From a virus, in the IMG/VR virus record IMGVR_UViG_3300022602_002877, positions 57,219-90,668 of that record: a stretch of DNA of 33,450 nucleotides. One strand, written 5' to 3'. Numbering within the stretch: the stretch's first letter is position 1; each line of letters begins with the position of its first letter. The notes under the pieces were generated by a model. The model saw only the letters and a list, made by a program, of their open reading frames with translations, had not been told where the DNA came from and searched no databases. Below, in pieces: positions 1-33,450 of the stretch. The position numbers were made by a program, and so were the translations under genes.

Positions 1-228
1 CGCAATCGCCCCGATCCGTATGACGCCAGTGGTTGGACTGCCTACTGTGAACTTAACCGTTTACAGAATGATGGCAAACTAAGTTTTGACAGTGACAAAA
101 CTCCCGAACTTCGTAAGATGAGCAATAAAGCACACAAAGCTCTTCGTAAGATTGAGGCCGCTTATGAACAAGAAGACGAAGCCATGATGATTCGTCTCAT
201 TAAGGTTAGACAATCACTATGGACTTAA
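1..228 (+). CDS. Unknown phage protein, 5'-truncated
   Basis: The frame is open from the first base to a TAA at 226-228, giving the last 75 residues of a protein whose start lies outside the window. The tail is charged and probably helical, with many Lys, Arg and Glu residues (for example KAHKALRKIEAAYEQEDEAM). The stop overlaps the start of the next gene at 219, as in the tightly packed cluster downstream. I do not recognise the family and no function can be given. Confidence 0.7.
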   Translation, partial: RNRPDPYDASGWTAYCELNRLQNDGKLSFDSDKTPELRKMSNKAHKALRKIEAAYEQEDEAMMIRLIKVRQSLWT

Positions 229-389
229 CAGACACTAAATGCCCAAAATGTAATAGCCCAAGATCATATTCTTTGGAATATGATACCTATTACTGCGAGA
301 ATTGTAACGAATGGCTAGAAGACATTTGTACTGATAGAGATTGCGTTTACTGTAATGCAAGACCTATATTTCCCAAGGAGCAGGTATGA
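219..389 (+). CDS. Small zinc-ribbon-like protein, 56 aa
   Basis: ATG at 219 overlaps the end of the preceding gene; the stop is TGA at 387-389. The protein has two CxxC knuckles, C8-P-K-C11 and C26-E-N-C29, and further cysteines at 37, 42 and 45. That spacing is typical of a small zinc ribbon, and C37/C42/C45 could bind a second metal. Many such proteins bind nucleic acid or a protein partner, but which applies here cannot be told. The coding call rests on the Cys pattern and the ATGA-type overlap with the next gene at 386. Confidence 0.75.
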   Translation: MDLTDTKCPKCNSPRSYSLEYDTYYCENCNEWLEDICTDRDCVYCNARPIFPKEQV

Positions 390-562
390 AGACTAAAAAA
401 TTACGCAATCATATTGAAAAACGAGCCGATAGAGAAAAAGAAAAACTGCGCTCTAACCCTAAACTAACCAAAGAAGAACAAGAAAAGTTGGAACAGTTAA
501 AGGCTCAACAACAGGCACAGGCAATCGGTGTGGCATTAGATCTAGAAGGTATTATAAAATGA
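386..562 (+). CDS. Small charged helical protein, 58 aa, unknown
   Basis: ATG at 386 overlaps the TGA of the zinc-ribbon gene by four bases, suggesting translational coupling. The product is very rich in Lys, Glu and Gln over residues 1-45 and reads as one long amphipathic helix or short coiled coil (for example KEEQEKLEQLKAQQQAQ). It ends in a short hydrophobic stretch before a TGA that overlaps the next ATG at 559. No family was recognised. Confidence 0.7.
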   Translation: MKTKKLRNHIEKRADREKEKLRSNPKLTKEEQEKLEQLKAQQQAQAIGVALDLEGIIK

Positions 563-774
563 ACTCAGTTGACATGGCCAATAATTTAATTTTTCGTGCT
601 AAACATTTACAAGAGTTTACAATTACTGTGAATGTCACCGAAGATTTTAGATTCAACGGAGTTGTGCCTTTTGATATGAATATAGCAAACGGTGTCATAA
701 CAGCAAAGGTATATGGCATTGATTTTGAAGAAGCATTATCTACATTTCAGAATTATATAGAAAGTTGTAAATGA
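559..774 (+). CDS. Unknown phage protein, 71 aa
   Basis: The gene sits between four-base ATGA overlaps on both sides (559-562 and 771-774), so it belongs to the same transcription and translation unit. The product is a small soluble, mildly acidic protein with alternating hydrophobic residues suggesting a beta-rich fold. No motif was recognised and no function is offered. Confidence 0.75.
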   Translation: MNSVDMANNLIFRAKHLQEFTITVNVTEDFRFNGVVPFDMNIANGVITAKVYGIDFEEALSTFQNYIESCK

Positions 775-1301
775 GCAAGCTCTCAAAAAGCCCAGAACGC
801 AATACTTTTCAGATAGAAGGCTACATTAAAAGAGCCAAGAAAAACGGCAAAGAGCCCGATCAGGCGTACATTAACATGTGGGAAAACTTTCGAAAAATTG
901 ATGCTGAGCGAGAAGTAGATCCAGAATGGCAAAAGGATAATTTGGAATATGATCTAAGATCTACTCAGTGGATCTGTGATAAAGTCAAAGCATCAGATAC
1001 CTACGCCCAAAACTTATATGCGGCCATGTGTAATATGCAGTTCCAACAATTAGAAGTTATTCCGATTTTAAAAAACGAACGGTGGAGTTGTAGTTGGCGA
1101 TACGCCGGTGGTATTATTGCCGACATGCGTGAAGCAGGTGATTACATCGATTGGTACTGTAGTGGTATCGGTGGTGGATTAGGAAACGGCGACGAAGCCG
1201 TATCCAAAGGCTATGTGCCAGAAGGCATGGTCACTAACGAAATTCATGAAGACCTAAAAAAATTAGGTTGGGTTCCGGTAGAATGGCGCGAAGATGAGTA
1301 A
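771..1301 (+). CDS. Conserved-looking phage protein, 176 aa, unknown function
   Basis: It starts at ATG 771 in an ATGA overlap and ends at TAA 1299-1301. A charged N-terminal half is followed by a Trp/Gly-rich segment around residues 103-150 (RWSCSWRYAGGIIADMRE, then DYIDWYCSGIGGGLG) and a C-terminal IHEDLKKLGW segment. From memory this Trp/Gly-rich core recurs in hypothetical proteins of many tailed phages, but I know no assigned role. It is co-directional and overlaps the next gene by eight bases. Confidence 0.8.
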   Translation: MSKLSKSPERNTFQIEGYIKRAKKNGKEPDQAYINMWENFRKIDAEREVDPEWQKDNLEYDLRSTQWICDKVKASDTYAQNLYAAMCNMQFQQLEVIPILKNERWSCSWRYAGGIIADMREAGDYIDWYCSGIGGGLGNGDEAVSKGYVPEGMVTNEIHEDLKKLGWVPVEWREDE

Positions 1302-1644
1302 ACCAATTGTACTAACACCAACACAATGGTGGAAATTAAAGGGACGCCTAGACAATGATTATGGTCGTACCACAATGATGATCAGTTGGAAGATGAAAAG
1401 AGTATTGGGCTTTACTGTACGCGAACACTCAGGCTATAGACTTAGAACAGTTCGAGAGTTAGATGATTATGACCGTAGCGATAACATTTGGCACGACACT
1501 GAACGAGAACGAAAGTTCCATAGAGAGAACACACACGAGCACGTTATTTGTCTTGACTTCTACAATGAACCAAAACGTACCATGTTCCTACTCAAATATT
1601 CCGAATATTTGAACAATTCTGGTAAAATCACCATTGACAACTAA
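1294..1644 (+). CDS. Unknown phage protein, 116 aa
   Basis: ATG 1294 lies eight bases inside the preceding gene. The product is basic and aromatic-rich and begins with a PTQWWKLKGRLDNDYG-like segment. There is no transmembrane stretch and no recognised domain. Its last codons overlap the -35 box of the promoter at 1634-1662, so the upstream operon and the next promoter are physically interleaved. Confidence 0.75.
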   Translation: MSKPIVLTPTQWWKLKGRLDNDYGRTTMMISWKMKRVLGFTVREHSGYRLRTVRELDDYDRSDNIWHDTERERKFHRENTHEHVICLDFYNEPKRTMFLLKYSEYLNNSGKITIDN

Positions 1645-1662
1645 CCAAAAATCCTGTATAAT
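1634..1662 (+). promoter_or_regulatory. Consensus sigma70 promoter
   Basis: Perfect TTGACA (1634-1639), a 17-base spacer, and perfect TATAAT (1657-1662). Transcription should begin near 1669, about 25 bases before the TTG start at 1694. The promoter lies inside the end of the preceding gene, so it adds transcription to the next gene. Confidence 0.88.
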
Positions 1663-1693
1663 ATAATTATTGTTTAACACAGGAGCATCAAAA

Positions 1694-2872
1694 TTGGCAT
1701 CTCGAACACTTACAGCCGCAAGAGCAAATTCAAAAGTACGTGACCATAGCCCAAGTTGGGATGGATCAGATGAGTGGGATAGCGAAAAGTTTACAGGTCA
1801 TTTCCGTAATGCTATGTCTTACTATCGTTTGGAAAGTTCTATTAAAGAATTAAAACCCAAATTAGTAGAATGGATGAACATGAATGGATATGCTAGAGCA
1901 GATTCCGATGCTATTCGCAAAACCAAAGACAAATACTTTAACGGTACAATGGTAGCATTGGCTGCCTGTTTGGTTAAAGGTATGCCTGAAATTCACACAG
2001 GATTTAATCAAGGTCGTGATACAGCAGTTTGGTTGCGTAAAGAAATTGAAAAGGTACTTGAACTAGGTGCCGATGATTTGGAAGAAGACGATGATGCTCC
2101 TAAAGTAGAAAAAGTATTGGCTCCTGTAATTAACATTCAAGATCGTATTCGCGAACAGGCAGTTGGCATGAGCGATGAACTTGATGCCGCAATTGATTCT
2201 TGGATCATGTCTCCAGAAGAGTTTGATCCCAAAGCATTTAAAATTGTCAATCTGTTGCGTGGCAAGGGTGCCAAGGCCGCACAGGCTCGTTATGTTAAAG
2301 GCTTTTTCCAAAATGGCCACAACGAACTGTTGGAATTAGCATCAGGTCAAGCAGATGAGCAATTGCGTGAAGCATACAAACACAACAGTCGTAAGAATGT
2401 TAAAAAATTAATTGACTTTTACGAAAGCATTGCGGCCGCTTGTGATCAAATCATTGCTGAAGCCAAAGTACTTAAAAAAGTACGTACAAAGAAAGTCAAA
2501 CCTGCCGAGGAATTGGTCAAGAAGGTCAAGTTCCGTCTTACAGATGACAAATTAGGTATTACGTCAGTGCCACCAGCACAACTTATTGGTGCTCAAAGTG
2601 CTGTAATGTTCAATACCAAAACACGTAAGATTGGTTATTATATTGCTACAAGTTCAGCAGGATTGGCTGTAAAAGGTACAAGTCTTATTAACTTCACAGA
2701 AAAGAGTACTCAAAAGACCCTGCGTAAACCTGAAGTTCAACTTAAAGAGTTTAAGGAACAGAATACACAGAAGCGTGTAGAAACTTGGTTTACTAAAAAT
2801 ATTAAAACCACAGAGACTGCTCTTAATGGGCGGTTGAATGAGGATATCATTATTCTAAAGGTGTTTAAATGA
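1694..2872 (+). CDS. Unknown 392-aa phage protein with a TTG start
   Basis: The frame can open at TTG 1670, but that codon sits at the predicted transcript start. The in-frame TTG at 1694 has AGGAG at 1681-1685, eight bases upstream, and is the better start. The N-terminus (MASRTLTAARANSKVRDHSPSW) is basic; an acidic linker with a run of Glu/Asp lies near residue 130, followed by a Lys-rich helical segment around residues 245-275. The C-terminal third looks beta-rich. This could be a nucleic-acid-associated protein, but I do not recognise the family. It has its own consensus promoter and overlaps the next gene by four bases, so early or middle expression is likely. Confidence 0.85.
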   Translation: MASRTLTAARANSKVRDHSPSWDGSDEWDSEKFTGHFRNAMSYYRLESSIKELKPKLVEWMNMNGYARADSDAIRKTKDKYFNGTMVALAACLVKGMPEIHTGFNQGRDTAVWLRKEIEKVLELGADDLEEDDDAPKVEKVLAPVINIQDRIREQAVGMSDELDAAIDSWIMSPEEFDPKAFKIVNLLRGKGAKAAQARYVKGFFQNGHNELLELASGQADEQLREAYKHNSRKNVKKLIDFYESIAAACDQIIAEAKVLKKVRTKKVKPAEELVKKVKFRLTDDKLGITSVPPAQLIGAQSAVMFNTKTRKIGYYIATSSAGLAVKGTSLINFTEKSTQKTLRKPEVQLKEFKEQNTQKRVETWFTKNIKTTETALNGRLNEDIIILKVFK

Positions 2873-3138
2873 CATTGCCAGATGAACGCTTTCGTAGTGT
2901 ATTACAAACTGAGGAATTTCTTAGGGCGTTAGCAGATCCAAAAATAACGCCTAGAGTTCCTCGGGCTATTCGTAAACGTGCTCTTGGATGCTTACGCCAC
3001 TATCCATCTTTTTATAACTTAAAAGAAATTGAAGAAGCGGCTCCACACATCATGGAAGAACGCATGGAACCACTTTATAAAATGGTAAAGGCCTACAACC
3101 AAGAAAAAACTGAAAGTGCCGACAACAACAATAATTAA
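2869..3138 (+). CDS. BPSL0761-like small protein, 89 aa
   Basis: ATG 2869 overlaps the previous stop by four bases. The segment PDERFRSVLQTEEFLRAL followed by ITPRVPRAIRKRALGCLRHYPSF closely resembles, as I recall it, the BPSL0761 family of small bacterial and phage proteins: an ERxRxVxxTxxFL helix, a PRVPxxIR motif and an LRHYP motif. The function of that family is not known. The tail is Asn-rich. The call is from motif memory only. Confidence 0.75.
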   Translation: MTLPDERFRSVLQTEEFLRALADPKITPRVPRAIRKRALGCLRHYPSFYNLKEIEEAAPHIMEERMEPLYKMVKAYNQEKTESADNNNN

Positions 3139-3142
3139 TGTT

Positions 3143-3814
3143 ATGTTTTTACAAGTAGATCAATATTGTTTTATTAACCCGACTCCTATACTGATACTAA
3201 AATCAGATACGCCTGTTGTTACAAAAGAAAATATTAAGTATTTTCTAAATTTAGAAATGAGAACAGCAGGCGATTCTCCTGTTGACCTATCTGCTAAAGA
3301 TGGTGTACTAGAGTCTCCAGAGTTATCAAATATTAAAACCATAATGGACGAAGCAGTTAATTACTACGTTACAGAAGTAGTAGGAGTTAGTAATAAATTT
3401 AAATTGGTTCATTCTTGGTTAACTAAAAATGTCAAAGGTAGTTATCATCATAAACATTATCATCATAACATGATGTTAACAGCATTGGTGTATTTTAATG
3501 AAGAAGGAACCGAAGATTCTTTTTCTCCGTTGGTTTTTACTGGAGAAGGAGTAAAAAGAGTATTTCAAAAATTTCAATTTGAATTTAATATTATTAAAGA
3601 AAATGATATTAATGCTAATTCATATACAATAAATCCTACAACAAATCATATTATTATATTTCCTGGATGGATAGAACACGAAGTTCCAACTAATACAAAA
3701 GAAAAAACACGTTATTCAGTAGGAGGCAATTATTTCATAAATGACTTTTTAGGTAAAGAAAATAATTACGATTCAATTAACATAGACGTTTCAAGTAAAA
3801 GACTTAACAAATGA
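3143..3814 (+). CDS. Putative 2OG-Fe(II) oxygenase (TIGR02466-like), 223 aa
   Basis: A GTG at 3116 could extend the frame, but it overlaps the preceding gene; ATG 3143, just after that gene's stop, is chosen. The likely double-stranded beta-helix core contains a His cluster after [10 protein letters not shown] (His 102-108, Asn109), a distal His179 in [10 protein letters not shown], and Arg190 in RYSVGG. This order (HxH..N, FPxWxxHxV, RxSxxxN) matches the putative oxygenase family known as TIGR02466. Such enzymes use iron and 2-oxoglutarate to hydroxylate a substrate, which cannot be named here. No clear ribosome binding site is seen before 3143. The stop overlaps clpP by four bases. Confidence 0.75.
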
Positions 3815-4425
3815 AAGATAACATGATTACAAGCAATTTAGTACCAATGGTAATTGAAAAGACCAGTCAGGGTGAACGTGCGTTTGATATTTTTAGTAGA
3901 TTATTAAATGAACGCATTGTATTTTTAAACGGACCTGTAGATGACTGGAGTGCCAATTTAGTGGTAGCACAGATGTTACATTTAGAAAGTCAAGACTCAG
4001 ATAAAGATATTCACTTTTATATTAACAGTCCCGGTGGTGTTGTTACCGCTGGAATGAGCATTTATGATGTAATGCAATTTATTAAACCAGATGTGGCAAC
4101 TTATGTTATGGGACAGGCCTGTAGTATGGGTTCCTTGTTAGCACAGGCAGGTGCTGCAGGTAAACGGTTTATGTTGCCCAACGCTCGTCACATGATTCAT
4201 CAACCTAGTGGTGGTGCTGGCGGACAGGCCACAGATATGGAAATTCAAGTTAAAGAAATATTAAAAATGAAACAGACACTTACACAGATTTATGTTAATC
4301 ATAATTCAAAAGGTAAGGCCTATGATGAGTTTCATGCCGCAATGGAACGTGACAATTTTATGAGTGCCGAAGAAGCATTGGCATTCGGATTAGTTGATCA
4401 AATTGTAGAAAAGCGTCCAGTATAA
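3811..4425 (+). CDS. clpP: ClpP ATP-dependent protease proteolytic subunit
   Basis: The 204-residue product aligns over its whole length with cellular ClpP, the serine peptidase that forms two heptameric rings and degrades proteins unfolded by ClpX or ClpA. The catalytic triad is visible: Ser105 in MGQACSMGS, His130 in MIHQPSGG and Asp181 in ERDNF. The oxyanion segment YINSPGG and the C-terminal FGLVDQIVE are conserved. It begins at the normal mature N-terminus ([11 protein letters not shown]), without a long propeptide. It is far closer to bacterial ClpP than to the ClpP-fold prohead proteases of lambdoid phages. No Clp ATPase is present in the window, so a host unfoldase would be needed. 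Confidence 0.95.
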
Positions 4426-4439
4426 TATCATATTATAAA

Positions 4440-4478
4440 TTCTCTCTGAATAGGATTAAATATTTTACTCAGGGAGAA
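4440..4478 (+). promoter_or_regulatory. Hairpin sequestering a Shine-Dalgarno, with late promoter in its loop
   Basis: TTCTCTCTGA (4440-4449) pairs with TCAGGGAGAA (4469-4478) in a 10-bp stem with one G-U pair and a 19-base loop. The 3' arm contains the GGGAG ribosome binding site of the gene at 4483. The loop holds TAAATA (4457-4462), a T4-type late promoter core, with predicted start near 4468. Only RNA reading through from clpP would contain both arms. Confidence 0.65.
4457..4462 (+). promoter_or_regulatory. Putative T4-type late promoter core
   Basis: TAAATA in the context ATTAAATATT, 21 bases before the ATG at 4483. Placing the T4 late motif at -13 to -6 puts +1 near 4468, leaving a 15-base leader with GGGAG. 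Confidence 0.5.
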
Positions 4479-4482
4479 TATT

Positions 4483-4656
4483 ATGGCATTACATATTATA
4501 TTATTATTAATAGGCATCATTTTATGGGCTTGGTTACTATACAACATTAGTTTATTTTGCAAAATGAATCGTCAACAACAAACACTTTTAGATCTGGTAA
4601 TTGAAGATATTAAATCAATAAAAGAAGAAGTTAAAAATATTAAAAATAAATATTGA
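4483..4656 (+). CDS. Small membrane protein with cytoplasmic coiled coil, 57 aa
   Basis: ATG 4483 follows GGGAG by six bases. Residues 3-25 are strongly hydrophobic (LHIILLLIGIILWAWLLYNI) and form one membrane span. Residues 30-57 are a Lys/Glu/Ile heptad-like helix (for example DIKSIKEEVKNIKNK). Single-span proteins with a short coiled coil are common in T4-like phages, often of unknown function; a role in lysis or in membrane remodelling is possible but not shown. The TGA overlaps the -35 box of the next promoter. Confidence 0.75.
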   Translation: MALHIILLLIGIILWAWLLYNISLFCKMNRQQQTLLDLVIEDIKSIKEEVKNIKNKY

Positions 4657-4681
4657 CACAGATATAAAATACCTGTATATT
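4653..4681 (+). promoter_or_regulatory. Sigma70 promoter for the QueD-like gene
   Basis: Perfect TTGACA (4653-4658), a 17-base spacer and TATATT (4676-4681). A 7-bp inverted repeat CTGTATA-TTT-TATACAG (4673-4689) overlays the -10 box and start site, which could be an operator. Predicted +1 is near 4688. Confidence 0.82.
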
Positions 4682-4687
4682 TTATAC

Positions 4688-4730
4688 AGTGGACTTAGGC
4701 ATTCATCCCACTTAAAAAATTCTGCATGTC
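4688..4730 (+). promoter_or_regulatory. Candidate leader pseudoknot (preQ1-I-like) upstream of the QueD-like gene
   Basis: Beginning at the predicted +1, AGTGG (4688-4692) can pair with CCACT (4708-4712). A run of six A follows (4714-4719), and loop GGCAT (4698-4702) can pair with ATGTC (4726-4730), with one G-U pair. The order stem, loop, C-rich 3' arm, A-run and second pairing resembles the small preQ1-I aptamer, and the downstream gene is in the queuosine-precursor family. The match is by eye; the canonical loop bases are not conserved, so this is only a candidate. Confidence 0.3.
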
Positions 4731-4753
4731 ATTGTTCATAAAGGAAAACAACA

Positions 4754-5266
4754 ATGGCAAATACAATAGAGTACCCAACATCATACAAATATGTAAGTAC
4801 AAAAGAATACGTGGACGCATTTCCTGTAGCATATAGACAGTGGAAGGCCGATAGCCACTGTAATCTGATTCACGGTTATGCGTTTAGCATGAAATTCTTT
4901 TTTGGTACAAATGATTTAGATGTACGTAACTGGGCGGCTGACTACGGCGGATTAAAAGAACTCAAGAAAGAATTAGAAAATCAGTTTGATCATACACTCT
5001 TAGTGGCGGAAGATGATCCTGAATTAGAAACTTTTAAATTATTACAAGAAAAGAAAATGGCCAAACTGACCATACTGCCAAGATTGGGTTGTGAAGGTTT
5101 GGCTGATATGCTTTACAAATATGTAAACGGAGTTTATATTCCCGATATGTGGGGTCCAGGCGAAGCAGAAAGACTTTGGTGTTTTAGAGTAGAAGTTAGA
5201 GAAACACAAAGCAATATGGCTTATAGAGAAGGTCACAGAGAGTGGGGAGAGGATCTATTATCATGA
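4754..5266 (+). CDS. queD: QueD / 6-pyruvoyl-tetrahydropterin synthase family protein, 170 aa
   Basis: The family converts dihydroneopterin triphosphate to 6-carboxy-tetrahydropterin (QueD) or 6-pyruvoyl-tetrahydropterin, the first steps to 7-deazaguanine or biopterin. Supporting motifs are Cys36 in HCNLIHGYAF (the catalytic-Cys region), FDHTLLVAEDDP near residue 77 (catalytic His region) and RVEVRETQSN near the C-terminus (substrate-binding Glu). Unusually, two of the three usual zinc His positions appear to be Tyr: VAYRQ replaces AAHRL, and HGY replaces HGH. The product may still be active with a changed metal site, or may have another role. ATAAAGGA precedes the ATG, and the gene has its own promoter. 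The stop overlaps the cupin gene. Confidence 0.8.
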   Translation: MANTIEYPTSYKYVSTKEYVDAFPVAYRQWKADSHCNLIHGYAFSMKFFFGTNDLDVRNWAADYGGLKELKKELENQFDHTLLVAEDDPELETFKLLQEKKMAKLTILPRLGCEGLADMLYKYVNGVYIPDMWGPGEAERLWCFRVEVRETQSNMAYREGHREWGEDLLS

Positions 5267-5592
5267 AATATAGCATTTACGATATAGGTGGTGATGTTGT
5301 TAAAGACAACGAAACCTATGTTTTAAAAGACAATAAGTTTTTAAACAATCTTATATTAAGTTCTACAGAACTTAAACCACATCAAAGTACCCGTGGTCAT
5401 AGTCACGCAGGGCAAGAAGAAGTTTATTATTTTGTCAGCGGCAGTGGAGAAATGGAACTCGGTGATGAAAAGTTTTCTGTTCAAGGTGGCGATGTTGTGT
5501 TAATACCAGATGGTGTATTCCATCGTGTACACAATCCTAATAACAGTCCCTTTTATTTTGTATGTGTATTTGATGGAAAACGGAATCATTAA
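5263..5592 (+). CDS. Cupin-fold protein, 109 aa
   Basis: An upstream in-frame start exists at 5242, but ATG 5263 overlaps the previous stop (ATGA) and begins the conserved fold, so it is chosen. The first cupin motif is visible as GHSHAGQEEVYYFVSGSG (His46, His48, Glu52 or Glu53), followed by GGDVVLIPDGVFHRV with His87. These ligands would bind one metal. Single-domain cupins of this kind include sugar isomerases and epimerases, and the neighbouring sugar nucleotide enzyme makes a carbohydrate role plausible. The substrate is not determinable. Confidence 0.85.
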   Translation: MKYSIYDIGGDVVKDNETYVLKDNKFLNNLILSSTELKPHQSTRGHSHAGQEEVYYFVSGSGEMELGDEKFSVQGGDVVLIPDGVFHRVHNPNNSPFYFVCVFDGKRNH

Positions 5593-5752
5593 AACTCTTT
5601 GGAGACTCTGGGCCAAGGCCTTGGGTGAAAAAACAGGCGACACGGATAAAGAAGCAGATAGAATTGCTTGTATTCGTACTGCCATTGTGTTATCATATAT
5701 TGTAACAAACTGCTTTATAGTAGCAGGAGTTGTTCATCACTGGAATCAATAA
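5573..5752 (+). CDS. Small membrane-anchored protein, 59 aa
   Basis: ATG 5573 lies 20 bases inside the cupin gene; the stop overlaps the next ATG at 5752. The N-terminal half is charged and soluble ([20 protein letters not shown]). Residues 34-55 are hydrophobic ([20 protein letters not shown]) and probably span the membrane once. No family was recognised. Its embedding between cupin and UXS genes implies co-translation. Confidence 0.7.
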
Positions 5753-6684
5753 TGAAAAAAATATTAGTAACCGGCGGTGCCGGATTTTTAGGCTCACATC
5801 TTTGTGATAGATTAGTCAACGAAGGACATCATGTGTTATGCGTTGACAACTACTTTACAGGTAGCAAAAGTAATATTGAGCACTTGCTTGATAAGAAAAA
5901 CTTTGAAGTAATGCGTCAAGATGTTTGCTTTCCACTTTATGTAGAAGTAGACGAAATTTACAATCTTGCTTGTCCGGCAAGTCCGTTTTACTATCAATGG
6001 GATCCTATCCAAACTATGAAGACCAGTGTACTAGGTGCTTACAACCTATTAGGATTAGCCAAACGCACAGGTGCTAAAATTCTACAGGCCAGTACAAGTG
6101 AGATTTATGGCGATCCACATGTTCATCCACAAACAGAAGAATATTGGGGTAATGTAAATCCAATAGGCATTCGTAGTTGTTATGATGAAGGTAAACGTGC
6201 CGCAGAAACACTATTCATGGATTACTACCGTATTCATACTGTCAAGGCCAAAATTGTACGTATTTTTAATACATACGGTCCAAGATTGGCACAAGGTGAC
6301 GGTCGTGTAGTCAGCAACTTTATTGTACAAGCCCTGCAGGGTAAACCAATTACAGTTTATGGTAGCGGAGAACAAACACGTAGTTTCTGTTATGTAGATG
6401 ACCTAATCGATGGTATGATGGCATTGATGTCATCCGAAGACGAGGTTATAGGACCTTTTAATATGGGCAATCCTGGAGAGTTTACAATGAATGAACTTGC
6501 TAAGAAGGTTATTCAGTTAACAGGCAGTAACAGTATTATACTACAACAACCATTACCACAAGACGATCCTAAACAACGTAAACCAGATATTAGCAAGGCA
6601 AAATTATTATTAAATTGGGAACCAAAAATAGACCTAGACGCAGGCCTACAAAAAACCATAGACTATTTTAAAACGGTGCTGTAA
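5752..6684 (+). CDS. UDP-glucuronate decarboxylase-like sugar nucleotide enzyme (UXS)
   Basis: An extended SDR-family enzyme of 310 residues, close to the normal length of cytosolic UXS. The NAD-binding glycine motif GGAGFLGSH is at residues 8-16. The active site has STSEIYGDP (residues 114-122, with the Glu117 typical of decarboxylating members) and Tyr144-xxx-Lys148 in [16 protein letters not shown] and [16 protein letters not shown] follow as in UXS. Known members convert UDP-glucuronate to UDP-xylose. ATG 5752 overlaps the previous stop; the longer frame from 5668 would only read through the preceding gene. It may supply a sugar for virion or host-surface decoration. Confidence 0.9.
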
Positions 6685-7271
6685 TGGAAGACTTTATTCG
6701 TGTTTGGCCAAATCTTGTAAGTCAGGAAATTTGCGGAGAAACAATTGATGTGTTTGAATCATTGATTGTGAATCCTGATTTTAAGGACAATATCTTTCAT
6801 AACAAAACTCAATTTTCAAATGGTAGTTTAGGTCGCGATGACATTGCTCTATTTTTAGATCACGTTGATTTTAACAAAGGCGAATTGGCCAGCAAATATC
6901 TTTTTATTTTACAAGACTGTATCACCGAATACTTAGAAGACTTTCCACAGTTAAAATATACAGGTTTAACTAATTATCGTTCTTTAAAAATACAAAGGAC
7001 AATGCCGCTGGGAGGATATCATCAATGGCATTATGAGCAAGCGGCGGATAAGGCATCATACGCAAGAGAAGTTACATGGATGATTTATCTTAACGATATG
7101 CCGTTGGGGGAAGCCGAAACCGAGTTCTTGTTTCAAAGAAGAAAAATACAGCCCACTCGCGGTACTGTTGTAATGTGGCCCGCAGGCATGACACATGTCC
7201 ATAGAGGCCTTACTGTTTATACCCAACCAAAATACATTGCTACAGGTTGGTACTCAAAAGATACCAATTGA
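6684..7271 (+). CDS. 2OG-Fe(II) oxygenase (prolyl-4-hydroxylase-like), 195 aa
   Basis: ATG 6684 overlaps the UXS stop (TAATG). The double-stranded beta-helix signature is present: an iron-binding HxE at His116-Glu118 in GYHQWHYEQ, a distal His in MTHVHRGL (His173), and Lys183 ten residues later as the likely 2-oxoglutarate carboxylate partner. Related oxygenases are common in T4-like marine phages. The substrate is unknown; sugars, proteins and modified bases are all possible. It is the second such enzyme in the window and lacks obvious sequence similarity to the one at 3143. Its stop codon overlaps the next -35 box. Confidence 0.85.
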   Translation: MEDFIRVWPNLVSQEICGETIDVFESLIVNPDFKDNIFHNKTQFSNGSLGRDDIALFLDHVDFNKGELASKYLFILQDCITEYLEDFPQLKYTGLTNYRSLKIQRTMPLGGYHQWHYEQAADKASYAREVTWMIYLNDMPLGEAETEFLFQRRKIQPTRGTVVMWPAGMTHVHRGLTVYTQPKYIATGWYSKDTN

Positions 7272-7296
7272 CAATGTCCAGAAATTGTGTTATACT
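7268..7296 (+). promoter_or_regulatory. Consensus sigma70 promoter
   Basis: TTGACA (7268-7273), a 17-base spacer and TATACT (7291-7296). The predicted +1 near 7303 leaves a short leader with GGAGAG before the ATG at 7317. A short inverted repeat ATACT-TAT-AGTAT (7292-7304) overlays the -10 box and start. Confidence 0.85.
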
Positions 7297-7316
7297 TATA
7301 GTATGGAGAGCACACA

Positions 7317-7481
7317 ATGACTAAATGGACTATTACACTCAAAGAAAACCCAGACAATCCAGAAGAAGTTATTCTTCCATTTCCTGACGACTTGTTGAAA
7401 GAAGCAGGATGGAAAGAAGGCGATACATTAAAATGGATTGATAACAATGATGGATCTTTTACTTTGGAAAAAGTAAAATGA
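7317..7481 (+). CDS. SpoVT/AbrB-like (MazE-like) small protein, 54 aa
   Basis: ATG 7317 follows GGAGAG and lies behind a consensus promoter. The middle of the protein, ILPFPDDLLKEAGWKEGDTL, then KWIDNNDGSFTLEKV, matches the swapped-hairpin AbrB fold: LPxxLLxxxGWxxGDxLxW followed by a Gly-containing strand. In cells this fold is found in DNA-binding transition-state regulators and MazE-type antitoxins. No toxin partner is recognisable next to it; the neighbour at 7478 is not a known toxin. A DNA-binding role is an inference from the fold. Confidence 0.75.
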   Translation: MTKWTITLKENPDNPEEVILPFPDDLLKEAGWKEGDTLKWIDNNDGSFTLEKVK

Positions 7482-7702
7482 CACATTTTATCATCAAAGA
7501 AGAATCCAATCCAACACCTGTTATAACAATGACTCCAAATAATAATATTATATTTTATTCAGGAAAGAATGAAGTGCTTCGTGTTTCCGAAGACGGATTT
7601 TATGTTAGAGGCGAACGAGTACCTGCTGAACAAAATGAAGCAGAAGCAGTGTACCGAGCATTTAAGGCTTTTTTAGTTTGGCATGGTTTAACGAAAGATT
7701 AA
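7478..7702 (+). CDS. Unknown phage protein, 74 aa
   Basis: It starts in an ATGA overlap with the AbrB-like gene and ends directly before the UvdE start, so the three form one operon. The product has a beta-rich first half (VITMTPNNNIIFYSG) and a C-terminal helix (AEAVYRAFKAFLVWHGL). A segment of the form VLRVSEDGFYVRGERV is reminiscent of small conserved T4-like phage proteins, but no function is known to me. Confidence 0.75.
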   Translation: MTHFIIKEESNPTPVITMTPNNNIIFYSGKNEVLRVSEDGFYVRGERVPAEQNEAEAVYRAFKAFLVWHGLTKD

Positions 7703-8728
7703 ATGATTAAAAAAATTGGATTTGCATGTAAGTGGATAAATGATCCATCAGAAATAAAAGGCATGAAGGTAAATGCCGCTGATAGAGATATCAACGGACG
7801 TAGTACCACCATGCGATGGTTGCGTGAACATCCTGCCGAAGCCGAACAACGGCAGTGGGATATTATGAATCACAATGCAGCCGCGGCGTTAAAATTAATC
7901 GAACGTGTAGGCAGTCTAGAACCACATCTGCGTATGGTTCGTATTGGTTCAGAAATGCTACAGGGCTATACTGAAAAAGATTGGAAGGACTGGTGGCAAC
8001 GGCAAGAGATACAAGATCACTGTGAGCGGATATTTGCTCCAGTAGGCGAGGCGGCTCGACGTTTGGGTGTACGCATCAGTTTCCATCCCGGCCAGTTCTG
8101 TGTGTTGGCCAGTGAAAATCCCGGCATTGTGGAACGTAGCATTGAAGAATTTGAGTATCATGCTGACATGGCTCGTTGGATGGGCTACGGCCGGACATTC
8201 CAGGACATGAAGATCAATGTACACATTTCTGGCAAACGAGGTCCTGCTGGCCTGCGTGAAACTTATCAAAAGTTATCGCCCGAAGCCCGCAACTGTATCA
8301 CTATCGAAAACGAAGAAAACTCATGGGGTCTAAATGATTGTCTTGAACTTACCAACTTACTTCCTATTGTTTTGGACATTCACCACCATTGGATTAGGGA
8401 AGGTGAATACATCGATCCACAGGATAGTCGAGTCCGACAAGTGGTTGATAGCTGGCGCGGTCGCCGTCCCACTATGCATTACAGCGTCAGTCGCGAAGAC
8501 CTACTTGTGGATCACAATCCCGTAATAATGCCAGATTATGCTCAACTGCTAGCAGAAGGCTACAAAAAACAAAAACTTCGGGCCCACAGTAATTTTATGT
8601 GGAACACCGAAGTTAATACATGGGCTTTACAATTCTTAGATCAGTTTGACATAATGGTCGAAGCAAAGGCTAAGAATTTGGCCAGTTTTGCTCTTGCCGA
8701 GCAGGCCAAAGAATTAAACCTTCTTTGA
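7703..8728 (+). CDS. uvsE: UV damage endonuclease UvdE/UVDE
   Basis: The 341-residue product carries the UvdE TIM-barrel motifs: FHPGQFCVLAS (His128), INVHISGKRG (His174), ITIENEE (Glu202) and LDIHHHW (Asp225, His227-228), which supply the metal site. UvdE nicks DNA 5' of pyrimidine dimers and other lesions and starts excision repair. Light-exposed aquatic phages often carry repair enzymes. ATG 7703 follows the previous stop directly. The 3' end overlaps the convergent minus-strand gene by 15 bases. Codon use in parts is visibly more GC-rich than in neighbours, for example around 8030-8300, which may indicate acquisition from a bacterial source. Confidence 0.93.
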   Translation: MIKKIGFACKWINDPSEIKGMKVNAADRDINGRSTTMRWLREHPAEAEQRQWDIMNHNAAAALKLIERVGSLEPHLRMVRIGSEMLQGYTEKDWKDWWQRQEIQDHCERIFAPVGEAARRLGVRISFHPGQFCVLASENPGIVERSIEEFEYHADMARWMGYGRTFQDMKINVHISGKRGPAGLRETYQKLSPEARNCITIENEENSWGLNDCLELTNLLPIVLDIHHHWIREGEYIDPQDSRVRQVVDSWRGRRPTMHYSVSREDLLVDHNPVIMPDYAQLLAEGYKKQKLRAHSNFMWNTEVNTWALQFLDQFDIMVEAKAKNLASFALAEQAKELNLL

Positions 8729-9007
8729 ACGTGGAGCACGTGGCTTTTTAACAGCTGGTGTTTTAGCTTTAGCTGGTGCCTTTGGCTTGGCCACTCTTGT
8801 AGCACGTGGTTTCTTGGCTGGCTTTTCTTCAACTACAGGAGCCGGAGCAACTTCAACTACTGACGAGGTAGCTTCTTCTTTAACGGCAAATTTAATACCA
8901 TTGTCAGAAAATGTTTCTGCTTCAACAACTGGAGCGGCTGGCTTTTTACGATTAAACCAAACTGCTACACCTAGTGCAACAATAACGATAGCGATAATTA
9001 ATTCCAT
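8714..9007 (-). CDS. Membrane-anchored protein with Lys/Ala/Pro-rich H1-like tail, 97 aa
   Basis: Read on the minus strand, ATG at 9007 follows an AAAGGA site. Residues 2-18 are hydrophobic (ELIIAIVIVALGVAVWF) and form a membrane anchor. A Pro/Glu/Val-rich linker follows, then a tail from about residue 63 built of Lys, Ala and Pro (KPAKKPRATRVAKPKAPAKA and onward), like the tail of histone H1 or bacterial H1-like proteins. It could tether DNA or nucleoprotein at the membrane; that is inference. It converges with the UvdE gene and overlaps its 3' end. A TAAATA late promoter lies upstream on the same strand. Confidence 0.8.
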   Translation of the reverse strand: MELIIAIVIVALGVAVWFNRKKPAAPVVEAETFSDNGIKFAVKEEATSSVVEVAPAPVVEEKPAKKPRATRVAKPKAPAKAKTPAVKKPRAPRSKKV

Positions 9008-9036
9008 GATAGGATTCCTTTTAAATTAAGTACATA

Positions 9037-9042
9037 TATTTA
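9037..9042 (-). promoter_or_regulatory. Putative late promoter core, minus strand
   Basis: TAAATA on the minus strand (context TTAAATATA), about 29 bases upstream of the ATG at 9007. It is divergent to the late motif at 9089, so the 92-base gap holds back-to-back late promoters. Confidence 0.5.
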
Positions 9043-9088
9043 ACACTTTGATTATGACAATAAACTATTATTGAATAACTAAACACAC

Positions 9089-9094
9089 TAAATA
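9089..9094 (+). promoter_or_regulatory. Late promoter core placing +1 at the SOD start codon
   Basis: TAAATA (context CTAAATATTATTATG). With the T4 late motif at -13 to -6, +1 falls on the A of ATG 9100, giving a leaderless mRNA. There is no Shine-Dalgarno in between. Confidence 0.55.
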
Positions 9095-9099
9095 TTATT

Positions 9100-9666
9100 A
9101 TGAAAAGTTTAACAGAATTAAAACAGTTGGTTGTCGAAGCTGAAAATAAAAAAGATAAACTAACTTTAGAACCTTTACCATATGGTAAAGAGGATTTAGC
9201 ACCTGTTTTAAGTAAGGCAGAAATTAATTATCACTATGGCAAACTGGCACAGGGATACGTTGATCGCTATAATAAAGGCGAAGGAGACCCAGAATTTAAT
9301 CGTGCTGGTGCTTTTTTACACAATATTTTCTTTCCACAATTGACTACTCCAAAATCAAGCAATAGGCCCTTCGGTGCCAGTGCTGAATTTGTAGAAAAAT
9401 ATTTTGGAGATTTAGACAAATTTAAAACAGATGTTGAAACAGTGGCAATGAAAATACAGGGATCCGGATGGGTCTATTTGGCTCGAAACGGTCAAATTAA
9501 AACAATTACTAATCATGCTGTAAAGCAAGATATTGTACTGCTGATAGATTTCTGGGAACATAGTTGGGCATTGGACTACCAAGCAGACAAACAAAAATAC
9601 CTAAAAAATATATGGAGGATAATTAACTGGTCAGTTATTAACGATAGGTTAAATTTAGTAAAATAA
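9100..9666 (+). CDS. Fe/Mn-family superoxide dismutase, 188 aa
   Basis: Superoxide dismutase converts superoxide to peroxide and oxygen. The metal ligands are all present: His45 in NYHYGKL, His74 in FLHNIFF, and Asp150 and His154 in DFWEHSW. GSGWVYLAR and the Tyr-containing HYGKxxxxY (Tyr53) are also conserved. Two family features differ: the usual His pair after HYGK is Leu49-Ala50, and the outer-sphere position usually Gln or Ala is TNHAV with His139. A His there is known in some cambialistic or archaeal SODs. It sits between divergent late promoters at the head of the fibre block, so a virion-associated or late role is plausible. Confidence 0.88.
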   Translation: MKSLTELKQLVVEAENKKDKLTLEPLPYGKEDLAPVLSKAEINYHYGKLAQGYVDRYNKGEGDPEFNRAGAFLHNIFFPQLTTPKSSNRPFGASAEFVEKYFGDLDKFKTDVETVAMKIQGSGWVYLARNGQIKTITNHAVKQDIVLLIDFWEHSWALDYQADKQKYLKNIWRIINWSVINDRLNLVK

Positions 9667-9696
9667 ACAGAATAATTTCCTTTATAGGAGCGATAG

Positions 9697-9918
9697 ATGT
9701 CTAATAAGCCCACAGCAGAATTTATGGTAGAAGAACTACCGTTTGAAGATGAATCTAGTATTGATGACTTTGCGTTTGTTATTGGTCCAGATGGAGAATT
9801 AAAAAGCATGATTATCCCCGAACATTTAATGGATGATCCACCAGAAGAAGTACAATTAATATTAAGATTGTTTGGAATTGATGATCTAAATACCCTAGAC
9901 GATCGAATTTTACATTAA
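9697..9918 (+). CDS. Small acidic protein, 73 aa, unknown
   Basis: AGGAG lies seven bases before ATG 9697. The product is strongly acidic (for example VEELPFEDESSIDDFAF) with a predicted C-terminal helix (PPEEVQLILRLFGIDDLNTL). No family was recognised. It lies between SOD and the large protease-fibre gene. A small UCCU-UUAU-AGGA hairpin could involve its ribosome binding site, but with only four pairs this is weak. Confidence 0.75.
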   Translation: MSNKPTAEFMVEELPFEDESSIDDFAFVIGPDGELKSMIIPEHLMDDPPEEVQLILRLFGIDDLNTLDDRILH

Positions 9919-9930
9919 TTAGTTTTACGG

Positions 9931-9956
9931 TAAATACCTCTATAGAGATATAGAGG
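9931..9956 (+). promoter_or_regulatory. Late promoter core followed by a perfect hairpin covering the RBS
   Basis: TAAATA at 9931-9936 is followed at once by CCTCTATA (9937-9944), loop GAGA and TATAGAGG (9949-9956), a perfect 8-bp stem. The 3' arm contains AGAGG, the ribosome binding site of the gene at 9963. The predicted late +1 near 9942 would cut off most of the 5' arm, so late RNA would have an open site while read-through RNA would not. Confidence 0.65.
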
Positions 9957-9962
9957 ATTTAC

Positions 9963-12900
9963 ATGTTTCAGCCTTTGCCAGTAAGTTTACCAGACAATGC
10001 TACACTTTCAGCATTAGATCCGGGTGAACAAATACCATTTGTTATTACAGTCCAACGTCCAGAATCTTTAAAAGATTTTGTTGATACTGTTATTTCTGGG
10101 CAGAACCAATATCTTTCTAGAGAAGAATTTAATACACGATTTTCGGCAACTGATGAAGATATTGCCGCGGTTGTAAATTATGCTACCAGTAATGGATTAA
10201 CTGTTATTAGTACACATGCTCCTAGCGCACATATAGAACTAACTGGATCTGCTGGCACAATTAACAGTTTGTTTGGTATAACACTACAAAATGTCACAAC
10301 ACCAAATGGAACTTTTAGAAGTTGGACTGGAGATGTTGAGGTTTCACCGGATGTAAACAACATAATTGAACATATTGCAGGGCTAGATACTCTACCGCCT
10401 TATACAAAAAAACTTTCTGAGTTCAGTATAACCAACTCTACTCCGGCCGGATTGCGAGCAATAACACCAATTCAAGCTGCAACTGCTTATCAATTTCCCA
10501 GTTCTAGTGCTGCCGGACAATGTATTGGTATTATCGAGTACGGAGGCGGATACACACAACAAAACTTGACTTCAAGTTTTAGTGCTATTGGATTAACAAA
10601 TCCTACAACTGTTGATGTGTCGGTAGGCGGTTATACAAATACTCCAGATAATAATATATATGGGTATTGTCCAGAAGTTATGTTGGACATATTTTGCGCT
10701 GGCGCTGTTGCTCCCAGCGCAACATTGGCAGTATATTTTGGAAATATTAATTTTCTTAACGCAGGACCAACATGGGGAGCCGCGTTAAATGCCGCTATCC
10801 ATGACAGTGTAAATAATCCTAGTGTTTTAAGTGTAAGTTACGGAGCAGGAGAAATTAGTTCTTTCTGGGGACCTACTGCCATATCTTATGTTGATGACAT
10901 ATTAATGCAATCTGTTGCATTAGGTATCACAGTATGTGTTTCATCGGGCGACCAAGGATCTATATGGTCAGGGGATAGAGGAACAACTCCAGATACTGAA
11001 TATCCAGGATCAAGCCCTTACGTATTGTGTATAGGTGGAACTACCTTAGAGTTGAATACTGACAATACAATTTATAGTGAAGTAACTTGGGGGACATATA
11101 GTACACCACCAGGTGGAGATGGAACTGGTGGCGGAATAAGTCAATACGACAACTCATTACCTTCATGGCAGTCAGGATTAACTTATACTCCTTATACATA
11201 TCCTACTGGCGCAGGATCTGCTACTTCACTAACATCGCGTGGTGTGCCTGATGTTTCAGCAAATGCTGATCCAAGTTCTGGATATCAATTTTATTGGGGA
11301 ACTGGAAATACTTTTGCCCAATATGGTGGTACTAGTGCTGCCGCTCCTGTGTGGGCTGGATTTATTGCAAGATTAAATGCCATAACAGGAACCAGATTAG
11401 GATTTGCCAATACGCTGTTTTATTCTAACCCTAATGTATTTCGTGATATTACTGTAGGTAATAACGCAAACTATATTAACAACGGATATGCTGCCACTCC
11501 GGGATGGGACGCATGTACAGGACTAGGTACTCCTATCGGTACTTCTATATTAGGATTATTAACTGGTGGCGGTGGTGGCGGTGGTGGCGGTGGTGAATCA
11601 TCTGATGATACGTTAAGTAATTTAACATTATCAATTGGCGGATTATCATACACAGGAGCAACATCATACAGTCTTTCAGTTTCCAACGATGTAACATCAT
11701 TAACCGTTACTCCTACTGTAAATGAAAGTCATGCTACTGTCACTGTTAACGGAACTCCTGTTACATCAGGTTCGCCATCGGGCACAATTAATTTAAGTGT
11801 TGGTAACAATACAATTATTGTTGCAGTTACAGCACAAAATAGTGCAACATTAACTTATATAATTACCATTAATAGATTAGGAGTATCATTATCTAGCGAT
11901 GATACATTAAGTAATTTAACAATCTCATCAGGTAATTTAACATATACAGGAGCAACTTCTTATAATGTATCAGTTGAATGGAATGTATCATCAGTAACCG
12001 TTACTCCTACAGTAAATGAAAGTCACGCAACCGTTACTGTTAATGGTAACGCAGTCCTTTCTGGACAACCATCGGGTTCTATTAATTTAAATCACGGCAA
12101 TAATACAGTTACCATTGTAGTTACCGCACAAGATAGTTCAACAAAAACTTATACAATCATAGTTAATAGAGCACCAGTATCTAATGATGCCACATTAAAT
12201 TCATTAACAATATCAAGTGGTACATTATCTCCTGGGTTCGATAGTAATACAATTTCATATACTGATTCTGTTGCTAATAATGTACTATCGGTAACAGTTA
12301 CTCCACTGGCAAATAATCCAACATCTACTATTAAAGTAAATGGTGTATCAGTCGCAACTGGCACAGCATCTCAAACAATTGTTTTAACCCCTGGCCCTAA
12401 TACAATTACTATTATTGTAACTGCTGGAGATGGTACAACCGTAAAAACTTATACCATAACAGTAACAAGAGCATATTCTAGTGATGCTACTTTAAGTAAT
12501 TTAATAATTTCTTCAGGTACACTAATTCCTACATTTAATTCAAGTACAACATCCTATACAGGTACGGTAAATGTATCATCTATAACTGTTACACCTACTG
12601 TAAATGAAAGTCATGCAACTGTTACAGTTAATGGTACTAGCGTGTTATCTGGTTCAATATCAAAGACAATAGTTTTAGTAATAGGTATTAATACCATTAT
12701 AGTTGTTGTAACAGCACAAGATAGTACAACAAAAACTTATACAATTGCATTGACTAGATTAACTTCTAACGATGCTACATTATCCAATATATTAGTACCA
12801 TCTTATGGATTGTTGTCTCCTGCGTTCAATTCATTAACTCCAAGATATACAATTATAATACCAAACAATTACTCATCAGTTATATTTTCAGTATTGTCTA

Positions 12901-13946
12901 CTCAACCAGATTCTACAATTAAAATTAATGGAAATACTGTAGTGTCAGGATCGCCATTTGGTGTGTATCCTATCCCGGTAGGATCACAATCTGTAACAGT
13001 TGTTGTAACAGCACCAGATCGTGTAACAACAAAAACATATAGTTTAACAATTACCAGAGAAGGTGGCGGTAACAATGATGCGAAATTAAATGGATTATTT
13101 GTATCTGCTGGAACTCTTGTTCCATTATTCAGCGGTAATGTTCATTCGTATTCAGATACTGTTAATAATGAAATAGAATCAATAACGGTTACACCAATAC
13201 AAAATGATTTAAACGCATTAACCACAGTCAATGGTAATATAACTTCAAATAATCAACCGTCAACTCCTATTTCATTAAGTACAGGAACAACATCAATTAT
13301 GGTTGTAATACGTTCATTAGATTTAACTACAACAAATACATATAAAATAAGTGTATTTAGAGAACCGCCTAATGTTCAAACAACAAAGTATACACAGATT
13401 TATGCCACACCGTTTTTATCAGAGAACAGTAGACAATTATATCATACTTTTATTACCAATACAAATATATTCCCAACAAAGGTACTATATAAACAAACTG
13501 ACCCATCTTTTGGATTACAGTATGATATTCGAGTTTATTTAGAATATGCTATCCAAGAATTAAACTATTCACAATATAATATAGGAACAATTCGTAAACA
13601 ACAACTATTGTTTGGAGTTATTAAAGTATTATCAACTGCTTTATACGATATGGTATACGTAACCGTAGTAGATAATACCAACATATTAAGTACTTTGCGT
13701 ACATCTTTAGAAAATATGCAGGTATCTAATACTGCTACAGTTGCTGTTAATAAAGATTTTGCCAACATTGTACCTGATCAAAACTTTGTTACATTGTGCT
13801 ACACACAACCAGGACAGGGAAATTATGTTAGATCAAGAATTTTATCATCTAACTTTAATTTTAATCAATTGAATTTTACAATCGACAGAGTTATCATAGC
13901 CAGTACACTTGATGACGGGCTACCTAAATACGTGTTCTTGAGTTGA
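9963..13946 (+). CDS. Sedolisin (S53) protease fused to six cadherin-like repeats; probable fibre protein
   Basis: 1327 residues. Residues 1-150 resemble the pro-kumamolisin activation domain (PFVITVQRPESL, then a TRF...YATSNGL segment). Residues 160-535 are a full sedolisin catalytic domain: Glu238 and Asp242 in PEVMLDIF, oxyanion Asp330 in SSGDQG, Ser458 in GGTSAAAPVW, and the calcium loop FRDITVGN with GWDACTGLG. A poly-Gly linker (535-543) leads to six repeats of about 95 residues (near 546, 643, 739, 838, 934, 1036), each with a DATLSNL start and a VTVTP..ATVTVNG core typical of the cadherin-like beta-sandwich family. A separate C-terminal domain (1140-1327) is not recognised. There is no signal peptide. 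It heads the fibre block and has a late promoter, so it may be a virion protease-adhesin. Confidence 0.9.
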   Translation: MFQPLPVSLPDNATLSALDPGEQIPFVITVQRPESLKDFVDTVISGQNQYLSREEFNTRFSATDEDIAAVVNYATSNGLTVISTHAPSAHIELTGSAGTINSLFGITLQNVTTPNGTFRSWTGDVEVSPDVNNIIEHIAGLDTLPPYTKKLSEFSITNSTPAGLRAITPIQAATAYQFPSSSAAGQCIGIIEYGGGYTQQNLTSSFSAIGLTNPTTVDVSVGGYTNTPDNNIYGYCPEVMLDIFCAGAVAPSATLAVYFGNINFLNAGPTWGAALNAAIHDSVNNPSVLSVSYGAGEISSFWGPTAISYVDDILMQSVALGITVCVSSGDQGSIWSGDRGTTPDTEYPGSSPYVLCIGGTTLELNTDNTIYSEVTWGTYSTPPGGDGTGGGISQYDNSLPSWQSGLTYTPYTYPTGAGSATSLTSRGVPDVSANADPSSGYQFYWGTGNTFAQYGGTSAAAPVWAGFIARLNAITGTRLGFANTLFYSNPNVFRDITVGNNANYINNGYAATPGWDACTGLGTPIGTSILGLLTGGGGGGGGGGESSDDTLSNLTLSIGGLSYTGATSYSLSVSNDVTSLTVTPTVNESHATVTVNGTPVTSGSPSGTINLSVGNNTIIVAVTAQNSATLTYIITINRLGVSLSSDDTLSNLTISSGNLTYTGATSYNVSVEWNVSSVTVTPTVNESHATVTVNGNAVLSGQPSGSINLNHGNNTVTIVVTAQDSSTKTYTIIVNRAPVSNDATLNSLTISSGTLSPGFDSNTISYTDSVANNVLSVTVTPLANNPTSTIKVNGVSVATGTASQTIVLTPGPNTITIIVTAGDGTTVKTYTITVTRAYSSDATLSNLIISSGTLIPTFNSSTTSYTGTVNVSSITVTPTVNESHATVTVNGTSVLSGSISKTIVLVIGINTIIVVVTAQDSTTKTYTIALTRLTSNDATLSNILVPSYGLLSPAFNSLTPRYTIIIPNNYSSVIFSVLSTQPDSTIKINGNTVVSGSPFGVYPIPVGSQSVTVVVTAPDRVTTKTYSLTITREGGGNNDAKLNGLFVSAGTLVPLFSGNVHSYSDTVNNEIESITVTPIQNDLNALTTVNGNITSNNQPSTPISLSTGTTSIMVVIRSLDLTTTNTYKISVFREPPNVQTTKYTQIYATPFLSENSRQLYHTFITNTNIFPTKVLYKQTDPSFGLQYDIRVYLEYAIQELNYSQYNIGTIRKQQLLFGVIKVLSTALYDMVYVTVVDNTNILSTLRTSLENMQVSNTATVAVNKDFANIVPDQNFVTLCYTQPGQGNYVRSRILSSNFNFNQLNFTIDRVIIASTLDDGLPKYVFLS

Positions 13947-13960
13947 TTTTTACAAAAAAA

Positions 13961-13966
13961 TAAATA
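13961..13966 (+). promoter_or_regulatory. Late promoter core placing +1 at the start codon of the collagen-like gene
   Basis: TAAATA (context AATAAATATACATATG). Five bases separate the motif from ATG 13972, exactly the spacing expected if the A is +1. No Shine-Dalgarno is present. Confidence 0.6.
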
Positions 13967-13971
13967 TACAT

Positions 13972-16164
13972 ATGACCACTCCTTATAATCCAGATTTTAA
14001 TACACTCCCTAGTTTAATTAGTCCTACATCGGATACCTTGTTTATCGTCCAAGATAAATCTGTGGTACAATCTTTGACTGTAGCAAGAGCGGCAACACTA
14101 TTAAACACACGCGGTGCTGCCGGACCACAGGGCCCTAAAGGAGCTCAAGGACCACAAGGGCCAAGTGGCCCACAAGGTAATTTAGGTCCACAAGGTCCAA
14201 GTGGTCCATCGGGCCCTATAGGAGCAAACGGTGTAAGTGGTCCAAGTGGCGCACCGAGCAATGTAAGTGGTCCTAGTGGTCCTAGTGGGGCACACGGAGT
14301 ATCAGGACCAAGTGGACCTTGTGGTCCACAGGGTAATCAAGGATTTGTTGGACCAAGCGGTCCTAGTGGAGTACGAGGAGCATCAGGACCAAGTGGGCCA
14401 AGTGGAGCACCTGGTCCAAGTGGCCCAGCGGGAAATTCAGGAAATCCTGGAGCAGATAGTAGCGTTTCTGGGCCACTTGGTCCAAGTGGCCCAAGCGGCA
14501 GTCAAGGTAGTTCTGGACCAAGTGGTCCATCTGGTCCTCAAGGACTTCCGGGATCTCAAGGAAATATAGGACCAAGTGGCCCTAGTGGTCCTAGTGGCGC
14601 TGATAGTATGGTTGCAGGGCCAAGCGGATCGAGCGGACCTAGTGGACCATCAGGACCAAGTGGAGCACCAAGTAATGTAAGCGGTCCAATCGGATCAAGT
14701 GGTCCAAGTGGCCCTAGCGGTCCAAGTGGTACACAAGGTAACCCAAGTAATGTATCAGGGCCAAGCGGACCTAGTGGTCCTAGTGGTCCGGCAAGTAATC
14801 TAAGTGGTCCTAGTGGATCACAGGGATTATCAGGTCCTAGTGGAGCCAAGGGTGACGCTGGTTCTCAAGGTAACCCTGGAGTATCAGGACCTTCGGGTCC
14901 TAGCGGGCCAAGTGGTCCTAGTGGCCCATCAAGTAATGTAAGTGGCCCTAGCGGTCCAGCAGGTCCTAGTGGTCCTAGTGGCGCACCAAGCAATATAAGT
15001 GGCCCTAGCGGACCTAGTGGTCCATTAGGACTACAGGGAGTATCTGGTCCTCAAGGTAATCAAGGTGCCCAAGGCAATCCTGGACCAAGTGGTCCAAGTG
15101 GAGTAAGTGGTCCAAGTGGCGCACCAAGCAATATAAGTGGTCCCAGTGGTCCTAGTGGAGTAAGTGGTCCTAGCGGTGCTGTAAGTAATGTAAGTGGTCC
15201 TACTGGACCCAGTGGACCAAGCGGGGCACAAGGGTTACAAGGCAATCAAGGAACTCAGGGAAATCAAGGAACTCAAGGATTACAAGGCAATACCGGCCCA
15301 AGTGGTCCAAGTGGTCCAAGTGGTGCTGCAAGCAATGTAAGTGGTCCATCAGGTCCAAGTGGTCCAAGTGGTGCTGCAAGCAATGTAAGTGGTCCATCAG
15401 GTCCAAGTGGTGTTCGCGGTCCACAAGGACCAAGTGGACCAAGTGGTAGTCCAGGTAATAATGGTAACAATGGTGCTAATGGCCCACAAGGACCAAGTGG
15501 ACCAAGTGGACCACAAGGCAATCAAGGACCACAAGGAAATCCAGGTAATAATGGTAACAATGGTGCTAATGGACCACAAGGACCAAGTGGCCCTAGCGGA
15601 CCACAAGGAAATCCAGGTAATACAGGAGCTCAGGGAAATCAAGGAGCTCAGGGAAATCAAGGAGCTCAGGGAAATCAAGGAGCTCAGGGAAATCAAGGAG
15701 CTCAGGGAAATCAAGGACCAAGTGGACCAAGTGGTCCAAGTGGTCCTGGAATACAAACATCAAGCAATACACAACTAAATTCATTAGGTGTAGGAACAGC
15801 GGCCTCAACTACAGCAGGTGAAATACGTGCTACTGCCAACATCACTGCCTACTATTCCTCTGATGTAGCATTCAAAGAAAACATACGCCCAATTCCTGAT
15901 GCGTTAGAAAGTGTGGCAGCAATTAGTGGCAAGTTGTTTGACTGGAAAGACAGTTATATTCAAGCACACGGTGGTGAGGATGGATATTTTATACAGAAAG
16001 CTGACTTTGGTGTTATCGCACAAGATGTACTTAAAAACTTCCCGCTAGCAGTAAGAACAAGACCTGATGGTTCATTGGCCGTTGATTATGAAAAATTAAG
16101 TGCTTTGGCTTTTGCGGCCATTGCTGAGTTAAAAATAAAAATTAATAAATTAGAAGGCAAATAA
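13972..16164 (+). CDS. Collagen-like tail fibre with S74 autocleaving chaperone domain
   Basis: 730 residues. Residues 1-45 form an N-terminal anchor also found in the protein at 17808 ([14 protein letters not shown], then [10 protein letters not shown] and LLNTRG). Residues 46 to about 595 are Gly-X-Y repeats dominated by GPSG, interrupted at intervals by a short SN[VI]S insert. Residues 629-730 are a peptidase S74 intramolecular chaperone: Ser630 and Lys635 in SSDVAFKEN have the five-residue spacing of the catalytic dyad of endosialidase-type tailspikes, and [10 protein letters not shown] and [12 protein letters not shown] follow. In that family the chaperone trimerises the fibre and then cuts itself off just before the Ser. 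Receptor binding is a likely role. Five perfect 18-base tandem repeats are present near the end of the collagen part. Confidence 0.92.
15625..15714 (+). repeat. Five perfect 18-bp tandem repeats
   Basis: The unit GGAGCTCAGGGAAATCAA is repeated at 15625, 15643, 15661, 15679 and 15697 without a mismatch and encodes two Gly-X-Y triplets. Elsewhere the collagen-like DNA uses mixed codons, so these identical copies look like a recent expansion. They would be prone to slippage and fibre-length change. Confidence 0.95.
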
Positions 16165-16165
16165 C

Positions 16166-17380
16166 ATGACCACTCCATATACTTCTATTGCAGCCAGTGA
16201 TCTTAATGCAGAATTAGGATATCCTAGCGGAACACAAATATCGTTAGGATCACCCGGGCCTAGATATCTTTACGGTCAATCATCAGTTAACAATACGGCC
16301 CAAATTGATTTTTCAGGGGAAAGATCAGAAACACTCGATAGGGTGTATCTATCTCCGTCAAGTAGCGGTTCCTCAATGAATCGAAATTTTCCTAACACTT
16401 CATACCTTACCACATGGGAAAATTTTTCAATATCTGCAGGAGGCGCCACTATGATAAATTCTATTGGTGTATTTGGCCGAGATAATCCAATAGCATATTG
16501 GTTAGGAAAATATTGGGCATCGTTTAGTGACAACACAATAAAATATTCACTTAATGGCGGAAGTTGGACAACAGGATCCTCATTGCCGGGTGGAAATTCA
16601 TGGAGCGCAATTTCTTATGCAGGATTTCCTAATGGTACTACTTATATTGTATTAGCGGACGAAAGCGGCAATATATGGTATAGTACCAATGGAACCAGTT
16701 GGACAGGAAGTCCTACAATTACCACAGACACATTAACTTTAGGAATAAGCTGTGTGGCTTGGGGAAATTATAATGGAACAAATTATTGGGTAGTAACAGG
16801 TTATGATAATACTACAGGTGCTATTTCATTTTGGGGACAATCAGGAGGCGGGGCACCCTCTGGTTCTTGGTCGTTATTCACAACGTTGACAAACTATGCC
16901 GGTAGTTTTACCGAAGAAGTAGGCAGTATGGTGTTTATGAACAGTCAGATAATCTACACTGTTGATGGTTTGTTTAACACAAGTGAAGCAAAATTATGGT
17001 ATTTAGATAGTGGAGGAGCAAGTTGGCAAAATTTGATTGATTTCTCTTCTTTGCAAACCCCTACAAATGGTGCATACGGAGCAGAAGTCTCATTCGCAGG
17101 AGAACCATCTTTTGCGGCAAGTTATGTTTTTGCTATATTTCCAGGTAGTGGTTATTCGCCTGGCGGGCTGTATTATATTTCTAATAGCACAACATTGAAC
17201 GGATCTACTGGCCAATGGACCTTGGCATCTATGAGCGGATCGCCTACCTGGTTTGCAGCTACGCCAAGTTTTTTACTTGCTAATAATGCTTCGACTGTTT
17301 GGGTAGCATCTACCGCTCTAACTGGATGGTTAGGGTACGCAGTTAGTGGAGCAACTCTTGCTGCCGCGATAGCTTATTAA
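16166..17380 (+). CDS. Probable fibre/adhesin protein, 404 aa
   Basis: ATG 16166 follows the collagen gene stop by one base. The N-terminus MTTPYTSIAASDLNAELGYP shares its first residues with the preceding fibre. From about residue 105 the protein is rich in Trp, Gly, Ser and Thr, with repeated strand-like units such as IKYSLNGGSWTTG and IWYSTNGTSWTGS. These resemble the Asp-box/BNR blades of sialidase-like beta-propellers. That would fit a carbohydrate-binding tip protein. No catalytic residues can be assigned, and the beta-propeller reading is an inference. Confidence 0.78.
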   Translation: MTTPYTSIAASDLNAELGYPSGTQISLGSPGPRYLYGQSSVNNTAQIDFSGERSETLDRVYLSPSSSGSSMNRNFPNTSYLTTWENFSISAGGATMINSIGVFGRDNPIAYWLGKYWASFSDNTIKYSLNGGSWTTGSSLPGGNSWSAISYAGFPNGTTYIVLADESGNIWYSTNGTSWTGSPTITTDTLTLGISCVAWGNYNGTNYWVVTGYDNTTGAISFWGQSGGGAPSGSWSLFTTLTNYAGSFTEEVGSMVFMNSQIIYTVDGLFNTSEAKLWYLDSGGASWQNLIDFSSLQTPTNGAYGAEVSFAGEPSFAASYVFAIFPGSGYSPGGLYYISNSTTLNGSTGQWTLASMSGSPTWFAATPSFLLANNASTVWVASTALTGWLGYAVSGATLAAAIAY

Positions 17381-17397
17381 TTTTGAAAAGGTAAAAA

Positions 17398-17739
17398 ATG
17401 AATATAACATACAATTGGTCAATACAAGGAATAAGTACATTACCTACGTACAATAACGACACTAATGTAGTAACCACTATTACATATAATGTAGTAGCAA
17501 CAGATAGTGATAGCGGAAACACCAGCAAAGTGTTTGGTACTGTAAATACATATACTTTAGTAACAGGGGTAGATTTTATACCTTTTGAAACTTTAACAGA
17601 ATCTGTAGTAATTGGTTGGGCACAAACCATATTAGGACCCACTCAAATTCAAAAAATACAAGATTCTCTTGCTTATAACATAGTAGTTCAAATAGCACCC
17701 CCGGTTGGCGTAGAAACATTACCTTGGGCAAACACATAA
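17398..17739 (+). CDS. Small fibre-associated protein, 113 aa (DUF7936-like)
   Basis: AAAAGG precedes ATG 17398. The order of motifs, NWSIQGISTLPTY, then VVTTITYNVVATDSD, IPFETLTESVVIGW and a C-terminal QIAPPVGVETLPW, resembles small proteins found beside phage tail-fibre genes and now grouped, as I recall, under DUF7936. The function is unknown; assembly or tip attachment is a guess based on position. Confidence 0.75.
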   Translation: MNITYNWSIQGISTLPTYNNDTNVVTTITYNVVATDSDSGNTSKVFGTVNTYTLVTGVDFIPFETLTESVVIGWAQTILGPTQIQKIQDSLAYNIVVQIAPPVGVETLPWANT

Positions 17740-17769
17740 TTACAAATTTTAAAGGTTGTACAAAAACAA

Positions 17770-17803
17770 TAAATACTCTATAACATTTGAGTTTAGGTAT
17801 TTA
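17770..17803 (+). promoter_or_regulatory. Late promoter core that is also one arm of an RBS-covering hairpin
   Basis: TAAATA (17770-17775) is a late promoter core with predicted +1 near 17781. TAAATAC (17770-17776) can pair with GTATTTA (17797-17803), covering the weak TTTAGG ribosome binding site of the gene at 17808. Late RNA would lack the 5' arm. With seven pairs and a 20-base loop this is weaker than the hairpins at 4440 and 9937. Confidence 0.5.
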
Positions 17804-17807
17804 AACG

Positions 17808-20800
17808 ATGACATACAATCCCGATTTTGATAATATTCTTCCACTAACTAACCCCACAGAAGGGGATACTCTCTTTATCGTTTCTGATAAATCTATGGTT
17901 CAAACAATGACCGTAGACCGAGCAAGAACATTATTAAACACAAGAGGTGATACAGGTCCACAAGGACCTCAAGGACCAAGTGGTCCAAGCGGTGTACAGG
18001 GACCACAAGGCCCACAAGGAGTACAGGGACCGCAGGGAGTTCAAGGTCCTCAAGGACCTATTGGATTGTTAGGTCCTCAGGGACCACAAGGAGTACAAGG
18101 TCCTCAAGGACCAAGCGGTCCTCAGGGTCCGCAGGGACCAAGTGGTCCAAGTGGCGTTACTGGCCCTAGATATCTCGGAATCAGTACAAGTTCGTATGTT
18201 GTAAATGCCAACTTAACTTCTGCTCAATTAATTCCAAATGCAGTCAATACAACAATACAATTACAAAGCACAGTAGATCCTAGTAGTTGGTGGAACAACA
18301 GCAGTTATCAATTTTTGCCTACAATTGGCGGTTATTATAACATTGAAGTTTCTGTAGATTGGCAAACAGGAACTGGTTCTGGACAGATCAATGTACAGAT
18401 ACATAAAAATACCAATCAAGAATTGATATTACAAAATCAAGTTAACACTGTTATTAATCAATCCATAAGCGGAGCTGTTACTGTTTTCTTGAACGGTTCT
18501 ACTGATTATATTCAAATAACTGCGTATACAGATAGTGCTACTGGACAATATATTTCCAATGGCGGTGGTACTAAATTTTATGCTAGTTTAGTTCCACAAG
18601 GCGGTACTCCTGGACCTCAAGGTGTTAGAGGCGCAAGTGGTCCTAGTGGTCCTAGTGGTTCTACAACAGCATTTGATTTACAAGGCGGATCAACTGGATC
18701 TATTCCAATTCAATCAGCACCAAATATAACCTCGTTTATTGCTCCAGGACCAGCTGGATACTTATTACAAGCAAATGGTACCAGTGCTACCTGGGTAAGT
18801 ACTTCTAGTATTGGAGTAGGTGGAGGAAGCTCTAGTGCTAATACCATCTATATTAATTCGCTAACAAATAGTGATCCTACAATTTCTTATCCAACATTTG
18901 CCACAGCATATGGATCACCATTGCCATTGAAGATAAATCAAAAGATATCATACGAAGCTGATATTGGACTGTTAACTGTTCCTAGAACTTATTTAACTGG
19001 TGGAAATACCGCGGTAAGTACCAGTAGTGGAGATCTTGTTGTATTAGGCGGTGCCGGTATTGGCGGAACATTATATGCCCAAAAAGAAGTTGTGGCTTCA
19101 AATGTTAATGCTGTTAGTACAACAACAGGAGCATTACAGGTTATAGGCGGGGTTGGTGTAGGTGGTGACATTTACTTTGATGGAAATCTATATCAGCGTG
19201 GTGTACTATTCCAACCAGGTGGTCCTAGTGGTCCAAGTGGTGTAAGTGGTCCAAGTGGTGCCAGCGGCCCTAGTGGTCCAGCAAGTAATATATCAGGACC
19301 AAGTGGTCCAAGTGGCCCTAGCGGAGCTGTTGGAAATATTGGAGCATCTGGTCCGAGTGGCCCTAGTGGTCCAAGCGGTCCCCAAGGTGACAAGGGCGAT
19401 CAAGGTAATCCAGGTTTACAAAGTAATTTAAGTGGTCCAAGTGGCCCTAGTGGTCCAAGTGGCCCTAGCGGTCCTCCAAGTCTTGTTCCTGGACCAAGCG
19501 GTCCAAGTTTAAGTGGACCAAGCGGTCCAAGCGGTCCGGCAAGTAATCTAAGTGGTCCATCAGGTCCATCAGGTCCATCAGGTCCAAGTGGAGCACCAAG
19601 TAATGTATCAGGTCCATCGGGTCCAAGTTTAAGTGGTCCATCAGGCCCAAGTGGTCCAGCAAGTAATGTAAGTGGTCCATCAGGCCCAAGTGGTCCATCA
19701 GGCCCAAGTGGTCCATCAGGAGCCGCAAGTAATGCAAGTGGCCCAAGCGGTCCATCAGGTCCATCAGGTCCAAGTGGAGCACAAGGTAATCCAAGTAATG
19801 TTTCAGGGCCAAGCGGACCTAGTGGTCCATCAGGTCCAAGTGGAGCTCGCGGTCCACAAGGCCCATCGGGTCCAAGTGGAGCACAAGGTCTACAAGGTAA
19901 CCAAGGTAACCCAAGTAATGTATCAGGTCCAAGCGGTCCATCAGGACCGAGTGGAGCACAAGGTCTACAAGGTAACCAAGGTAACCCAAGTAATGTATCA
20001 GGTCCAAGCGGTCCACAAGGTCCAAGCGGTCCTCAAGGATTACCAGGCAATCAGGGAGTACAAGGACCACAGGGACTTCAAGGTAATCAAGGACCTCAAG
20101 GACCACAAGGCAGTCAAGGACCACAAGGTCCTGGTGCGGCGGCGCCAGTTAATACATATTTGCAATTTGCTGACGGAACTGGTGGAATTTTTGGTGCTAC
20201 AACCTATCCAGCAGGTAGCTCAAGTCCAACAGGTGGATTGACATGGAATAAAAGTACCTATACATTAACCTATAAGTATCCATCATCTGCTGGTACATTT
20301 ACTTTAGGAGCAGGTGCTACATTAACCAACGGATCAGGAACTACTTATAATGCTATTCTTGCTGTTGAAGCAACCGCCGCTAGTTATTTTGGAGCTCTTG
20401 TATCTAGCGCTAGTAATTCAGCACCAGGATTAGCAGTTGGTAATAGAGGAGGTGGTGGCCCAAGTGGAGCAAATGCCGCTGATTTCTATAGAACAAGAGG
20501 CGGAGTAACTTCTTATGGTGCCAATGCTTATAGAACCACAGTAAGTTTAGGCACCGATGGTAACGCAATTATAAGCCAATACTTCAATGATACCGGATCA
20601 TATCCCGTAACTCAAGTATTTGAAGCCAGCAGTCTAGTTGGTCTAGAAGCTCATAACCTTGTAACTAACAGTACCAATCCATTAACAATTGGACAATTGG
20701 CCACTCAAGTTGGAACCAATGAAGGAATAGGAGTTGTTGGTAATTTTTATCCACCAACATATCCAGCCTATCAACCTGGTGTAAGTTTTAGTGGTGGAGT

Positions 20801-21551
20801 TTATGATGGCGGTACCAATAGTCACAATGGCTATTATGGCGCAGAAAGTGTTGCTTTTAATTCAAGCGGATATGTGTTTAGTTTAACATATACCGGTTGT
20901 GCTGATATGGCTGGCGACTTTATGTATTTCAATCCAGCAGCCGCTGGTAATATCAATTTATCAGCACAAATTAATTTAGCAACCCAAGCTGGGTACGGTA
21001 GTTATATCACAGCAGGTAGTCACTATCCATTTACAGGATCACATGAAGTATTAACCGCGCCAAACCAAGGGCTGGAAATAGGAGATATTGTTGTTTGTAC
21101 AAATACTATTGCTAAAAAGGATATCAACAATGCGATGGTCACAGTAGTCAGATCATCTGCTCCAAACCAAAAATCTGTATTAGGTGTTGTATCATTACTC
21201 AATATCGATAAATCTAAAACACTTCCTACATCATTGACAACATACATAGCAAATACCAGTACCAGTACCACAGCAACTCCTATAGCAATACTTGATCCAC
21301 AGTATCAAGCAGTGTACGATGCCAACGAATTAACAGGTATCAATGCGATTGGCGAAGGATTGATTAATGTGTGTGGCGAAGGTGGCAACATTGAAATTGG
21401 TGATTATATTACCAGTTCAAGCACACCTGGTAAAGGTATGAAGCAGGCAGATGACCTATTACATAACTACACAGTGGCCAAGGCTCGTGAAGCATACACA
21501 TTTACCGGCAATGAAATTGTACAGATTGCCTGTACATATCACTGCGGTTAA
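17808..21551 (+). CDS. Large collagen-like tail fibre protein, 1247 aa
   Basis: The N-terminal 45 residues match the anchor of the fibre at 13972 ([15 protein letters not shown], then [13 protein letters not shown] and LLNTRGDTG). A short Gly-X-Y segment leads to a jelly-roll-like domain (about residues 125-265: [19 protein letters not shown], then QINVQIHKN and [10 protein letters not shown]), similar in pattern to C1q-like heads. A fibre repeat ([20 protein letters not shown], then [19 protein letters not shown]) precedes a second, longer GPSG-rich collagen region to about residue 780. The C-terminal 460 residues are mostly beta, ending in a Gly-rich domain with [20 protein letters not shown] and [16 protein letters not shown], perhaps a trimerisation or chaperone domain. 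I see no S74 Ser-Lys dyad. Confidence 0.9.
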
Positions 21552-21565
21552 ATATAGAATACAGG
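21529..21565 (+). promoter_or_regulatory. Late promoter core within a possible RBS-covering hairpin
   Basis: CCTGTA (21529-21534) can pair with TACAGG (21560-21565), which contains part of the CAGGAG ribosome binding site for the GTG at 21575. The 25-base loop contains TAAATA (21549-21554), with predicted +1 near 21560. The geometry is the same as at 4440-4478, but the stem is only six pairs. Confidence 0.4.
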
Positions 21566-21574
21566 AGTTATACA

Positions 21575-22963
21575 GTGGCGACAATTAGCACAACCAGCGT
21601 TTATACAAGTCAAATTAATGAAACTTACCCTGTGGCTGGACAAAACAACACTACACAAGGGTTGAGAGATAATTTTAAAAACATTAAAAATGCTTTGATA
21701 TCTGCTGACTCTGATATTTCCAGTTTAAAATTAAATTCAATTAATTTGAACAATGCCACAAACAACTTCAATTACAATGTAATACAAAGTGCTGTATTAG
21801 AAAGTGTTGTTGATCATGGTGTTGATAATACCAGTACTCCATATGATGGCGACATATCGGTTGATTTTACACAGGGGTCATATCAAAAGTTTAATCTCAA
21901 CGGTGGTATACATACTGTTACTGTAAACAATTGGCCTACTACTTCAGAAACAAATGGTTTATTCAAGGCCTCAGTTACACTATATTTTTCTGCCGCAAGT
22001 TTAAATGATACCTACATATCGTTCCCTAGTAACTATACCAACATAGGACCAAGCTCGATACCTTATCAAGTAGGTCCAGCCATCGATAACGGTGGTCCTT
22101 GGTTGTTTGAAGTAACCTATGATGGAGAATTTACAACTGTTAGACAGGTCACAGAGTATGCTGTAATAACTGCTACCAATACAACAACTCATGTTATCAG
22201 TATAGGACATAATCTATACACTACAGGAACACATGCCGAAACAATTGTAGCATTTAACAATCAATTTGGAAGTATAGCATTATTACCAACTGTAATCACA
22301 GCAACTGTTGTACAACTAACACTACCTTCAGATAGTATTGTACTTGATTCTGTTACAAATATTTCAATTGGTGCCACAATATTTTCACCTGCTTCTACTG
22401 CCACATTTACTGTTAAAACAGTCAGTACTTCAAGCAGTACGGTTGTTACAAACGAAACTCTAGTTGGCGGTGAGATAACAATACCATCTATCCTAACATT
22501 TGTTAACCCAACATTTACACAACAACCAACCGTAATGCAATTAGATTTTGCCACGCCACCAAATGGCGTAATTTCTGGCATAAACGAAATACCCGGAAAT
22601 GTCTATACTGACGGAACTGGTCTGTATGTAACTTACGCGAACTATATTTCTGGTGTACAAAATAAGATGTTAATCAGTGCTGACAGCACTCCAAATCCTA
22701 AAGCATTAGGTGATGGATCAACTGCCACTACACAATCTTATTCAGATTCAAGCAATCTTGTTGCCACTACTGAATATGTCAATAATGTTGTCTACAACTC
22801 AACACTGACTGTAAATAGTTCAACATATTCGTTATTGGCCACATCATCAACTTACGCACAATCTGTATCCGGAGTAAACAGCAACGGTTACGGAAATAGA
22901 ACTGTAAGTTATGGTGGACCAACTGGCGGCAATGACGGGGATGTTTGGTATCAAATAATATAA
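21575..22963 (+). CDS. Tail fibre/structural protein, 462 aa, GTG start
   Basis: GTG 21575 follows CAGGAG by eight bases and is chosen over internal ATG codons because it keeps the N-terminal module YPVAGQNNTTQGLRDNFKNI. From memory that module recurs at the N-terminus of virion proteins of T4-like aquatic phages (xPVAGQxNxTQxxRDNF). Most of the rest is Ser/Thr/Val-rich beta structure. The C-terminus ends in GGPTGGNDGDVWYQII, a tip motif also common in such fibres. The protein likely forms a trimeric fibre or baseplate appendage. The next gene overlaps the stop (TAATG). Confidence 0.85.
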   Translation: MATISTTSVYTSQINETYPVAGQNNTTQGLRDNFKNIKNALISADSDISSLKLNSINLNNATNNFNYNVIQSAVLESVVDHGVDNTSTPYDGDISVDFTQGSYQKFNLNGGIHTVTVNNWPTTSETNGLFKASVTLYFSAASLNDTYISFPSNYTNIGPSSIPYQVGPAIDNGGPWLFEVTYDGEFTTVRQVTEYAVITATNTTTHVISIGHNLYTTGTHAETIVAFNNQFGSIALLPTVITATVVQLTLPSDSIVLDSVTNISIGATIFSPASTATFTVKTVSTSSSTVVTNETLVGGEITIPSILTFVNPTFTQQPTVMQLDFATPPNGVISGINEIPGNVYTDGTGLYVTYANYISGVQNKMLISADSTPNPKALGDGSTATTQSYSDSSNLVATTEYVNNVVYNSTLTVNSSTYSLLATSSTYAQSVSGVNSNGYGNRTVSYGGPTGGNDGDVWYQII

Positions 22964-24870
22964 TGTCCGAAATTTATATAAACAATAGTGGCGAATGGCA
23001 TCAACTATCAAACATGTATACACATTACAGCGGCGAATGGCATGCTGTACAAAATGTATATGTACATGATAGTGGTGAATGGCATTTATCATGGGCTCCT
23101 AACAATAATACATCTGTGTTTAATACACCGGGTGTACAATACTATACTGTGCCACCGGGTGTTTATAATTTAATCGGCGCTTATCAAACACCAACTGGTA
23201 TTTTTACTGCTACTATAGCAGGAGTACAGCCCGGCGAAATTATAGCAATGAACATAGGAAACTATGGATCGTCTTCAACAGTTAGAATAAATGCCACAAC
23301 TTATGTGTTACCTGCGTTTGATACTCCTATTTTATCATTTGATGGCAGTGTTGACGATAAATTAAGTGTAGAATTTAGCGTAGCAACACCAACTGGTACT
23401 CCATACGGTGCTGGAATTGGCGGCACAGTAACCGGTCTTACACTAGTATCCGGCGGTACAGGATATCCAGATTATGTTATTGGTGCTTATGCTACAACCA
23501 GTACCGGGGTTGGCACAGGATTAGCAGTTAATTTTATAGCATCAGGTGGTATAATCAATTCAGTAGGAATATGGAATGGTGGTGCTGGATACACCATAGG
23601 CGATACCATATATGTACAAGGCGGAACTTCACAAGCAGTATTAACTGTTGACACAGTAGAATCAGGAGCACTATTCAGTTTTGTTGGTGTATCAAATAAT
23701 ACACATCAGACAAATGCCGCAGCCATTGGTGATGAATACAATGTGCTGGCTCAAGCATTTCACGGCGATCTTGCTTCAACTGTGGCGCTCACACCTGTAC
23801 CAAACTATGTATATATTAATCCTAATTATTCAAGATTAGTATTTGCTAGAAGATCAGGAAGGGGAACTATATCAGTCAATCAACCACAAATCAATGGTCC
23901 GCAATACGTAGGACAATTTGATGTAAGTGACCCGGCTGCCAACGAAGGTCAGTACAGTTTCTTAATAAATCTTCAACAGATATTAAGTATCAGTTTTACT
24001 CCCACAGGACCTACTGCGGGAGAACAAGAACATGTTACCATAACACCCGGTAGTTTACCAGCAGGAAAAGTCAGTAATCCATATTTTGCACAATTGTTTC
24101 CCCAAGGTGTTACACTAGGACATTATACCTGGAGCCGTATATCAGGAACCATTCCCTCCGGAATATCCATTGATACTAGTTTAGGAACACTGTCTGGATC
24201 CCCAACTACTGCAGGAACCTACAACTTTACAATACAGGTTGAAGATTCTATAGGTGGAATAGGTACAAGAACATATACCATTATTGTATTGGCCGCATCA
24301 TCTGGATTAAGCATCACAACAGGTAGTGTCGCAAATCCAACCGTGGGACAACTATACAGTCAAACAATTACAGTTTCAGGCGGAACTGCTCCATATGTTT
24401 GGGGAATCAACGGAACATTGCCCAACGGTATAACAATTAATGCTAATGGGGTTTCAAATACAACCACAATACAAGGAACAACTACTCAACAAGGTACCTA
24501 TAACTTTACGGTATTTGTAACAGATTCTCAAGGATATACTACATCACATGATTACACAATGACTGTAGCGGCTGCGTCCATAACATTTAGTCCAACTTCT
24601 TTCCCAATATTATCACATACAACATCAAGTGCATATACAATATCAGTAACAGTAACTGGTGGTGTAAGTCCATACTCAATTACATCATCATGGCCTAATG
24701 GTACACCTACATGGCCAGATTTTACTGAAAATTCAAATCCGTCTGCCGGAACCTATATAATTACAGGAACACCAAATTCTACCTCTAACTATTCATTAAA
24801 TTTAATTGCCACAGATAGTAGTAGTCCTTCATTAACCGGTAGTATTGTTTATACAGTCGTAGTGAGTTAA
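22963..24870 (+). CDS. Fibre/adhesin with GEWH repeats and He_PIG Ig-like domains, 635 aa
   Basis: ATG 22963 overlaps the previous stop; an in-frame start at 22945 would lie deeper in the upstream gene. The first 45 residues hold three copies of a 16-17 residue unit ending in SGEWH. Such short aromatic repeats occur in phage tail proteins. A Gly/Thr-rich middle follows, then about three putative Ig (He_PIG-like) domains from about residue 365, with patterns such as LPAGKVSNPYFAQ, SGIPSGI-type turns, GTLSGSPTTAGTYNFTIQV and SIGGIGTRTYTI. These domains commonly mediate surface adhesion. It is likely a host-contact protein. No enzymatic motif is seen. Confidence 0.85.
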   Translation: MSEIYINNSGEWHQLSNMYTHYSGEWHAVQNVYVHDSGEWHLSWAPNNNTSVFNTPGVQYYTVPPGVYNLIGAYQTPTGIFTATIAGVQPGEIIAMNIGNYGSSSTVRINATTYVLPAFDTPILSFDGSVDDKLSVEFSVATPTGTPYGAGIGGTVTGLTLVSGGTGYPDYVIGAYATTSTGVGTGLAVNFIASGGIINSVGIWNGGAGYTIGDTIYVQGGTSQAVLTVDTVESGALFSFVGVSNNTHQTNAAAIGDEYNVLAQAFHGDLASTVALTPVPNYVYINPNYSRLVFARRSGRGTISVNQPQINGPQYVGQFDVSDPAANEGQYSFLINLQQILSISFTPTGPTAGEQEHVTITPGSLPAGKVSNPYFAQLFPQGVTLGHYTWSRISGTIPSGISIDTSLGTLSGSPTTAGTYNFTIQVEDSIGGIGTRTYTIIVLAASSGLSITTGSVANPTVGQLYSQTITVSGGTAPYVWGINGTLPNGITINANGVSNTTTIQGTTTQQGTYNFTVFVTDSQGYTTSHDYTMTVAAASITFSPTSFPILSHTTSSAYTISVTVTGGVSPYSITSSWPNGTPTWPDFTENSNPSAGTYIITGTPNSTSNYSLNLIATDSSSPSLTGSIVYTVVVS

Positions 24871-24872
24871 AT

Positions 24873-25118
24873 ATGTTTTATAATCCTCTTTTTGATAACC
24901 CTACAAAGCTCAAAGATCAAGAACTTGAAGATAAAATACTTGACCTTAGTAAAAAATATTGGATAGCGGCACGTATGGGACAAGGTATGGTTGCTAGCCA
25001 AATTGCAATGGCATTAGAAATGTACAAAGATGAGCAACAAAGACGTGGTGCCGAAATGTCTAAAAAGATACAGAAAAAATCTGGAAATGATGTAGATGAT
25101 TTGATCAATATAGATTGA
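24873..25118 (+). CDS. Small helical phage protein, 81 aa
   Basis: ATG 24873 follows the fibre stop by two bases. The product is helical and charged: KLKDQELEDKILDLSKKYWI, then ASQIAMALEMYKDEQQRR. From memory, similar short proteins are found in T4-like aquatic phages, but without a known function. Its 3' end overlaps the -35 region of the promoter at 25115. Confidence 0.75.
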   Translation: MFYNPLFDNPTKLKDQELEDKILDLSKKYWIAARMGQGMVASQIAMALEMYKDEQQRRGAEMSKKIQKKSGNDVDDLINID

Positions 25119-25143
25119 CCTGCTACAATTTATAGTATATAAT
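25115..25143 (+). promoter_or_regulatory. Sigma70 promoter with a palindrome over its -10 box, leaderless start
   Basis: TTGACC (25115-25120), a 17-base spacer and TATAAT (25138-25143). Predicted +1 coincides with ATG 25149. A 19-base perfect palindrome, ATAGTATAT-A-ATATACTAT (25132-25150), is centred on the -10 box and could be an operator. Confidence 0.8.
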
Positions 25144-25148
25144 ATACT

Positions 25149-25673
25149 ATGAACATTGATCAATTTGGACAAGTTATAATTACAGAAAATGAAGCCATAG
25201 AGGCTTTGTATTCTGGACGTCTAAAAAATCTTTGCAATTTATTTTTAGATGATGATACCAAAGTTGATCAATTTAATCATGCTCGAAATATCAATGCTGA
25301 TTCTTTTGATAATTTAATCAAATATCAAACACCCAACTGTACTGTAGAAGAATTTGACAAGCAAAATCAAAATCAATGGTTTATGCCCAAAGATTACTGT
25401 CCAAATTTGATTGAAATGCTTTATGAAATGTGTAAAACAGAAGAACAAACAGATCGAGTAAGTCGAGAATTAGAATTGTTTGTCCAGCATAGTATGATGG
25501 ACTTATTGTACTATCTTAAATACTTAGTAGATACAATGAGAGACAAAAACATTGTATGGGGTGTAGGTCGGGGCAGTAGTGTTGCCAGTTATGTACTGTA
25601 TTTAATCGGTGTTCATAAGATAGACAGTATTAAATACAACCTAGATATAAAAGAATTCCTTAAAGGAGAATAA
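25149..25673 (+). CDS. Stand-alone DnaE (Pol III alpha)-like fragment, 174 aa
   Basis: The C-terminal third reads IVWGVGRGSSVASYVLYLIG, then HKIDSIKYNLDIKEFLKG. This closely follows the segment of bacterial DNA polymerase III alpha that joins the PHP domain to the palm (vGpGRGSgagSLVAYxLgIxdxDPlxYxLlFERFLN). The N-terminal two thirds are helical and not recognised; PHP metal motifs, catalytic Asp residues and fingers are absent. So the protein cannot be a polymerase by itself. It may be a shrunken relic with a new role, or a decoy or partner for the host replicase. The ATG lies at the predicted +1 with no Shine-Dalgarno. Confidence 0.75.
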   Translation: MNIDQFGQVIITENEAIEALYSGRLKNLCNLFLDDDTKVDQFNHARNINADSFDNLIKYQTPNCTVEEFDKQNQNQWFMPKDYCPNLIEMLYEMCKTEEQTDRVSRELELFVQHSMMDLLYYLKYLVDTMRDKNIVWGVGRGSSVASYVLYLIGVHKIDSIKYNLDIKEFLKGE

Positions 25674-25674
25674 G

Positions 25675-25956
25675 ATGAAACATAGAACTATGCAAGGCAA
25701 AGAAATCGATATGGGCAAATTAATGCGCCAAAATGAATTAATGCCTGCTATTGGAAATATGAAAGTAAATGCTCGCGGAGATGAATTGGGCCCAGGCGGT
25801 ACAATTGTTCGTAAGCGTGAAGATATTGTGGCAGAATATTATGAAAAAAATCCTGCTTCAAATATTAAATCACCAAAACCTGCTGTACCTGCGGTTAAAT
25901 CAGCAGACACTGCACCCGACGTCGTGCCAACAAAGAAAAAATCAACAGAGGAATAA
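25675..25956 (+). CDS. Conserved-looking T4-like phage protein, 93 aa
   Basis: AAAGGAG precedes ATG 25675. The middle segment NMKVNARGDELGPGGTIVRK, then REDIVAEYYEKNP is, as I recall, a conserved pattern in T4-like aquatic phages where the protein may be virion-associated. The tail (residues 60-93) is Lys/Pro/Ala-rich and likely disordered. The stop is immediately followed by the GroES-like gene, so the two are probably coupled. No biochemical function is known to me. Confidence 0.75.
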   Translation: MKHRTMQGKEIDMGKLMRQNELMPAIGNMKVNARGDELGPGGTIVRKREDIVAEYYEKNPASNIKSPKPAVPAVKSADTAPDVVPTKKKSTEE

Positions 25957-26337
25957 ATGAAGATACAAGGAACATTGAAACCACTGCGTGACACAGTATT
26001 TGTCACAGACATGGAATTTGGAATGCAAAAGACTAACTATGGATTATATATTCCAAGCGATGATGGTAAAAGTACAGGTATTCATCCACGATGGGGTCGT
26101 GTATGGGCAATAGGTCCCGAGCAAGATGAGATCAACGTTGGAGAATGGATCTTAATTGAACACGGTCGTTGGACACGTAGTTTTGAATACGAAAACGATG
26201 ATAAATCTATTACAGAATTACGTGTGGTAGAAAATAAATCTATTATGTTACGAGCCAAAGAAAAACCTAGTGATGTACAACGTAATGCTCCAGTCGGTGC
26301 TGGATCAAATGCCAATTTTAATATTCCAGGCATTTAA
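25957..26337 (+). CDS. GroES-like co-chaperonin (gp31-type), 126 aa
   Basis: Co-chaperonins cap the GroEL ring; in T4 gp31 replaces host GroES so that the capsid protein folds. The protein begins LKPLRDTVFVTDMEFG, followed by a flexible segment QKTNYGLYIPSDDGKSTG at the position of the GroEL-binding mobile loop, then HPRWGRVWAIGPEQDEINVGEWILIE, the beta-barrel with the VGEWI pattern of GroES (VGDxVlf). It is longer than bacterial GroES at the C-terminus. No chaperonin gene is in the window, so host GroEL would be the partner. A terminator follows at 26355. Confidence 0.82.
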   Translation: MKIQGTLKPLRDTVFVTDMEFGMQKTNYGLYIPSDDGKSTGIHPRWGRVWAIGPEQDEINVGEWILIEHGRWTRSFEYENDDKSITELRVVENKSIMLRAKEKPSDVQRNAPVGAGSNANFNIPGI

Positions 26338-26354
26338 TATTTTGCCATAATCGC

Positions 26355-26383
26355 AATAGGGTCTTGACTGACCCTATTTTTTT
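26355..26383 (+). terminator. Intrinsic terminator whose loop is the next -35 box
   Basis: AATAGGGTC (26355-26363) and GACCCTATT (26370-26378) form a perfect 9-bp stem with the loop TTGACT. The T-run extends over 26377-26383. The loop itself is the -35 element of the promoter at 26364. It ends the operon that closes with the GroES-like gene. Confidence 0.85.
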
Positions 26384-26392
26384 CTCTATAAT
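26364..26392 (+). promoter_or_regulatory. Sigma70 promoter nested in the terminator; leaderless start
   Basis: TTGACT (26364-26369), a 17-base spacer and TATAAT (26387-26392). Predicted +1 is 26399, the A of the next ATG. There is no Shine-Dalgarno between. Confidence 0.82.
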
Positions 26393-26398
26393 GAAACT

Positions 26399-26599
26399 AT
26401 GAAATGTGATATTTGTCGGCAAGAATATACTCCTGCCTGTGATTATAAACAAGGGCGATGCCTACACCACAAACCTATGATAGATAAACCTTATCCAATC
26501 TGGTTGCTTTTATTAGCGGCTCCTTTTATAATTGTAACATGGATGATTATGAATCCACGAAAAGTTTGGCAACAAGCAAAGAAAGATTGGAAACTATAA
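26399..26599 (+). CDS. Cys-rich membrane-anchored small protein, 66 aa
   Basis: The N-terminus has a likely zinc site: Cys3, Cys6, Cys14 and Cys21, with His23-24 nearby. Residues 33-51 are hydrophobic (IWLLLLAAPFIIVTWMIM) and span the membrane once, followed by a basic tail. The start codon coincides with the predicted transcription start, so the first transcript of this operon is probably leaderless. The family is not recognised. Confidence 0.75.
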   Translation: MKCDICRQEYTPACDYKQGRCLHHKPMIDKPYPIWLLLLAAPFIIVTWMIMNPRKVWQQAKKDWKL

Positions 26600-26766
26600 T
26601 GGAAATTCAACCTAAAGATACAAGTCGTGGCCACTTTTACGTAAGCCTAATTAAAAGTGTATTGCGTATTGGAGCAGGCACATCATTGATCATGATGGGA
26701 TTACCTGAAGCAGGATGGTTACTTATTGTAGCAGAAGCATTAGGTATTTTAGAGGAGATTGTATAA
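26599..26766 (+). CDS. Small hydrophobic phage protein, 55 aa
   Basis: The frame is open from 26539, but ATG 26599 overlaps the previous stop (TAATG) and starts the likely protein. It reads MEIQPKDTSRGHFYVSLIKS, then a hydrophobic region AGTSLIMMGLPEAGWLLIVAEALGILEEIV with one or two membrane segments. I recall similar short proteins in T4-like cyanophages. No role is known. The stop overlaps the next ATG. Confidence 0.75.
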   Translation: MEIQPKDTSRGHFYVSLIKSVLRIGAGTSLIMMGLPEAGWLLIVAEALGILEEIV

Positions 26767-26975
26767 TGCCAACAATTTACACAGAAGTTGAAGTGGATGT
26801 TGACTTGTCAGAGTTTACTACTGAAGATTTAATTGAAGAACTTAAACATCGTGATGATCAAAACTATTCCAAAGACCAAGTTATCCAATGTATTTTTCAC
26901 AAGCGCAGGGCAGGACAAGACTTTACAAAAGAACTTGATGAATTGATTTACAACACCATCGGAAGAATAGTATGA
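26766..26975 (+). CDS. Small acidic protein, 69 aa, unknown
   Basis: ATG 26766 overlaps the previous stop (TAATG) and is preferred to the frame opening at 26715. The product is acidic and helical (for example FTTEDLIEELKHRDDQNYSK). A C-terminal segment with FHKRRAGQDFTKELDELI follows. No motif was recognised. It overlaps the next gene by four bases. Confidence 0.72.
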   Translation: MPTIYTEVEVDVDLSEFTTEDLIEELKHRDDQNYSKDQVIQCIFHKRRAGQDFTKELDELIYNTIGRIV

Positions 26976-27100
26976 TTACATTTATTGCTGGATTAATTCT
27001 AGGTACTTGGTTAGGTGTTTTTTTAATGTCTATTTTGATATTAACTAAACAGTCAGATGAACGTATAGAAAAAATGATGGAGAATGAGCATGTCGGGTAA
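26972..27100 (+). CDS. Very small single-span membrane protein, 42 aa
   Basis: ATG 26972 overlaps the previous TGA (ATGA). Residues 2-24 are hydrophobic (ITFIAGLILGTWLGVFLMSI) and form one membrane span; the remaining tail is charged. It is too short to classify. The coding call rests on the overlap pattern and the clear span. The stop falls inside the next gene. Confidence 0.6.
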   Translation: MITFIAGLILGTWLGVFLMSILILTKQSDERIEKMMENEHVG

Positions 27101-27266
27101 AGGATCAAGACCACGTCCTTACAGCGTGGATCTAAACACATTTGACAACAATTGGGATAAAATTTTTGGTAAAAAATCTAAACCAGAAGATGTTAAAACA
27201 GAAAAAAAATTTAAATTATCAAAAGGAGATAAAGATGCAAGTAAGAGTGGAAGAAGACAAAAGTAA
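27090..27266 (+). CDS. Small basic protein, 58 aa, unknown
   Basis: Two in-frame ATG codons exist at 27084 and 27090. GGAG at 27079-27082 is one base from the first and seven bases from the second, so 27090 is chosen. The product is basic (MSGKGSRPRPYSVDLNTF, then KKFKLSKGDKDASKSG), probably disordered at the C-terminus. Nothing more can be said. Confidence 0.62.
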   Translation: MSGKGSRPRPYSVDLNTFDNNWDKIFGKKSKPEDVKTEKKFKLSKGDKDASKSGRRQK

Positions 27267-27411
27267 AATTGGAACTTGTGGTTGCGGTCGTAGCCCTACA
27301 GGATTCTGTATTGGTTGGCATGGACTCGGCGAAGATGAGTTTCGTCAAAAGTTAGCAGAATATGATGCTAAACAAATGGAAGTTTTTAAAACACAAGACA
27401 ATAGAAAATGA
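27235..27411 (+). CDS. CDGSH-like small Cys protein, 58 aa
   Basis: The frame opens at 27142, but ATG 27235 has AAAGGAG eight bases upstream and is chosen. The centre is CGCGRSPTGFCIGWH, with Cys15, Cys17, Cys25 and His29. This is close to the CDGSH iron-sulfur motif (CxCxxSxxxPxCDGxH), with one residue fewer between Ser and the third Cys and with IGW in place of DGS. It could hold a 2Fe-2S cluster or zinc. Function is unknown. Confidence 0.7.
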   Translation: MQVRVEEDKSKIGTCGCGRSPTGFCIGWHGLGEDEFRQKLAEYDAKQMEVFKTQDNRK

Positions 27412-27890
27412 TTTTTAATCACGTTAAAAAACTTAAGGCCGATGGTAAAAGAATCGGAATTACCTTTAGTACATTTGATATGTTACATGCTGGGCATATT
27501 GCCATGCTCAGTGATGCTAAAAATCACTGTGATTATCTTATCGCAGGATTGCAAACAGATCCTACAATAGATCGACCAGATACTAAAAATAAACCAGTTC
27601 AAAGTATTGTAGAGCGGCAGATACAATTGAGTGGATGTCGCTATGTTGACGAAGTTGTAGTATACTCTACTGAACAAGACTTAGTTGATATATTGCTTAC
27701 CTTACCTATCGATGTACGTATCTTGGGTGTAGAGTACGAAGGCAAACAGTTTACCGGTGACGAAGCCTGTTGGAAGCGTGGCATTGAAATTGTGTTCAAT
27801 GGTAGAGATCATAGTTTTAGTAGTACCAATTTGCGTAAGCGTGTTGTACAGGCTGAAGTTAATAAAACACTGAAAGAAAAAAATGTTTGA
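27408..27890 (+). CDS. Cytidylyltransferase-like nucleotidyltransferase, 160 aa
   Basis: The HxGH nucleotide-binding motif is His27-Ala-Gly-His30 in FDMLHAGHIAML, and the second signature is SFSSTNLRKR near residue 142 (family ISSTxLR). These are the marks of TagD/RfaE/GCT-type enzymes, which join CTP or ATP to a phosphorylated alcohol or sugar. Length and motif positions fit a single catalytic domain. The substrate cannot be determined; glycerol-3-phosphate or a heptose phosphate are family examples. It may work with the sugar enzymes at 5263-6684 on surface or virion modification, which is an inference. Confidence 0.85.
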   Translation: MIFNHVKKLKADGKRIGITFSTFDMLHAGHIAMLSDAKNHCDYLIAGLQTDPTIDRPDTKNKPVQSIVERQIQLSGCRYVDEVVVYSTEQDLVDILLTLPIDVRILGVEYEGKQFTGDEACWKRGIEIVFNGRDHSFSSTNLRKRVVQAEVNKTLKEKNV

Positions 27891-28065
27891 TATACAACAA
27901 CGAATGACCGAACTAATGGAACCAATAGATCAGCAAATTATGATGTGTGACGATCGTAGAGATTTGCTAATGTTGAATTGTGCCATGTTGCAACGTGTTA
28001 GAGAACTATTCGACATGATGATCGGCGAAGAAGGACGTAAACTCATGTTTAAGGATCTAGTATGA
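27883..28065 (+). CDS. Small helical protein, 60 aa, unknown
   Basis: ATG 27883 overlaps the previous gene by eight bases. The product is helical and Met-rich, MTELMEPIDQQIMMCDDRRD, then LLMLNCAMLQRVRELFDMMI. From memory, similar short proteins with a PIDQQIM..DRxDLLML pattern occur in T4-like aquatic phages. No function is known. The stop overlaps the next ATG. Confidence 0.72.
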   Translation: MFDIQQRMTELMEPIDQQIMMCDDRRDLLMLNCAMLQRVRELFDMMIGEEGRKLMFKDLV

Positions 28066-28415
28066 GTAGATATGGTAAAATTAGTATGGGCACCGCAATA
28101 ACATCGGCAAAATCAGCAAGAAAATCAGCAAGGAAAATACCAATGAAAAAAACAATCAAACAAAGATTTAGAGATTGGCTCTATAATGATAACAACAACG
28201 AATCTGAATTGATTAGAGTTGAGGAAAGTCTAGAGTTACACAGTGAAGGAGCTTTGAGATTCAATGTATACCGAGCCGCTGGTGGTATGGTTATTGAAAC
28301 ACGCAAATACGATTGTATCAAAGACACCAATCATACCAGATTACACATTGTTGTAGATGGCGAGGACCTTGGACAAAATATTGGTAAAATTATAACCATG
28401 GAAGCATTAAGATGA
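28062..28415 (+). CDS. Unknown phage protein, 117 aa
   Basis: ATG 28062 overlaps the preceding TGA; an internal ATG at 28143 is an alternative start because the residues before it are Lys/Ser-rich and may be disordered. The C-terminal part is beta-rich with RFNVYRAAGGMVIETRKYD, then LHIVVDGEDLGQNIGKIITM, a pattern I recall from T4-like phage hypothetical proteins. The stop overlaps the clamp loader start. No function was recognised. Confidence 0.78.
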   Translation: MSRYGKISMGTAITSAKSARKSARKIPMKKTIKQRFRDWLYNDNNNESELIRVEESLELHSEGALRFNVYRAAGGMVIETRKYDCIKDTNHTRLHIVVDGEDLGQNIGKIITMEALR

Positions 28416-29332
28416 AACAATTATGGACTGAGAGGTATAGACCAAAGACTGTCAGCGAATATGTATTCGTCGACGATGCTCAAAAGCGGCAAGTTGAATC
28501 ATGGATCAAGGAAGGCAGTATTCCACATCTATTGTTCAGCGGTGCAGCCGGAATAGGTAAAACTACCTTGGCCAAGGTATTGTTAAATGAACTTGGTGTT
28601 GAAGAATATGATTTGTTAGAGATCAATGCGTCACGCGAAAACAATGTAGAAACTGTACGTGACAAGATTGTTAACTTTGTACAGATGATGCCATTTGGTC
28701 CATTTAAATGTGTACTGTTAGATGAGGCTGATTACTTGACTCCCAACGCACAGGCTATACTGCGTGGCGTTATGGAAACATATTCCAGTACCAGTAGATT
28801 TATTCTAACCTGTAATTATCCTAATCGTATTATTCCAGCACTGCACAGTCGCTGTCAAGGATTCCATGTATTAAAAACTGATCAAACAGAGTTTACTGCT
28901 AGAGCCGCTACAATTCTAGTAACCGAAGGTGTAGATTTTGATCTAGATATATTAGACACCTATGTTAAATTGAGTTATCCTGATCTACGTAAATGTATCA
29001 ATTTGTTACAACAAAATGTTGTAGATAACAAACTAATGGCGCCGACTGCCGGTGATAACGAATCTACCGATTACAAAATTGAAATGGTAGAATTGTTCAA
29101 GGCCGGAAACATACAAGGAGCACGGAAACTGTTATGCTCCAAAGCAAGACCAGAAGAAATGGAAGAAATCTATCGTTGGTGTTACGACAATATCAATTTG
29201 TTTGGCAAAGATGACGAAACTAAAGATTCAGCAATTATTATTATCAAACAAGGATTAGTAGATCATACCATCTGTGCCGACGCAGAAATAAATCTTAGTG
29301 CTACACTGGCCAAACTAGCAAGACTACAATAA
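28412..29332 (+). CDS. 44: Sliding clamp loader large subunit (gp44-like AAA+ ATPase)
   Basis: The 306-residue product has the RFC-like AAA+ core: Walker A GAAGIGKTT (residues 44-52), Walker B LLDEADYL (102-109), sensor-1 Asn135 in TCNYPN, and the arginine-finger SRC box in ALHSRCQGF. The N-terminal LWTERYRPKTVSEY is typical of clamp loaders. In T4, gp44 forms a 4:1 complex with gp62 and loads the gp45 clamp on DNA. The usual partner gp62 does not follow here; instead the stop is overlapped by an antisense homing endonuclease gene. ATG 28412 overlaps the previous stop. Confidence 0.95.
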   Translation: MKQLWTERYRPKTVSEYVFVDDAQKRQVESWIKEGSIPHLLFSGAAGIGKTTLAKVLLNELGVEEYDLLEINASRENNVETVRDKIVNFVQMMPFGPFKCVLLDEADYLTPNAQAILRGVMETYSSTSRFILTCNYPNRIIPALHSRCQGFHVLKTDQTEFTARAATILVTEGVDFDLDILDTYVKLSYPDLRKCINLLQQNVVDNKLMAPTAGDNESTDYKIEMVELFKAGNIQGARKLLCSKARPEEMEEIYRWCYDNINLFGKDDETKDSAIIIIKQGLVDHTICADAEINLSATLAKLARLQ

Positions 29333-29902
29333 CTTGCAGTTATCAAAGTGATGTCTTATCATTGCAGGCTTGCCTCCATCTTTCCCACAATGGGGGCAAG
29401 TTATAACTGGCTTCAATACCCCAGTTTGTTTAGCCTTTCGTTTAATATTTGATTCTTCAGTTACTGGAATTCCTTTATTCCACGCTTTCATTCCTTTAAG
29501 TTTCTTAGAAGCCTTTTGTTTAGCATCGCCGGTCATAGGAATTCCTCTGTTCCATGCAACTGTTCCTTTGGTAGGACTTACTCTGCCTTTGAATCTTTGA
29601 CTAACACTCTTTTTGAATTCTTCAGAGCGAATAGCACCAGACGCACCATCTCCGCCATCAGTCCTGTTATAGAGTATACCTGTTCCTAGATCTTTTCTTC
29701 CGTACCATCTTATCATCCTACGCTCAATAGCTAATGCTCCAAGATCAGTAAGATTCTTTTCTAAATATACTATTCTAGATCGGTCTTTTGGGGGTTTAAC
29801 AAAGTGTTCTTTTGAACGGGCACGATAACCTTGCCCTTTGCCTATGTAATAGGGTGTGCCATCTTTTCGTAAGTAGGCATAAACGTAGTAGTGTAAATAC
29901 AT
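29324..29902 (-). CDS. GIY-YIG homing endonuclease with NUMOD-like repeats, 192 aa
   Basis: The catalytic domain reads YVYAYLRKDGTPYYIGKGQG (the YVY...YIG form of the signature), with candidate Arg27 or Arg29 and catalytic Glu60 in AIERRMIRWYG. NUMOD3-like DNA-binding repeats follow around residues 92-150 (SVSQRFKGR, then AWNRGIP and AWNKGIP). The end has a zinc-finger-like CPHCGKDG with a distal HHFDNC (Cys169, Cys172, His184, Cys189). Free-standing enzymes of this kind cut a phage locus and spread themselves. The gene is antisense and overlaps the last nine bases of the clamp loader gene. No intron or intein is seen in its neighbours. Confidence 0.88.
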   Translation of the reverse strand: MYLHYYVYAYLRKDGTPYYIGKGQGYRARSKEHFVKPPKDRSRIVYLEKNLTDLGALAIERRMIRWYGRKDLGTGILYNRTDGGDGASGAIRSEEFKKSVSQRFKGRVSPTKGTVAWNRGIPMTGDAKQKASKKLKGMKAWNKGIPVTEESNIKRKAKQTGVLKPVITCPHCGKDGGKPAMIRHHFDNCKLL

Positions 29903-29986
29903 TGCTGATAGTTCCTTGTAAACTGTTAGAGAGGGTGGATGCTTCCAACATCGCGATCCTCATTTTTATTTATAGTTAAAATAACA

Positions 29987-30028
29987 AAACCGCATAACTT
30001 GATTGCAGATCGAATAGTTATGCGGTTT
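29987..30028 (-). terminator. Strong hairpin, probable terminator for phoH
   Basis: AAACCGCATAACT (29987-29999) and AGTTATGCGGTTT (30016-30028) form a perfect 13-bp stem with a 16-base loop. On the minus strand it follows the phoH stop and leads into TTTTGTTATTTT, so it can terminate phoH transcription ahead of the endonuclease gene. It lies in a gene-free stretch of 156 bases. Confidence 0.72.
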
Positions 30029-30058
30029 CCCCTTGTTAAGTCAATGTTGTTTTATATT

Positions 30059-30820
30059 TTAATCACTAATATCTTCCTTATAGATTGATAATACTTCTTT
30101 AATAACTGGATGTCTTTCCACGTCTCGAGTCCCGAACTTAGCCATAGCAATCATACGCGAATCACCTCCTTGTCCGTATAGATTACAAAATTCTAGCAAG
30201 CCATTCTCATGTGGTCTATCTGCTTGATTTAAGTCTCCAGTTACTACCATGCGACTGCCTTCTCCTATGCGAGTAAGTAACATTTTCATTTGACTAGCGG
30301 TAGTGTTCTGACACTCATCTGCAATAATGAAAGCGTTCTTAAATGTGCGTCCACGCATCATCGCTAAGGGTGCAATCTCAATCACACCATCTTCTAGCAT
30401 TTCCGTAATTTCTCGTGGATGAAAGTATTCTTCAAACACATCCATGATAGGTCTTGTCCAGGGTTCCATTTTTTGATTTAATGTACCCGGTAAGAACCCA
30501 TGTTCTTCATCTACACTTACAGCCGGCCTTGTGATAATAATTTTTTTAATCACCCCCTCTTTTAAATGTTTAATGGCCATTTGTACACCCAACATAGTTT
30601 TACCCGTACCGGCTGGGCCGATAGCGAACACAATATATTTTTTGGGATTTTTTAACAGTTCTACATAAGTTTCCTGCGATAAGTTTCGCGGAATTATTTC
30701 AACCTGTTGCTTTCTTTTAAGATAAGGCTTGATAGGAATCAAGTTATTCTTGATGTCATAGCTAAAACGTGGATCACGCTCTACGCTTTGACTTTCGTTA
30801 CGTCTTCTAGCTTTGGGCAA
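30059..30820 (-). CDS. phoH: PhoH-like ATPase, 253 aa, TTG start
   Basis: The P-loop is GPAGTGKT (residues 68-75); ITRPAVSVDEEHGFLPG and Walker B FIIADECQN (164-172) follow, then VVTGDLNQAD. This is the complete core of PhoH, a superfamily-1-like ATPase family common in marine phages and associated with phosphate stress or RNA/DNA helicase functions. Start: no ATG lies in reach, and TTG at 30820 is preceded by AGGAGGT (complement of 30826-30832), a very strong ribosome binding site. It is on the minus strand among plus-strand genes. Confidence 0.93.
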   Translation of the reverse strand: MPKARRRNESQSVERDPRFSYDIKNNLIPIKPYLKRKQQVEIIPRNLSQETYVELLKNPKKYIVFAIGPAGTGKTMLGVQMAIKHLKEGVIKKIIITRPAVSVDEEHGFLPGTLNQKMEPWTRPIMDVFEEYFHPREITEMLEDGVIEIAPLAMMRGRTFKNAFIIADECQNTTASQMKMLLTRIGEGSRMVVTGDLNQADRPHENGLLEFCNLYGQGGDSRMIAMAKFGTRDVERHPVIKEVLSIYKEDISD

Positions 30821-30855
30821 TTTTTACCTCCTTGGTGAAGATCGACCTGCCAAGT

Positions 30856-30886
30856 ATTTAAGATGTTCTATACAAAACGGTGTCAA
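30856..30886 (-). promoter_or_regulatory. Weak candidate promoter for phoH
   Basis: On the minus strand a perfect TTGACA (complement of 30881-30886) lies upstream of phoH. The best -10 candidate, TTAAAT (complement of 30856-30861), is at a 19-base spacing and matches poorly. The overlapping TTAAATAC could also be a late core. The evidence is limited. Confidence 0.3.
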
Positions 30887-30942
30887 ATGGTACTAAAAAT
30901 TAAACAGGGTTATAAAGGATGGCTTTTGAATTCTATATAGCA

Positions 30943-30948
30943 TAAATA
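30943..30948 (+). promoter_or_regulatory. Putative late promoter core
   Basis: TAAATA in the context CATAAATAAAG, 20 bases before ATG 30969. Predicted +1 near 30954 leaves a 15-base leader with only a weak GAG. It would express the downstream probable structural and lysis genes. Confidence 0.55.
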
Positions 30949-30968
30949 AAGAGTAATGAGAACTCACC

Positions 30969-31499
30969 ATGCATGATATAATTGATGTTATTAAAAATCT
31001 ACAGACTCTAAGTGAAGACAATAACGCATTTAATGTTTTAAAAGACTTTGAACGTGTTTTTGACGAATTAGATATCTATGTATTTAAAAATTGGGAAGAA
31101 GGTGAATTAGTAGCCGGACCTAATATTAAGCGTTACAGTGTGTCATGTAAATTCATGTGGGATGAAAAAGAAATGCCAGATCCTGCTGGTGGTAAGCTAT
31201 TAACCGAGTACGGATGTGAAGTTGTTTATGCTAGAGAAAAAGTTTTAGTTCCTAGAAAGATCAAAGATCCTAGTGATTATCGTCCAGGAACTAAAAAAGG
31301 TAAAATTGATGCGCATCCTGTATGGATGGTTACTATTGAAATACCTAAAAAATTAATGCAAGATGTTAGTGTTGGTAAAGAAAATAATGATAACGCCAAG
31401 ATGTCAGAGATTATGCGTTACAGCAATACAAACTCACTAACAACAGATAGCGCGGCACAGGAGTCACCACAACAAAATGTCCAACAACCAACAACATAA
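30969..31499 (+). CDS. Conserved T4-like phage protein, 176 aa, likely virion-associated
   Basis: The core contains DIYVFKNWEEGELVAGPNI, then YSVSCKFMWDEKEMPDPAGG and VWMVTIEIPKKLMQDV. From memory this pattern (YxxKNWxxGELVxGP, MPDPxGG, PVWxVTIxxPKKLM) is conserved in T4-like aquatic phages as a protein of unknown or structural role. It pairs with the next gene in the same order in those phages. The C-terminus from about residue 145 is Ser/Asn/Gln-rich and probably disordered. A late promoter precedes it. Confidence 0.8.
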   Translation: MHDIIDVIKNLQTLSEDNNAFNVLKDFERVFDELDIYVFKNWEEGELVAGPNIKRYSVSCKFMWDEKEMPDPAGGKLLTEYGCEVVYAREKVLVPRKIKDPSDYRPGTKKGKIDAHPVWMVTIEIPKKLMQDVSVGKENNDNAKMSEIMRYSNTNSLTTDSAAQESPQQNVQQPTT

Positions 31500-32235
31500 A
31501 TTAAACGAAGGGCTAAGATCTAAAGATCTAGAAAACTACGTCAGTGAATATTTCACTGTAGATCGCTACAAGAGTAAAATGGGCGAAGATAGTGATATTG
31601 TGGTTTTAGGTTTTAGAGTTAAAGAAAAATACCCAGCAATAGACCTAGTAGAGTTTATTGAAAAAGGATATAACTTTATTTTAGATGCTGACATGAGTGC
31701 CGGCGAAGAAAATGACGGGCAGTATCAGGTGTTTGTTGAAATGGAACGCACTCCAAAATTGCCAGGACAATTAAGAGCACTGTTAAGCGGTATTAGTAGA
31801 CTTACTGACAATTATGATTGGAAGTTTAGATATCAAAAATCTAACGGTGCTGTACCGTTTAGCGAAGAAAAAGTAATGGAGCACATTCCATTATCACCAG
31901 CAGATTACCATAATAAAATTTTAGAAATACAGAATCACGAAGTTGGTAAATTTTTTAATCAAGGTGCTATTGATGGAGTGACCTTAGAAGCAGATGGCAG
32001 TATGACATTTATGAAACCGTTCTTTGGTAATCTTAAAATGAAATACGTTAGCATGGGCAAGTATGATGAACTCAAACATCAGGTACCTGGTGCGTTAAGT
32101 TTAGATGAAAATAGTCAAAGTCAAGTTTACTTTTTACAAAAATACCTTGGAGATTACGATATCGATAAGATCGGGGATAAGTTTCTTATTAGAAACGGAA
32201 CCCGTGCTATGATAGTTCAAAAGGATAGTTGGTAA
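31477..32235 (+). CDS. Conserved T4-like phage protein, 252 aa, likely structural
   Basis: ATG 31477 overlaps the preceding gene by 23 bases, with CAGGAG upstream. Motifs YFTVDRYKSKMGEDSDIVVL, then DLVEFIEKGYNFILDADMS and QYQVFVEMERTP resemble, as I recall, a protein of T4-like aquatic phages that follows the previous gene. No enzyme motif is visible. Its stop overlaps the next start (TAATG). Confidence 0.8.
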   Translation: MSNNQQHKLNEGLRSKDLENYVSEYFTVDRYKSKMGEDSDIVVLGFRVKEKYPAIDLVEFIEKGYNFILDADMSAGEENDGQYQVFVEMERTPKLPGQLRALLSGISRLTDNYDWKFRYQKSNGAVPFSEEKVMEHIPLSPADYHNKILEIQNHEVGKFFNQGAIDGVTLEADGSMTFMKPFFGNLKMKYVSMGKYDELKHQVPGALSLDENSQSQVYFLQKYLGDYDIDKIGDKFLIRNGTRAMIVQKDSW

Positions 32236-32711
32236 TGTGGATGTTATCATTTATACCTGATGGTTGGTTACAACTGGCCATACTAGGCATCATAGCAACA
32301 GGCGGAGCACTATACATTATAGGTCTATTGGCTAACTTTTTTCCAGTAACTTATTCATACAGAGAACCTATACGTATTGCTGCAACTTTATTAATTATAT
32401 GCGGTGTTTATTTTGAAGGTAGTTATTCCACTGAAATGATTTGGCGAGCACGTATGGAAGAAGCTCAGGCCAAAATTGCCAAAGCAGAGCAAGCAAGTAC
32501 CGAGGCCAATACAAAATTAAAAAAAGTCCATAAACAAAAACAAAAAGTTGTGAAAGAATATATTACAACTGTTAAAGAACGCATTGTTAAAGACGCCTCT
32601 AAAATAGATGCTGAATGTAAAGTTGCGCCGGAAGCAATTGGTATATTAAACGATGCCGCTAAAAATCCTTTTACAAAAAGCGATGTACAAGTAAAGGATG
32701 TTAAGCAATGA
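32235..32711 (+). CDS. Two-span membrane protein with coiled coil, probable i-spanin (Rz-like)
   Basis: A TTG at 32229 is possible but ATG 32235, in TAATG overlap, is chosen (158 aa). Hydrophobic segments lie at about residues 10-32 (LQLAILGIIATGGALYIIGL) and 46-60 (IRIAATLLIICGVYF). A long Lys/Glu/Ala coiled coil follows (residues 75-120), then a conserved-looking Cys segment IDAECKVAPEAIGILNDAAK. A membrane anchor plus periplasmic coiled coil directly followed by a small lipoprotein is the architecture of Rz/Rz1 spanins, which fuse the inner and outer membranes at lysis. Two spans rather than one is unusual. Confidence 0.7.
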   Translation: MWMLSFIPDGWLQLAILGIIATGGALYIIGLLANFFPVTYSYREPIRIAATLLIICGVYFEGSYSTEMIWRARMEEAQAKIAKAEQASTEANTKLKKVHKQKQKVVKEYITTVKERIVKDASKIDAECKVAPEAIGILNDAAKNPFTKSDVQVKDVKQ

Positions 32712-32983
32712 AAAAAATATTAGCAATATTAATAATAACATTGTTAACAGGGTGCGCACACGATGTTCCTGTAACTGTAATTCCAAAATTCCCAGATGTA
32801 CCTAAGGATATGTTGTCTACATGCCCAGATCTAGCATTAGTAGATCCTACAACCACTAAGTTAAGTGAATTAACAAATGTAATTGTAGATAATTACGGAC
32901 AATATTACAGTTGTAAATCCAATGTTGATGATTGGATTGAATGGTATAACACACAAAAAAATATATTCAATAACATAAAATGA
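32708..32983 (+). CDS. Lipoprotein, probable o-spanin (Rz1-like), 91 aa
   Basis: ATG 32708 overlaps the preceding gene. The N-terminus is a lipoprotein signal, KKILAILIITLLTGC, with the lipobox LLTGC and Cys16 as the lipidation site. The mature part is Pro-rich near its start (VIPKFPDVPKDM) and ends in a helix with WIEWYNTQK. Outer-membrane spanins are short lipoproteins coded directly after the i-spanin, which fits. The function is inferred from architecture. Confidence 0.75.
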   Translation: MKKILAILIITLLTGCAHDVPVTVIPKFPDVPKDMLSTCPDLALVDPTTTKLSELTNVIVDNYGQYYSCKSNVDDWIEWYNTQKNIFNNIK

Positions 32984-33381
32984 AAAAATTATTAATACTT
33001 TTGTCGATAATGTTGTCAGGATGTACTGTAATAGATGCGTATCTGATGACACATTATGATCCTAATGAATATAGTTTAATTACTTCTATTCGATCAGAAG
33101 CAATGGAATTTAAAGATCAGTGTGATGATGCAATAATCAGCAAGGCCAACGCCAACAAATTAGCGTCAGATACACAACTGTTTATGTTATATAGCGAACA
33201 CATTCCTAAAAACAAAGATCTTATTGCAGCCAGTCAGTCATTGAATGAAATAGCTAAAGGTTTAGCAGATCAATATGCCAAAGTTGCAAAAATAAGCCCA
33301 GCGTTTTGTAAAATTAAATTTTCAAACGTCGAAACATCCGCAGATAAAATGCAAACAGTTATAGCAGGGAGACCAAGATGA
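32980..33381 (+). CDS. Second phage lipoprotein, 133 aa
   Basis: ATG 32980 overlaps the preceding TGA by four bases. The signal KKLLILLSIMLSGC ends in lipobox MLSGC with Cys15. The mature part is helical. It may serve in lysis control, superinfection exclusion or envelope modification, but nothing in the sequence decides. Two successive lipoproteins are notable. Confidence 0.75.
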   Translation: MKKLLILLSIMLSGCTVIDAYLMTHYDPNEYSLITSIRSEAMEFKDQCDDAIISKANANKLASDTQLFMLYSEHIPKNKDLIAASQSLNEIAKGLADQYAKVAKISPAFCKIKFSNVETSADKMQTVIAGRPR

Positions 33382-33450
33382 GCGTAGATCAACACCAACA
33401 AGCATTGTTAGAAAGTTATAACGGATCCACTGATCCCCTTGTACAAGAAG
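33378..33450 (+). CDS. Start of an unknown gene, 3'-truncated
   Basis: ATG 33378 overlaps the preceding stop (ATGA), with GGGAG upstream. The first residues are MSVDQHQQALLESYNGSTDP and the frame stays open to the window end. It is too short to classify. Confidence 0.65.
   Translation, partial: MSVDQHQQALLESYNGSTDPLVQE

Follow-up and report, generated by a model that had tools for sequence, protein, structure and literature searches.

A phage sedolisin joined to a cadherin-like stalk in a fibre block: a probable virion-borne peptidase and its relatives behind fibre genes

The window analysed here, a stretch of 33,450 nucleotides at the end of a 90.7-kb viral contig (IMG/VR record IMGVR_UViG_3300022602_002877), encodes a sedolisin-stalk-anchor protein, P0001. 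On balance we favour the reading that P0001 is a sedolisin that is active and virion-borne, tethered by a stalk and cutting protein of the host surface. The ORF was located at positions 9963..13946 on the plus strand, with an ATG start and a product of 1327 aa, as first described. From the N-terminus, and all on the plus strand, it encodes a pro-kumamolisin activation domain (PF09286, residues 15-143, positions 10005..10391; Pfam E 1e-16, 61.9 bits against a cut-off of 23.5), an S53 catalytic domain (about residues 165-534, 10455..11564) delimited by alignment to 1t1e and 1gt9 and by residue conservation, a linker of ten glycines (residues 535-544, 11565..11594), six cadherin-like beta-sandwich domains of PF12733 (about residues 547-1130, 11601..13352, outer limits approximate), and a C-terminal domain (residues 1142-1327, 13386..13943). 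The Pfam search placed PF12733 on six stretches with an E-value of 2.9e-86. Both the poly-Gly join and the six cadherin-like repeats of the original prediction were recovered. The E-values exclude a chance origin of the domain matches.

The active site of P0001 is intact. In a phmmer search against the PDB, residues 28-533 aligned to the kumamolisin precursor 1t1e as the top match (E 1.2e-92), and sedolisin 1ga1 also matched (E 9e-21). In the 1t1e alignment, E238 (10674-10676), D242 (10686-10688), D330 (10950-10952) and S458 (11334-11336), encoded on the plus strand, fell on the kumamolisin catalytic residues, which are the Ser-Glu-Asp residues of S53 and the oxyanion Asp. The predicted calcium-loop residues D495, I496 and D516 also sit at kumamolisin positions. 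The PF09286 match supplies the N-terminal activation prodomain of S53 proteins. A complete S53 domain with prodomain, these four residues and calcium aspartates had been proposed, and the PF09286 match and the 1t1e alignment agree with it. Among the homologues, 21 distinct viral and 73 bacterial ones, the E and D residues never varied, nor did the oxyanion D and the nucleophile S wherever the sequence was complete. Judged from these residues, P0001 is very probably active as a peptidase. Kumamolisin (MEROPS S53, 1t1e) shares with P0001 the prodomain and catalytic domain and the catalytic and calcium residues; unlike kumamolisin, P0001 is phage-encoded and continues into a stalk and a phage C-terminal domain, and in the tree described below the viral members have a branch of their own.

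Scans of IMG/VR gave sixteen sedolisin loci, and further ones were found by reading the gene behind the fibre tip domain described below; after removal of near-copies, the viral set held 21 sequences. Two different viral queries were run by tblastn against 50,697 GenBank phage records, and neither found a sedolisin. A tree was built from 18 of the viral sequences and 37 bacterial ones, and in it the viral sedolisins formed one side of a branch with support of 100; this shows separateness in the sample rather than a unique origin, because the bacterial sequences were picked as best matches. A remote match on a viral contig (L026:3014-4159), which has no prodomain and an odd motif order, was kept out of the tree and may be a bacterial sequence. 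The metagenome of one sedolisin contig (3300000553) comes from the hypolimnion of Trout Bog, a humic lake (PMC6344600). An acid-lake ecology would suit an acid peptidase.

The C-terminal domain, which had been described as unknown, now has both homologues and a fold. It is homologous to the C-terminal part of phage He_PIG (Ig-like) repeat proteins encoded among fibre genes, with homologues in L009, L021 and L006, and in L011 and L021 a He_PIG protein with this domain is encoded one or two genes ahead of the fibre-sedolisin pair. Foldseek matched its predicted model (pLDDT 79) to 2H phosphoesterases such as Usb1 (TM 0.60, E 1.3e-4); the viral proteins that it resembled were phage Ig proteins and the proteinase of phage Atu_ph07 described below. 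H-x-T/S motifs were missing from the domain in P0001, with a single stray one among 13 relatives, which rules out an active phosphoesterase; the domain is therefore read as a structural module. It is a probable virion anchor, since the domain is constant while the N-terminal heads and stalks vary, although it could be distal rather than anchoring. The 2H-phosphoesterase-like fold without catalytic motifs was seen in 242 IMG/VR stretches (window positions 13386-13943 and relatives), and many phage proteins appear to have reused it as a structural element.

The gene adjoins fibre genes, as had been noted. A collagen-like fibre gene with a C-terminal S74 chaperone domain (13972..16164, plus strand) lies directly downstream, and a second collagen-like fibre gene of the block, identified with Pfam, lies at 17808..21551 on the plus strand. 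Upstream are a gene for an Fe/Mn superoxide dismutase (SOD; 9100..9666, plus strand) and a 73-aa ORF between it and the sedolisin gene (9697..9918, plus strand). The placement of a sedolisin on an adhesin stalk within a fibre block, probably on the virion, was supported, and the proposed late expression was not: the T4 late promoter TATAAATA was absent upstream of 9963, and the window as a whole had a single copy, at 29967 (minus strand), compared with an expectation of 4.7. No signal-peptide-like segment was found in residues 1-60 of P0001 (top 15-residue hydropathy 0.68), in agreement with the original prediction; its absence is uninformative because a phage leaves its host by lysis.

The window phage is a T4-superfamily myovirus, as judged from translations of its clamp loader, PhoH, ClpP, GroES-like co-chaperonin, collagen-like fibre and spanin-like genes. 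The clamp loader was closest to those of jumbo Pseudomonas phages of the PA5oct/Paride group (56%), and the contig therefore probably covers part of a larger genome. The collagen, UvdE and SOD genes suggested a eukaryotic giant virus, but the phage genes and this clamp loader ruled that out. Other genes of the window encode a UV endonuclease UvdE (PF03851, E 1.7e-31; 7703-8728), upstream of the SOD gene, a GroES/gp31-like co-chaperonin (25957-26337; phrog_931 head morphogenesis, E 1.5e-9) and, by sequence reading, a ClpP-like protease (3811-4425) and a GIY-YIG-like endonuclease (29324-29902, minus strand) between the clamp loader and PhoH. An ORF similar to this endonuclease was present near the sedolisin in L013:10243-11082 (minus strand).

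The joining of a peptidase to this C-terminal domain recurs. A freshwater phage (L192/L193) encodes a 1413-aa protein composed of a prodomain-less sedolisin, Ig/He_PIG repeats and the P0001-type C-terminal domain. The L192 locus is syntenic with the window, with a SOD (56% identical) in the same relative position, an ORF of 73-74 aa (54%), the fusion gene and, directly downstream of it, a collagen/S74 fibre. The L192 sedolisin paired in the tree with that of L118 (support 100) and not with that of the window, which implies two separate origins of the fusion or an exchange of the head. In the cultured jumbo phage Atu_ph07, AUZ95088.1, annotated 'extracellular serine proteinase precursor', contains an S8 peptidase (177-459), He_PIG repeats and the P0001-type C-terminal domain (958-1178, probability 99.6%). 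Like P0001 it combines a peptidase, an Ig-like stalk and the C-terminal domain, but its head is an S8 subtilase rather than S53; the He_PIG repeats of this protein and of L192 were absent from P0001 by Pfam, whose stalk consists of PF12733 repeats. AUZ95088.1 is gp329 by CDS count from the published gp288, gp292, gp293 and gp327. The Atu_ph07 cluster 'CDS 284-329', which its authors defined by virion mass spectrometry, is one of three that together account for most of the proteins they detected by ESI-MS/MS in PEG-purified phage (PMC6102473). As gp329 is the last gene of this cluster, we infer its detection in virions from the cluster boundary rather than from a peptide table.

Other complete viral loci encode the sedolisin as a protein on its own, usually of about 520-600 aa and of 411 aa in a prodomain-less group; it typically ends in the short tail RPxSGxxYPR, a motif common to the S53 and S8 members. 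In about 20 other distinct viral sequences the sedolisin gene starts 0-35 bp past a fibre or collagen-like gene, or overlaps it. The last 124 residues of that fibre gene product form a conserved tip domain, predicted as a jelly-roll (pLDDT 87), whose model showed generic similarity only when compared with the PDB, with no E-value below 0.001. Among 59 distinct tip-domain genes, 51 had a peptidase directly behind them (20 S53 and 31 S8, mostly with 1 bp between) and 8 did not; this proportion is biased upward and the sample partly circular, because the census was drawn mostly from the 80 best hits, out of more than 560, of an alignment that had itself been seeded from sedolisin-linked fibres. 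The S8 cases were absent from the seed alignment, and several subtilases in the slot were confirmed with Pfam. The cultured cyanophages S-CREM1 and S-H38 provide an independent check on the biased census, since in both the gene annotated 'baseplate wedge subunit and tail pin' is of fibre type and is followed at once by a subtilisin-like protease between baseplate genes. P0001 lacks the RPxSGxxYPR tail, and the tip domain was not found in the 90.7-kb contig; the window peptidase is related to the peptidases of the two-gene cassettes, and its arrangement is different.

If P0001 acts as we propose, the C-terminal domain would hold it on the virion, the stalk would consist of the six cadherin-like domains and the glycine linker, and the N-terminal peptidase would point outward as a tethered enzyme. 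The prodomain would hold the enzyme inactive until its removal, as expected from kumamolisin. On contact the enzyme would cut a host-surface protein, for example S-layer, outer-membrane or receptor proteins or a proteinaceous sheath. In most relatives, a separate peptidase encoded behind a jelly-roll-tip fibre gene may do the same job, probably held on by its short tail, while in P0001, L192 and Atu_ph07 the peptidase would act as part of a covalent fusion with another phage protein. The phage probably carries a protease of its own to the host surface, because the C-terminal domain occurs on fibre-like proteins of relatives. The virion reading is further supported by the sharing of this domain among fibre-block proteins, by the recurrent peptidase fusions of L192 and Atu_ph07, and by the dozens of phages whose free-standing sedolisin or subtilase gene comes immediately after a fibre gene. 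Gene order and domain content together make it quite probable that P0001 is a virion component. Given an active peptidase on the virion, the host surface would likely be its main target.

Location in a fibre block, taken alone, is also compatible with a maturation enzyme whose targets during assembly are the collagen-like fibres encoded next to it, or the enzyme itself. The direct contact of peptidase and fibre genes and the conserved fibre C-terminal domain beside the free-standing peptidases would fit such a role. However, the 8 tip-domain genes without a peptidase argue against it, S53 and S8 enzymes occupy the same slot despite their differing specificity, and the presumed substrate is missing from the window phage, which has the peptidase but no tip-domain copy in 90.7 kb of a fragmentary contig; we regard a maturation role as unlikely. 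A sedolisin that processes itself and is shed at lysis as a soluble peptidase, acting for example on debris or biofilm, appears more doubtful still. Sedolisins are typically soluble, and the glycine linker after the catalytic domain could serve as a cleavage site, but covalent fusions of different peptidases to a conserved phage domain are seen repeatedly, and the short peptidase forms keep their conserved tail.

Fibre tips often reuse enzyme folds, and the peptidase fold of P0001 might be a binding domain only; against this, E, D, D and S are invariant across the viral clade wherever covered, and we consider such a use very improbable. An intracellular protease directed at host proteins during infection would be in keeping with the missing signal peptide, but neither the six-domain stalk nor the fibre-block location fits it, and the structurally characterised sedolisins work at acid pH, which the cytoplasm does not offer; this is hardly credible.

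A surface-directed, stalk-tethered peptidase can be compared with several known systems. The 'subtilisin-like serine protease' of S-H38 and S-CREM1 is, like P0001, a clan SB peptidase in a baseplate/fibre region, and the fibre tip domain beside it is homologous to the one in the sedolisin phages. It differs in being a separate gene, S8 rather than S53, and without a stalk. In T4 and T2, the small tip adhesin gene gp38 lies directly behind the fibre gene gp37; the order is analogous, and it is an analogy only, as gp38 is an adhesin and not an enzyme and no homology was shown. Tailspike depolymerases are enzymes on phage fibres that breach a polysaccharide surface layer. P0001 would be analogous as a fibre-borne enzyme breaching a surface layer, but it is a peptidase rather than a glycosidase or lyase and has another fold.

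The whole viral sedolisin branch is tied to fibres. We give about even chances to the wider proposal that virion-borne proteolytic fibres are widespread among aquatic T4-like phages, with S53 and S8 heads (clan SB) interchangeable on tips or anchored stalks. In that case phages would routinely digest host-surface protein as they enter, much as they depolymerise polysaccharide, and virion-borne peptidases would let them breach protein barriers by enzyme, as they do sugar barriers. The peptidase family and annotated phage subtilases were already known. The open-licence papers searched held nothing relevant on a phage sedolisin or kumamolisin, its fusion to the anchor domain, cyanophage S8 peptidases or the exchange of S53 and S8. 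Cyanophage subtilases annotated 'protease' or 'hypothetical' now have a likely role, and the cultured phages S-H38, S-CREM1 and Atu_ph07 are systems in which a virion-borne peptidase can be tested.

The slot behind the fibre tip gene also contained variant ORFs. In L109:2122-2271 and L110:4347-4496 it held a 49-codon ORF in which the N-terminal and tail segments of a sedolisin-type protein remain but the catalytic core is gone; on its sequence we read it as a natural in-frame loss. In L168:4374-7496 it held an S8 peptidase with a large extra N-terminal esterase-like insertion before the subtilase domain.
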